Assembly (NCBI GenBank): GCA_022385805.1 | Contig: MU277677.1 | Coordinates: 202,252 to 266,251, forward strand | Reading direction: 5' to 3' | Source of the DNA: Pilatotrama ljubarskyi | Lineage: Eukaryota; Basidiomycota; Agaricomycetes; Polyporales; Polyporaceae | DNA length: 64,000 nt | Shown here: positions 1 to 64,000 of the stretch, in pieces | Layout: every line of letters begins with the position of its first letter | Numbering within the stretch: the stretch's first letter is position 1 | Translations under genes and position numbers: made by a program | Notes under the pieces: generated by a model | Told to the model about the DNA's origin: nothing | Seen by the model: only the letters and a program-made list of their open reading frames with translations | The model's database searches: none

Positions 1-298
1 ACTATGCACATACATATCTTGTTGAGACACCAAAGGGATTGTATTACATGCACCACCACCCGGGGGTGGGGCATGACTTTTGGCCGTCACTGTATGATGG
101 GAGAGTAACCGAGAAGTTCATAGGCGCCCGCCCGTGTGCGGACCGAACCCTAACCCGAAATCTGGGGCCAGAACCTGGCCCCGAGGATCTCCGCCTTCCC
201 CGGATGTGCGGTCACTGCAGTGCTTTGTAACGTACACTCACCTCGAGTCCCTGCCGTCCCTTCCACCGCTTCTGCTTCTCTCCAATAGCTCTCCAGGC

Positions 299-680
299 AT
301 GTTCGCCAGCGTACGCTCCGGCCCTTTGAGGTGCATGGTGGTGGAAAGACTGCTGACAGCCACCGCAGATCAGCTCGTGGTGGTCGGGTTCACCCGCGGC
401 CCCGGAGAAGCCTTACGACCCTACGGACCCCAAGCAGAACCCGCTTAACCCGAAGGGTCTTAAGCCGTACGTCTTCCCCTCTTTTCAGTCGTCAAAAGTG
501 AGGTTTTGGAGCTGAGACGGGTGCGCTGGGGTCGGACGCAGGTGCTGCGCGTGCCCGGAGACCAAGGCTGCGCGGGACGACTGCTTCTTGAAGACGGACG
601 CCTCGGAGGCGGACGAGAAGTGCCGGGAGCTCGTCCAGAGACATATCGCGTGCATGCGCGGGTATGGGTTCAAGATCTGA
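299..680 (+). CDS. COX17: Cytochrome c oxidase copper chaperone Cox17
   Basis: Small twin-CX9C protein of the mitochondrial intermembrane space that hands Cu(I) to Sco1 and Cox11 for cytochrome c oxidase assembly. After splicing, the second and third exons read NPLNPKGLKP joined to CCACPETKAARDDCFL, the family's copper-binding KPCCACPET motif. It ends with C-x9-C spacing and GFKI. Intron 467-541 splits the Pro codon before the Cys pair. A first intron runs from 311 to 359 or 368 (both keep phase 0), giving a start at ATG 299. Length of about 75 residues fits the family. The gene is convergent with the RBR ligase downstream. The C-terminal exon is certain; the exact N-terminus depends on the first acceptor. 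Confidence 0.9.
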
Positions 681-1049
681 GCGTGCCACTCCCCCGCCTC
701 TCCCGGCGGACTGTTCGTGCTCTGCTCTCATCCTGCTGTACTTTAATCCATCGTAATGCGCTCGACTGCCCCACTCCGCACTGCTATAGAGTATCTGTAT
801 ACATGCCGTCCTTTTTTGCGAAAGGCTGCGCAACGTCTGTCTATATGCGTTGGACGGGTACGGGTTCATCTGCGGGGAGGACGAATCATGACGGTACGAT
901 GATGTGCTCTGATGCCTTCTAATAAAGCTGTGTATGTAGCTCATGGCTTATGTAGCCTGGTCATGGACGAAGACACTGCGAGTGCTGCTGCTGGGTACCA
1001 CAACGACGATCCTCATATCAGGCCCGGACAAACCCCTCACATGCACATA

Positions 1050-3058
1050 TCACTCCCGCACAGTCCACTCCCACCGCCCATCCGCAAGGCCGTCTGCTGT
1101 ATCTCGCAGCACGATCTCGTGGCGCGCGCGCACGTACACCTGTTACAGTTTAGGGTTGTCAAAAAACTCGGTTCATACAGCTCGAGAGACGTACCGTCTT
1201 GTCCAGCATCCTTTGGCGGAGACTCTTTACGGTGTCGGCCTCCACCGGCTCCTCGAGCAGCTGGGAGAGCTCTTCCACGGCCTTTTCCAGGTCGCTGAGG
1301 CAGATGTTCAGACGAGCATGAAGCACTATTGGGTAATGAGGAACGTACGCCTGAACATCCTCGAAGATCTGCTTTTGATTTCCGGGAGTGAGGAAGTACG
1401 CCATAGCGTATGTCCACTTCAGCGTCAAGCGGCATCGTGTGAGCTCGTCTACCGCATCTCGCATGAATCTCGACTGTGTGGAAGGGCCCAGTTCAGCTAT
1501 TCTTGAGGGTCCTGAGTGAGAACGGGTGACAGACCTCGATCCACGACATCTTGCTCGTCTCCTGCCACTCGACCATCTTCTCTTCCGTGCGTGTGCAGAG
1601 CTCCTCGTCGAGCCGGGCGGAGATCTCGTGGTTATTGAACCGGTCGAAATAGAACAACCATTTCTCGAGGTTTTGCTTGGCGCTCGCCGAGGACTCGTCG
1701 GGCTCGGCCTCCTTCCACGCGCTGCAGCTCTCGTTGCCATTGTAGCCGTGTACTGACCAGTTCTTCATGCAGAGCCAACAAAATTGGTATTGGCAGTGAC
1801 GACAAAGAATGCGGCTGCAACACGAACGAGCGTCGTCAGTCGGAATGTCCTCCGCGCACAAAGTCTTGGGATGTATTCTGCGCAAACGAGGAATTGATAC
1901 GCACTTGCACCCTCCGTTCTTCTCGATGTTATTCTCGCACTTCGGGCACGTACGCGTGTTGGCCTTGATCCATTGCGACGTACCCGCGTCCTCGCGTGCA
2001 TTCTTCAGCCACAATTTCACGAGCTTACAGGTGAGCGGACGGTGGTCGGAGTCCATACCGCAGCCAAAGCAGAATACGTGCCCCGCGCCGCACTTGACTG
2101 TCGGTACTTCGGTCAGGAGGGTCGAGCCTGTCGCGGACGGGCACGAGACCGTCTCGGTGCATCCTGGATGAGGGCAGAAGCGGAGGCGTGGACGCGCCCC
2201 TACGTAGGACTGTCGTATGAGCTCTTTGTAGCTGGGCGTGGTATCAGCATACAGCAGCAGAAGGCGAACCTCTGAGCGGTACAAACCGTTCGTTCACGCT
2301 AGGTTCGACAAGCTTGGCGATGGACTCAGAATCGACAACAGTCCGACACTCGTCGTGCATGCACCTAAACGTGCACTGGCCCTCGTCTTTGATCTTAGAC
2401 GTGACATACTCTTTCCAGCATGGCTCGCAGAACGCATGCTGGCATCGGAGGCGGAACACGGCAGGCGGGTCGTCGTCACAGCACACGCCACACATGAATT
2501 CGGTCGGGGCGCTCGGGGAGTCGAGGCGGATACGCTTCGCAGGCGGAGGGCTCATGCCGCTCGCGAGTTTGGGCTCGCCGGCTTCGTGTAAGATGAGCGG
2601 TGCGGAGTCGAGGAACTTCTCAATGAGACGGTCGCTGTTCCAGTTGAAGTGGCGCATGAGGATAGAGACGATGGGAGACTGGGCGAACCGGAGAGAGCGC
2701 GAGGAAGCGTGCAGGACGACCGGGTGGCGGAGGCAATATACACAGGTCAACCGGGATAAAGAGAAGGATAGATTGCGGAGAGCTATGTACCTCTAGCCCG
2801 ACGATGTTAGCTACCTGGCTAATGTCGCTATCGACCATATCTTGCAGCTCAGCGGTCGAGAGGCTTCTGTGCTCGACATCACGACTCGTGTTCTTGCCCT
2901 TAGACCTCGGGACTGGGTCATCCTCGAAGTCTGAGTCGTTGGTGCCCTTCAATACAGTCAACGTTGCACGCAAGTTATCAACAGAGGCCTCTTACGTCCA
3001 CAACAGAGGCATCGTCAGAGTCGTAGTAGTCGCTTCCAGCATCGGAGTAATCAGACAT
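1050..3058 (-). CDS. RBR-type E3 ubiquitin ligase (Ariadne-like)
   Basis: RING-IBR-RING E3 that takes ubiquitin from an E2 onto a RING2 cysteine before passing it to substrate. The start is MSDYSDAGSDYYDSDD at 3058, an acidic N-terminus typical of Ariadne proteins. RING1 (about 2370-2510) has CGVCCDDD and HAFCEPCWKEYV. The IBR follows (CPHPGC and VFCFGCG), then RING2 with CPKCENNIEKNGGC and CRHCQYQFCWLCMKNWSVHG, and an Ariadne-like helical C-terminus. The last exon, after an intron at about 1142-1195, reads ARHEIVLRDTADGLADGRWE and stops at 1050. The RING2 catalytic Cys (GGC) is present. The usual His-Met after it appears as Arg-Ile if the splice at about 1816-1892 is right. The gene is divergent from PFS2 across about 400 bp. 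Confidence 0.85.
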
Positions 3059-3456
3059 GGTGGTGGTGGCGGTCGAAGAATCAGAGTCGGCACGCCCGGG
3101 GCGGCCGTGCTACTTACACAAGTTACAGTGTGTAGGGATTGGCTTTGATACAGTAACTTAACAAACGGCCTTGTCCGCGGGCTTATCCCACGTATATCGG
3201 ACGCCACGCAATAAATACAGCTACTTACTCGCCGTTGAAGCACCGAGTTATGGCAGACATGAAGGGTTCGGCGGTTGTAAGCGCCTCCTACCGTAGCGTT
3301 AACTCCGCCACCAACCGTGCTCCTGCTCGGACTGGGTTTGTTTTGCCCGAGCATCGTCTGCGGTTGCAAAGGCCTCTTGGAAGACCTTTCTCATACGTCT
3401 CAGGCTCTTTGTTTACTGCTGGTTACCTCTGGTTGAAAGAGCTCGCTAGGACGACC

Positions 3457-5661
3457 ATGGCGACATCCGCTGCGTTACCCGTCCTTCTGCCCTCACGGGC
3501 ACTCCCGCAGTCCCTGCAAGAGGACGCGAGAATAGCGTGGAAGCCCAAGCGTAACCTGGAAATACCAAATCCTCCTCCTGCAGAAGACCCAAAGGCTATT
3601 GAGATGGATATGGCCAGACAACTGGCAGACGGCAAGCCTGTGAAGAAAGTTCGTCCAAGGCGAACAGTCGACTACGGAGGGGGGCTTGGCAGATGGGCAC
3701 TAGTGCGTCAACCCCATATTGTCAAGGGGCTTGGAGTCGCTGAAATATTCCTCTAGCTGCGAAAGATGCGACCGAACACGACCTACGTCCCATACCTCAG
3801 GCCAGCACCGCCGTATATCATTGACGTAGGGGTGGACACTTGGGAATGTACAGAGTACACAGACTCAAAATATCTCGTGTGCAGCTCCTGCCGCCGAAGG
3901 CGTATCCAGACAACCCGTCGACCTCGCTCTGCACGAAGTTCGTGCATACATCGACAAACAAGATACGGTGTCCAGTCAATTGTGTGGTGGTCAGTGTCTT
4001 CGACACCGCTAGTGCCCTCCTTTTACGTTGAAATGCTGAACATATGTGGCATATAGTGGACACCTGAAGCGCGGCGAATATTGACAGGGTCGACGAGCGG
4101 CGAGTTCACGCTATGGAACGGCTTGACCTTCAATTTCGAGACCATCCTCCAAGCGCACGACTCAGCAGTCCGCACCATGAAGTTCACGCACTCCGGCGCG
4201 TTCTTGGCGTCTGCTGATCAAAGCGGCGTCATCAAGTACTTCCAACCCAACATGAACAACCTGACTGCATGGACGGGCCACCGAGAAGCTATCCGGGGGC
4301 TCAGCTTCAGCCCTGATGACAACAGGTTTGCGACGGCGAGTGATGATTCTACCATCCGCCTGTGGTCATTCGAGGAGCAACGTGCAGAGCGGACGCTGAC
4401 AGGTTCCTACTTTTCCATATTCACCTTGCGAATGCTCGCTCACTCTCGACTCAGGGCACGGTTGGGATGTCAAGTGCGTTGAATGGCACCCTTCAAAGGG
4501 CCTGCTCGTGTCTGGCAGCAAGGATAACATGATCAAGTTTTGGGATCCTCGGACGGGAACCGTCCTCTCCACGCTGTGAGTTGCGCTGGATCGTTCTGTC
4601 ATGACACGTTCTCACTGCTGTCAGACATTACCACAAGAACACGGTCCAGGCACTTGCTTGGTCACCTAACGGCAATTTAGTAGCGAGTGCATCAAGAGAC
4701 CAAACCGTGCGTGTCTTTGACATCCGTGCCATGAAGGAGCTCCGACTGCTCAAGGGCCACAAGAAAGAAGTTTGCTGTGAGCCAACCGTTACCTTCATAT
4801 CCCCTTTAGCTGTGTTACTGAGCTTCGCAAACCGCAGCGGTCACCTGGCATCCCTTCCACCCCTTGCTGGTGTCCGGCGGCTCCGAAGGTGCCATCCTCC
4901 ACTGGGACCTCTCATCGTCTTCCGAGCCCCCAGCGACACAATCCGCCTCGCACCAACCTGGTCCGCGCGCCACGCTCTCGCAAGCCCACGACTCCAACGT
5001 CTGGTCGCTTACCTTCCACCCGCTTGGGCACATCCTCGTCAGCGCCTCCAACGACCACACCACGCGCTTCTGGTGCCGCGAGCGCCCGGGTGACGCCACC
5101 TCCGTCTTCTCTGGCGGCGGCGAGAAGCCGCCGGAGGTCACGGACACGTCTGGACAGGACGAGGACGAGGAAGCGATGGTCCCCGGGTTCGGTTTCGGGG
5201 CTGGCGGCGCCAGCGGCGCTGGGGGAGGATGGTGGGGCAAAGAGGAGGACAGCCGGGACGGCGGCATGCCCCCTTCCGCCTCGTACGGCGGGCCTCCCGG
5301 GGGAGGCGGAGGTGCGCATTCGTCGTATGGCCCAGGAGCGCAGATGGACACGAGCGAGGACGCCATCCCTGGTATCGGCGGGTTCGACAGCTCGAGCTCT
5401 GGCGGCGTTGCAGGCAGGCAGAACGGGCCGCTGCCCCCGCAGGAGGAGATCTTCGGCAGCGGTGGTCCTGGTGCGGACAGCGGTGATGGTGCAGAGGGAT
5501 GGGGGAGAGGGGGAGGACCGGGTGGCGGTGGCAGGGGTGAGGGCGGAGGCCGTGGGTGGGGTAGGAGAGGCCGTGGTGGTGGAGGTGGGTATCGTGATGG
5601 TGGGGGTCGGGACGGTGGGTATGGCGGGGGTTACGGCGGCGGACGTCGTAACAGGTATTGA
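3457..5661 (+). CDS. PFS2: Polyadenylation factor subunit 2 (PFS2/WDR33), WD40 protein
   Basis: WD40 subunit of the cleavage and polyadenylation factor that recognises the poly(A) signal region of pre-mRNA in the nucleus. Recognised from [18 protein letters not shown] near the N-terminus, [12 protein letters not shown] before the propeller, and repeats such as [48 protein letters not shown] and [16 protein letters not shown] 3457 is chosen because the family N-terminus begins shortly before RRTVDY. About six short introns interrupt the gene, the last near 4778-4838. The C-terminal ~100 residues (5480-5661) are Gly-rich with RGG/GRG motifs, the usual basidiomycete replacement for the long animal tail. 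Convergent with FunK1. Confidence 0.92.
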
Positions 5662-6109
5662 ACCTTGTCTGTACCGTACGGGTTTTCATCTGCTGTACAT
5701 CTGAGCCATATTCTATGCGATGTACTGCCCAAGCTCCTTCTTCGCATGCCATCCTGTGGCTATTGGACCGACAGGCGCCGTACTCAGGGTACTCTCAGAG
5801 CTCGCACGACGCTCCCGAATGAACGGCTCTATCTTGAACATTTATTGCTCAGTCCTGGTCAGGACGGCTTTCGAGGAGAGTATATAGCGGCTAGATTTGA
5901 AGGTAATCCATCCATTCAATAAAACTTGTTACATTACGGAAGCGAGACGACAGGAAAGCAAGCAGAGAGCAAGGAGAGTCACAGAGCATACATACATATA
6001 CATTATCCACCCGTTGCAAGAAAAGAAGTGATCCAATTCCAACCCAGTCCCAAGAGTAACCACTAGTAGTACTGTGCCAGTAGCAGCGCAGCGCGTCACC
6101 GTGACTAGT

Positions 6110-8812
6110 TCACTCCGCGCGCCCGCTACGACGAGAGATAGCTAGCCCGCGGATAATAGAAGGAAGGACCGACGGCTTCTTGCCATCGAGCTCGCCATCC
6201 TTCTTGGCCCGTTTCGTCGGGGGCTCCGACTCCGAGTCGTCCTCTGGCTTGTTCTGATCGCGCTCCGTGGCCGACCAGATCGAAGGCTGAGCAGCGACGT
6301 CGGACTCCGACCCACTCGCCGAAAGGCCATCCCCGAGGCTGGACTCGGGGTCGCATCGGGCACGTTCAAGCTGATCCCCGACCCGATCGTCCCCGGGCCA
6401 CCCGACGCCCGCCTCCAGCACCCTCCCGAGCAGCGCCCCGAACGCCTCGTGCGTCTCGAGCTTCCGCGCGAGCACATTCTCGCGCTCGTCGGGCGCGAGG
6501 ACGGCGTGCGGGAACTGGAAGCGCGCGCGCGTGCCGTGCTTGCGCGAGGAGAGGCGGGCGTACCGGACGGCGAACCAGGGGAGGGCCGTCCAGAAGACGG
6601 TGTTGAGCGGGTGGGAGGTGGGGAGGCCCGTAGAAGGATCGACGAAGTAGAACTCGGAGGGCGTGTGTGACGGCGTGCGCGCGGAGTCCGAGTCGTCTCT
6701 CGTGCTCGAGCCAGGCGATGATGGAGCGGGCTGGCGATTTCGGAGGATGCCCGTGCGCATGGCTTCACGCTTAGCGGGGCTGCAGCCCGAGCCTGAGGGC
6801 GACCCGCTGGGATACGACCACTGATCCGTACTCGACAAATTCAGAGGGTCGAAGTAGTCCGCGAGGGCGGCAGGGACGTCCGTGCAGTTATGCCGGAGGT
6901 AGCGGAGGCCGTTGTAATACAGCACGTGGAAGAACGACTCGAGCTCGTCTTCGACCTGCACGGGCAGGTGCGGGTTGTCCAGAGAGTGCGCGGAGACGAA
7001 GGATTGCCAGGTGCCCTTGAATTCCGCCCTTTCATGTCAGTCACGCAGATCACGCGTGGATAGGGGAGGGAAGAAGGATTATTACCATACGTGCGGGGCG
7101 ACGGCCCTGAGGGAGCTCCCCGATGTACGGGACGGACTTGGCGAGCTCCCAGTCTGTGAGGACGCCCTTCCATTTGGAAGTGTAGAGACCGGTTTTGAGC
7201 TTGACAAGCGTGGGGAGGATGAGAATGTTCCCAATCCCGATATCGCGGTGGAGGATCCTGTACTTCGAGGTGAACGCGCCGCGGTGCGCTTCGCGAGTGC
7301 ATCAGCTAGCGTGAACGGGTTATTGCAGGCAAGAGGAGACGTACCTTCGAGGCAGTCTCGGATGACGGAGACCAGCTGCCTGCCGGTCTTGAAGCTGCTC
7401 AGAGGCATGCAGACTTCCTCCACCACGATGCGATAGTGGCGGAAATGCCCAGTCTGGCGAAGACTCTGCGAACGCTCACTTCGAGCCGAGGCCATGGACG
7501 CCGTCGTGAGCGAGCTCGCGAACGAGTCGCTCCTCGCGTTCCTCGGCCGCCTCGGCACACTTCCCCTCTCAGAACCTGCCCCGAACGAGTAATCGGACCT
7601 GCTGTCCACCGCGGACGACCCCGCGGGCTCGTCCCAATAGAGCTGCGTCTGCGTCTCCTGGCCCTGCAGCTCGGCATCGCACACGAGCGTCGGGACGTTC
7701 TTCACGCCCACGCGCCTCAGCTTCCGGAGCACTTCGCCCTCCGTCTCGACGTTCTCGTGGTCTGGCAGCCAGGTATCCTTCAAGAACACGAACCGCTTCG
7801 TCTCGCAGTCGATCGCGACGTATCCGCGCGTGGCACGCCCAGTCAGCGCGCCCGGGACGACGAAGCTCGGCTTGCCGACGAGGAACGACTTGGACTTGCT
7901 GGGGACGAGGAGCTTGTATCGTGGCCAGGTCCGGTCAGAGAGGGAGGCGGCGAACATGCGCCGGACGTAGGCAAAGACGCGGGGGAGCTTCTTGGAGGAT
8001 GAGGGGAGGTGGAAGGAGGGCCCTTCGTGTTCCGGGATGTCGGTATCTTGGGCGCGGGCGAACTTGTCCATGATGTGATACTCTGGAGAGTGCGGATCGA
8101 GGAGCGTTGCGGAGGGATCCAAGCCCTGCTGTTCCGGGATGAGGAGGGAGAAGTTGTAGAGCGTGTTGCGGAGGAGGTGGGGATTCTGAACGTAATCTAC
8201 CGCTTCACTGTAGATCGTCCCGGACCTGTCCCAGCGCGTCAAGCGCATGGCCCTGCCGTGGACAAGCAGCAGGTAGAGGGCGGTGCGTTGCTGGCGGGCG
8301 AAAGCTTCTGCGACGTATGACTTCAGCTGTTCCAACACGTCGTGATCATCGTCGGAGTCGTCGAAGGGGTCACCTCCAGTAGTGCGGAGCGTGAACCGGA
8401 TGAGAAGACGCTGCTTCCCCCAATCCAAATGACCGTCGGTTGGGGCATCGTTCGACGGGTACAGAGCACCGTCGACATATGGAACGGCGTTGTCACTTGC
8501 AGAAGCATTCGATGAAGAGCCTTGCGAGAGAGCGAGCTTGAAGCCTGGACATGGTGCCGGCCGGTCCTTATGTGAAGTATTGACCAGCTTCGCCTGCGAG
8601 CATAGCGTTGAGGATACAGATCGTACTTAGATACGCATGGAACTCACGAGTTTGACCGCTAAATCTCTCGCGCTTTCCACAGTCGCGAAAGGGAGCATGT
8701 CCTTGTGGCAAAGGTAAGGCTTCGGCTCGGACGGGCTGGGATGCCGCTCGTTGCTGCTTGGCCTCGGGAAGAAAGTGAGTAGGAACTTGTTGAGAGACAT
8801 GTAGGTCGCCAT
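6110..8812 (-). CDS. FunK1-type fungal protein kinase
   Basis: Member of the FunK1 kinase group expanded in Agaricomycetes, whose substrates are unknown. The start MATYMSLNKFLLTFFPRPSS is at 8812. The N-terminal part continues in ALYPSNDAPTDGHLDWGKQR and a domain with ALYLLLVHGRAMRLTRWDRS. Kinase landmarks follow on the minus strand: catalytic loop HRDIGIGN near 7240, DWELAK in place of DFG, then GTWQSFVSAHSLDN and the FunK1 signature VEDELESFFHVLYYN near 6915-6960. Around six introns are needed. The C-terminal ~200 residues (to 6110) are low-complexity and acidic, ending in a basic stretch (PTKRAKKDGELDGKK) that could act as a nuclear signal. Catalytic residues look intact. Assignment is firm; the biological role is not known. 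Confidence 0.88.
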
Positions 8813-9626
8813 GTTTGCAAGATCTCCTTATAGTACTACGACCGGTAGAGGGGGCGGGGGACGAGAGCCGCGAAACGGCGAAGACTTGTGCGTTGTGGCT
8901 AAGCCGCAGCCTTCGGAGTCTCAGTGGGATTGTGAGAATGGTATCGGTGGCCTCCTGTTGAGTGAGCGCAGAGATAGTGGATGTGGGGTGTAGTGGTAAA
9001 GCTCGACGCTTATATGATGACGGAGAGTGGAAGAGAGGGTGGTGGCGAAGATGGCTAAACACAGCGTCAGTAGGTCACCCTGCCAGAGTAAATGAAACGT
9101 TCGGTCCGATGTCCCTATATGATGAGAGCGCGTCCTTACCGAGGTATCTCCAAGTGCCTGACTAGTTGAGCTTCGCCTGGTGGCGGACCGTGCAGGTGGA
9201 AGTAGGGAGTAGAGACCTGCCACCGTACACGCCCCGCCCTTTTGAGCGGGACGCTGTGGCTAGCCACCGCATTGACCTGCTCCGCGAGTCTCGGATCAGT
9301 GTGTCTGTGACGATCGCGACAATATGCCAAAGCGCGTCTGTGACTGCGCGCGTATCTGTCACGCACGCGCGGGCGCGAACGACCCACGTGCGTCGCTTGA
9401 TGCATGTCTTCAAGTTGGTGCAGAACGTCACCCGGAACGACTCGATCTCGGAGGAGAAAATGCTCATCTCGTTCAAAAGATGGTTGTTCCGCTTTACAAC
9501 TTGTTTTCCAACTTTGAACGCGTAACGGTTCTAGCACAGTCCGATGGTACTATCGCACCTGCTAAATACGACGAATCAGACCAGTCGTCTCCAAGTATGA
9601 CGCGGGGTACTAACGGCATACATACC
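8813..9626. other. Intergenic, no gene seen
   Basis: About 0.8 kb between FunK1 and the cerato-platanin gene, both on the minus strand. It should contain the FunK1 promoter and the cerato-platanin terminator. Several open frames exist, but none shows recognisable motifs or a splice-consistent extension. Confidence 0.5.
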
Positions 9627-10061
9627 TCACAACCCGCACTTTGACTTGTCCACCTGCTTCGCCGTCGCCTCGATCCTCCCCAACTGCCTCGCCTTCCCGC
9701 CCGTCAGCGCATTCATCGCCCCCAGCGCGACGTTCCACCCCTTCTGCGCGTGGTCCACCGCGAGCACGTTCACGCTCTTGTTCTTGTACGTCAGCTGCCA
9801 GCACGTCCCGCACTCCGCGCTGTTCCACCCGCCGACGACCGCCGCCCCGCCAATGTTCGGGAAGTGCGGGAGCGCGCCGAACGTCTTGTACCCCTTCGTG
9901 AGCAGCCCGTGCGTGCCGTCCGAGCAGGCGACCGTGGCGAGCGAGCTCGACGCGTGATCGTACGCTTCGTCGTACGAGACCGAGACGGTCGTGTTCGTCG
10001 CGCCGAGGGCGGAGGAGACGAGGAGCGAGAGCGCGGCGAGCGTGAGGGCTTTGAACTGCAT
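9627..10061 (-). CDS. Cerato-platanin family secreted protein
   Basis: Small secreted, cysteine-containing protein of the fungal cell surface; family members bind chitin oligomers, self-assemble at interfaces and can trigger plant defences. The 144-residue uninterrupted frame starts with a signal peptide (MQFKALTLAALSLLVSSALG). The mature part carries VSYDEAYD, ACSDGTHGLLTKGYKTFG, a GGWNSAECGTCWQLTY block and ends KSKCGL. The four conserved cysteines (TVAC, ECGTC, KCGL) and family length are all present. The inner Met at 10061 is preferred over the in-frame 10166 because the signal peptide begins there and a TATA element lies 95 bp upstream. There is no intron. Confidence 0.95.
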   Translation of the reverse strand: MQFKALTLAALSLLVSSALGATNTTVSVSYDEAYDHASSSLATVACSDGTHGLLTKGYKTFGALPHFPNIGGAAVVGGWNSAECGTCWQLTYKNKSVNVLAVDHAQKGWNVALGAMNALTGGKARQLGRIEATAKQVDKSKCGL

Positions 10062-10898
10062 GATTGTAGTAGGAGGTGGAGGACGACGGTTGATGAAGGA
10101 TGGAGGACGCGAGCGGGGCGCAGAGCTGGACTGCTCTGCCATACGACCGCTCGCATTTATAGGCACGGCGGCCAGAGGTCACCGAGCGAGAGGGCCGCGC
10201 CCTGTCGTCGGCGACGGAGATGTGCTGGGCTGCATTCACCGACTGCTCTGCGAGCTTCCGGAATCTCGACTTCTTCCACCGTCCATTTTGAGAGAAAGTG
10301 CGCTGCGCAGGCCGCCGTGCTGCGACGCTGTGGCACGCGCTGGGAATGCCGTTCAATGTTTCACAAAAGGACGGAGCAGGTTCTCTGACGTCGACGCAAG
10401 TGTTGACACGCTCAGTGTAAGCCTGATCTGGCAAAAGAGTGAATTTCTAGCTCGTCGTTCGCGTCACCATTCGGCTCACTTACATACTCATTGCATGCAT
10501 CTATCCAGGCACCGAGCCGCGCGCGGCCTGGGCCAGCCAGTCAGTCGTAGATGGCATTTCGACGTTCTGCGACATACAGGCCGGTTTGGATGGCATGTTC
10601 ACAGCCTGTAGACAGAGAAGGATTGAGAGCGCGCGCCGAGAAACGTCCAGTGCATGCGCTGGAGGGTAAGACTCTGGGTGAAAACGAGCGCGAAGCGCAG
10701 TTAGACAGGAAAGCCGGTGCTCACCTCAACTAGGTCGTCGCCCGCCGCGATGCAGCCTCGTCGCACGTTGTGCACCCAGTGTCGGTAGGGAATAATGAGA
10801 GAATACAAACATTAAGCGGGGTGTACGCGTGCGTGTGCTGTTATACAACATGTCCCAGAACTGCCATCCCATAGCGAGTGTGACCCTTTTCCCCCCGC
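10062..10898. other. Intergenic, promoter of cerato-platanin gene
   Basis: About 0.84 kb upstream of cerato-platanin and downstream of flavohemoglobin. Apart from the TATA element at 10156-10161, no gene or repeat is evident. Confidence 0.5.
10156..10161 (-). promoter_or_regulatory. TATA element of the cerato-platanin gene
   Basis: TATAAA on the minus strand, 95-100 bp upstream of the cerato-platanin start. A core TATA box fits a highly expressed secreted protein gene and supports the shorter start at 10061, since the longer reading frame would begin almost at this element. Confidence 0.6.
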
Positions 10899-12360
10899 CT
10901 ACTGTGGTGTAGCCCCCGCCCCGAATACCTCCGCATGTATCCTCTTCCCCTCCACGCCCCTCGCCTTCAGCCCCTCGATCATATCCTGCATGAAGCCCTC
11001 CGGCCCACACACACAGTACTGCGCGTCCCTCGCGTCCAGCCTCAGCACGTCCCTCGGGACCTTCTCGAGGTCCAACCGGCCCGCGACGTCGAAGTCACGC
11101 CCCTGCACGGCGTCCGCCCCGGGATGGGAGTAGAAGATCGTCGACTTGACGCGCTCCGGGTGCGCCGAGCGGATCCTGCGGATGTGGTCCCTGAAGGCGT
11201 GCACGCGCTCGTTGCGCACGGCCTGCACCCAGCTCACGTCGCGGCTCGGGCCGCTCTCCGCCTTGACGAGCGTGTTGAGCATCGCGAGGAGCGGCGTGAG
11301 GCCGACCCCGGCGGAGAGCAGGACGACGGGCGCGGGGGAGTCGTCGAGGAAGAACTCGCCGAAGGGGAAGGCGACGTCGATCGGGTCGCCCTCGTTCAGC
11401 GTCGCGTGGAGGAGGTTCGAGATCCAGCCCGGGTGTGCGGCGTGCGCGGTGTCGACTTCGCCGGAGGAGGTCACGGTGCGGATGCCCTGCTCGCGCTTGA
11501 CGGAGATGCGGAAGTAGTCCGGGTTGGGGGCGTCCGAGAGGGAGTATCTGCAACAGATGTGTGAGGAAATGTGCGTGCGGGGTGGAAAGGGCGGTATATG
11601 TACGTACTGTCTTGACTGGCAGAACCCGAGCTCAGGGACGTATTTCTGAACGGAGATGTACTGCCCGGGGCGGTACGGCTCGAGCGGCTTCCCGTCCTTT
11701 GGCCTCAAATAGAAGCTGGTGATCTCCTCCGTCTCCTTCACCTTCCTGTCCAGGACGAACTCGCGCCAGCCCGTCCACTGCGCGGCCTCGTACAGCTGGC
11801 GCTCGCGGTCGATGAAGATGTGCGCGAGGTTCCAGTATGCGGCGCCCCACGCGGCATAGAGGTCGCCCTTGAAGACGTCCGCGCCGACGACCTGCGTGAT
11901 GGCCTCGAGGAGGTGCTTGCCGACGATGGCGTACTGGGAGGGGACGATGTGCACGGAGGTGTGCTTGTGCGCGATGCGCTCGACGACGGGGAGGATGGGC
12001 GTGAGGTCCTCGATGTTCGCTGCGTAGGCGTACACGGCGTGGGCAAGAGCCTCGGCCTGGTGTCCTAGCTAAGTAGATAGGTCGAGTAGACGCGGGGAGA
12101 AGCACAGCAGTCAGCGCTACTACTGTATGTCGGAAAAGGAAGGCGAGCAAGAACGCGCGGCGGCTTACCTGCTGCTTGCTGTGGCTGAAGACGTTGCGGA
12201 GCTCGGGGTGCGCCTCGAGCATCTGCTTGTAGAACAGCTTCGTGATCGTCACGCCGTGCTCGGCGAGGATGGACACGGTGGCGGAGATGAGCTTGCGCTG
12301 CTCCGGGGTAAGAGGAGGGGGGTGGGGGAGGTCGTCGCCATTCTCGATGATCTTGGACAT
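10899..12360 (-). CDS. YHB1: Flavohemoglobin, nitric oxide dioxygenase
   Basis: Globin-FAD-NAD(P)H fusion that oxidises NO to nitrate with O2 and protects against nitrosative stress. The start MSKIIENGDD is at 12360. The globin domain has KLFYKQMLEAHPELRNVF, and RIAHKHTSVHIVPSQYAIVG holds the proximal His. The FAD-binding part has REFVLDRKVKETEEITSFYL, YRPGQYISV and RQ joined by splicing to YSLSDAPNPD. The NAD-binding part has LLSAGVGLTPLLAMLN and YCVCGPEGFMQDM, ending EVFGAGATPQ. Introns lie at about 12071-12168 and 11547-11612. All domains are full length, about 430 residues. It is monocistronic and its ~0.9 kb upstream region is gene-free. Confidence 0.95.
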
Positions 12361-13283
12361 GTCGGGCTGGTGTTCGCAGCGAGATACAGTGGTGGTGCGT
12401 GTGTCATGGCGACTGCGTGGGCCTTATACGCCCTCGCGAGCGGGAGGAGCAGGAGGGTGAAGCCGGAAAGTCTGACGGGAGAACAGAATATTGCGCTGGA
12501 GAACGAACGCGCGCGCCATGTCGCCGAGAGAGGGCTGCTATGTCTAGAACAGGCTCTGCGAAGGCCGAGCACCGGTCTGGAGCGTACACAGAGTCGAGTT
12601 CGACGAGAAATTGGTGCGTCGGCGGTCTGGCGTTGAGTGCACCGGGCAAAGGTGGGCCCCTCGCCGGCGTCTGCGCAAATCCCGTACCCCCGATTGGCTC
12701 GGAGTGGGAGACGCCCGACGTACAACCGCCCCGGCTGGAACACAACCCGAGCAGTTCTCCTCCTCCTCCCAGAGGCTGGAGTCTCCGCCGTCGCCGGCAG
12801 CTGACTGCTCGTCGCGCCATACACCGCCTGGGGCCGCATCCCAGACCGTTACCGACGGGTCGTCCAGGCGAAAGCAACCGTCTTGTTCCGCTTGAATTTG
12901 TAGACACCGTACGGATCGTCTCGCGCCGCTGCATGCAAAGAACGTCACCTCGCTCCAGTCTTGTCGCCCACTAAGTCTATTGTACGAAACTGTTTGGGCT
13001 GCGCAGGCAAAGGGATCGGCATGACGGGATGCGCCGCTTACTCGTCGTGGATGGCCGGGCGCGGACGCGTCGCGAAAAGCAACGACGCTGACCGAGCCCT
13101 CAGTCAGCCTCCAAAACGCCCACCGCGGCTGACATACATAAATCGTGAGATGCTCGGGACCCATGGCCACCTAATCCCACAACGCAGCTCAGGCTCGAGC
13201 GAGTAGTACGTATGACGTGCAAAGCAATCAGCGTGAATAGGATCGATATGGCGGCGTACACTCGCGTCCTCGGCGTACACATG
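12361..13283. other. Intergenic, promoter region of flavohemoglobin
   Basis: About 0.9 kb between the flavohemoglobin start and the end of the P-type ATPase. An open frame of 208 codons on the minus strand (12544-13170) has no recognisable motif and a biased Arg/Ser/Cys composition, so it is treated as chance. Confidence 0.5.
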
Positions 13284-16200
13284 TCACGACTGTATTATTC
13301 CTTCGTATAGAACGTATGGAGCCTGCCGGTGCCTCCGTTCGATAGGGCGGTAGCACTGCCTCCACGTCTTCCATATCAATGCCTCGACCGCATGCTCATC
13401 GTCCTCATAGTCGGGACTAGAAACATCCATTAGCCCAACCCACTGACACAGTAGTACCCCGCGCAGAAAAGCGCACTCACACATCATCAACCCCTTAATA
13501 TCTTTCACCCTCGACTGCTCGATGCTCTGCCGCATCAGTACCACGCGCACGCTCGCCCACGCCAGCAGCAGCACCCCGAACGCGACCGGGATGAGCCAGT
13601 ACAGCGGCGAGAGGCGGAATGAGCCCCCGAATACGACGTGCAGCGGCGGCGTGTAGATGACGAAGATCCCGAGGCACGCGCCCGCGAGGATGCCCGCAAA
13701 GTTGTACGGGTTGCCGACGATGGAGCGCCCGAAGGGATACCGGAACTTGGCCTTGACGGCGAACACGTTGAAGCATTGGATGATGAAGATCGAGAGGTAC
13801 ACTGCGAGCGTGTCTCTGCGTCAGCAGATAGCTCGCTCAATCAATGGGACACAGACCTATGGACTGTGCTTGACCGAGGGCGTCGACCTGCTTCGAGGCT
13901 GAGATGAGTATTCCGCGACCGTTCACAAAGTCCGGCGAAGACTTCGTGAAGTAGGCTGACGTCTCATCAGTATCACGCATCTGCTCGCAGTAAGAACGGG
14001 AACGCCTCACTGATCGGCGGAGAGTCCGTGAGCGCGCTCTGCGCACGTCGGAGGTCACCTGGGGTGAAGCCGTTCTTGAAGAAAATCACGAAGTATGCCA
14101 CCAAACTATCCTCAACATCAGCATCGATTCCTCAGGACCAAGGCGTGCGACACTTACGCGCCGACCATCTCAATGACGCCAGCCTCCAGATACGCATAAC
14201 TCAGCAGCTTCCCGTCCACGAGCGTCTCCGCATCCGAGCCCTCCAGCGCGTCTTCCCAGAATTGGCGCGTGAACGGCGCCTTGGCGCGCGTGAGGAGCCG
14301 CGAGAGGCGGCTCGGGTAGATCACCTCGTCCGTCTCGGGGTCGCGCCGAAGCGTCTTGGTGCGCCGGAGGGCGCGCTTCTTGAGCGAGGTGATGGAGCGG
14401 TCGTTCACTGTGGGTGTGTGGTGGAGGTGAGAGAAGGGGAGGAGAGAAGGGAGGGAGAGATTGACCTGGTTTACGGGGCGCCATGCGCATGAGGCCGTCT
14501 TTAGTCTCGGGCTTGTCCCAGGCGAAGGACAACTGAGAAGCGGGATCAGCCACAGTGATGTGATGTGTTCAGCAATGTGAGAACGCACAGCGACGAAAAG
14601 CTCGAAGCCAAGATCTAGCACGTCCTCGGGTTAGACATACGGCACCGAGTTCCGAGAAGAAATCTCACCGATGACCAGGATGAGGATTGCCGACAGCGGC
14701 AGAGGAATTGGAACGACGACGTCTGTAGACTGGTGAGCCATCGAAGAGGCAATGCCAGGACTAAGATGGCATACAGAGCAGCTGCGGGATGACTTCTGGA
14801 GTACTGTGCGAGATGGTGTACCTGCAGAACTGTGTCAACATGCGAGCCTGTGAGAACTTCGCTGCAGAAGACGCACTGAATAGAGCGTTTCAGGTTGACG
14901 AAGATCTGGCGACCCTCTGCGACACCCTCTAATGATCCTACATGAGTGCCCGGCGTCACAGAGCATGTGCGTGTACTCACTAACAGTCGACGCAAAGTTA
15001 TCGTCTGGAGAGAAAGTGAGCCGCGCGACGGAGCTCGTGAAGGAATGGAGGCGCACCGAGCAGGATCATGTTGGCCGCTTCCTTGGACACGTCTGAGCCG
15101 GAGATGTTCATAGCAATGCCAAGGTCGGCCTACACAGCAGCAATGAGCCATACAACAAATTGGTGCAAGATCCTCAGCCAACCTTCTTGAGCGCGGGAGA
15201 GTCATTGACGCCATCTCCAGTACTATGAGCCCGTGTCAGTCGAAGTTTGCCACAAGGCATGGCTCAGATGCTCACACTCCAACGATGTGGCCGAGAGCCT
15301 GGGCGCGTTTGACTGCAACCGGCGAACTCAGTAACGGCAATGGTATTGCACGGAAGTGGCATACCAATCTCAAGCTTATGCTGAGGAGAGGTGCGCGCGA
15401 AGACGATCTCGTTCTTGGAAAAGACTAGGGAAAGGTTCAGTCACTGGCGACGGCTTAGCCGCATCACTGTCCGCGACATACTCTGGTCCCACTGCCAACC
15501 TTGCAGGCTGTCGATATCGTCTCCATGAATGACGACCGCATCCACTTCGTCCTCGTATATCTCCTCGATCGGCCGGCCGGTCTTCTTGCTCAGAGTCTCC
15601 TTCGTCTCTCCGAGGATGAGGTTGATCTTCCTCGCGATCGCCTCTGCGGTCTTCGGGTGGTCCCCTGTCACCATCATGACCTTGATGCCGGCGAGACGGA
15701 GGGTGCCGATCGCTTCCCGCACTCCGTGCTTGGGAGGATCCTCGAGCGAGATGAGGCCGCAGAAGCAGTATTCGGTGCTGGGGTACTTGGCGTCGGTCTT
15801 GGAGAATTCATGAGACTCGTCATAGACGTCGCCTGGGAGGAGCATCTGCGCGCACGCGATGACTCGGTGGCCACGCGAAGCCATATACTTCATGAACGGT
15901 CAGCAATGTCAGAGACGGTGGGCATGATGGAGACGACTGACGTCGTACGCTTCGTCGTACTGAGCCTTGAACTCGTCTGTGATGGGAACTTCCTTGCCGT
16001 CCTCGAGATAGGTCGAACACTTCGCGAGCACGCGCTCTGGCGCCCCCTTGATGTATGCAGTCAAGATACCGCCCATGTGGGGCTTCTCGAGCTAAGGCCG
16101 CTATGAGCATGGGTCCGCACAAACGGAGGAGCAGATTTACTCACAATGACGAGCGCCCACTTGTTCGAGGAGTTGAACGGGATCTCGAAGACTCTCGTGT

Positions 16201-18387
16201 GCTGCTTCTGATACGCGTCATAATCTGCGATGTGCTTGCCGGCGAAGCGGATGAGACCGGTCTCGGTGGCGTCCCCTAGGATCTTACGCTGCTCGAAGGC
16301 AACGTCCGTCCTATCGAACTTGACGTTGGAGTTGAGGGCGGCAATGTCGACCATTTCACGCATGCCAGGTGCTTCGATCGCGAACGACTCGGTCGTCTGG
16401 GAGTCATTGTTTGACTTCACGAGAAGAGTGAGCCTCTCGTGAGAGATTCTTCACTCAGAGGCCTGTTCATACCTGGAACGCGGAGTACATCCGAAGACCA
16501 CTCCAGAGGTTCGTGACCTACACAACGTGAGCCAAAGCTGGCAATGTGAAGAGTGTTCGCCTACCGTCATCTGATTTCTAGTCAACGTGCCAGTCTTGTC
16601 AGTGGCCAGAAGAGTCAACTGCATGTACGAGGGTCAGGACAGCTCAGCTATCTATCTGTTAAGACCTACTGAGCCTGCGACAATATCAGCCATGGGTCAA
16701 AGAGAATGATCGCAAGACAGCCTGAGGAACTTACCGAGGGTCTCCACGCCCTGAAGATCCTTCACCAAGACGTTCTGGGCCGCCATACGCTTAGCCGCGA
16801 TAGACAGCCTGCGCTCATATGGTGAGCGTGATACGTGGCGGACTCAGCTCTTCTACTCACAGCAGGGTCACGACAGACGGCAATCCTTCGGGTACGAAGG
16901 CGACTAGGATGGACACGGCAAATGTGACGGTCTGCTCGCCATTGCCCTTGTAGGCAGTGGTGATTCCCACAACGAAGAAGACGATAGCGAAGACGATCGC
17001 AATGGAGGAGACCATCATGACGAAACGACCACTATGTGATAGCTTAGACGGTGTACTGAACATTGCGAACGAGGTTTGCTCACATCTCCGCAGCCAGCGG
17101 GCTCTTCTTGCCAGTTTCGTTCCCAGTGAGTGCCGCGATCTGGCCTATGAGCGTGTGATCTCCGGTCCGGACGACCGCTGGATCATCAGGGTCAGCCAAG
17201 GAGCGATATCACGTTGAGATAATACTTACCTCCCCAAGCCTCTCCATTCACTATGAGCGTCGAGTTGAACAGCTAGTCGCAGGGTAAGGAAGGGCAGGAC
17301 GAAAGCGATGTATAGGGTACTTACGAGATTCTCCGCTTCTACAGGACGACTCTGCACACCGTTCGGACGAGCAAAACGCTCTTGAGGCTCCGACTCTCCG
17401 GTGAGACTGCTGTTGTCCACTTTCAGATCGGTTGCGGCGAATACGATCAAGTCCGCAGGGGTCTTGTCTCCAGAGCGCTGCGGGACAGCATAGTCAGCCA
17501 GCTGCTGAGAAGCTAAGAAATCGACTATATGCTCACTACGAGGACGATATCACCCTTGACGAGGTCGGCCGCCGGAATGGTCATGAGCGTTCCATCGCGG
17601 ACGACATGGCATGACGGCGGAATCATGGCGAGGAAAGATGCCAGGATTGCCTCTGACTTCTGGAGCTGGTAGAACTCGATCAAGGCATTGAGGAAGGCTA
17701 CCCCAATCAGGATACCGCCGAGATAGGTGTTAGCGAAGTTGTCCTAGTCGCCGGTGTGTCAGACAACGTCAGGGACACTCCGGAGAACGAACGATATACC
17801 TTGAAGTTTACCCCTAGCAGGATGTACTCCAGGATACCGGCGATTATGAGGAGGATGTTGAACATAGTCATCAAACAGTCCCAGTACTGTAGACGCCAAT
17901 GTGAGTTCCAAAGATAAATATGCAGGCCATTTGTGCGCACCTTCCGCAGCGCCGACTTCTTCCTTGGAGGTGTCAGAATGTTCGGTCCGTCGCGAGCGAG
18001 CCTAGCCTTGGCCTCATCGGATGACAGTCCAGCTGACTGACCAGGGTCTTTGGGGTCGAACGTCGTATCCAGCTCGCTCTCGAGCTCCTGAAAGGGTAGC
18101 TGGTGCTCGTGTATGTCGACGTTGTCGGAGCCTGCGTCGGCGTCTTCATGGCCGTGGGCTTTATGTTGAGCAAGATGCTCGTACCCCGCTTCGGCGAGCT
18201 CCTTCTCCTCCTTGGTGATCTCGCGTTTCATCTCGACACCGCGCGGGCGTAGGCCGGTAGGAGCCTTCTCTTGACCGTCGTCGTGAGCGTACTCGTCAGG
18301 AAAGGCAACCGCGCGGATGGCAGCGGCAGCCTCCTCGTCATGAGGAGTGGGAGGAAATTTCTCAGAGATTGTGTGACGAGCGTCCAT
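13284..18387 (-). CDS. P-type cation ATPase, Na,K-ATPase-like (type II)
   Basis: Membrane pump moving alkali cations by an aspartyl-phosphate cycle. The start MDARHTISEKFPPTPHDEE is at 18387. Visible in order: the cation-ATPase N-terminal region with SAGLSSDEAKARLARDGPN, the first membrane pair (MTMFNILLIIAGILEYILLG), actuator loop VDNSSLTGESEPQ, TM4 motif VAFVPEGLPSVVTLL, phosphorylation site DKTGTLT (16580-16600), nucleotide domain GDATETGLIRFAGKHIADYD, hinge MVTGDHPKTAEAIARKINL, then DDNFASTVS with EGRQIFVNLKRSIQ, and a C-terminal membrane block (FIIQCFNVFAVKAKFRYPFG). VDNSSLTGESEPQ is typical of animal Na,K/H,K-ATPases (type IIC) rather than fungal ENA pumps, so fungal Na,K-like or ACU-type pumps are the likely relatives. 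The gene has well over ten short introns. Substrate is inferred. Confidence 0.85.
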
Positions 18388-18417
18388 AGCGGAGCGAAGA
18401 ATGGCAGCGGTGGTGCT

Positions 18418-18437
18418 NNNNNNNNNNNNNNNNNNNN
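18418..18437. other. Assembly gap (20 N)
   Basis: A run of 20 N lies 30 bp upstream of the P-type ATPase start codon. The true distance between the gene and sequence beyond the gap is unknown, so the pump's core promoter cannot be read. Confidence 0.99.
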
Positions 18438-19810
18438 AAGGGCCACTCAGTAGGTGCTCTATCGACAGCGAGCAGATTTATGGTGTCAAGAGTGGGGGAA
18501 ATCTTCCGTAACCCCCTCCGCTGGGACCCAGGGCCGGTAGTTCGTCCGACCCCTCTCGTGTTGACGCGAGCCCGAGCGATGACATTTCTTATCGGACAAG
18601 AACCTGCAGAATCAGCACATGGGTGACATGATTGGATCACAGACGATACGTGAGGGCGAGTGGCCCCCGCAGGAGCGAACGGCCAAAAACCCGCAGTGGC
18701 AGAGTGCCTTCCCCGCTGCGTCTCTCCCATCTGCTCTGCGCTTTGTAGGGGGGTCACGTGATGCAGCTGCCAGCGGTAATCTCCATCGCCCGCGTCCAGA
18801 AGGTTGGAAGGAAGGGGTTCCTTTGAGCTGTTTACGCTTCCGCTCTGCCTCGAGGCTGGTATCGGACGCTGCGCTCGTTATTTATGGCAGACCGTCCGCC
18901 CGTCTGATTTCTCCGGTGAGCACGGTGGACAGGAACCCAACGACCGCTCGAGGAGACACCCTGACATCCTCTGTTAGTACGGGAAGCAGGGTTGCCTGGG
19001 GCGACCTCAGAGGCGTCGGTGGAGATCGCGCTGAGGAATCGCGCAATCCACAGGTAGGGAGGAGGGGCCCACACTACCTGCCCGAGACGCTCCGCAAATG
19101 ATACCAGTAGCGGCCATGGCACTCACTACTCCGTATTGACGACCGCACAATGGGAGAAAAGCACAGTAGTGCCGCCGGAGGGACGGGCATTCTTCTGACT
19201 GGGGAAGGCCCTCGGTCGCTTCTTGTCCTCTTGGGCTTCGGCTTCGAGCTATGCATGATCACCGAGCTGTCGTGGAGCTCAAAGTAAGCATTTCATTTCG
19301 GTACATTTTCGCTCTTAGGAAGTCTTACCATAGCTTCTTGGACTGTCTTACGTAGGCGCACGTTGAGGGTGAAGTCCAGGAGATTCCAGATTGGGGACCG
19401 GGTTGGCCGAAGTCATCACGGGAAGCCCTGTTCACCGCGAGCTCACGACATAGCATGCATGACAAAAACACACGCCTCACACATGCAATCTGTCATACCT
19501 TGGGATGTGGAGGGAGATAGGCCTTTTTGATCGTAATGGTAGTATCAAGATGCGCGACCCTCGACTACTATATGATGACAAGCATTCCACTCGGCACGGT
19601 TCGGCACGCGCCACGAAGCTTATTGCCAAGCTGATTCGGAAACACACCTAGTACAACGCGCGATGCGCTCAATACGTCTCAGGGCTATGCAAAATCGGCT
19701 TGCATGATTACATCGGTGTATCGATACACATGTCTAATTCACACCTCTAGGATATCAAAACGCAGTCCAGCATCTGAGTCCCCACTCTATCCTCTTCCAC
19801 CCGTTCGCCC
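18438..19810. other. Intergenic, weak coding signal near 19130-19420 (minus)
   Basis: About 1.4 kb between the gap and the alcohol dehydrogenase. On the minus strand, a frame reading NLLDFTLNVRLRKTVQEAM (about 19340-19400) is followed, across a possible short intron, by FELHDSSVIMHSSKPKPKRT (to about 19220). This has a protein-like composition but no family I recognise, and no start or end can be fixed. It may be a gene remnant. Confidence 0.3.
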
Positions 19811-21087
19811 TCAAGCCTCTACAGGAGCAATGTCCTGCTTGAGGACGTACCGGTAGCGTACCTTGCCAGCCTTTAGGCCCTCCAGCGCCTTGCCTGCCTC
19901 CTTCATCGGGAGCTCCTCGATCCAAGGCTTGATGCCCTTGTCCGCCGCGAGCTTGAGCATCTCCATCATGTCCTCCTTCGAGCCGATGTGCGAGCCGCCG
20001 AGGAGACTGCCGTTCATCGTCACGTCGAAGGGGTGGATGGCGGGCAGCGGCTGGTCGACGTCGGGCAGGCCGACGGAGATGAACTTGCCGTGGACGTAGA
20101 GCATGCTGAGGAACTCGCGAATCGACACACCAGGAGGGAAGTGGTCGACTGTCGAGATCAGGATGTCGAACGTCATCTGGAGGTCCTTCCAGTAGCCCTG
20201 TGACAAGTCCGGTCAATCATACTGTCGCGCGAGCTGGGGCATGAGAACAAGCTCACATCAACTGTCGTGTCAACGACGTGGTCAGCACCCATCTTCTTCA
20301 CGTCCTCCGCCTTGGCCGTTCCACGGGTGAACGCCCAGACCTCCGCACCCATCGCCTTCGCGAAAAGGACGGCATAATGGCCGAGACCACCAATACCGAT
20401 GACGCCGACCTTCTTGCCGGGACCGCAACCGTACGCCTTCAGCGGCGAGAAGACGGTGACGCCGGCGCAAAGCATGGAAGCCGCATAGCGCGACTCCAAT
20501 TTGTCGGGAATGGGGAAGACAAAGCGTTCGTGGGCGCGGATACCAGTAGAGTAGCCACCCTGCGTGATCACACCGTCGGGGTATTCATGGTTCTGCAATG
20601 GATAGATCAGCATCATCGCCGACAACACGCGCGACGCATAGGGCGAAATACTCACGTATGTGTGAATCATCTGCGGGCAGTAGTTTTCGTAGTTTTCGTT
20701 GCACGCGCGGCACTTCAGGCAGCTGCCGACCTGCGCACCGACACCGACACGATCTCCGGGCTTGATGTCCTTCACCTTCTCGCCCACGCGCGTCACCTTC
20801 CCGACGATTTCGTGGCCGACGACGAGGGGAAGATGCGACTTGCCCCAGCCGCCAGTAAGCGTGTGGAGGTCAGAGCCACACACACCGCAGTGCGTGATAG
20901 CGATCTCGACGTCCTCAGGACCGAAGTTCTTCGGTTGGAAAGGCGTGACGGTCAGATTCGACCATGCCGAAGGATCTACGGAAAAATGAGTGTTAGGCGA
21001 CGTAATCGAATGCGTAGTACGCGCAAGTTAAAGCTGCCTACCGGTCATGGCATAGCCCTTGAACTCGAGCTCCTTCTGGGCAGACAT
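19811..21087 (-). CDS. Zinc-dependent NADP alcohol dehydrogenase (cinnamyl-alcohol/ADH6 type)
   Basis: Medium-chain dehydrogenase/reductase that reduces aldehydes to alcohols with NADPH; relatives act on aromatic and branched aldehydes, including lignin-derived ones. Exon 1 reads MSAQKELEFKGYAMTGR and splices to DPSAWSNLTVTPFQPKNFG. Catalytic-zinc motifs are CGVCGSDLHTL and VVGHEIVGKV. The structural-zinc cysteines are in SCLKCRACNENYENYC. The Rossmann motif is GVIGIGGLGHYAVLFAKAMG. The C-terminal part has STVDHFPPGVSIREFLSMLY and MNGSLLGGSHIGSKEDMMEM. The stop is at 19811, with three or four introns. A TATA box lies 88 bp upstream. Exact substrate cannot be deduced. Confidence 0.93.
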
Positions 21088-21174
21088 TTTGCTTGGGGGT
21101 GGTATCAGGGAGGGATGCGGCAGAGAGACGTTTGGCGTGAATAGTCGGGGTGTTCGTGAGGCACCCCAATGTCC

Positions 21175-21180
21175 TATATA
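21175..21180 (-). promoter_or_regulatory. TATA box (and adjacent CCAAT) of the alcohol dehydrogenase
   Basis: TATATA lies 88 bp upstream of the dehydrogenase ATG; a ccaat pentamer on the + strand sits at 21166-21170. The spacing is that of a core promoter. Function is inferred from position. Confidence 0.5.
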
Positions 21181-22611
21181 CGTCGCTCCGCTGGGGCAGA
21201 TTAGACGAAGTGCCTCGCATTTTCGAGCTGCTGAGTAAAGCGCGCCGTGAGGGCGCCGCCGCTTCACAAGGAGTTACCGGCAACCGACGTCAAGCCTCTC
21301 CGACTTGCACAAAATATGCCGATCAGATACCGCCAGGTGGCCCGGGTGGGGGCCGCATGCTCCGTTGTGCAGGCACCTGCGGCGTACCGAGCCTTGGAAA
21401 ATCGATGAAGCGTCGAGAAAAGCGTGCGCCGTCCCGGCTGAGAGTCCACTTCAAGCCGCCTATATGTCGCATAGAGCAGTGAACAAACCTTCATTTTGGA
21501 TACCAGCCGTACCCTCATGCACGAGCATGCGTGATAAACCAAAACAATGGGATGGCAGGCGTGCAGAGCGCAGGGCTGGAGAATTTCGTGGGAGGGAGCA
21601 TCGCCGGGCCGCCTTGACGCAATACGGAGGGCCATTTTGGCAGCGATCGGCCGCGTCGTGGAGCCGGGAATCGCGTCGGGACTCGGGATCCGCCAGAAGG
21701 TCCCTAAGCGGGCCGGCGCCGGCTGACCAAGGCTCGGTCCCGGGACCGATATGGAAACGGCGGTGCGCCGCCACGGCGGTCGCAGTGAGCGGGCTTCTGG
21801 CACCAGCGAGGGCGATTACGCCTGTTGTTCCCATGAGCGCGTGAGCTGTAGGATGTGGTCTGCACAGAGCCCCTGTGAAGCGTGGCCGCTAATATTGTCG
21901 TGCACTGTGGTTGTCGATTCTCTCACATTCGGAGCTGCATTGCTACCGCCAGGCTTGATGTCACGGTGCGCCCTGGTGCGCCGCACTCGAGGGACGGATT
22001 CTAGAGCATTCCTGGCGGCCGTCTCCTCTCTGTCAACCTCGTCGATGTCATAGCTTTCCGCTGAATTTTGCGGACGGACGTGCCCTTGAGAGGGGGCTAC
22101 CGTACTTACACTCACGCACGCAACGACGTAACTGAGATAGTCTTGCGATACGCCCCGGTCAACCTTGATTTTCGCACCAGACAGAGTGAGATGAGATCCG
22201 CTATACTCGTTCACGGAGATCGACAGGGGGTTGGCACGTCCAACGAAGAATAGAAGATGCATCGCACGACGGGAGCTGGTGGTCTTGTTCCACCTTCAGG
22301 CGCAGGTTTCACCCGAATCACAACACAAGCCCACAAGCCGCTTTGGTGCGGAAGGCTAACTCAACAAAGTGACGGTGCTGTATCGCCGAGCACTCCACAC
22401 GTGCATCGAACCACGCACGGACGCTGCATGGGGCAAGTCCGTGGATGTGGGAGACTGGGAGTGCATGATACAGGCCAGGAACAGAGGGAAGAAGACGTGC
22501 ATTCCTGTAGCCTCGCGATAGTGCGGGTTTTCCTGGTTCGAAAGGGCACGCGTACATGGAACTCAAACAGAGCATCTCACCGTGAGGTTGGTACGTCAAC
22601 CGATGAGCGTA
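21181..22611. other. Intergenic, no gene seen
   Basis: Upstream flank of the alcohol dehydrogenase up to the MITE. Open frames on both strands show no motif and no splice-consistent continuation. A short palindrome (ggtcccgggacc) lies near 21738. Confidence 0.45.
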
Positions 22612-23036
22612 CTATCCCGTCCCCAGATGCTGGATAAGCGCCCAGGGTGACCCCAGAAGCTGGACATTGCCTTGTAGCTTAGCACGATCGCACCGTACAC
22701 ACATCCTTTCTGTATGGCCGCATGGAGCTCAATGGGCTGCTTGGTATTCCAGGAAGTTGGGTGAGGAAATCAAGACCTGTGAGCAAAGTAACAGAAGGTG
22801 AATGTCTCCAGGCCGTATGGCGCTTAGGTTTCCAGATTCCCGGGTCAGAGGGCTTTCTGCTGGCTCTCATCTCCTGTATGTGCATTTTTGTGCAAATCTT
22901 CTTGCAGGAAGCCTTAGGGGATACAGTGGCCATGCCTGAAAAACAAGCAGAATGAATTTTGGAGATGTTTTGGGACTGCTATGTCGAAACTGAGCCCGAA
23001 ATTCTGTTGGGCGTCCAGCATCTGGGGACGGGATAG
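22612..23036. mobile_element. Short inverted-repeat transposon (MITE, Tc1/mariner-like)
   Basis: A 425-bp segment is bounded by a perfect 23-bp terminal inverted repeat: left arm 22612-22634 (beginning CTATCCCGTC) and right arm 23014-23036. Both ends are flanked by the dinucleotide TA (22610-22611 and 23037-23038), the target duplication of Tc1/mariner/pogo transposases. The repeat symmetry extends two bases outward on each side. The interior has no long frame and no transposase, so this is a non-autonomous element. Perfect arms suggest a fairly recent insertion. The superfamily is inferred from the TA flanks only. Confidence 0.75.
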
Positions 23037-23453
23037 TACGTGAAGTAGCATTGCATTGCGATCAGAGTCCAGTTGCAAGATCATAAATAGTACGACCGAG
23101 AGGGCGATCCAGTCGTGACGTCTAGAACACACTCGTGAGCAATGGCAGAGACGGAAGGAGGCCGTGCTCACCTTCTGGGCCCAGAGCAAGGGGATACAGC
23201 GGCAAGCTGACGTGGACGCGGTGGGAACCTAGGAGCGACAAGGAGTACACGAGTGAAGTAGTGGATGTGGATGTGGGTATGGTAAAGGGGAAGGGTTTCG
23301 TTACATTTACTACAGGCGGATGGGTGGACGCAGTAAGAGTACAACAGCGGGAGCAATCAGACAGCGTGCGAGTCGTACAGTAAGGTATGATCGCAACCGA
23401 TACAAATGCCGGAAAGAGGTAAATGAAGGGATCGTACATGTAGCCGAGTCTTG

Positions 23454-24317
23454 TCACAGGCTCTCCTTGAATTTCGTACCGTTGTCGAACTTGCGCATTG
23501 ACCGTATGCTGGCCCTCTCCGAGCCCGAGCCTCCCGACTGGACCGAGAAATGTCTCTCGTCCCGCGGCGTGAACTCCAACTCTGCTTCAGGGGCTGGCAG
23601 GACGGATGGGGGAGACTCAGACACCGGGAAGGACACAGGGGCTGAGCCTATGCTAGGGGCCGACTCGTTCTCGGGGTCAGGGAGGCACCTAGGTCCGGGC
23701 GAACGGCGGGGACCATCGTGATACGCGGACGGTGCGCTGAGCTCAACCTCGACAGAGTCCGTGCTCAGGCTGGGCGCAACGTTGTCCCGCGGGCGCGAGC
23801 GGCCCGCCTCCGTTGCAAACGTCGCGGGATACTCGTCGTGCGCGCGGTCGCGCTCCCGGAGCGAAGCGAACGCATTTGGGATTCGGTCGTCGGAAGCGTC
23901 CCATTCGTCCCCATCCTCCCCTGCGGAGGCCCTGATCCACCCTGACCGCCTGCCGAATAGCCGTCCCAGGCGCTCACGGATCCCGGGTGGCCCTATAGGG
24001 GCTTCAGAGGAGAAGTCGTGCGCTCGAGCCCGAGCTCTTCGGATTTGGCGCTCGTACGGGGTGGGCTCGTGGTTGCGCAAGAGGATGAAGATGCCGATGC
24101 ATGAGAGGAGGAATATGGCGGCAAGGGCGACCACCAGGACGATGAAACCGCCAAAGGAGCCCCCGATTTCGGGCTTCGTCTCCTCGATGTCCGCGCTCTT
24201 AGAGGAGTATTTGAACCGCTATAAGTCTTATTTACCGAGTTTCGCACTCACGAGGGGGAGTGGTGTCGCTACAGGAGGAGCGGAGTCCCCTGCTTGTCTG
24301 ACCACTCGACGGTACAT
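23454..24317 (-). CDS. Single-pass membrane protein, function unknown
   Basis: No family recognised. The model starts at MYRRVVRQAGDSAPPVATPL (24317). It splices over a very short intron (about 33 nt near 24216-24248, uncertain) to RFKYSSKSADIEETKPEIGG. One strong membrane segment follows, GGFIVLVVALAAIFLLSCIG plus IFILL, then the basic flank RNHEPTPYERQIRRARARAH and a long Ser/Pro/Asp-rich tail ending FDNGTKFKESL. The positive-inside rule puts the tail in the cytosol. The frame is open for 226 codons through the membrane segment, with codon use like its neighbours. The 5' end could include a further exon. Confidence 0.65.
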
Positions 24318-25094
24318 TACGTCAAGATCCCGGATTGGGCGCCCGGCAGCCTGCGACTGTCTGAGTTGATGTTGGCCACTATACGTACAGCGCAACTAGC
24401 AGTGGGTCTGCGCTGAGAGAGCAACAGAGAGGGAAGGAGGTCGTAGTCGTCAGAGTGAAGTGTCTCGGGCGTTGTACATGGAGAAGGCAGCCCGTGCGGG
24501 ACAGCTTGCAGTGGAGCACGCGCCTGCATTGCTCGCGGCTTTTCCGTGGATTTCCACCGATAAGTCCAAAACAGGATTAGATGATTATTACGTTGACCTC
24601 ACGTCGTCTTCTCGACGAAGTTGGCAACTGTCAACTTCAACCTTGGACTCGCTGCGCTTCCCATGCCCACGCTGCTTCGACGTTGTTGGTCCATATGATG
24701 CACGAGGATGACCGCTACGTCGTGTCCTCGCATGCCTAGTCGGGCAGGTAGGTTCGTTCTTGATAACGTCTCGCGATGGGAGTCTAGAAAACGTAGTTTG
24801 CCATTGCAGAACCCGGGTATAGAGGGTACGCGCCTCCCGGCCAAGAAGCGCGTCTCAGCAGTAACGTACAGCGCGGTGGAAAGACCGGGCGCCCAAGGGA
24901 TTGTATAGATACACCGAAGCAGAAGGAGGTGAGTCCTGTGTGGCCAAACGCACTATGCTACATCGTATCTCGAAGGAATCGTCCGTCGTCGTCATGTCGT
25001 CAAGCATAAATCGCATACGCGTCATGAAGATCATAGAGCAATGTGCGGTTGCCATGGAAGTCGGCGCATAGGTACAGAACACGGCGACCGCTCT
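24318..25094. other. Intergenic, no gene seen
   Basis: About 0.8 kb between the HMG-box gene and the membrane-protein gene, both on the minus strand. Nothing recognisable was found. Confidence 0.45.
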
Positions 25095-26999
25095 TTAAGC
25101 CTGCTCCCTCGCGCTGTCGCTCGGAAAGAGGCAGCTGTAGTCGACGTCAAACGGCGGGACGCCGTAATTCGCCGCCTCAGCCCCGCCATTGCCGATGCCG
25201 TATTGGCGGAGGCCAAGGGAATAGCCTTCGAGGTCGGCGGTGATATCGTATGGGTCGAGCAGCGGAACAGGTAAACCTTCCTGGTGTGGCTCTGGCACTG
25301 GGAACTCGACGGGCGGGTTGAACATGTGCGGAGGCATACTGGTGTTTTGGACATTTTGGGGGAAGGCCGGAACCCGAGGCGTGCAGTCCATGTCGGTGTC
25401 GGGTATAGTGGATGCGAAGGTCTCGTGAAGGATCGGCGGGACATTGCGCGTCCAGTTGTCGTTGTCGGTCATGAGCTGGATAGTGGGCAGCTGCGACGGG
25501 GGCGAAGGCTGGACACGCGGGACCATGCGTGCTGTGACCAGATCGTCTCGAGCCCAGCCGGACAGCGACGATGTGACGACCGTGAGGGGTGAAGGAAGAG
25601 TGGAGATGGTGGCAGCGCGTCGTCGCCGCTCAAAGAGCGGGCTAGTGGGTGGGGGCAGGTATACAGCGCTGGCCGGAGGAAGCATGGTAGTAGAGGGGTC
25701 GACGGCAAGGTTTATCGGCGGCTCTGGCATGAGCAGGGGGTCAGGCATGAGGTGGGGCTCAGGTACGAACTGTCCCTCTGGATTCTGGAGCTGATGCGTC
25801 GGTCAGTCACATACACATTGATACACGACCGGGCGACTCACCATAATCTCGCAGCCGACCGGTGATGGCTGCTCTGAAGCATCCTCGATGTACGTCGAAG
25901 GCGATGGCTCGCTTACCGCAGAATCGAAGGAGAAGATGCTGTGGTCGTCAGACTCGGAGTAGTCGTCGCCCAGGTTGACGTAGTCCCATGGCGAGTACGG
26001 AGACATGTCGCTGTGAGAGAACGACCGTTTCGGCAGGAGCGGGCGGTCAGACACCAACGAAGGCATCGACAACATCGCCGACTGGGACATGAACGCACGA
26101 CTTGGGGCTGGAGGCATCGACGCCGGATAGTCGACGCGCGCCGGAAGAGAGTCCGAACGAGACTGCAATCCGGTAGGCGCGGTGGACGCGAACGGATTGG
26201 ATTCCTCGCTCGACGGCGTGCCAGGCGGTTCTGGCGAGGATGATGACCCCACGCTCCTAGGTGTCGGGCAGTTATAGCGGGAAGGAGAGCGACGGTCGTG
26301 ACGGCCAGACAGGGGCCGACGACGAGAGGCCTTGCGCACGAACTCCTCGACCTGCTCGCGACGCGAGAGCAGGGCAGGGTGTTTGCGCGGCTCGCTACGG
26401 CGTTTCCTAGGACGGTAGACGTAGTTCGGGTTGGCGGCAGCATGGCTCAACGCCTCGACTTTCGCCTTCTCGAACCAGGGCTTCTTGCCCTCGGCCGAGA
26501 GCGACTTCCACGCCTCTCCGGCGCGCTTGGAGAGCGTCTTCTCCTTGGGGTCGGAGACGGCGTTCTCGCCTTTATGCTTCTCGACATAGTCCCGTCGGAA
26601 GAGAATGAACGCGTTAGGGGGACGCGGGGCCCAGGAGGGGTCAAGCTGACGCTTGATCTTATATCGACGCGTGGACGTCGGATTGTGGTAAGGCGTGTAC
26701 GACGACGTGGTATCTGTGGCATCGGAGATGCTCCTCGGCCGCACGCTGGAGTCGAGGGAGAGGCTTCTAGGGATGGGATTGCGTGTCGCGCGAGGGGTGC
26801 TCGCGAGGGGCAGGGAGGGGTGCGCGTGCAAGGGCTGAGAGGAAGAAGTCGTCGCAGTGGTCGTATAAAACATGTCATGGCTGTCGTTAGAGGGAGTCCA
26901 TCCGCAGATGCTCCCTGCTCTAGTGGGAGGCGCAAACATGGCCGGAGACGGGGAGGATGAGATCAGGAGCGTCGCGGGAGCGATTGCTAGCGCGAGCAC
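25095..26999 (-). CDS. HMG-box transcription factor (MATA-HMG/SOX-like)
   Basis: Nuclear DNA-binding protein with one HMG box bending DNA at A/T-rich sites. The box is at about residues 120-190: RPPNAFILFRRDYVEKHKGE, TLSKRAGEAWKSLSAEGKKP, FEKAKVEALSHAAANPNYVY, followed by the basic stretch RPRKRRSEPRK, a probable nuclear signal. Flanks are Ser/Pro-rich and disordered. One intron at about 25795-25842 joins the long first exon to the C-terminal exon, which ends at 25095. Two starts are possible: 26999, or Met 26939 (MFAPPTRAGSICG), which avoids an odd hydrophobic leader. This resembles basidiomycete HMG regulators of mating and fruiting, but no pheromone or receptor gene is nearby, so mating-type function is not claimed. 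Confidence 0.88.
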
Positions 27000-29900
27000 C
27001 CATCATATTTAATGCGAGGTGGGTCCCCTGTGTCGGCAGTCCGTGAAGAGAGCGGTTGGCTGAGTTTGTTGGTGCAAATCTCAGCCTCTCCGACGTCCAG
27101 ACCGTTCCTTTGTTCGCTCCCCCAGTCCTGCTGGGCGTCTGGCGGTCAATCGGCGTTCAAATCAAGTGAAATCGTCGATCGAGGTCCAACAAAAAGAAGC
27201 TGATGGGATCTGCGATCTGCCCCTCGGCAAGCGCAGGCGCCGGGCGAGCCATGAGGCTATCAACCTCCGTTCCAACTCAGCTCGGCCTGCTCTCCTTTTC
27301 CAGCACATCCGCCCACCACCCGACCGCTCAGCACGGCTCCGAGCAACGCAGAAAAATCCTCAAAATACGTTCCTGGCCCAGGTTCAGAGTGCGGGTGCGA
27401 GCTATCCGCGCAGCCCCGGTCCCGACCGGTGGTGGCACTAGCAGTGCGGCATGCGGGACTTCGTTGAGCAGATTCACGCAGTGGCACGCATCAGAATGAG
27501 TGGCATAAGAGTCGCGTGGATTGCGGACTTCCTTTCGAGGGCTGTCCCTGGCTGGCCGCTTTGGCGGCCGCGAGCGATGCTTCTATACTGAACTCCACGG
27601 ACCCCGGCGCGCTCATCAACTCTCATCACCAGCGTGGATAGAATTCGAGAACCAGTGCAGAGGCGTATAGGGTTGGCTCGGAAAACGGTCGCTCATCTCC
27701 GTTTACCACTTCAGGGAGGTCATCTACTCAACGCCCTGATTCTGCCGGGCGGTTGACGGGCTTTGAACTCTCCCCCATCAGCAATAAAATCATTGCAGCT
27801 TCTTATTGTCGGAAGCAATGATGGATCAATGACACGGTCTCTCCGTGATTACACTAGAGGCTCCGTATTTGACATCTGACGCGCGACAGTCCTTTTACTG
27901 ACCTGCACCCCACAGACAGAACGCGACGTCAGAAACATGGAGACACGCATAATATGAAGGGATTGTTTACCGCTGAAGAGTTCCCGCCTTGGCGACCATG
28001 CCGCGGAGTGACGGGAACGTAAAGGAAGTCACTTCGTCCAATGGGATTGGACGGCGTTGTGCTGACCCAGACCCAGAATATCACCTGCCACTCCTGGCTG
28101 CGCGAGCATCTATGGCATTAAGCCCGCAGAGGCGGACTCGCACTCGTGGATCCCATCTTGAAGCGTCCATGCGAGGGTAACTATCGAGCCATTTACACCT
28201 GAGCGGGAACCAGGAATCGACATCTCTTGTGGAACACCCAGAATCTCCGCGGCTCAAAACAAGACGCCCCCAGTGCCCACTTCCGCGACCGGAGTTAAGG
28301 GCCATTCTGGGCCGCCATCCCTTCGCGAGATGAGGATAGAGTTCTTGAAGGCTCCTATTTCGTCGATCGAGGTCACTCGCACCGTCAGGCAGGCTTGTCA
28401 GCGCGTCAGCGCGTCAGCAGCGCGCACACGCACATGTTCGCGGGAGAATAGTCCTGCACAAGCGAAAGGGAAGAGAGCCACCCTTGAGGAAATCCATGGA
28501 GAAAAGGCATACTTTTATCGGAGGATTTAGGCATGCTCTCCGCGCTCGCGAGGGCGCACCCTGGCGCACCCCGGGTGGCCCGGGTCCGAAGGGTCAGGAA
28601 AATAAGGGCAGACTCGATGCGCAATAGAGCCAGATCGCAGCGCCAGCCTGAATGGGAGCTGGAGCCCGTACCCCAAGATGCGTTCATATCGCGGGTCACG
28701 GTGTGCTCATGCGCTTGGGGATAGGCTCTAGTGGCACAGTGCCCGAAGGTAGTTCGTCAGCAGGCTTGACTGCAGAGGACATGCAAGGTTATGCTGCCAC
28801 TGAGATCGTGGTATAGATTCGGGGGGAGACCCCAAAAGCGAGCGATAGAACCCTGAGGAAGGGGCAGAGGGCTTGCTAGTGGGAACGGATCGACCGAAAC
28901 GTCCAAGGGGGGGAGCGAACGTAAGTTGCCGTGCTCAATGGACGAGCGCGAATAGGAGCTCCGCGTGCCAGATCTTCATCGTCCCGCGATCAGCGCGGAA
29001 CGGAACCGAGGTCAAGGCCTCAAGCTTCAAGCCCAGCGCACCGCGCGGCGCGCGCTCGCCGAGCAGATTTGCCTGCGCACTAGCACGCGGATGGCTCGCT
29101 GCTGTTGGCCAGCGGGAAACCCATACTGCCAGGACGAACAGACCAAAACAGCGCGACCTTGACGACACACCCTACCGCCTCCTCGCGCGCGATCCCAGCG
29201 GCGGCCGCGCGAACGCCGACACCCTCGCGTTCGGCGAGCAGGCAAAATGGAATCATGCGGCCCACCGCTTGGAGTGGCCCAGAGTCCAGACCATATGGGT
29301 AGTTATCGGGAGAGCAGCAGATCTGGGATCAAGGGACTGATCGACTTCTTCCACAACGACGCAGGCTGCGCGGCACCCACATGCCATTGAAGGCGGAGTG
29401 TTGCCTGAGTAGCGGAACTGGCACAGCGCAAGGACGATTGAGTTGGGTATTTTTCACGTAATCGAGACAGACGTTTACGTGGGATTGAATTGCGAAGATG
29501 GAAGAGCTCTTATACAAGCGTCCACAATTGCTCGACGGCTGAGAAGAGGTGATGTTGAGCCAGCACGGCTCGGCGAAACGATTCTGATTCCGCCAATCAT
29601 CGACGTTATTGTGAAGCGGTCGCCCAAGCGGAGTAGCGGCGGAAGCGGAGTTGCTGGGCTATATGTAGGCCAGTTCGCAGTAGAACCAGACGCGCTTACA
29701 AGCGACCGTAAACGTCTAGTACGCGTCTCGCCCGAGCGTCGTCGCGTAATTAGAAGGGAAATTAACGAATAGTTCACTCGTCAGATTCCAAGGAGGAGTC
29801 GAGAACCCAAGAAGCCGGTGAAGCGCGCTAGGCCAGGCAAAAGAATGGCCCCCAAGTTGGCCCGTATTGTGTGGAGTGATTTGGGTTATGCGGACTTGTG

Positions 29901-30237
29901 ATTCATCGTAGCACTGTGAACGTCTTGCTGCACTGTTGGGTCAGATCTAGAGATGGAAGAGGCTCGAGATGAAAGCGAGGTAGATCTACGAATGCAATCG
30001 CGCACAACCTGTCAAGTTCTGAAGAAGCGCTCAGCATCGCTGAAAGCGACGCAGCGGCCAGACTCACCAGAGGGAGCTGCCGGAAGTGAGCTGCAGATCC
30101 GATCCGCGTCATGTCCGCAGTAGAGTCGCAGTAGAGTCCCATATCTGTGGACGCATGCCCAAACGACGGTAGGCGAATGACCTCGAGGTTCGAACACAAG
30201 CGGACACTCCTGGAAGTGCAATACGACCACATTGTAT
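27000..30237. other. Gene-poor stretch of 3.2 kb
   Basis: No supported gene. The longest frames (28873-29340 and 29443-29772, plus strand) lack motifs, splice-consistent continuation and typical codon use. A short imperfect tandem of cagcgcgt occurs near 28398-28425. The region may hold promoter sequence of the HMG-box gene (transcribed leftward) or decayed repeats. Confidence 0.45.
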
Positions 30238-31037
30238 TCAAAACCAATAGAAAGGAGATTTTGAGAAGGCCGTCTTGAACCTATCCGCATGGGAGGCAAA
30301 GACCATTAGCGGCTCCCTCCATATGAAGAGCATCCCGGTAGCGACGGGAAGAACGCCACCAACGATGGCTCCGACGGTACGGGACTTCTTCGCGCCCGGA
30401 AGGCTCCCGAGATGGGGTCGCATCCACGTATTCCAGATGATGGCCATGCCCTCCGTAGCATGCCATGCGACGCACGCCGTCAAGCCGAGGTATCCCAGCC
30501 AGCTCCTCCACGGCCACTCTTGCAAGCCAAACTTCACGTACTCATAGTCCAGCTCGGACGGGCCAACGGCGTATATGGGAGGGCCCGGGTCCATGGGCGC
30601 AACGCGATGGGTATAGTAGTGCAACGCCACTACGACAGCAGCGCTGTAGCCGGTGATGCTGAGGATGCTGCTCATACGACGAGCGGGCTTGGGAGAGAGC
30701 ACGCGCTTGAGGAGAGCGGAGAGAGGGTGGATGATGAGCGGGGCGAGCACGAGGTACCTCTCGCCAAAGGGAGTCTGGTAATACTCTCTTCCGAGCAACT
30801 GCCGCGGACGGGTTTGTCTCACATTGCTTGTAAACCACGAGAAATGCCACTCACCATGACTTGAGAGGCCAAGGAGGTACCTCCAAGATTGCCCATGACA
30901 GGCGCGGTCAAATGAATGAGCACAAAGGTGGTGATGAACGGCGCCGACCCGTGAGCAACGCGCGTCAACATAGGCTGCGTTCCAAGGGTGAGTCGGCGCA
31001 GGAAAGACCGTTCGTCGCTGTGAGAGGCGTCGGCCAT
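30238..31037 (-). CDS. MCP1-like mitochondrial membrane protein
   Basis: Multi-pass protein of the MCP1/DUF1691 family; yeast Mcp1 sits in the mitochondrial outer membrane and works with Vps13 in lipid exchange. The start MADASHSDERSFLRRLTLG is at 31037 (an in-frame alternative is 31064). The first membrane segment is near SAPFITTFVLIHLTAPVMG. An intron at about 30796-30857 follows. Exon 2 has YYQTPFGERYLVLAPLIIHP, HPLSALLKRVLSPKPARR and GYSAAVVVALHYYTHR, and ends WREPLMVFASHADRF with YWF at the stop. Repeated His in membrane segments is typical of the family. Convergent transcription is absent; it is divergent from RPA34 across about 240 bp. Confidence 0.8.
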
Positions 31038-31274
31038 GATGTAGAGCAACCGATTTACGAGCAAAGTGGGCCACTCCTCGTACGCAATGCTGCAACGATC
31101 TGCGGCCGGGTCAGGACCGTCGCCGAGGATATGCGTAAGTCTGCGTCAGCCATTGGACGACAACTGAGCGTCAGCAGATGTTTTGTTTGTTCCGCAAGCT
31201 CTTGCCAAACAACCGCATCCTAAAGCGGAAACTGCTATTTTGTACCACCACCATCACTCTAAGCGCCCGCACAT

Positions 31275-32211
31275 ATGAGCTCCTCACGATCCTCCTCCTC
31301 CTCTCCGCAGCTGGAAAGCCTACATGAAACCCTGAGGAAGTCGAAGGAGAAACAGAAGGAGTCAAAAGAAGCACACGCTGTTTCTGCGGTCGATAAGCAT
31401 GGCAAGAATGAGGGCCAGAATCCCAACTGGGACTACAAGCCACCCGAGGGATACAAGGCCGTGAACTTGAAGGTGGACGACGAGACGTTCGACTGGGACA
31501 GTATCAAGAATGATGACAACTTGGATCTATGGGTGGTGCGGATACCTGCCGGCGTGCGTCTTTCGTCGCGTCTCCCTCTATGCGCTTTTTCTGATGCTTC
31601 TCTCGCATGCCAGCTCAAGCTGAAGTACTTGGATGGCGCGAAACTCGACTCGTCATCATCTGCTGCGAAGACTGCACGAGTAGCCTCCATCGACCGGAAG
31701 AGCACAACATATGACGTGTGGAATCTTGGTAAGGATGAGGCAGATACTATCGGCGGCGAAGAGCTGCGCGGGGTCTCAGTGCTGCTGCCGAGGAGTAAGC
31801 ACGGAGGCAAGCTATACCAAGGTGAGTAACGACGTTCTATATCGCGCTTAGCTTCGTCCGACCGCTATATCGTCAGCTCCGAAACCTATATCCCGCCGTC
31901 TAGTCATCTCGGCGCGTCCTACCCTCCCTACACCTCAGTCTTCGCCTGAAGCCTCTCCCGCCTCGCACGAAAACCCTCCTCGACCTAAATACCCCAAGGA
32001 GCTTCTCACACATCGATTCATGCCGCTAGGATCTCAAGCACCGGTCGAGGACGACACGGCCATGGACGTGGATGCTCATGTCACGCAAGGGTCAAGCTCT
32101 CACAAGGAGAGCCGCAAGACCGGCGGAGAGGAGGGAGAAGCACCCAAGAAGAAGAGAAAGACAGGCAACGAGTCTCCCAAGAAGTCCAAGAAGGCGAAGG
32201 CCGCTTCATAG
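31275..32211 (+). CDS. RPA34: RNA polymerase I subunit RPA34-like
   Basis: Subunit of the Rpa49-Rpa34 heterodimer of RNA polymerase I (TFIIF-like), nucleolar. After two introns (31554-31613 and 31822-31876) the protein reads WDYKPPEGYKAVNLKVDDET, LWVVRIPAGLKLKYLDGAKL, TYDVWNLGKDEADTIGGEEL and LRGVSVLLPRSKHGGKLYQ, then a disordered Pro/Ser region. It ends in a lysine-rich tail (APKKKRKTGNESPKKSKKAK) characteristic of Rpa34/PAF49 proteins. About 270 residues. Both introns are 55-60 nt and keep phase. Divergent from MCP1, convergent with ADA3. Confidence 0.8.
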
Positions 32212-32453
32212 CACGCACATACTACTGTTCGCCTGTCATTCTTTTCCCTGCTAGCCGTTCGCACCTGTCATAGTGCCCGGAACCTGTCTGCCACCTCGAG
32301 AGAATAGAGTACAAAGGAAAACATACGACATGTCGCATCCGAGCTTTATAGTGTGAGGTCATCCAAGGGTGCATAGGAATAATACAAATAAGTCTGAAAG
32401 CAACGCAACGCGCAGGGACGAAATGATACACAGTTCGCCCGACTCTCAAGCCC

Positions 32454-35400
32454 TCAGCCAAGCTCCATCTCGTCCCCAGCCCGACCTTTGCCCTTCGTAG
32501 TCCGTGTATCCGCCCCGTCGACCCTCCCGTTCGCCGCGGCCGTCAGCGACGAGCTCGCCATCGGCCGGGTCTGAGGCAGTCGGGCAAGGTTCTCCTGAAT
32601 CTCGTCCTCGATGCCAGCGTAGATGCTCTCCTGCGGGAAGCCCCATATCCGCCCAGGGTGCTCGCGCTCCTTCTCCTCGAACACGCCGCCAATCACGTCC
32701 ACCCAATTCCGGCGCGTCCGAACGAGCTCCTGCAGTTGCTCCGGAACGTGAAGCTGGTTATGCTCGTCCGGGTTCAGCCCTAACGCGGCTGGGCAGGGGG
32801 GCAGAGACGCGGTGCCGCCTATTGTACCATTCGCAGAACCGTGCAGAGCGTCGCCCTTCTGCTTCTTCTTCTTGTTCGCCTTCGGCCCGTCCTTCTTCTG
32901 CAGCTTGGAGTAGAGCGTCGTGATGTTCTTGTCGAGCGCGTCCCGCCCGTCGACGTACTCCTGGTATGCGAGGCGATCCTCAGCGATGGCAGCCAGTCGC
33001 GCGCGACGAGCTTTGTTCGTCGCAAGGACGGTGCGCAACTCCCGCTGCGCGTGTCGGAGTGCGGTCGCGATTGGGTCGTCGACCGCCTCCGAGTAGTCTG
33101 GCTGTAGGAATAACAATGATTTCTGAGCACTGCTAAATCTGCCACCTTATCTGGAAAAACCCACAATCTCATCGAGCAAACCATGAAATCGCATGACATT
33201 CCGCATGCGATCCTCAAGGTCAGCGACGTTGAGCTTGTCGCGCGCTGCCGCAGCAGCCGCGCCGTTTGTCCCAGGCCGGCCCTCCATTGCCTCTTCCGCC
33301 GCCTTCACGCCCTTCCACTCCGTCGCGTCCTGCATCGGGATCAGTGCGCTCACGACGCGCTCGGTCAACGGGCCGTGGCCCCGCTCCTCCGTGAGAAGGT
33401 CCGTGTCTCCCAGTGTCGAGGGCTCCCACTTGGGCAGCGCGCCCGGCGGTCCCGGATGTGCGTTCGCTCGCGACGCAGCAGTGCCTGGTAGAGGCCCGCC
33501 ATACATCGCCGTGTCCTCCTCTTCCCATACTTGCGAGTAATGTCGCCCGAGTTTCGGCATGATGAACGGCTCGACCTCGTCGCCAGTGTACTGCAGGAAG
33601 CCGATGTCCTCTTCCTTTATGGGTCGTAACCAGGGTTCTATGCTGGTGTAGAACGTCGTGACGAGGACCTGATTGGGCTGCTTGCTCTTACTGAAGTCTT
33701 CCTGGACTTCTGTAGGCTTGCTCGGCCCGGGGGCTGGGCGGGGGGCTACTGGTGGTCGTTGGGGAAGTAATGAGACCGCAGGCGGAAGCGCAAAGTCTGG
33801 ACCAGCAGGCTACAGGACGTGCATCCTGAGTTAACGAAACGGAACCGGAGACACATGCGGGACTGACCTTGGTGAATGCAGTAGACATAGAAGGAAACTT
33901 CGAGGCTTTCTGCGTCGGCGGATGTGGGTGGGTATGAGGAGGCAGCGGAGACGCCTTTCGAGGCTTCGGAGGGTCTGTGGCTGCGTGTGACCATCTTGTG
34001 CCGAGCAGCGACTCGTTGAACGTACCTGGTTCCAGGTCGCTTGAATCATCAAGTTTCCGCTTCTTCTTGTTCTTCTTCTTGAGCTCCTCGGCGGCACTGT
34101 GGATACGTCAGCTCCTGTTCGTTAGAAAACTGGTACTACTTGTCATGGAATAGCAGCCAGGAATTATGGGCGCGCGCTGGAAGCTGTCTCGTACCAAGGA
34201 GAATCCGAGCTGCATGACCGTCCGGTCACCGTACGTTGATGTAGCGGGGGAAGAGCAGCATGCTCTCACCCGACCCGCATCGATGATACCACTAGCCACA
34301 GGCTCACGAGCACTGCGCAGGCTGGTCGGACACATAAACCCGCACCAACCTAATCAATGCTCGCGACGACACATATAGGTCAAGAGAACGGTTCAAGCAT
34401 GCGTATGCTCACCGTTTGCGAGGATCTATTGATGACGGAGAAGGGGCGGGCATGGAGACAGCAGGCAATGATGACAAGCGATTCTTCGGCGGCTGCGGCT
34501 GAGGTTGCAATGAGGCTCTACCCTCGTCCCCGTTGATGGATGTAGATGGCGTGACTATGAGACCATTCGAACGGTGGCAGAGCCAGTATCAAGTTGATGA
34601 AATTGCCACAATAAGGTTTCAGACCCAGGGAAGGGCGATGGTGAGGGTCCGGAGAGAAGAGGCGTAGAATTTGGTGCCAGAGCCCGCGCGAGGGTATTTG
34701 TCGCCAGAATTTCCGTCCAGGCGAATGGATAGCAGTGGCGCGAAGCGATAGATACAAGACAAGGGAAGGAGGACGAGAAATACAGCGAGGACCACAGAAG
34801 CGCCACAGGAAGGTCCAAGCGTCATATTCAGCAGGACACAGCAGGTAGCGGTCATTAGTGTTTGCGTCAGCGCGAAGCGTGAGTACATGCGACATATGAG
34901 GCATCGGAGAGGACCAGAGATGGAGCAAACCATGGAAAGTTACCCATAGGGTCAGAAAGATGACCGTGAGACATCGCCAGGGCGTAAGGAGGCGCGAGGT
35001 CATATCGAGTCCGTTTCGTACGCGCGTTCGACCGCAGTGAGTACAGATGACAAAGGAAGTTATTGACGACACATTGGGCGCGAGAGTAGGTGAATGAGTG
35101 GCCGGGCGTGGCGTGACGTCGGGATTAGGAGGTTTGGATTGCACAGAGCGGGAACAGGTCAGTGGCAGGATGCCCAGAGTGCAAAGTAGTACGCACAGCC
35201 TCGTTCCCTCTCCGCCCTCTGCAAAGCCTTCGCTTTGCTCTTCTCCTTTTCCCTCAGACGTCGCATAGACTCCTCAATGGCTCGCATGTCATCACCGGCC
35301 TTCTTGGCGCGTTCGAGGCTCTTCTGCTTGAACGCGGTAAGCTCCGCGTGAAGCAGCTCAAGTTCATCTGTCGGTGGGACCGCGTCCGGGGGGTTATGGA

Positions 35401-35455
35401 AGAGAGCCGAGCGGATAGTGGGGAGAGCGGCGTATGGTGAGACTGAAGACGACAT
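32454..35455 (-). CDS. NGG1: SAGA/ADA complex subunit Ada3 (Ngg1)
   Basis: Adaptor of the Gcn5-Ada2-Ada3 histone acetyltransferase module of SAGA, nuclear. Exon 1 (35197-35455) reads MSSSVSPYAALPTIRSALFH, then DELELLHAELTAFKQKSLER, the coiled N-terminal helix of fungal Ada3. Exon 2 (34413-34554) gives TPSTSINGDEGRASLQPQPQ to SSIDPRKR. This joins in phase to AAEELKKKNKKKRKLDDSSD. The C-terminal Ada3 domain includes TTFYTSIEPWLRPIKEEDIG, MPKLGRHYSQVWEEED, LNVADLEDRMRNVMRFHGLL and SEAVDDPIATALRHAQRELR. The stop is at 32454. Intron 1 is exceptional: 642 nt and AG-free (separate entry). A second long intron (about 313 nt, 34100-34412) may hide a small exon. Confidence 0.88.
34555..35196 (-). other. 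642-nt AG-free intron 1 of the Ada3 gene
   Basis: Donor gtgcgt starts at 35196, after the first base of a codon (CGA GGC T). The acceptor catag ends at 34555, restoring the codon as TTC and continuing ACG CCA TCT. The phase of both exons demands exactly this join. Read on the transcribed (minus) strand, the intron has no AG anywhere before its final AG; on the plus strand there is no CT from 34557 to 35199. All other introns modelled here are mostly 50-75 nt. A branch-point-like CTGAC (35158-35162) sits 34 nt after the donor, about 600 nt from the acceptor; further CTGAC copies lie at 34951-34955 and 34866-34870. A TTGAT nearer the 3' end could also serve. Confidence 0.85.
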
Positions 35456-35832
35456 GGTGTGGTTCGGGAGACCAGGTCACCAGATGGTGACAAAAGCAGC
35501 GTCCCCAGACTGCTGCGTGTTTCCTGAGCCCAGGACGTGGAGATGAGGCGGACGACGAGGGTCCGCGGTGAGGGCGAGGAAGAGCTGAACGAGCACCGTC
35601 GCGAGCAGATCCAAGTTCGTAGACGCCCGACTGCAGCCCAGGCGTCTGCTACAATGGTTGATTCTTTCGGCAGTCCGTTCCCACGCTGTGCTAATGCAGT
35701 GTCTGCAAAGCTCACCAAACTCGTTCAATCCATCTCCGGACACAACGCCCTTGCTCCATTCTTGCCACGCCCTGGTCCCACGAAAACATCCTTGGTCTCT
35801 CGCAGCAGCGCGTGTGCGCCGTGACGCGCAAC

Positions 35833-37821
35833 ATGGACTCGAGGCATCACTTGCTCTTCGACGCGGACGCTCACCACGTCGACGACTCAGAAACCAGTTC
35901 GGACACCATTGAAATGACTGGCCTCGAAGAAATACCCGTCACGCCGTCTCGGAGAAATAGCTACGGTTCAGCACAATACGTGGCGAACTCCCATGACTTT
36001 GAAGACGAGTCGGACAGCGAGGATAATGGAGAGCAAGCACTCCTGGGGTCGAGTTCGCGCACTCGCGGTCGAGAGCGGTTAGAGGAGGGTACGACGAGCG
36101 TGTTTGGTCAAATCAAGCGTATAGTGGTTGAGGTCAGGCCTACCATTCTGGCTATCTCTTCTGCTGTATGCCTCAACACGGCATATCTAGACAGCACCGA
36201 CGCTGCTGCTTACAACTACCGGTCTACTCTTCACGGGAGAAATCCTGGACAAGGTCTCTGTAAGCACTCTGCGTTTCACCGGCTTCTTCCTGGTATATTT
36301 AGCCTCCTGTCAGCATTGGAAAGCCATGTCGCAAATTGACGAATTGATCATGATCATCCCCGTGGTATTGAACCTCAAGGGCAACCTCGAGATGAATCTC
36401 TCCGCACGCCTGGGAACTGCTGCCAATATGGGGGACCTCGACCACCCTACCAAACGACGCTCCATCATACTTGGAAACCTCTCCCTCCTGCAAGTGCAGG
36501 CGACCATTGTCTCCTTCGTAGCCGCATGCGCATCCTTCCTCATGAGCCGCATAGTCTCGGCAGGCGTTGATAGCAGCGCAGAACCGTCCGATGAGGTGAC
36601 GAGGGAGGTCATTCGTAGTCTATACGCGCGCGGGGTGCACAAGCCGAAGCCTCACAAACCTCCCATTCCCATACCTCCATCCGGACCTGCCGAGTGAGGT
36701 CTGCGTCGATTTTGCGCAAGACAGCGTACTGAAGTGATGCTGCAGATTCGTCCTGGTCGCCTCATCTGCGATGTGCGCGGCATGCGCTTCGAGCATATTG
36801 CTTGGGTCGTTCATGTGCACATTGGTCGTCGTATGTAGGCACTTTGGCCTGGACCCTGGTATGCCCTGTTATATTCTACTGATTTTATGAGATAGCATGC
36901 TGACCTGACTTGCAGACAATATTGCTCCACCAGTGGCGGCGTGTCTAGGAGATCTTGTCACGCTGTCCCTCCTAGGCGTGATTGCGGAATTGCATCTGCT
37001 AGTCCTCCATACACCCATTCCGCTCATTATAGTCGTTTTGCTGGGAGTCGCCGCTGTCGGATGGGCATTCATTACAAACCGCAACGAGCACGTCAAGCAT
37101 CTTCTGAGAGAAGGCTGGTCCCCACTATTCGTTGCGATGGCCATCAGCAGTGGGACCGGAATAGTCCTGGACACGTTCGTCGAGCGCTACAGCGGGTTCG
37201 CACTATTGGCGGTCGTCATCGCAGGTAAGCCTCCCTCTCTTGCCAAAGCATCGCACACGCGTTGACTGAAAATCACATAGGCCTCCCAGGTGGCGTGAGT
37301 TCGATATTCGTCTCACGACTTTCCACGGCTCTACACGCTGCATCCGCCAAGGCGTCCGAGCTGGTATCCTCCGTGCAAGACCTCAGTAACGACAAGCATC
37401 ACCCCAGCCCCCGGCTTGTCATGGTGACGCTCATCGCTGTCAGCGTACCGATCGAGATCATCTTCCTCTCTACGGTGCATCTCATCGGATGGATACACTT
37501 GCCCTTCATATTCATTGTCTTGCAAGTCCTCTTCTTCCTCCTCGCGGTATGTGTTTGCTGGTTCTCGGCATAGTCCACGAAGCAGTGACTGACTCGTTCA
37601 ATGACTGACTCGTTTGTCCTTGATCTTGGCAGGTCACCACATCACTCATCATCGCAAGACTGACAACCACATTCCTTTGGAAACGAGGCTTCGACCCCGA
37701 CATGTACGCGCTGCCCTTTCAGTCGGCACTCACGGATCTGGTCGGCCAGCTCCTGTTGGTCGCATGCTATGAGGTCGCTTCCCTGCTAGGTGCGCAAGTC
37801 GCACTAAAGCACAAACACTAG
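35833..37821 (+). CDS. SLC41/MgtE-type divalent cation (Mg2+) transporter
   Basis: Membrane protein with two MgtE-like integral domains, related to animal SLC41 Mg2+ transporters. The start MDSRHHLLFDADAHHVDDSE is at 35833, followed by a cytosolic acidic Ser-rich region. Repeat 1 carries PVVLNLKGNLEMNLSARLGT and SIILGNLSLLQVQATIVSFV. Repeat 2 carries DNIAPPVAACLGDLVTLSLL, the second copy of the P-x-x-x-x-x-GD pattern. More membrane segments follow (LVMVTLIAVSVPIEIIFLST, ALTDLVGQLLLVACYEVASL), ending VALKHKH. At least six introns of 50-80 nt. The upstream Met at 35812 is possible but adds only seven residues. Divergent from ADA3, convergent with HOS2. Confidence 0.9.
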
Positions 37822-38225
37822 CTCCTGTCGCAGGTATTCCTCACCGTCTATACCGGATGTTTGCATTGTCCTATCTTCTTGCTGTGCCAGTTTCCTCGAT
37901 GTATCTCGCATAGGTCTCGTCATCTAGTAATACGTGCATTCTCGCTACATACCCATGCAATAATTTATGACTTTTCTTTGTTAGATCCGAGTCCTTGCCC
38001 GATCCATGCCGTGATATTTGAGTAGCAAGATCCAAGCGTGCTCTACTGTGAGATAGTGGTATCTCTACAAGACGTTTAGTATTACAAGACTCTAGATAAA
38101 ATAAGATAGCAATTCGACGATGCCTGAGAGTAGGATTGAGTTCCGTCAGCTTCACACTCCCCGGAGCTGGATGCGACTTCTCACGTACCCAGAGACGGAG
38201 ACGAGGAAGAAAGCATGAACAGGCT
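37822..38225. other. Convergent 3' flanks, no gene
   Basis: About 0.4 kb between the ends of the cation transporter and HOS2. It is A/T-richer than the genes, as expected for two facing 3' untranslated regions. Confidence 0.5.
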
Positions 38226-40211
38226 TTAGACGTCGAGCGGTTCGGGATCGACGTCCATACTCGCGTCATCCAACGGAGGCGTCTCGGTATCCCTCTCCTT
38301 CGCCTGCGCCTTCGCTCCTCGTGCACGTCCCCTACCACGACCTCGGCCCCGCCCTTTAGTCGTCCGCACCGGACTCGGCTCCTCGGCATCGTCGTCTTCG
38401 TCGACTGCCATCGAAGACACCGACGCCACAGACTCCGCCGCAGAAACCCCAGATTTCGGTCGGCCTCGCCCGCGAGTACGCTTGGCACCGCGCGACTTCC
38501 TCCCCGTGGTGCTCGCTGACGCAGGCGTCTTGCCCTTGCTCGTCGTCGACTGTGCCAGCGGGACCTCGTCCGCCGTGTCGGCGTCGTTGTCCCTGTCTCC
38601 GTCGTAGAACTCGTTCCGCGCCATCGAGCGGTCCTCTCGTGACTCGCCCGCCGTCGCTGTGCTCCGCTCCTCGTCCTTCTCCTCCCGCGTGCGCTCCTCG
38701 TCTTCCAGCCAGCCCGCGAGATCCGGCGGGATCTCCTGCAGGGCGACACTCGGTGCGCCCTGGAGGTACCGCAGCTTGTTCCGCACGGCGATCGTGATCC
38801 GTTGCAGGGATGCTGCAGTGTTCTGGTTCTCGACGCGTCCTGTGAGCGGCGGATGTAGCTTCCACTTCGTCTCGCGGAAGAACGAGTCGTAGATCGTCAC
38901 AGGGAGTTCGTCCGGGATCGAAGCACCAACGAGGACGGAGGTCTCGTATGTCCAACAGCGCGACACGTTCTTGATTGTGTAGCCGCCCCCGCCGAGCACG
39001 AGCAGCGGCACATTGAACTTACGCACAAAGTTGACGCACTCACCGTGCGCGGCGATGGAAAGGTTGAACGCTCCGAGGCGATCGCACCCGAGAGAGTCCG
39101 CACCACATTGAAGGACGATGGCTGTCGGTCGGAAGGCTGTGACGGTGTCCTCGATGACAGTCTTGAAAATGGTCAGGTACATGTCATCGTCGATGCCGTC
39201 TTTCAGCGGTACGTTCAGGCAGAAATGCTTGCCTAGACCTGTACCGTTGTCGTCGAGCTTGCCAGTACCCGGGAAGAAGTCGCCGGTGTATTTGTGGAAG
39301 GAGACGGTCATGACGCGGTTGGTATGGTAGAACGCGAATTCGACCCCGTCGCCATGGTGGATGTCAATGTCGATGTAGAGCACTCGAGGGTGGTACCTGG
39401 ATGCGTATGAGAGAAGTTTGATCTTGAGGACGACCATGCTTACCGTAAAAGCTCCAGAATGGCGAGGACGATGTCATTCACATAGCAGAAACCGCTGGCC
39501 TCGGCCTTTTTCGCGTGGTGCAGACCACCACTCCAGTTGATGGCGATATCCGTCGTCCCTGCGCAGAGTTTTCTGGCTGCGGCTAACGAGGCGCCAGCAT
39601 ACATCCTACAGAACTCGTACATGTCGGCAAATATTGGACAGTCTTCGACGCAATTGAAGGTGTCAATCATTTGCTTCATTTCCGCTTGGTTTTGCGGTGT
39701 CACTCTGTGAGAGCATGTGTGTCTTAGCTTCCAAAGTAACGGCTGATTCGCCTTGTGGATACCTACCGAGACAAGAACTCGATGTAGTCATGATCGTGGT
39801 ACGCTTCGAGTTCAGCCTGCGTGGCGGGACGTGGGTTGTAGATGTTATGAATCTGTTTGTCCAAGCCGTAGCCCAACACCAGCGCATTCGTGAGCGTCAG
39901 CCGGTGTGGCTTCATAGGATGGCGTTCCTGGTAGCGTGATGGTCAGTTTCTACCTCGGCACAGAGCAGTTGCGAATACTGTTCGCACCCCGTAATGCTGC
40001 GCGCCGACGCCTTTTGGGAAGTAATACGAAACGATGGGTCGTGAATGTGGCTAATGTTAACGGTGTGAGCTATCATGGTGGGAGCTGCGTACCGCTGAAT
40101 ACCTACATTGACACGTTCCGTGATGGGTTCTGCGTGTCCATGAGGACCCCTGTCGTCGAAGTAGGGTGAAGAGGAAAAGGTGTAACTGGTCGCCTGTGAT
40201 GACCGAACCAT
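38226..40211 (-). CDS. HOS2: Class I histone deacetylase, Hos2/HDAC3 type
   Basis: Zn-dependent deacetylase, catalytic subunit of Set3-like complexes, nuclear. Exon 1 starts [20 protein letters not shown] (40211) and splices to [38 protein letters not shown]. Catalytic features present: [20 protein letters not shown] (active-site His pair), [20 protein letters not shown] (zinc Asp/His), [20 protein letters not shown] and [18 protein letters not shown]. These match Hos2/HDAC3 more closely than Rpd3. The C-terminal ~150 residues are acidic and then [13 protein letters not shown] (38290-38480), a basidiomycete-type extension. About five introns. Divergent from PER1 across 0.5 kb. Confidence 0.94.
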
Positions 40212-40737
40212 ACTTGGACCGAGGGTATTCCGCGCTACCGGTAAGCTATAGTCAGAAGACGTTTTGTGGCTTTCTTCTACAGTTTATGAGCGTTATAAGG
40301 GCGACTTCGTGGTCCCCAAGGTCGGTGTCTGGAATACTTGACTAAGATGGAGCTGGCATGAAGCTGGTTAGAAACATCCGCAAACTGAGCAAGGAAAATA
40401 GCACCTCTAGCAAATCTGCTAGAGAACGTTCTATAAGTATTACCTGTATTTAATGCGCCTTCTCGTGAAGATCTGAGTGTGGTAGTCGCTGTCGAAGAAG
40501 TGAATAGTACCTTGGTTCAGAGTGCAAAAGGGCTCGAGTTGCGAGCAGAGGATCTGCCACAGTTACGTAAGCACCTTCTCCATTTGGCTCAGGCACCGCT
40601 CTACAGGCGCTTCTTTGTTCAGAACGATGACCCCTCCGAGTCGCAGCTACTCGTACTCAGTGCTCTCTATTCTCACGTCCTTCCTGTCGACGCCGTCCTG
40701 GTCGGCGTCCCAGCATCGTCTCGACGACATATGAACG
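40212..40737. other. Divergent promoter HOS2/PER1
   Basis: About 0.5 kb, A/T-richer near 40320-40460, containing both promoters. No gene seen. Confidence 0.5.
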
Positions 40738-41837
40738 ATGAAGTGCACTCTGAACGATGCCTGGCTCAGCCTTGCCTTCCTCTTAGTCCTTGCTTCGTCG
40801 GTGTACGCGTCTGCTGGTGACCGCGCGGAGGACTTCAGAGGATGCGTGTCTCTGTGCCAATCTCGGACATGCGAAGGCAGCATCCCGGCAGTGTCATTAC
40901 CTCTGGCGCTGCGACTCACTGGATGGACCTGCACTGACAACTGCAAGTATGAGTGCATGCACCTCATCACCGATCGCGCCATTCTGCAGAACGTGCCCGT
41001 CCAGCAATACTACGGCAAATGGCCCTTCTGGCGCTTTGCAGGCATGCAAGAGCCAGCTTCAGTGCTTTTCTCCGTGTCCAACTTCATAGCGCATGCTGTG
41101 GGAGCGCGCAAAATCCGGGCCAAAATCCCTGACGGCCATCCCATGAAGAGGTACTACCTCCTTTTTGCCTACGTTAGCATGAACGCGTGGGTCTGGTCTT
41201 CGGTCTTCCACACCCGAGGTCTGGTTTCCCCTTGGTCCGTACTATAACAAGGGCTAAAAAGTGCTTGCCTCTAGATCTGCCGATGACCGAGAAGCTTGAC
41301 TACTTCTCTGCTGCCCTTGCTATCCTCTACGCTCTGTACTACACTGTCATACGGCTCTTCCACCTCCACCCTACGGGACGCAGCCGCCTCACCCCGTCTC
41401 AGCCGTCTTCGTCGTCGAAATCCGTCATTTTGGTAGCGTGGACCGTCGTATGCTCCTGCGCATTTCTCAGTCACATCGCGTACCTCACCCTGCTTCCCCG
41501 TTTTGACTACACGTACAACATGATCTTCAACCTAGTCATCGGCATGGCGCACAACTTGCTCTGGCTATGCTACTCGTTGCCGTCGCGCCTCTCCTTCATC
41601 CGCCGGTATGCACGGCGCCCGAATACTTACCGTCCTGCGCATGCCAGCAGGCCGGCCCTTTTCGCGCTCCTCACCACTGCCGCAACAGCGCTGGAGCTGT
41701 TCGACTTCCCTCCTTGGGGCAGGGTCATTGACGCACATTCCCTGTGGCATCTGGCGACGGCTCCGATAGCCGTTTTCTGGTACGACTTCCTGGTCGCGGA
41801 CGCATGCGACGAAGGGTGGAGACGTCCGAGGCTTTGA
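40738..41837 (+). CDS. PER1: PER1/PGAP3 family GPI-anchor lipid remodelling protein
   Basis: ER membrane phospholipase-like protein that removes the sn-2 acyl chain from GPI anchors. Signal peptide MKCTLNDAWLSLAFLLVLAS is followed by the Cys-rich lumenal segment (FRGCVSLCQSRTC, LTGWTCTDNCKYECMH), then YYGKWPFWRFAGMQEPASVL and seven membrane segments. Conserved residues include FHTRDLPMTEKLDYFSAALA and the C-terminal DAHSLWHLATAPIAVFWYDF. The single intron 41219-41274 restores HTRD across the junction. About 348 residues, family length. The conserved His in FHTRD and the HSLWH motif are catalytic candidates in the CREST superfamily. Confidence 0.95.
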
Positions 41838-42658
41838 CGTGGTGTATAGTTGCAGGGTACGAGGCGGTCCTCATTGTCATAACCTTATGGGAGCAGCTAA
41901 CGATGACGCCCTACTCTGTGTCCAGGTTAAGGCGGGACGTTATCGCAGACTATGTGCTCAGCATCTATTTATTTGCTGGTATGCCTGCCCTCGACTCGTC
42001 AGCGACAGTGGAAACTGAAGACTCAACTTCTGCAGTAATGCTCGTAGGCATTGTTCCTCTAGCTTTCCCGCTCGCTACTGCAGCCTCGTCATACGCCATC
42101 AGTGAATTCGTCGTCTCTACTGTAGGCTGCTTATCCCGACGTTCTAATCGCCTCTAGTTTATCGAACAGTCGGCAGATGACTCCCCGCTGTGTTGCATCT
42201 GTCTCACATCGAAGGTAGGTTGATGAGAGTTCATGTTCGGGAGATATGCGTTTCTTGGCAGTCGTGTGAGCCTGTCTCGCATGAAAAATATCTCATGCTT
42301 CGTCCCTGAAGTGAAGACATGGGTTCGGTCTATACGCTGTAGAAGGCCCAACGTCAACGCGTAGGCCGAATATTGGGTACAACCTGCTGGGATTCTGTTA
42401 CAATAGTTTCCTCGGCTCTTCTGTCCTGTTGTTCCTTGGCTGTTCCTGCCTGGAGTCTGATGTTTATACATGCACACACCATCAGCACAGACAGAGCGGA
42501 GGCCGCCGGGACATGTGAGCTTGCTGTCGGGCGCTGTGCGCAAGAAGAATGATGCTTCTCCGTTCTGATCAGATATATATTCACGCAAGCTTTGAGTGCT
42601 TGGCTGTGTGTCCTCTCCGTGCACTCCCCTCATCGTTCCCAGTTAACAGTCTGACAGA
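41838..42658. other. Intergenic PER1-HIT, no gene seen
   Basis: About 0.8 kb. A plus-strand frame covering 41905-42157 is hydrophobic but has no recognisable family and no intron-consistent start. It is probably 3' untranslated sequence plus the HIT promoter. Confidence 0.45.
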
Positions 42659-43396
42659 ATGGCGAACCATCTCGACGAAACGTGAGTGGCCTTGAATATA
42701 ATGAGGTCTTCTTCCGCGTTCGCGCTCAGCATCGGCTTCTCCTCTCAGCTGCTTCTTCTGCAAAATCACGAAAGGTGAGCATGCACCAAGTCAGTCCTGA
42801 CCTCTGACAAACCCATCTCGTCAATGAAGGAGAGATCCCATCCTTCAAGGTCCTAGAGACTGATCTGAAGTACGTACTTACTGCATACCCTTCCAAGTCC
42901 GTGGAATGGCTGACGTGCGCCTAGCTTTGCCTTCCTTGATATTGGACCTCTTGCGGAGGGCCACACGCTCATCATACCAAAGTGTAAGTACGTTTCTCTG
43001 GTGGGACCGGGACCTTTCCCCTGTGAGCGTTTGGCACCAGCTCATTCTGACACTAAGACCATTCCGCGCGGATGGACGAGGTTCCTGATGAGTACCTCGC
43101 TGAGATCCTGCCCCTCGCAAAGAAGATTGCGAAGGCTCTCGGTGTAGTTGACTATAACATCCTGCAGGTGAGTGAGCTTTTGCGGAGGTTCCGTACTATT
43201 CGTCCTAGAGTACTCACCACAACATTGACATGGCCAGAACAACGGCAAGATCGCACATCAGCACGTCTTCCACGTCCATTTCCACGTCATACCGAAGCCC
43301 AACGAAAAGGAGGGACTTATTATTGGTTGGCCTCGGGTCGAGCAACCGAAGGAGGTGCTGGCTAAGAGGCTGGAAGAGATAATCTCCAAGTTATGA
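42659..43396 (+). CDS. HIT-family nucleotide hydrolase (HINT/Hnt1-like)
   Basis: Histidine-triad protein hydrolysing AMP-linked phosphoramidates. Spliced exons give MANHLDETCFFCKITKGEIP, SFKVLETDLNFAFLDIGPLA, EGHTLIIPKYHSARMDEVPD, AKKIAKALGVVDYNILQNNG and HQHVFHVHFHVIPKPNEKEG. The histidine triad HVHFH and the upstream cysteine pair (CFFC) are intact, and the protein ends LEEIISKL. About 140 residues, standard for the family. Four or five very short introns, including one just after the seventh codon. Same strand as glutamate 5-kinase, 306 bp downstream. Confidence 0.93.
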
Positions 43397-43608
43397 TTAC
43401 AGCTTGCAAGAGGGGTTCTAAAGCTGTCATGTCTGAGCTGTGTCTCCGTGTCTGAGTCTCCGCATCTTGTATTCGAGTCCAGTCGTACAACGTGGAAGCG
43501 CCCAGAATATATCCGGGCGCTTAAGGCCACTTCTTGCCTCGCTGCAGGCTGTCGAGCTGCAACTTCACCATGAGTCAATTCCGGACCTCTTCCACCTGCG
43601 ATTTTGGC

Positions 43609-43630
43609 GTATCCGAAGAACTTCGGATAC
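43609..43630. repeat. Short perfect palindrome between HIT and PRO1 genes
   Basis: A 10-bp perfect inverted repeat separated by 2 nt (gtatccgaag, aa, cttcggatac), about 75-95 bp upstream of the PRO1 ATG. It could be a dimeric regulator site or a hairpin in the 5' leader. Function is unknown. Confidence 0.45.
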
Positions 43631-43702
43631 TGGACGCTATATAGATCAAGAACTCTGCATTTAGGGCCGGAGTGCTCTCGTTGGCGTACTCGTTGATCTG
43701 CC

Positions 43703-45689
43703 ATGGCACGTCCTCGACATCCTCCGTCCCAGACGATTGTAATCAAGCTCGGTGTGTAACTTGCTAGAGTTCCTACAGCCCGGGAACAAATGCCTGACGT
43801 CGCGTCGTTTGTGAAGGCACCTCATCTATCGTCCATGAGACTACCCATCAACCATTGCTCTCTACGCTCTCCGCGGTCGTCGAGACGGTCGTGCATCTCC
43901 GAGCGCAGGGACACAAGGTCGTGCTAGTGAGTTCGGGCGCCATCGGAGTAGGCCTTAAGCGCATGGAGGTCGCGACGAGGCCAAAGGCGCTCTCAAAGAA
44001 GCAGGTATGTCCATAAGTTTGGATGCACAGCGACGGATTAATCAACTTGCACAATCAAGGCTCTGGCTGCTATCGGTCAGGGACGGCTCATCGCACTATG
44101 GGACAACCTCTTCGGGCAGCTTGGTCAACCAATCGCGCAGATACTACTGACGCGAGGCGACATCTCAGACGTACGTATCTATAGCGTCGCCATCTCTCGT
44201 GTGAAGGATCGAGACTAAACGCTTTGGACTATGCAGCGCACAAGATATCTCAACGCGGTGAACACGTTCAAAGAGCTGTTGTCGATGGGTGTTGTTCCTA
44301 TTGTCAACGAGAATGATACGGTATCCGTCAGTGTAAGTGTCACTTGTAAGTGGATCGAGATGTGCCCTCAAGTCTTCCTCAGGAAATCAAGTTCGGCGAC
44401 AACGACACTCTATCCGCCATCACCTCCTCCATGATACATGCCGACTACCTATTCTTACTGACCGATGTCGATGGTCTCTACACTTCGAATCCCAGGAAAG
44501 ACCCGAATGCTACTCGAATAGACGTCGTGGCTTCCATTGCAGCTATTCGGTCACAAGGTTAGTTCCCGACGACTTGCGAGACGATCATGCACTGAGACAG
44601 TCTCCAGTCAGTACAAAGACACTTGGTTCTAATCTCGGCACGGGCGGGATGGAGACGAAACTCATCGCGGCTGAGATTGCGACCGCGGCGGGCGTCACCA
44701 CTGTCGTCACCTCGAGCAAGGACCCGAAGAACATATTCAGGATCATCGAGTATAACAGCGCGCTCAGGTCTGGCACAAACACTCCCCTCTCCGGACTGCA
44801 ATCGGGGCGCTCTAGTCCCGAAGCACGTCCGGTTGCACCGAGCATCACTCCGACTCCATCCCTGACGACTCCCACTCCCTCCTTGATGGGCGAAACCTCC
44901 GGAACTCCCACTCCTTCGGCGGAGGAGGTCTCCTCCGCATCCTCTCCAGCAGCTCAATCCTTCAGGCCACCACACACGCTCTTCATGCCCTCAGCATTGC
45001 CATTGCGTGACCTCAAATCCTGGACGAGCCACACCCTCCATCCCTCCGGCGGCGTGGTCGTCGATTCTGGTGCACACCAAGTCTTGTCAAAACGCGAGTC
45101 TGGCGGGCGGCTGCTTGCTGCGGGCGTCCTGGGAGTCCGGGGAGCGTTCGCATCTGGCCAGGCTGTCCGAATCCTGATACGAAAACGTCGCGCTGGAGAA
45201 GTAACCGAGCTAACAGCTGGGTCCGACAAGGCGGAGAGCAGCACTGGAAGCGGAAGTCCGACTGCTGTCGGGAGCTCGTACGGCGATGGCAGTACGACGA
45301 CAGAGCCGAACACGCCCATGATCAACCCCGCGGCGTCACTGAGCTCGTCGATATCCACTCTGGACCAGCTTTCGACGGTGGACGACGAGATGACGCCTTC
45401 GACAACGCTCAAACCGTTACCTGAGGATGATACCGTGGTGATCGAGCGGCCGGATGCCACTGCGGAATGGGAGCTAGAGGAGGTCGGACGGGGCCTTGCA
45501 AACTACAACTCGGCGCAGATCGAACGTGTCAAGGGACTTCGAAGGTATAGCAGCCATTGATCACTTTGCTTGATTGGCTGTTGCTGATGAGATACGCTTC
45601 CTTTCAGTTCGTACATTCCGCAGTTGCTTGGATATGCGGACTCGGAATACGTCGTAGAGAACATTACTATCCGTGTCCCTCCGTCATGA
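43703..45689 (+). CDS. PRO1: Glutamate 5-kinase
   Basis: First enzyme of proline synthesis, phosphorylating glutamate with ATP. Exon 1 [17 protein letters not shown] splices to [18 protein letters not shown]. Motifs are [71 protein letters not shown] and [10 protein letters not shown], with [20 protein letters not shown] closing the kinase domain. The C-terminal PUA domain has [20 protein letters not shown] and [12 protein letters not shown]. Two Ser/Thr/Pro-rich insertions are unusual: about 100 residues (44770-44960) between the kinase and PUA domains, and about 75 residues (45220-45440) inside the PUA region. The last exon restores [20 protein letters not shown]. Five or six introns. Confidence 0.95.
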
Positions 45690-46039
45690 CGGGATAGAGA
45701 CACGTTGCAATCTAACCATTGCGATCCGCCGGTGTGGGTGTGTGCGTTCTTAACTCATCGACTGTATGTACATTTTTTGCTCTCTTCGGATTCTCGACGC
45801 GCGGTGGGCTGTGAGCAAGGTGTGCTCGGCGTCCCGACCACTTCGCGGGGAGGAGGTTCAGAGGCGCCCGCGTCTACGCACGTGGGTGGGAATTGTTTGG
45901 ACCAACCAAACAAGGCGGATTTTGCGAGAATTGCGGAGCGCCGGCGAATATGTTTCTCCAATCCTCTACGTCGGCCGCTCCTCTCTGCTTTCTTTCCCTT
46001 CCTCTAGCTTGTATGTTCTATTAATCTCAATCTTGGAAA
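45690..46039. other. Intergenic PRO1-PRS
   Basis: About 350 bp, holding the PRO1 3' end and the PRPP synthetase promoter. No gene seen. Confidence 0.5.
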
Positions 46040-47422
46040 ATGCTTCGCGGGAACTCTGTCAGGATTCTTTCTGGTGCGTGGTCTCCAGTGTCTTGCTTGC
46101 GTAGCACTGCGGCTGACCCAGGTACAGGAAACAGCCACCCTTGGCTCGCCAACGCTGTCTGCGAGCGGTGAGCACTCGTTTTGCAGTGGTTTCAGTCCGC
46201 GGAAGACCAATCGAAGATCGGGATCCCCAGGTTGAACGTTCCCCTCACCCCCTGCACCGTCAAGAAGTTCTCGAATGGCGAGATCAACGTCAAAATCGCG
46301 GAGTCCGTCCGTGACGAGGATGTGTACATCATCCAGACCGGCTGCAGCGACGTGAACGACAATCTCATGGAGCTCCTCATCCTCATCTCCGCCTGCAAGG
46401 GTGCGTCTGCCCGGAGGATCACCGCCGTCATCCCGTGTTACCCCTACGCACGCATGGACAAGAAGGACAAGTCGCGCGCACCGATTACCGCGAAGCTCGT
46501 CGCAAACATGCTAGCTGTCGCAGGATGCGACCACGTCATTACCATGGATTTGCACGCTAGCCAGATTCAGGGTTTCTTCGATTTCCCGGTGGATAACCTG
46601 TACTCGGAGCCGCTCATGATCTCGTACATCAAGAGGAACATAGAGGGATGGAAGAACAGCATCATCGTCAGTCCCGACGCCGGAGGCGCGAAGCGGTGAG
46701 TTCACGAAGATCCTAGAGCTCGGGTGCCGGCATCTGACGTAGACGGAAGCGTGACTGCCATTGCCGACAAACTCGGCGTCGAGTTCGCACTCATCCATCG
46801 GGAGCGGACACGGAACGCGAGCGGGCCGGAGGAGAGGATGGAGGTCCTGGTCGGAGATGTTCGCGACAAGGTGGGCATTTATATCTATCAAGGGCAGGCC
46901 CTATGTGCGGCGCGGATAATGCTAAGTCGGCATCTGTAGGTCGCAATCATGGTCGATGATATGATAGATAGCGGGACGACGCTTGCGCTGGCAGCTCGCT
47001 CTCTCAGAGATAACGGCGCGAAGAAGGTGTATGCTGTGATATCTCACGGTACGTGCTTCTGACAAGCTCTTGCTGAGTTACCACGCTAAGACTTGATGGT
47101 TCAGGGCTGTTGTCGCAGACCAACATGAAGAAGATAGAAGACCTCCCGATAGAGCAGTTGGTGGTACGTACTTTTCTCCGCGGCTGCCCATCCGCGCCCT
47201 GTGGATCTGCCCATTGACTGCGATGTTCTGACACGTCTCTCGCAGGTCACGAATACCGTGCCTCAACAACAGCATGAGGCTGGCTGCTCCAAGCTTGTGA
47301 CGATCGACGTGAGCCCTACGATCGCGGAGAGCATCCGTCGAACGCACAACGGCGAAAGCATATCGCTGCTGTTCGGTGACTGGGCTGAGGGCGCGGGCGT
47401 CAACGGCGTGGGTGTTTACTAA
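46040..47422 (+). CDS. Ribose-phosphate pyrophosphokinase (PRPP synthetase)
   Basis: Makes PRPP from ribose 5-phosphate and ATP for nucleotide, His and Trp synthesis. Exon 1 is only [11 protein letters not shown] (46040-46073). It joins [14 protein letters not shown], then [20 protein letters not shown]. Diagnostic stretches are [40 protein letters not shown] (PRPP synthetase signature) and [10 protein letters not shown]. The PRPP-binding loop is [20 protein letters not shown]. The stop follows [10 protein letters not shown] at 47422. About 320 residues, lacking the non-homologous insertion seen in yeast Prs1/Prs5, so it is the short Prs2/3/4-like class. Five or six introns. Confidence 0.95.
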
Positions 47423-47945
47423 CTATAGATTGGGATTCGTACTGCTTTCGTGCACGGGACGTCGTTCAAACCAAAATGTACCATTATATCCGGCCGCTAC
47501 AATGGACCACTGCATGCATACTCAGTCCCTGACCAGCTGGCCGGTCTGTCCGTCTCCATGGCAAGGGAACGTCAAGACCCTGTGAGCGAGTGCGGGTTGA
47601 AGTTCCCATCGGAGTGTGCAGTGGGCGTGTATTTTCGGTGCGTCCAGAGGCTCCCGTCTCCGACATGTTCTCACAGCCGCGGTGCAGTTTGTCAGACATG
47701 AGGCAAGCACATAACGTCCAGGCGGCTCAGGGCCACGTCCGTACGCACGCGAAGTGCCCGCTCCACTCTTCATAAGACGACATACACAGCGAGGGTCCAC
47801 CTCTTGCACTGCACCACTGCTGCGACCTTCCTCCACCAAGATACTCCGATTGGCTTCGATTTCCATACACACTGACTGTGCACCTCCAGCGCCCTCCGAC
47901 AAAGTACAGGAATCTGCGCTCGCTGGCATCGCGGACGACAGGAAG
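47423..47945. other. Intergenic PRS-DUF6593
   Basis: About 0.5 kb. A plus-strand frame from 47754 runs into the DUF6593 gene, but the extra N-terminal residues look untranslated (Arg/Ser-rich, no motif). Confidence 0.45.
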
Positions 47946-48759
47946 ATGACGAACTCGGTGTACTACATCAGGTCCGAGCCCGGGCCCACGGGGAGCACGA
48001 AGACGCACCGGCTCGTGCTGACGACGACGTCGCTGCGGAACGTCGTGCTCGCGAACGCGACGGACGTGCTCTACTACGAGGTCGTCACGCCGCGGTGGGA
48101 GCGGCACCTCACGCGCGTCTCGCGGCTCGACCCGAACACGCGCTGCTTCGACCCCGTCGTGGAGCTCCTGAACGGACACAGCCCAGGGAGCACCGGCGGG
48201 AAGGACGAGGACGCGAAGCGTGTCGTCGCGCTGAGGTTCTATGGGGGCGGCGAGCTGAGGGCGGTGGACGAGTTCCTCCATGTGGAGCCGCTGGGCGCGG
48301 AGGGGAAGAAGGGGCACCTGGATGAGCTGTCAGCATTTGGGTTCCGTTTGGTTGGTTGCTGACCGGAAAGCTGATAGAGAGCGTGTCTGAAGGAGAGCGT
48401 GGTTCCGGAGCAAGGACGGACACAGGTACACCTGGCACGCGGACAAGAAGCGGCTGGAGGTGAGTGTCAGTACATCGTCTCATTCATGCGACTCTGCGGG
48501 GGAGAGCTGAGAGAGCCGTAGTTGATACGAGACGACAATTTCGACAAGCCGGTCGCGTCGTTCCACAAGGAGAGGCGGTACTTGCATGTGCTGCGCATGT
48601 CGCAACACCCGTACCTGGAAGTACATGCGTCGGCGCTGGACAGCTTGGACTATATCATCGGTACGTCTTGACATTCCTTGGTGTGAAGGTATCTCACCGT
48701 GTCCTCCAGTCTCCTTCCTCTTGGTTGAGCGGCTCCGTAGGGAGTTTGGGTTCGGTTGA
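47946..48759 (+). CDS. DUF6593 protein (Agaricomycete-specific)
   Basis: Family of unknown function, multicopy in mushroom-forming fungi. Starts MTNSVYYIRSEPGPTGSTKT, a short polar N-terminus, then VLYYEVVTPRWERHLTRVSR, WFRSKDGHRYTWHADKKRLE, PVASFHKERRYLHVLRMSQH and the C-terminal LDYIIVSFLLVERLRREFGF. The central WFRxxDGxxYxW pattern and the ending LDxIxVxFLxVE are family hallmarks. Introns at about 48456-48521 and 48661-48708, plus one before 48397 whose donor is not clean. About 210 residues. No signal peptide or membrane segment. Confidence 0.8.
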
Positions 48760-49024
48760 CGCGCGAGCAACGCACATGATGTTCGGCAGTGGCGTATAGG
48801 AAGACTGAATCCGCATCGAATAGACTCGTCGCAGAACGTTTCTCATGCACCGATCTCCGTATGCGAACGTAGCTCAACACAATTTATGTGAATGCCGCAA
48901 GCGCCAAAAGTCGGAGAAGGTACACGATGTGAGCAGGAGCAAGGGGGAAAGTCAATCTGCCGCGTATACGAAGAGCACACAGGACGATCCTTACGAGCCG
49001 GCAGAGAGTGTCTCACCCGGATTT

Positions 49025-50032
49025 CTAGTCGCTGGGTGCCTTAGCGGCCTCCTTCTCACCCTTGAGAATCTGCTCAACGTTGTTCCCGAGGCGCTTGCGC
49101 TCCTCCAGGGTCAGCTTCGGTGCCGTCGACGAGTACCCCAGCTCTGAGAATCGCAACACAAGTGAGAGGGCTGGATCTTTAGGGGTATGGCATGAAAGGC
49201 TCACTGAGGCTGGCGTACTGGAGAGGAACCTCGTCGCTCCGCACCGGGAGAGTGGACAGGTCCAGAGGGAAGGGTGGACCGAGCCATGCTTGTCGGATCT
49301 CATGGTCCCTGCACACGCCTTGTCAGTTTCCATTGTGACCTTGACACAAGTCAACATACTTCCTCTGGGAGGGATGGAAGTCATGGTGAGCCGGAGTCAA
49401 GTCGCCTGGGAGATAGGACCACGGAGACGGAAGACGTACCTCCTCACGGGTTAGCGGATGTATCAGAACGCTGTCTTGACCTATGAGCACCATGATCGCT
49501 GGTGGTAGGCTCGCACGCAACCCACCTGAGATTGCCCCTGTTCAAGCAGAGGTACGAGTAGACTGAGACGAAGGATTCCGACGGGCACCAGATTTCGTAC
49601 GAGCCTGCCGAATGAAACTGTCAACTCTGCGCGAGGCATGCATGTGAAGTAGCTCACCGACAGGGTGGGGACCAATTGGGTCTGTGTTCACTCGGAAGAG
49701 TGGGACTGCGACGAAGGCGCCGTCGCGCCTGAGACGCAGCACGGCATCCCTGAGTTCGAGGGCGGCATGGTGCTCGTCCGCGTTTCTCTGGTGGAAGTAT
49801 ATGTCTGCATGATTTTCAGACGCCTCTCATGTATGATATTCATCGTAGGTACTTACGGAAATGCCACTCTCTGGAGGAGTCGGCGCAGAGGAAGAGAGGA
49901 ACCAATCAGCATCTAGATGCGGAGGGCCCGCCAAGCGTCGTTCTCGGAACGAGGCGTGAGTGTCAGAGTGTGGGCAACGCACTTGATCTCTGACTCTACG
50001 ACCTCCTTCACGTCCGTCGGCGGCGGGCTCAT
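49025..50032 (-). CDS. DOPA 4,5-dioxygenase-like enzyme
   Basis: Small extradiol-cleaving dioxygenase family; a fungal relative opens the DOPA ring to give betalamic acid pigments, and bacterial relatives act on lignin-derived catechols. Seven or so short exons splice into MSPPPTDVKEVVESEIK, EWHFHIYFHQRNADEHHAAL, GAFVAVPLFRVNTDPIGPHP, YEIWCPSESFVSVYSYLCLN, VLIHPLTREEVRDHEIRQAW and LGPPFPLDLSTLPVRSDEVP. The family's metal-binding-type His motifs (EWHFHIYFH, GPHP, LIHPLTR) are all present. The join AA|A across the first intron restores Lys then EWHFH. Ends in a charged tail to 49025. The substrate here is not known. Confidence 0.85.
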
Positions 50033-50645
50033 GTTGCTGGCACTGGACGACCTCGGACGAGTGCAAACGGCGCAGGACGCAAGAAGAGGTCCTGCTGTGA
50101 GAACGGCCTTCGATGCATCGCACCGTGGCCCGTGGGTTGGGCGCGTGCACGTCCGACATTGCGCTACTCGACCGCGCTCTTGCCTCATCTCTCCAGTTGA
50201 CGCTCTCATCCTCCTCGAGGCCTTCTCACCGTCTGCACAACCACAACGACGAATGGCCTGGCAACTTATGTCGCTGACAATGCCAGCTGCACGGATGTCC
50301 GCACGGCAACCACAGGAGTGGCCGGAACATCAAGCTGGTGCGCATACATTCAGCTCGAGTTCACAACCGTCTGGGGGACGGTCAACTCTGCTATGCTCCG
50401 CTTACAAGCGTAGCCTCAGGTATGATAGGGCGGACTGCTGGCTGACAATCTCAATTATGTCTCACCTCTGCCTACGGTGACATGGACATTCCTGAGGCCA
50501 GCCGCACCGTCCCGATAGGAATCCTCTCTGTGTCGTCCGTCTGCACCTGAAGCGCTCCTTGCTCTCTGCCTAGTCGCTCTGCACCTCCTTTACGGTTTCT
50601 TCTCCTTGCTTTCTAGCCGCTTTCCTTCATCCCTTTGCTTTCGAA
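50033..50645. other. Divergent promoter dioxygenase/PL14
   Basis: About 0.6 kb shared upstream region of the dioxygenase (minus) and the polysaccharide lyase (plus). The pyrimidine-rich leader at 50540-50640 precedes the lyase ATG. No gene seen. Confidence 0.5.
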
Positions 50646-52733
50646 ATGGCCTTGACGGCTACCGTGCTTTTGGCCACTTTTGCTGTCTTCGATTCTCTGG
50701 CTGCGCCTCTCTCATCGGACAATGCCAACGCCACAAGTGTTTTCTCGACAGCAGTCTCTTCGGAAGTCACGTCGACTTGGGCTACTGATGCTGTTTCTTC
50801 GTCTATGCTGACGCTTGGGCCTGCTGCGGTCGTGGCAACGTCTAGTTCTGCTGCCTCGGACTCTATGCTCATCTCCGGGTCTCAGGACTCTGCGTCAGCC
50901 TCCCAGACAGTACTAGTGACAGATCCCTCGTCTTCCTTCCCCGCTTCCCTTGCATCAAGTACTTTCGAAACACCCTTAACCACCGCAATAGTCTCGACCG
51001 TCTTCGAAGCCCCTCCTACAGTCACCGTAACAGCGCCCCCGCAAACGGTGACCGACACGATCACCATCGTACCCCCGCCAACGCCCTCGCCCACGGTCGA
51101 AGAGACAGCATGGTCTGCCCCGGCGCAGATGACGGACCTCTCCGCGTTCAACGTCCAGAACTTCGCGTACGGGCACCAGAACATGCGCATCATCGTCCCC
51201 GCGCCGCCTCTCGACAACTCCACCTCCACCCCTTCCCCGTCCAGCACGTCCAACTTCTCCTCCGAAGCCATCTCGGAAGCGCAGCTCGCCATCGCGTCCG
51301 CCGCGTCCGCCGGGATCATCCCCCCGCCGCCCGATCCCACTGCATCAGGCTCCGCGGCGTTCCTGCAGCTCTTCTATCCCGCGAACTCGGTGAACCCCGC
51401 GCAGGAGCCGCAGGGCGGCGCCGACTTCTACGCGACGCCGCTGGATTTGAGCAAGGCGCGGAACGTGTCGCTCGAGTATAGCGTGTTCTTCCCCGCGGAC
51501 TTTGACTTCGTCCAGGCGGGGAAGCTCCCGGGGGTATATGGCGGGCATGACGGGTGCTCGGGCGGGGACGACGCGCTGGCGTGCTGGAGCACGCGGTTGA
51601 TGTGGCGGGCGAAGGGGCTGGGGGAGCTCTACCTGGTGCGTCTCTCTTCCTTTCGACGCGGGCTTGAGGTCGGACCGGCGCTGACGGACGGCGCCTCGAT
51701 TACAGTACGCACCCAAAGACAAACAGACCCCTGCGCTCTGCGCGACGCCGCCCCAGTCCGTGTGCGACGCCGACTACGGCCTCTCGATCGGGCGCGGGTC
51801 CTTCGCGTTCGCTCCCGGCAATTGGACACACGTCAAGCAGACCGTCACTCTGAACACGCCAGGGAAGCAGGACGGCGGGTTCGCGCTCGACGTGGACGGC
51901 GTGCGGGTCATCGAGCGGGGGGACGTGTATTATCGCGGGGCCCCGGCGAGCGGGGAGGACGAGGACGGAGGGGTACAGGACGAGGGTGTGCCGGTGGTTC
52001 CTGTCCCGGGTGTTCCTGCTGCGATTCCGGTCGCTGGCGCTGTTGGCGGAGGAGCGGCGGCAGTAGAAGAGGCTTCAAGGGAGGACTTCCCGACGAGGGT
52101 GGAGGACGACAGCGGCGGGTTCATCAAGGCGCCGTTCCACATCAAGGTCGACAGCGTCCTCGGCAACGTCAACGCGTTGGTCGCCCGCCGGGCCTTTACG
52201 CCTGCGTTCGTGCCGCCCGCATCGTATTCGCCGTTCACACCGGCACCGCCCCCGCCGCCGCAGAACGACAGCTCTGGCGCGCACGCGTTCACGCCTGCGT
52301 TCGCACCTCCTACCTTCGTCCCGCCGAATGTGACGGCGCCGGACGTCAAGTTCGCGGACCCCGCCGTGGCGCCATCGTCCTCGGGGGATTCCGAGCAGTC
52401 TACTACGACTAACTGTGTGACGACGACGGTGCCCGCGACGCAGACGGTGACGGAGACGGTCTACCCGACGAGCACCGAGACGTCGTACGTCATGGCGCTC
52501 GAGACCGACGGCGCCATCTCCGCGGCATCTGTCGCCTCTCCCACCCCGATCGGGTTCACGGGCCTGTTCTTCAGGTGAGCTCTTGCTGCATCCATATGAG
52601 TTGAGGCGGTCGTGCTGACTGGGTTGGGACTGGGACGTGAAGTACGTTCTTTGGCGGGCACGAGGCGAAGTACGCGACGCCGAAGGACCAGTTCACTTGG
52701 TTCAAGGACTTTGCGATGACGGTCAACGCTTGA
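50646..52733 (+). CDS. Secreted polysaccharide lyase, PL14-like
   Basis: Extracellular enzyme of the PL14/alginate-lyase-like fold, cleaving uronic-acid polymers by beta-elimination. Signal peptide MALTATVLLATFAVFDSLAA, then about 150 residues of Ser/Thr/Ala-rich mucin-like linker. The catalytic part has LEYSVFFPADFDFVQAGKLP, GVYGGHDGCSGGDDALACWS, TRLMWRAKGLGELYL spliced to YAPKDKQTPALC, then YGLSIGRGSFAFAPGNWTHV and FALDVDGVRVIERGDVYYR. A ~60-residue acidic/Gly/Ala insert (51945-52130) and a Pro-rich stretch (52200-52330) interrupt the domain. The last exon reads FGGHEAKYATPKDQFTWFKD FAMTVNA. Two introns (about 51637-51704 and 52575-52643). The FGGHE ending is shared by fungal PL14 proteins. 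Confidence 0.82.
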
Positions 52734-53897
52734 TGCGGCGACCCTTAGTTGCATTCTCGCTGGCGGGCTCCTCGTCCTCTTTCCTTTGGTCGGTTCGGCC
52801 TTCTGCGCGATGTCTGACGCTGCTGTGCACTGTCGCTTTCTAGTCTAGTGCTAATCTACCTCTTCGAGCTCATACACGCGATCTCGGCCCGCCAGCACGA
52901 GTCCTCAGCGCTCAGCCTGTGCGTTCGACGGGCAGCAGCGGTAGCTTCAGGAGATGCGTGCGCGCGTAGTCGGACCACTTCGCAGCGCGATGGTCTCCGC
53001 GCTCCGGGTGGCCTGCAGCGCCCTCCACTGTGAGGTTGGCTGTGCGATTCGAGCTCCGTATGCTGCGGCCTTGGTCACGATGATGAGTAGACCGTGGCAA
53101 ACAGAGGGATCCTCGCACTGCGCATGCCCATGGCCGGAGCTTGGCGTTTGAATTTTGACTGACTGTGCCTCCGGACCGGGGTGTGCTCTATTGAGCCCGA
53201 CTGGCTCGTTGTGGCTGTCTCCCTGTGTTATCGTTATACGGAAGATATATAGAGATAAAGCACTCGTGTATCGCGGTACCTGTGTCGTACAGTGCAGTCC
53301 ATTGGGAAGTTTCTAATAGCAGAAGAGAGCGCCTAATAGTACGAGACTCGTGGCGCTGCGTCAGACTGCATTTCCGACTCGTGCAGGGGCTATGACATCA
53401 GTGAGAGTCCTCCATGGCTTCATGGACTTGTGGGAGGATGGAAGTGCTCGCCTACTGTATCGTTGCGGAAGTCGGAGGTGCAGATTGGGTGTGAACGAGG
53501 ACAGATTGAAGCCGGGGCCGGGGCGTGGAAGGCGGATGAGGGGTGCCGATAAGGGGTTATCCGGGGAAAAGGGGCAGAGGAAACGACTGGGAGAGTTTGC
53601 TGACTCCACCGACCGACCGGGGAGAACACGGACTCTGCGCACTGAGAGCAGTCCGCTCGCCGTCCGCTGCTTGCGCGTATTGTGCGTATGTATGGCTTGC
53701 TGACCCTCCCTCCTTGTCTTTCTCGACTCTCTTCTGCTCTCTCATCCGCATCCGACGCGGGGCTCGACCACATCCGACGGTCCTCTGCACAAAGCCACCT
53801 CTCCCGGCCGTCTCTCTGCTGTACATTTGTTTGAAGATCAAAGACTGCAAGGACCCAAGGGACGCTCGACCTGCTGTAGACATTCGCCTGGACCGAC
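52734..53897. other. Intergenic PL14-kinase, no gene seen
   Basis: About 1.2 kb. The open frames at 53350-53703 and on the opposite strand lack motifs. A/T-rich gaagatatatagag near 53240 is a candidate core element, but it is more than 600 bp from the kinase start. Confidence 0.45.
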
Positions 53898-56609
53898 ATG
53901 CTCGATAGCTGGAGCTTCCACCTCAGCCCGTCTCCCTCCACGAGCTCCTCCGCACGCTCCTCCCACCTCTCCGTCCTCACCTCCGTATCGTCCGCAGCCT
54001 CGCCCCTGCCATCGCCTACGGGCAGCAAGACCCATGCGTTCTTCGCCTCGCCCTTTGGCGACGACTCTTCCATGCCCCAGCCCCCGCCCAACCCGCCCAA
54101 GCGCACCAGCTCTACCACCTTCAAGCCCTCCGAGCCCAGCACCAGCACCAGCACCAGCACCGGCGCAAGTGCGAATGCTAATGGGAAACCCGAAGACACG
54201 CCGAGGATAGAGCACAAAGCCCCCGCCCGCTCCCTGAACGCCGAGTTCTTCGGCCCGTCCCTCCTCCCCACCCCGCCCTCTAGCATCCGCTCCTTCTCGG
54301 GCAGCGCGTCCGGCTCCGTCCCCGGCTCGCGCGACAACTCCACTTCGCCCCCGTCCGCGCGCGTGCCCCTCCCCCCGCTCTCCAGGCTCTTCCCCTCGCG
54401 CGCGCGCTACGGCACCGAGCCCGACGCGTCCCATCTCCCATCTCACTCGCACTCTCACCATACCCACCCTCATCAGCATCAGCACCCGGGGACGAACGTG
54501 CGGCGCGACTTTGTCCATCTGGACACGACGAACCTGCTGCCGCCACATGGCGCGCCTGCTCCGCCTTATCACCACGCAGGGGAGCATACCGTATCTCCCG
54601 TCGACATCTCACACCCGCATGCGCACGAAGCGTCGTCGTCATCCGCGCAGGTGACGCCCAGGCCTACGCGCCGTGAAGAAGCCTCGTCCTACGTCGCGCG
54701 CCAGCCCCCGCCCTCGCCTCCGCCCTCCGAGCCCGACCACCACCCCCCAGAACCGCCCTCTGCGTCGACCTCCTCGCACCCTTCACCGGAGCCCGCCTCC
54801 GCCCCGGAACCGCTGGCCCCTGGGGTCACGCTGACGAGCTCTTCGCTCACGCTCGAGCTCGTGAAGCCGCTCGGGACGGGCACGTTCAGCAGCGTGTGGC
54901 TCGCGCGCGATGTCAAGGGCCAACTCGGCGCGCTCGAGCTCGTGAGGAAGTCGTCGCTCGCGCGAAGCAAGAGTTTTAGGCTGGGGAGGGGCAAGGGAAG
55001 GGGGAGGGAGAGGACGATTGACGGGACGAGGCCGACGAGGAAGAAGCAGGTCGTGAAGGAGGGCGAGGGCGAGGGCGAGGGCGAGGGCGAGAGAGGGCCG
55101 AGGCGCGAGGGGACAGAGGTCCTGTCGCCCGGGGAGGAGCCCACGAAGATCCTACAGCAGAACAGCGGGCAGGAGGATACGGGCCGCTTGGTCGCGGTGA
55201 AGATGACGGCACGTTCGCTGTGCGACGCGAACTCGCGCTCGCGCGTGAGCTTCGTGCGCGAGGTCGAGGTGCTCAGGGTGAGTGTCTTCTTTTGTCTTAG
55301 GGTCTGTGACCGTTTGTGCGTGCCGGGAGGGCTGCGGGAGATTCGGGGAGGGTGGTTGTGCTGACGCGTTTTGCTGCGAAGTGGTGGTGGTGGTGGTTGT
55401 ATGCGGTCAATGCGACCCAAGAACGCCAGAGCGGTAGTGGTCTCCCGTCAACATTGCACTTACTAACACCCCCCCTCCTTGCCCACAGCACATCGCGCAC
55501 CCCTCGATCGTCTCGTACCTGCACTCCTTCAGCACGCCGACGCACCACTGCCTCGTGCTCGAGCACATCGCGGGCGGCGAGCTCCTCGAGCTCGTCGATG
55601 ACCCGCAGCGCCATGCGCGCCTCACCGAGCCGCTCGTCCGCCGCATTTGGGGCGAGCTCTGCAAAGCCGTCGCGTGGATGCACAGCGTCGGGCTCGTGCA
55701 CCGCGACATCAAGCTCGAGAGTGCGTACCCCCTCTCTCTCTGTGTATGTGTATGTGAACAGCATAGCGCGGTCTCTAACGCACTCGAACGGCAGACATCC
55801 TCCTGACCGCCGACCCGTTCGCCCAGCCGCTGCCCGCCTCCTCGCTCATCAAGCTCACCGACTTTGGCCTCTCGCGCTTCGTCGACCCCGCCCAGCCGCT
55901 CCTCACCACGCTCTGCGGCTCCGAGTCGTACGCCGCGCCCGAGCTCGTCATGGGCCGCGCGTACGACGGGCGCGAGACGGACGCGTGGGCGTGCGGCGTC
56001 GTCCTGTACGCGCTCGCCACGCGCAGGCTTCCGTTCGACGCGCCGCCCGCCGACGGACAAGGCGGGCAATCGGGAGGGGGTATCCCCCACGAGCAGCGGG
56101 CGCGCGTGGAGGCGGATTGGGAGGTGCAGAGGCGTAAGAGGGGCGAGAGGAGGGCGCTGTTGGTCCGGATCGCCAAGGGCGAGTATTCGTGGCCCGAGCC
56201 CGCGCCGGCATCACCCCGCGAATCCGGCGAGAGCGCGGAAGCGAGCGGCGAGGCGCTCGCGCGGAGCGAGGGCATACGGAGGATGGTCGGTCGGCTGCTC
56301 GTGCGCGACCCGCGGAAGCGCGCGCGCGTCGCGGAGCTGTGGGAGGACGGGTGGATGCGCGGGGAGGGCGCGCCCCCGCCGCCGGTTTTGCCGCCGCCGG
56401 ACGATGCTTTGCCTGTGGCGGAGGCGGAGGCGGGGCCCGTGCCGTTGCCTGCGGAGGACGAGGTCGTCGCTGTCGTTCCGGACGCGGACGGTGAAGTGGA
56501 GAGTGAGGTAGATGTCGATGTCGATGCGGAGGTCGATGCTGACGACGAGGGCGTGTTGGTGGATGGTGAGGATATCGGGCCGGGGAGCGTCGCTCGTCAG
56601 GAGCATTAG
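53898..56609 (+). CDS. Serine/threonine protein kinase (CAMK-like) with large N-terminal extension
   Basis: The N-terminal ~310 residues are disordered, rich in Ser/Pro/His (SHSHSHHTHPHQHQHP). The kinase domain begins LELVKPLGTGTFSSVWLARD. An ~85-residue basic then Glu/Gly-repeat insertion (gagggc hexamers at about 55060-55090) separates the Gly-loop from the Lys motif RLVAVKM. Then SIVSYLHSFSTPTHHCLVLE, the HRDIKLEN catalytic loop (restored across intron 55721-55795), LTDFGLSRF, LCGSESYAAPELVMG and WACGVVLYALATRRLPFDAP follow. The acidic tail ends DGEDIGPGSVARQEH. Introns are at 55276-55488 and 55721-55795. The catalytic set is complete. I cannot assign a named orthologue. Its last ~100 codons and 3' flank are duplicated at 59279. 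Confidence 0.88.
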
Positions 56610-59265
56610 CGAACCGGTCCCGCTCGTCCCACCGTCCTTCATTGCGCTTGTTGCGCAGCGGCTGAGCATACTGTTCATGCCCGGCGACCACCACGCAGCA
56701 TACACCTCGAAATAGCCTCCCCGCATGCGGTCTCCCTCTCTGCCCCCAACGCCCCGGGAGACACTGTAATACATGAAAGAAGAAATCCTCCATCGTTCTC
56801 ATAACATATTGCTCTCACTTACCCTGTTGTCACACTACCCGCCGCGCCTCCTGCCCTGCCTTGCTCACGCCTGCACTCTGCTACGTCTCGCTCTCGCTTG
56901 TGCCACCATCCCCCCCGTGCTCCTATCAGTACCATTCCCGTCCTTCCTGGCCTCACACTCACGCATACCACCATCACCACAGCACGTGTGCCTACACCAC
57001 AATTACCATCGCGATATCACCATCCCGCCATCCTTGCAATATACATAATGATATATGCGTATACTCAATCGTCCGTAGCGATAGCGTACCGTACACTTCA
57101 TACGTTCCTGCGCAGCCCTCTCTTCGACCGTTCCCGATCCCGTCCGCTCGATTGTGGCTTGGTGTGGTTGCTAATTCTCTAATCTGGAGTCCTGCGGATC
57201 CGTTTCGTGTGTTCTTACACTTGCGCTGCAGCTATGACGAATAGATGCCGTCTGGCCCAAAGTTTTGCGGGTAAGCTGCCACCTAGGACATCGGACGAGG
57301 GGTTCAAGATAGCCGAAGAGCGCAAGAACTGTGTACATCGTCCCGAGCTCATGAGATGAGGAGATGGCCAGGTAAGGCGCGGTCCCGCACTGGCACCTGC
57401 ATCCGACTGAGGCTGCTAGTACTACTCGAGGAGTGACGATGCGCCGGGTATCTCCGCCGCGCCACGACGCCGTGAAGGCGCTCCTTGTTGGCTTCAGGCC
57501 TAATGGTAGGCATGTCTAGCTGCGAAGAAGGAGGCCCTCAGAGCGTTCTATTAACATACCCACACATCGGTGGAGGGGCGTGAGAAATCGCTGGTGGATA
57601 TGCTGTAGAACGACGTACATGGAGAACCTCGAAGTCCTTGAGTTGATCGCGTGTGTATAGTAGGTGACGAAAGAATTCACTGTAGAACTGCAGAGATAGC
57701 GATTCAGGGCTGGGGGGACGAGGACGACATAGATAACACGAGGGGAGCACGAGGCTCACGCACCTCGGATTCATGCCGGAGTGTGCGCGCGGCGGGGCCG
57801 ACCTGCCCAACGAAGTTGGGGGGAACGATGTCCTGTGACCACACAGACCACGTCAGAGTCGCAGGTAGAACAGAGACCAGGCTACACGTACGCGCTTGTT
57901 CACGAGCCTCTTGAGCATGCCCCAGCAAGACGGCGAAGGCACGACGTATAAGCGGCAGCCACTCGCAGCGTGACGCCGTCAAGGATAATCGCTCACTGCG
58001 CCGTCTTCACTAGCCCGGAGTATGCGGCAAGGACAGATCTGCCGTCCTCACTATTACGAGAGTGGATGTCCCCTTCCTGTGGCAAGACGTCAATGGCCTC
58101 AGACGATCCGCTGACAAGCAGTGGATCAGACTCAGAATCCACGCACCTCTAGAAACGACAACTCGTTCTGCAGCACCTCAACGACGCGGCGGAAGTCCCC
58201 CTCGATGGGCTAACCGCAGGCAGTCACCAGTGTCAGTCACGAAGTGATCACGAAAGTTCGATATTGAAGGGACGTACCGGGCCCTTATCTGCGGCGTTGT
58301 CTTTGGTGACTTGCTCGACCTGCTTGTCGAGGTTGGCGAAAGCCGCGGTGACCCGATCGATGGACTGGATGGCTGTCATTACGTTCTGGGACACCGCCCC
58401 CATGGCGAGGGCGACGACGAGCCCGGCGGCTGAGAGGATCCTAGAGGTGAACTTCATGGTGGAGGAAGCACTGGCTGGGTGGCTGGAGGCGGGTGTGAGC
58501 GGGTTATTCGAGCTGCGTCGAATGAATTGCTCGATGTTGCAGACCTTCCTTTGTACACATCGCGACATTCCGTAGTCCGAAGACTGGGGAAATATCACGC
58601 GCCATCTCTGTGAGCTGCATGCAAAGCCATAGTCCGAATGACATGTGGCAAGTCCTCCGATGAGCATCTTCGTCTGTACGTCCGATCAGAGCGTATGCGA
58701 TGACAAGAAACATGCAGCTATGCACCTGTACGTCCGGCTAGGTAGCGATGCAAGTATGCATCGGGTTGTTTTTGGCCTTGCGAGGCGTGGGATGTGCGCA
58801 GGGAACGTACAACCATCGGCACACGACTGTGTCCTGCACGGATGCGCAAAGGGGCAGTTCAGGAGGGCTGCCTCGACGGTAACTCGGGATTGCCGTACTA
58901 ACATGCCATGTAATTACAGGCCAAGCAGCAGCCTGCGGAGCGAACATGTGTGCGGCGTTGTCAGCATTGCTCGGCTTGTCTTCAAGCATTTGTTACCGTG
59001 AGGCTGCCGTTCGACTTCAGCTTGCCACCGACGAGCTGTGGCCTCTCGGCTTCCTAGAGAGTCCCGCGACCCATGAGATGATCCCTTTTCACTTAACGAG
59101 CAGCACCTGGGGCAAACAGGTGATGAGCGTGCGCTGTTCAAGCTAAGGAGGGAGTGTTCGTGCGCACTGCGCACCCGATCGAGCCGCGGCCTCCTGACGA
59201 GGCCCTGCTGATGGCAGGTGCAGAGGCGCCCGAAAGGGGCGCGACTCGGTACTACCTTGAAGTAG
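56301..59265. repeat. Tandem segmental duplication, unit A
   Basis: About 2.95 kb comprising the 3' end of the kinase gene, its 3' flank, the first HsbA-like gene and that gene's upstream region. Unit B (59279-62240) follows directly. The shift between copies is 2978 bp at the kinase tail and 2941 bp at the HsbA-like start codons. Matching landmarks outside genes include ctctcacttaccctgtt (56813 and 59771 areas) and gacgaatagatgccgtct (57236 and 60199 areas). Confidence 0.85.
57538..58457 (-). CDS. Small secreted protein, HsbA-like, copy 1
   Basis: Signal peptide MKFTSRILSAAGLVVALAMG, then TAIQSIDRVTAAFANLDKQV EQVTKDNAADKGP, the amphipathic pattern of hydrophobic surface-binding protein A (HsbA) proteins. 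Further short exons, in phase with copies 2 and 3, read PIEGDFRRVVEVLQNELSFL, SVLAAYSGLVKTAQ, MLKRLVNKR, IVPPNFVGQVGPAARTLRHE and FYSEFFRHLLYTRDQLKDFE, with a stop at 57538. HsbA proteins coat fungal walls and bind hydrophobic surfaces. Six or seven exons. The family call rests on pattern only; the signal peptide and paralogy are clear. Confidence 0.7.
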
Positions 59266-59278
59266 TCTTGAAGTACTC
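58458..59278. other. Upstream region of HsbA-like copy 1
   Basis: Contains a block beginning gatcagagcgta (about 58684) found at a similar distance upstream of all three copies. The unit A/B junction lies near 59265-59278 (ttgaagtagtcttgaagtact). Confidence 0.6.
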
Positions 59279-59569
59279 GTGCGCGACCCGCGGAAGCGCG
59301 CGCGCGTCGCGGAGCTGTGGGAGGACGGGTGGATGCGCGGGGAGAGCGCGCCCCCGCCGCCCGTTTTGCCGCCGCCGGACGACCCCGCCGTGCCCGCGGT
59401 CGAGGCAGAATCGGCGTTGCCTGCGGAGGACGAGGTCGTTCCGGGCGTCCCGGATAGGGACGCGGAGTGGGGAGGGGAGAGCGAGGCGGACGTCGAGGCT
59501 GACGATGAGGGCGTGCTAGTGGATGGGGAGGATATCGGGCCGGGGAGCGTCGCTCGTCAGGAGCATTAG
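59275..59569 (+). pseudogene. Duplicated kinase C-terminal tail without kinase domain
   Basis: Encodes VRDPRKRARVAELWEDGWMR, the acidic tail and the same ending DGEDIGPGSVARQEH as the full kinase. It begins abruptly at the duplication junction and lacks the catalytic domain. Differences from the parent include several indels, all multiples of three, and the stop codon is kept at 59567-59569. No plausible start or promoter precedes it beyond sequence that belongs to the HsbA-like upstream region. It is treated as a truncated gene copy, although the preserved frame is notable. Confidence 0.75.
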
Positions 59570-62240
59570 CGAAGTGGTCCCGCTCATCCCACCATGTTGT
59601 CTAGCGGTCAGTGTTGAGCAGAGTACTGCCGCCGCCGACTGCCACACGCCCATCACCTCGACACTCCCCGTTCAGTGCGGTTTCCCCGCTGGCCTCATCA
59701 CCACCCTGGCCCCCAGCACCCCGGAGACGCTGTACATGAAGAAGAAACCTTCTCCTCGTAACATATTGCTCTCACTTACCCTGTTCTCACACTACCCGCC
59801 TACTGCTCCCGCTCACCGCAGCTCACTTGCTCCCCTCGCTTCCGGCTCTGCTAGTATGCAACTCGCTCTCGCTCCCGCTTCGTCCGCTTGTGCCACCGTC
59901 CTTATCTTCCAGCCCTATCCTGCACTCACGCGTCCCGGCAATGCAACTCACACCTTCATCACACCACCGTCATCGCTATATCATCATTTATCCTCTGCCT
60001 CTCCACCCCTGCAACATACATACGCGCATACTCACTCATTCGTAGCAATAGCGTAACGTACACTTATACAACCCTGCCGTCCCTGATCTGCGATTCGATC
60101 CGCTCAATTGTGGCTTGGTGTTGTCGCTAATACTTTCTCCTACTCTGTGCCGCGTATCCGCTTCGTGTATTCTACGCTTGCCCTGCGGCCTGCTGCTGTG
60201 ACGAATAGATGCCGTCTGAGCCACCCACGTCGAGCGCGAGTCAGGACATCGGGCGAACGGCACGTCAATGCCGAAGAGTTGCAATAACTGTGTGCATAGT
60301 CCCCAGCCGACAAGGAAAGGAGGTAGGGGCAAGACGCGCTTTCGCGCGGTCACCCTCGTTTCAAGGGGCCAAGTACCAACGATGCATGGGACACTTCCGC
60401 CAGGCCGCTGTGCCATCATCAAGAGGCCCCTTCACGACTTCAAGCCTACCAGTAGGCATCTCTAGCTGCCAGAAAGGAGGCCCTCAGGTCGTTCTGTAAA
60501 CATCCCCACACACCGGTGGATCCAGGGCGTTAGAGATCGCCTGTGGATACGCTAGGGAATCACGTACGTAAGCAGCCCAATAGTCTTTGCCGGGTTTAAT
60601 GCCTCTGATCAGGCCGCTGTAGTACTGCAGAGATGGCGATTCAGCGGATGTCATGAGACGGTAGCATGGGGCTCACGCACTTCGGACTCGTACCGTAGGC
60701 TACGTACGGCGGGGCCGACAGACCCAACGAATTTAGGTGGAACGATGCCCTGTGGTCGAAGACCGCGTCAGCCGCGTCAGAATTGCAGGTAGAACAGAGA
60801 CCAGGAGATACGTACGCGCTTGCCAATGAAACTTTCAAGCATAGCCCTGCAAATGAGGAAGTGGGCACAACAGGCGGCTCCGACTGAGTCGCAGCGTCAC
60901 GCTGTCAAGAACACTCGAGCACTCACTGCGCGGTCGTCACCAACCCCGCATATGCGCCGACGACGGACTGGGCATCGTCGCCATAGAGTATCGGCCCCTA
61001 TGGCAGGACGTAGGCGGCGTCAGACGACTCGTGACAAGCAGTGAATCGCATACTCGGAATTTACTCACATTCGGGAACAACTTCTCCTCTTCCACCATCC
61101 GTTCGATGACGCGGTGGAAGTCCCCCTTGATGTCCTAACCGCACAGCGCGGCGTGGCGTGAGCTCCCACTGGCAGCTTATCCCGAGAGTCCAGCACTGCC
61201 AGTGTCGGGGCGACGTACCGGGATCTTATCTGCGGCGTTGTCTTTGGTGACTTGCTGGACCTGCTTGTCGAGGTTGGCATAAGCCGCGGTGACCCGCTGG
61301 ATCGACTGAACGGTCGTCGAGGCGTTCTGGGACATCACCCCCATAGCGAGGGCGACAACGAGCCCGGCCGCCGGGAGGATCTTGGAGGTGAATTTCATGG
61401 AGGCAGTGGGAAGAGTACAGTGGAGGCGGGCCCGGGGGGGGTATTCGAGCAGGGTCGAATGCAGTACTCGGGCTTGCCAACGCTCTCTTATACCTCTCGC
61501 GCTAGTGGGTGGCCCAGCGGATGGGCAAGCATCGTGCGCCATATTCTTTGAGATGCATGCGAAGTATGACTTGGAGGACATCTAGCAGATCCGCCTGGGG
61601 GCATATTCTCCATTCATCTACGCCGCTTCCGATCAGAGCGTACGCGACAGCACGAGCCAGGGAGCTACGCACCTAAGACGGCTGGCGTGTAGCGACGCAC
61701 GTCTGAACAGGGTGTGTTTATGGCCCTGCGAGGCATGGAAGGTACCTACGCAGGCGACATACAACCATCGAGACACGACGTCCTGCACGAATGCGCAAAG
61801 GGCCAGTTCTGGAGAGCTGCCTCGACGGCGACTCGGCACATTGCAACATCAACATGCCATGCCATCACAGGCCGACTCGGAGCAGCAGCGCGCGAGTCGA
61901 ACGGATGTGCGGCGCCGGCATGGCTTGTAGTACAATTAATGGCTTTGACGTTACGGTGAGGCTGCCGTTTGACTTCAGGTTGCCACCGACGAGCTGTGGT
62001 CTCTCGGCTTTTCTGGCAAAGAGTCCCGCAACTCATGAGAGGATCCCTCTTCATTTAATGAAGTGCGAGCAGCACTTGGGGCAAACAGGTGATAAGCGTG
62101 CGCTGCTTCAAGCTGTGGGCAGAGCTAGAGGGAGTGTTTCAAGTGCGCACAGGTGCGCACCCGATCAGACCCGATCGAGCGAGGCCCTTGCGGCAGGTGC
62201 AGAGGCGCCCGAAACGGCCGCGAGGAGTACGTATACTTCT
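59279..62240. repeat. Tandem segmental duplication, unit B
   Basis: Second copy of the ~2.95 kb unit: kinase tail, 3' flank, HsbA-like copy 2 and its upstream region to about 62240. There the match with the end of unit A (caggtgcagaggcgcccgaa, 59215 and 62194 areas) stops. The third HsbA-like gene follows without a kinase tail. Confidence 0.8.
60484..61398 (-). CDS. Small secreted protein, HsbA-like, copy 2
   Basis: Paralogue of copies 1 and 3. Signal peptide MKFTSKILPAAGLVVALAMG, then VQSIQRVTAAYANLDKQVQQ VTKDNAADKIP. Following exons are DIKGDFHRVIERMVEEEKLF, GPILYGDDAQSVVGAYAGLV, TTAQAMLESFIGKR, GIVPPKFVGSVGPAVRSLRY and YYSGLIRGIKPGKDYWAAY, with a stop at 60484. Exon boundaries and phases agree with copy 1, for example the split Gln codon CA|G and the donor AAGCGC|gtacgt. 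This is the most complete member and best defines the structure: about 190 residues, no cysteine-rich region, helical. Probably a secreted wall or surface protein. Confidence 0.72.
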
Positions 62241-62717
62241 ATAATCGAGTGCTGGAGCCTGACCATGTACTGTACTCTCGCGATTGCGAACCTGGAAGCA
62301 ACACGGCTCCGCTCACGAACAGCATGATAGCATGGAGTTGTTCAAGTCGACGAGTCCGTTCAACACAGTACGGCTTACTACTGCATGTTAGCAGCGCTGA
62401 TCGTCTCGTACAGTAGTAAGTGCACACTCCAATCTTGTACACGCTGCACAAGCAGCAACCGACAGATGCATTCAGAACAGCGCAGAGTAAACTAAACAAC
62501 GAACAGCATACAGTATGGGTCAAATCTAACAGACAAGGCGTTCGGAGCCCGAAGCTGTCGGACAAGCGGCCATTTCTTGAAACCCGCTTGCTAGCGTCAA
62601 TGCACTTGGGAGGCATCTGCCAATTACGAGGCTTTCGGTGTTCTGGGCTCCTCGGGAGCTCAAAACTCGATGCACTGAGTCAGCTCGGTACGGTGTTATG
62701 CGTTGGCGTAGACTCCT
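61399..62717. other. Upstream region of HsbA-like copy 2 and junction with copy 3
   Basis: Homologous to 58458-59265 up to about 62240, including the gatcagagcgta block (about 61630). Beyond 62240 the sequence is unique, with no recognised gene. Confidence 0.6.
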
Positions 62718-63670
62718 TCAATCCAAGCAACAACGCCCTCCAACTACTCCTCCGATTACAAGCAAGGAATTATCAGAGGACGTGAGCGGCAGGACGTACT
62801 GTAAGCAGGGCTGCTGAGAAGTCACTCACGAAGCCCAGGTCACCCTCTTGCTTCACGGTGGAGAGAATATCGAGGATTGCATTGTAGTATGACTAAAGGC
62901 CAAGTCGATACGATCGATACGTTGTCAGTGCCTGAACATAAAGGTGCGATAGTGCTGTGAATTTAGTGGTGAAGGCGGCAGAGACGGACCTCTGTTTGAG
63001 CATCCAGGGTCTTCAGAGCCTCCCGGATCGGCCCGACGAAGTAGAGCGGAATTGTATGCTGTGTGATGAGATGCATCAGAGCTACATCCGAAACTGTGTT
63101 GCGGTGCTGAGGTCTATCCACCTTCAAGTGGAGTTCATGGAGCGCCTCAGGCGTGTTGCTGTAGGACACGGAAGGTGTAAGGAGCCAGTCCCATCCGCAT
63201 GGAAGAGCACCGATCGCCCACCTCGCGGCCTTGACTAGCTTCTCGAGCGCGCCGATAACGACTTCGGCGTCGTCGCGTTTCACTGGCTTCGGATTGTCAT
63301 TCTGTGGCAATGCATACGCAGGCCTTCTTGGAAAGAACGAAGCCTTAACAAGCGGTGAAGCACACGCACGTTTTCCAACATGCGCGACGCGGTCGCCGAC
63401 ACGGTCGAGGGCTAGCGCGATAATGCCTGCACAGTGTTATTTATGGGATCCTCACTGGACAAGGCTGGACTGAAATACCACTTTGTCGTCGTTGACGCGA
63501 GTATTGGGATCGTCCCAGGTAACGCGCTCGATCTGCTTGCCAAGGTCGTCGAAGGCCATAGTGACTCGGCCGATGGACTGGGTGGTCGTCGATACGTTCA
63601 GGGACACCGCTCCCATGGCGAGGGCGACGATGAGGCCGCCGGCGGGGAGGATCTTGGAGGCGAACTTCAT
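62718..63670 (-). CDS. Small secreted protein, HsbA-like, copy 3
   Basis: Most diverged paralogue. Signal peptide MKFASKILPAGGLIVALAMG, then TQSIGRVTMAFDDLGKQIER VTWDDPN. Later exons align with copies 1 and 2: GIIALALDRVGDRVAHVGKN, KRDDAEVVIGALEKLVKAA, HTIPLYFVGPIREALKTLDA and SYYNAILDILSTVKQEGDLG. The 5' end is firm. The stop at 62718 assumes the last exon begins at the acceptor near 62801 and is uncertain. Conserved exon order with changed sequence suggests an older duplication than that between copies 1 and 2. Confidence 0.6.
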
Positions 63671-64000
63671 GATGCGTGTTATTCGAGCTGCGTATGTAGT
63701 ATTCGATGCTGGGCGCGTCCCCCTATACAGATTTCAACCGTTCCGTGGACCGAAGCTATAGGGCACGTCGTGCATCATATGCTGCAAGATGTATGCGAGA
63801 TGTATGTTAAACCATGAGTTGGGTCGCATGCAAGTCCTGCCATAACCAGATCCGCATGTGTGGCCGATCAGAGCGTAGGCGATGACAAGAACCATGCAGC
63901 TACGCACTTGTACTTCTGCCCATCCAGCGGCGCAAGTATCGTTTGGGCCATTCATGGGCTCGCGAGGTCTGAGATGCGCGTGACGGACGCACGCACACAC
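63671..64000. other. Upstream region of HsbA-like copy 3, runs off the window
   Basis: Homologous to the upstream regions of copies 1 and 2, including the gatcagagcgta block (about 63866). The homology continues to the window edge, so the array may extend further. Confidence 0.6.

Follow-up and report, generated by a model that had tools for sequence, protein, structure and literature searches.

How far, and how strictly linearly, the spliceosome searches for an acceptor once branching has taken place is an open question, and the tolerance reported for fungi in the literature found is of the order of tens of nucleotides. The 64,000-nt stretch of the Pilatotrama ljubarskyi (Polyporales) genome analyzed here (the window) contains a minus-strand gene, 35455..32454, whose first intron has no AG other than its own 3′ splice site. 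More than 600 nt apparently purged of this dinucleotide, the weak acceptors GAG and AAG included, would expose the rule of acceptor search from sequence. What, then, keeps the intron free of AG?

The AG-free intron is the first intron of an Ada3 gene

The gene encodes Ada3 (transcriptional adaptor/NGG1), as the first-pass annotation had proposed: its 625-aa spliced product matches the Pfam family Ada3 (PF10198, E = 7.6e-25) and, among the matches listed, shares 94% identity over its entire length with a protein from Trametes cingulata. The exon map, together with the other features discussed below, is given in Table 1. A protein search with the Ada3 product returned 261 matches; 31 records from the best 120 were aligned, the species' own public record (P0011) included. 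In 26 of these 31 records, the sequence runs continuously from exon 1 to exon 2 with an insertion of at most 1 to 2 residues, in agreement with the intron boundaries originally put forward. As the aligned records are mostly predicted proteins, this continuity is not independent proof of splicing. Two further relatives among the matches listed, P0026 and P0032 (622 and 630 aa), are also continuous across the exon 1/exon 2 junction; their contigs measure 2172 and 3572 bases, respectively, and are small enough to be transcript-like.

Five of the 31 records (P0011, P0021, P0038, P0043, and P0083) lack the N terminus. P0011 (437 aa) is 100% identical over its length to the Ada3 product and starts at an internal Met in exon 4, so that exons 1 to 3 and intron 1 are left out. 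Judging from P0011 and the other four records, the 5′ region of Ada3 seems difficult for gene finders, and the AG-free intron may account for their missing such exons. The Daedaleopsis nitida model P0021 opens with MIWRFSTVRT immediately 5′ of the exon 2 sequence; this peptide is perhaps the translated end of that gene's own intron 1 and could reveal part of the orthologous intron end.

The neighboring introns had been described as ~55 nt long. This holds for introns 3 to 5 (51, 58, and 63 nt) and fails for intron 2, at 316 nt. For intron 3, an EP-DPP junction in most of the aligned relatives favors the 51-nt version, while the protein used as the search query took the acceptor at 33981 (45-nt version).

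Table 1. Features of the Ada3 locus and splicing factor family matches (window coordinates unless a genome locus is given)
Feature	Position	Strand	Remarks
Ada3 exon 1	35197..35455	-	ATG at 35455; aligns to relatives' proteins
Ada3 intron 1	34555..35196	-	642 nt; sole AG is the acceptor
5′ splice site GTGCGT	35191..35196	-	donor G at 35196; sole GTRNGT within the AG-free run
Predicted branch point CTGAC	35158..35162	-	A at 35159, +38 from donor, 604 nt to acceptor G
Second CTRAY, CTAAT	35124..35128	-	A at +72
Further CTGAC	34951..34955	-	A at +245
Further CTGAC	34866..34870	-	A at +330
Further CTAAT	34854..34858	-	A at +342
Weak alternative branch point TTGAT	34588..34592	-	A 34 nt before intron 1 end
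3′ splice site TAG (CATAG)	34555..34557	-	acceptor G at 34555; first AG past donor
Ada3 exon 2	34413..34554	-	sequence reading and protein alignment
Ada3 intron 2	34097..34412	-	316 nt
Ada3 exon 3	34026..34096	-	sequence reading and protein alignment
Ada3 intron 3	33975..34025	-	51 nt; 45 nt if upstream acceptor at 33981
Ada3 exon 4	33868..33974	-	sequence reading and protein alignment
Ada3 intron 4	33810..33867	-	58 nt; matches public model P0011
Ada3 exon 5	33165..33809	-	sequence reading and protein alignment
Ada3 intron 5	33102..33164	-	63 nt; matches public model P0011
Last Ada3 coding exon, through stop	32454..33101	-	sequence reading, Pfam match
Cactin family match	genome G000 C1:440531-440938		one locus
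Hep_59/Tls1 family match	genome G000 C1:965250-965459		one locus
Sde2 family match	genome G000 C58:90452-90706		one locus

The depletion is specific to AG and local to intron 1

On the plus strand, the 643 bases from 34557 to 35199 contain no CT, exactly as first reported, the bounding CTs lying at 34555-34556 and 35200-35201. This AG-free run coincides with intron 1 plus 3 nt of exon 1; it had been said to end near the donor and the acceptor, and the overshoot at the donor side is these 3 nt. Our recount of the intron (A 108, C 222, G 128, T 184) returned a single AG, that of the 3′ splice site, against about 21 (21.4) expected from composition, a figure lower than the 25 to 35 initially estimated. 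Given this composition, zero AG has an exact probability of 10^-11.4 (about 4e-12), and the fewest AGs in 20,000 mononucleotide shuffles of the intron was 7. All kinds of NAG are affected: only the acceptor TAG is present, with expectations of 5.2 for AAG, 6.9 for CAG, 4.4 for GAG, and 5.0 for TAG.

Other counts are not reduced in this manner, with GA at 22 (21.5 expected) and CT at 81 (63.6 expected). Intron 2, which serves as an internal control, has a normal AG content (19 versus 17.2 expected), and exon 1 has 25 AGs in 259 nt, consistent with the earlier remark that AGs are common in the flanking exon. The depletion in intron 1 is therefore AG specific and local, and since intron 2 is also long and yet AG normal, neither length nor position in the gene would alone suffice for AG loss. 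In a test in which the AG-free expectation was fitted to the sampled dinucleotide bias, no dinucleotide was in significant excess as a footprint of lost AGs (chi-square 11.2 on 8 df; AA 26 versus 21.6 and GG 26 versus 25.1), and the sequence of intron 1 is thus silent on whether AGs were mutated away or were never present.

Intron 1 is also open, throughout and beyond, in a 251-aa minus-strand frame (34518-35273), as might be the case if it were coding, either as a retained alternative exon or as a separate small gene, and owed its lack of AG to codon use. We consider this very improbable. The frame is offset from that of exon 1; its 213-aa intron part has no Pfam match up to E = 1; none of 207 candidates from a set of 5.8 billion proteins matched the 251-aa frame at E = 1 or better; an open frame arises by chance in 1.7% of AG-free Markov sequences; and exon 1 is joined to exon 2 in the 26 aligned records mentioned above.

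An AG-free run of this length stands alone in the genome sample

AG-free runs were scanned for on both strands of 285,152 bases, made up of the window, of 20 stretches from its contig, and of 8 short loci; most of this 0.9% of the genome belongs to one contig. Among the 36,987 unmasked AG-free runs in these bases, 100 were at least 100 nt long and 3, counting intron 1, at least 200 nt. The only run of at least 250 nt was that of intron 1; the runner-up, at 243 nt, has no donor and no CTRAY motif, and in none of the 13 next longest runs did we find a donor plus a branch point at the usual spacing. Extrapolation of the tail to the 33.1-Mb genome gives about 1e-5 expected runs as long as that of intron 1. 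The finding concerns one species and one intron, set against 0.9% of the genome, and further long AG-free introns are possible elsewhere in the remainder.

Chance, local base composition, or an AG-poor repeat might be invoked as the origin of the run, the intron being pyrimidine rich (406 of 642 bases C or T). The probability of the run at the intron's own composition, its genome-wide expectation, and the normal GA count all speak against chance and composition, however, and a repeat is at odds with the intron's matching the genome only at its own place and with its internal repeats being short and imperfect. An origin of this kind appears to us vanishingly improbable.

Two long runs lacking other dinucleotides were observed on the plus strand, 340 nt without GA (59745-60084) and 324 nt without CA (56274-56597), each the longest unmasked run of its kind among the stretches listed.

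Intron 1 has a standard head and a displaced acceptor

In the same 285 kb, the A of a CTRAY motif lies 30 to 49 nt past a GTRNGT donor in 180 instances, compared to 60 for the reversed motif (1216 GTRNGT sites). CTGAC is the commonest CTRAY form, accounting for 149 of the 277 CTRAY sites preceded by a donor, and the first HAG after these sites is mostly 10 to 19 nt on (126 of 277). The GTGCGT donor of intron 1 and its CTGAC, the A of which at +38 falls inside the 30- to 49-nt peak, are hence ordinary for this genome: the head of the intron is standard and only the acceptor is displaced. For comparison, intron 2 has a CTGAC starting 15 nt before its 3′ end. A U12-type identity of intron 1 was considered and discarded; U12-type introns have a 5′ splice site of the RTATCCTT type, and the 5′ end of intron 1 is GTGCGTAC.

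We then surveyed pairs of a GTRNGT donor and a CTRAY at 28 to 55 nt, of which there were 194, compared to 90 with the reversed control motif. The gap from the CTRAY to the next AG was at least 30 nt in 22 of the 194 pairs (control, 16), at least 75 nt in 2 (control, 1), and at least 100 nt in a single one (control, 0), which is intron 1 with 604 nt; the second largest gap was 80 nt. From the reversed-motif counts, some of the 194 pairs arise by chance, those with long gaps above all.

Five CTRAY sites occur in intron 1, none of them in its final 299 nt, where a TTGAT is present at −34 (Table 1). If AG exclusion starts at the branch point, the stretch from the donor to it is AG free by chance only, with a probability of 0.28 for the +38 site, 0.09 for +72, and at most 0.0003 for +245 or later. 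The exclusion zone itself thus favors the first or the second CTRAY site; upstream of +38 there are only 37 nt of intron, without an AG. A competent branch point close to the donor is accordingly indicated, whether the final product is made from it or from another site. The 18 bases after the +38 A include 14 pyrimidines (by eye), but C+T makes up 63% of the entire intron and ranges from 0.55 to 0.75 between its successive stretches. The +38 CTGAC had been put forward as a possible branch point from the beginning; its motif form and spacing speak for that assignment, while the TTGAT at −34 is a possible conventional site in its stead.

A donor-proximal branch point and selection against AG probably explain the intron

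Taken together, intron 1 is probably a distant-branch-point intron, with a donor-proximal branch point and purifying selection against every downstream AG. Such an intron would have retained the 5′ portion of a typical short fungal intron (GTGCGT, with CTGAC at the usual spacing). With a normal donor-to-branch-point spacing, step 1 would be possible once both sites are transcribed, and at +38 it would run during transcription of the remaining intron, with no wait for the acceptor. The spliceosome would subsequently pick the first AG that it can use downstream of the branch point, and exon 1 would be spliced to any AG arising inside the 604-nt zone, even a GAG or AAG, to the ruin of Ada3. As the correct AG is 604 nt off, mutations creating an AG in between would be harmful and be removed, leaving intron 1 AG free. 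The AG exclusion, its specificity, its coincidence with intron 1, the standard donor-to-branch-point spacing, and the lack of CTRAY in the final 299 nt are observed; branching at +38, a selective cause, and a preference for the first AG in P. ljubarskyi are inferred. Against a distant branch point stand the 604 nt, far beyond the fungal spacings in the literature found, the TTGAT at −34, which could serve, and the omission of intron 1 from the public model P0011.

The TTGAT could alternatively be the productive branch point, in which case the upstream CTRAY sites, chiefly the +38 CTGAC, would be decoys that yield no correct product and yet drive the AG purge, an AG downstream of any of them being open to splicing. 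This would require no 604-nt branch-point-to-acceptor spacing, the TTGAT is 34 nt before the intron end, and all five CTRAY sites are upstream of it. Moreover, TTRAY is described as a minor fungal branch-site motif, found in 4 to 5% of Fusarium introns (3.96% in the table or 4.99% in the text of PMC5677156, where TTGAT is given without EST support). On the other hand, TTGAT is off consensus, a TTRAY would occur by chance in 40 nt with a probability of ~0.1 (rough estimate), and a decoy finishing step 1 without a nearby AG would compete with the productive site. We regard TTGAT as an unlikely productive site.

The absence of even the weak GAG and AAG would also be compatible with another cause. 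Intron 1 might avoid a protein-binding or enhancer motif that contains AG, and so never be read as exon, or its removal might be slow or regulated, which would make cryptic acceptors costly wherever the branch point lies. Motifs of that kind exceed 2 bases, however, and would not purge every AG, and the run ends at the splice sites, as acceptor choice would directly explain. A cause of this sort is in our opinion quite improbable.

RNA folding and the origin of the intron

An acceptor 604 nt from the branch point might be brought near by RNA structure, as with downstream stems in yeast. When intron 1 is folded alone, positions +37-40 pair with 633-636 with a probability of 0.95 to 0.96, a helix that would bring the branch point beside the acceptor but that also buries the branch adenosine. 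Of nine flanked versions, the one extended by 20 nt of 3′ exon left the 38:635 pair a probability of 0.08, and in the remaining eight the value was 0.00. Shuffled controls with a branch-point-to-acceptor distance at least as short numbered 1 of 65 for the intron alone, 6 of 65 for the intron from +46, 26 of 50 with both 60-nt flanks, and 6 of 60 when the fold began at +46 and took in 60 nt of 3′ exon. The helix is lost with flanks and the flanked intron equals its shuffles, and the structure is accordingly not counted as support: bridging of +38 and the acceptor by RNA was dropped as an argument, the effect needing the exons to be left out of the fold. The overall folding energy of intron 1 is ordinary (z = 0.03 versus 20 shuffles). 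That step 1 takes place at +38 and the acceptor is then found 604 nt on without a stable bridging structure, by a fungal spliceosome used to short introns, is a tentative proposition, toward which we lean slightly less than away from it.

Growth of intron 1 by duplication or a mobile element was also considered and rejected, the genome search having matched the intron 1 region only at its own locus. No Rfam match was obtained for intron 1 up to E = 1. Of the internal direct repeats detected, the longest measures 21 nt at 76%. A plasmid collection yielded no counterpart either, nor was one anticipated.

Comparison with distant branch points in other systems

The combination of a distant branch point and an AG exclusion zone is an already established principle in mammals. 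Gooding et al. (2006; PMC1431707) report human exons of this type, including PTB exon 11 with a zone of 381 nt, and argue for first-AG acceptor choice after the branch point in mammals. They also list a tyrosine phosphatase sigma intron, with a zone of 1126/1132 nt and a candidate branch point close to the donor, at −1079, among the cases awaiting experimental verification. The extremity implied at first for the Ada3 intron is therefore not unprecedented in print, the phosphatase sigma zone likewise spanning nearly the whole intron. The zone of the mouse orthologue is given as just 229 nt, which indicates that AG deserts need not be conserved. The human introns in that report resemble Ada3 intron 1 in being AG free from a far-upstream consensus branch point to the acceptor; several of them are alternatively spliced, whereas intron 1 is fungal, has a predicted spacing of 604 nt, and has no known alternative exon.

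In vertebrate OGDH intron 4a, branch points are reported at 25 to 41 nt from the donor (PMC7969005). A GAG is tolerated in one fish OGDH intron, and the canonical zone of ocean sunfish is about 280 nt; Ada3 intron 1, which excludes GAG too, is stricter than the fish intron. OGDH intron 4a is further described as enforcing mutually exclusive exons and as having a large uridine-rich tract, in contrast to the moderate pyrimidine content and lack of a known exon choice in Ada3 intron 1.

Among fungi, branch-point-distant acceptors in S. pombe need Sde2, Cay1/Cactin, and Tls1 (equated with Hep_59), Cay1 and Tls1 being described as working in the same process as Sde2 (PMC9508853). According to the same source, reporters with a spacing of at least 30 nt are poorly excised even in the wild type, in a Sde2-dependent manner; in reporters, a near acceptor wins outright against a distant one; and natural introns with a spacing of at least 30 nt number about 40 of some 5250. 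Both systems are fungal introns with a longer branch-point-to-acceptor spacing, and the three factor families have matches in the P. ljubarskyi genome, but the long S. pombe spacings are of tens of nucleotides (39 in rap1 intron 2), compared to a predicted 604 in Ada3 intron 1, some 20 times the 30 nt already poorly spliced in the S. pombe reporters. A comparable fungal AG-free intron was not found in a literature search that mostly covered papers outside subscription, and a productive 604-nt spacing would lack fungal precedent in the literature found. What the Ada3 intron adds to the known cases is its place in a compact fungal genome where most introns are short, with every NAG excluded and no known alternative exon.

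Factors for distant acceptors are probably encoded in the P. ljubarskyi genome

Searches of the P. ljubarskyi genome with the three families gave matches over the cutoff for Sde2 (E = 5.3e-14), the Cactin C terminus (1.3e-22), and Hep_59 (Tls1) (4.4e-11), each at one locus (Table 1). These matches indicate only that the factors are probably present. Intron 1 lends itself to tests of long-range acceptor search and of Cactin, Sde2, and Tls1, and if acceptor choice does operate over the 604 nt, the AG-free intron would be a natural substrate for such a search. Should branching at +38 hold, intron 1 could perhaps also act as a cotranscriptional timer on Ada3/SAGA expression.
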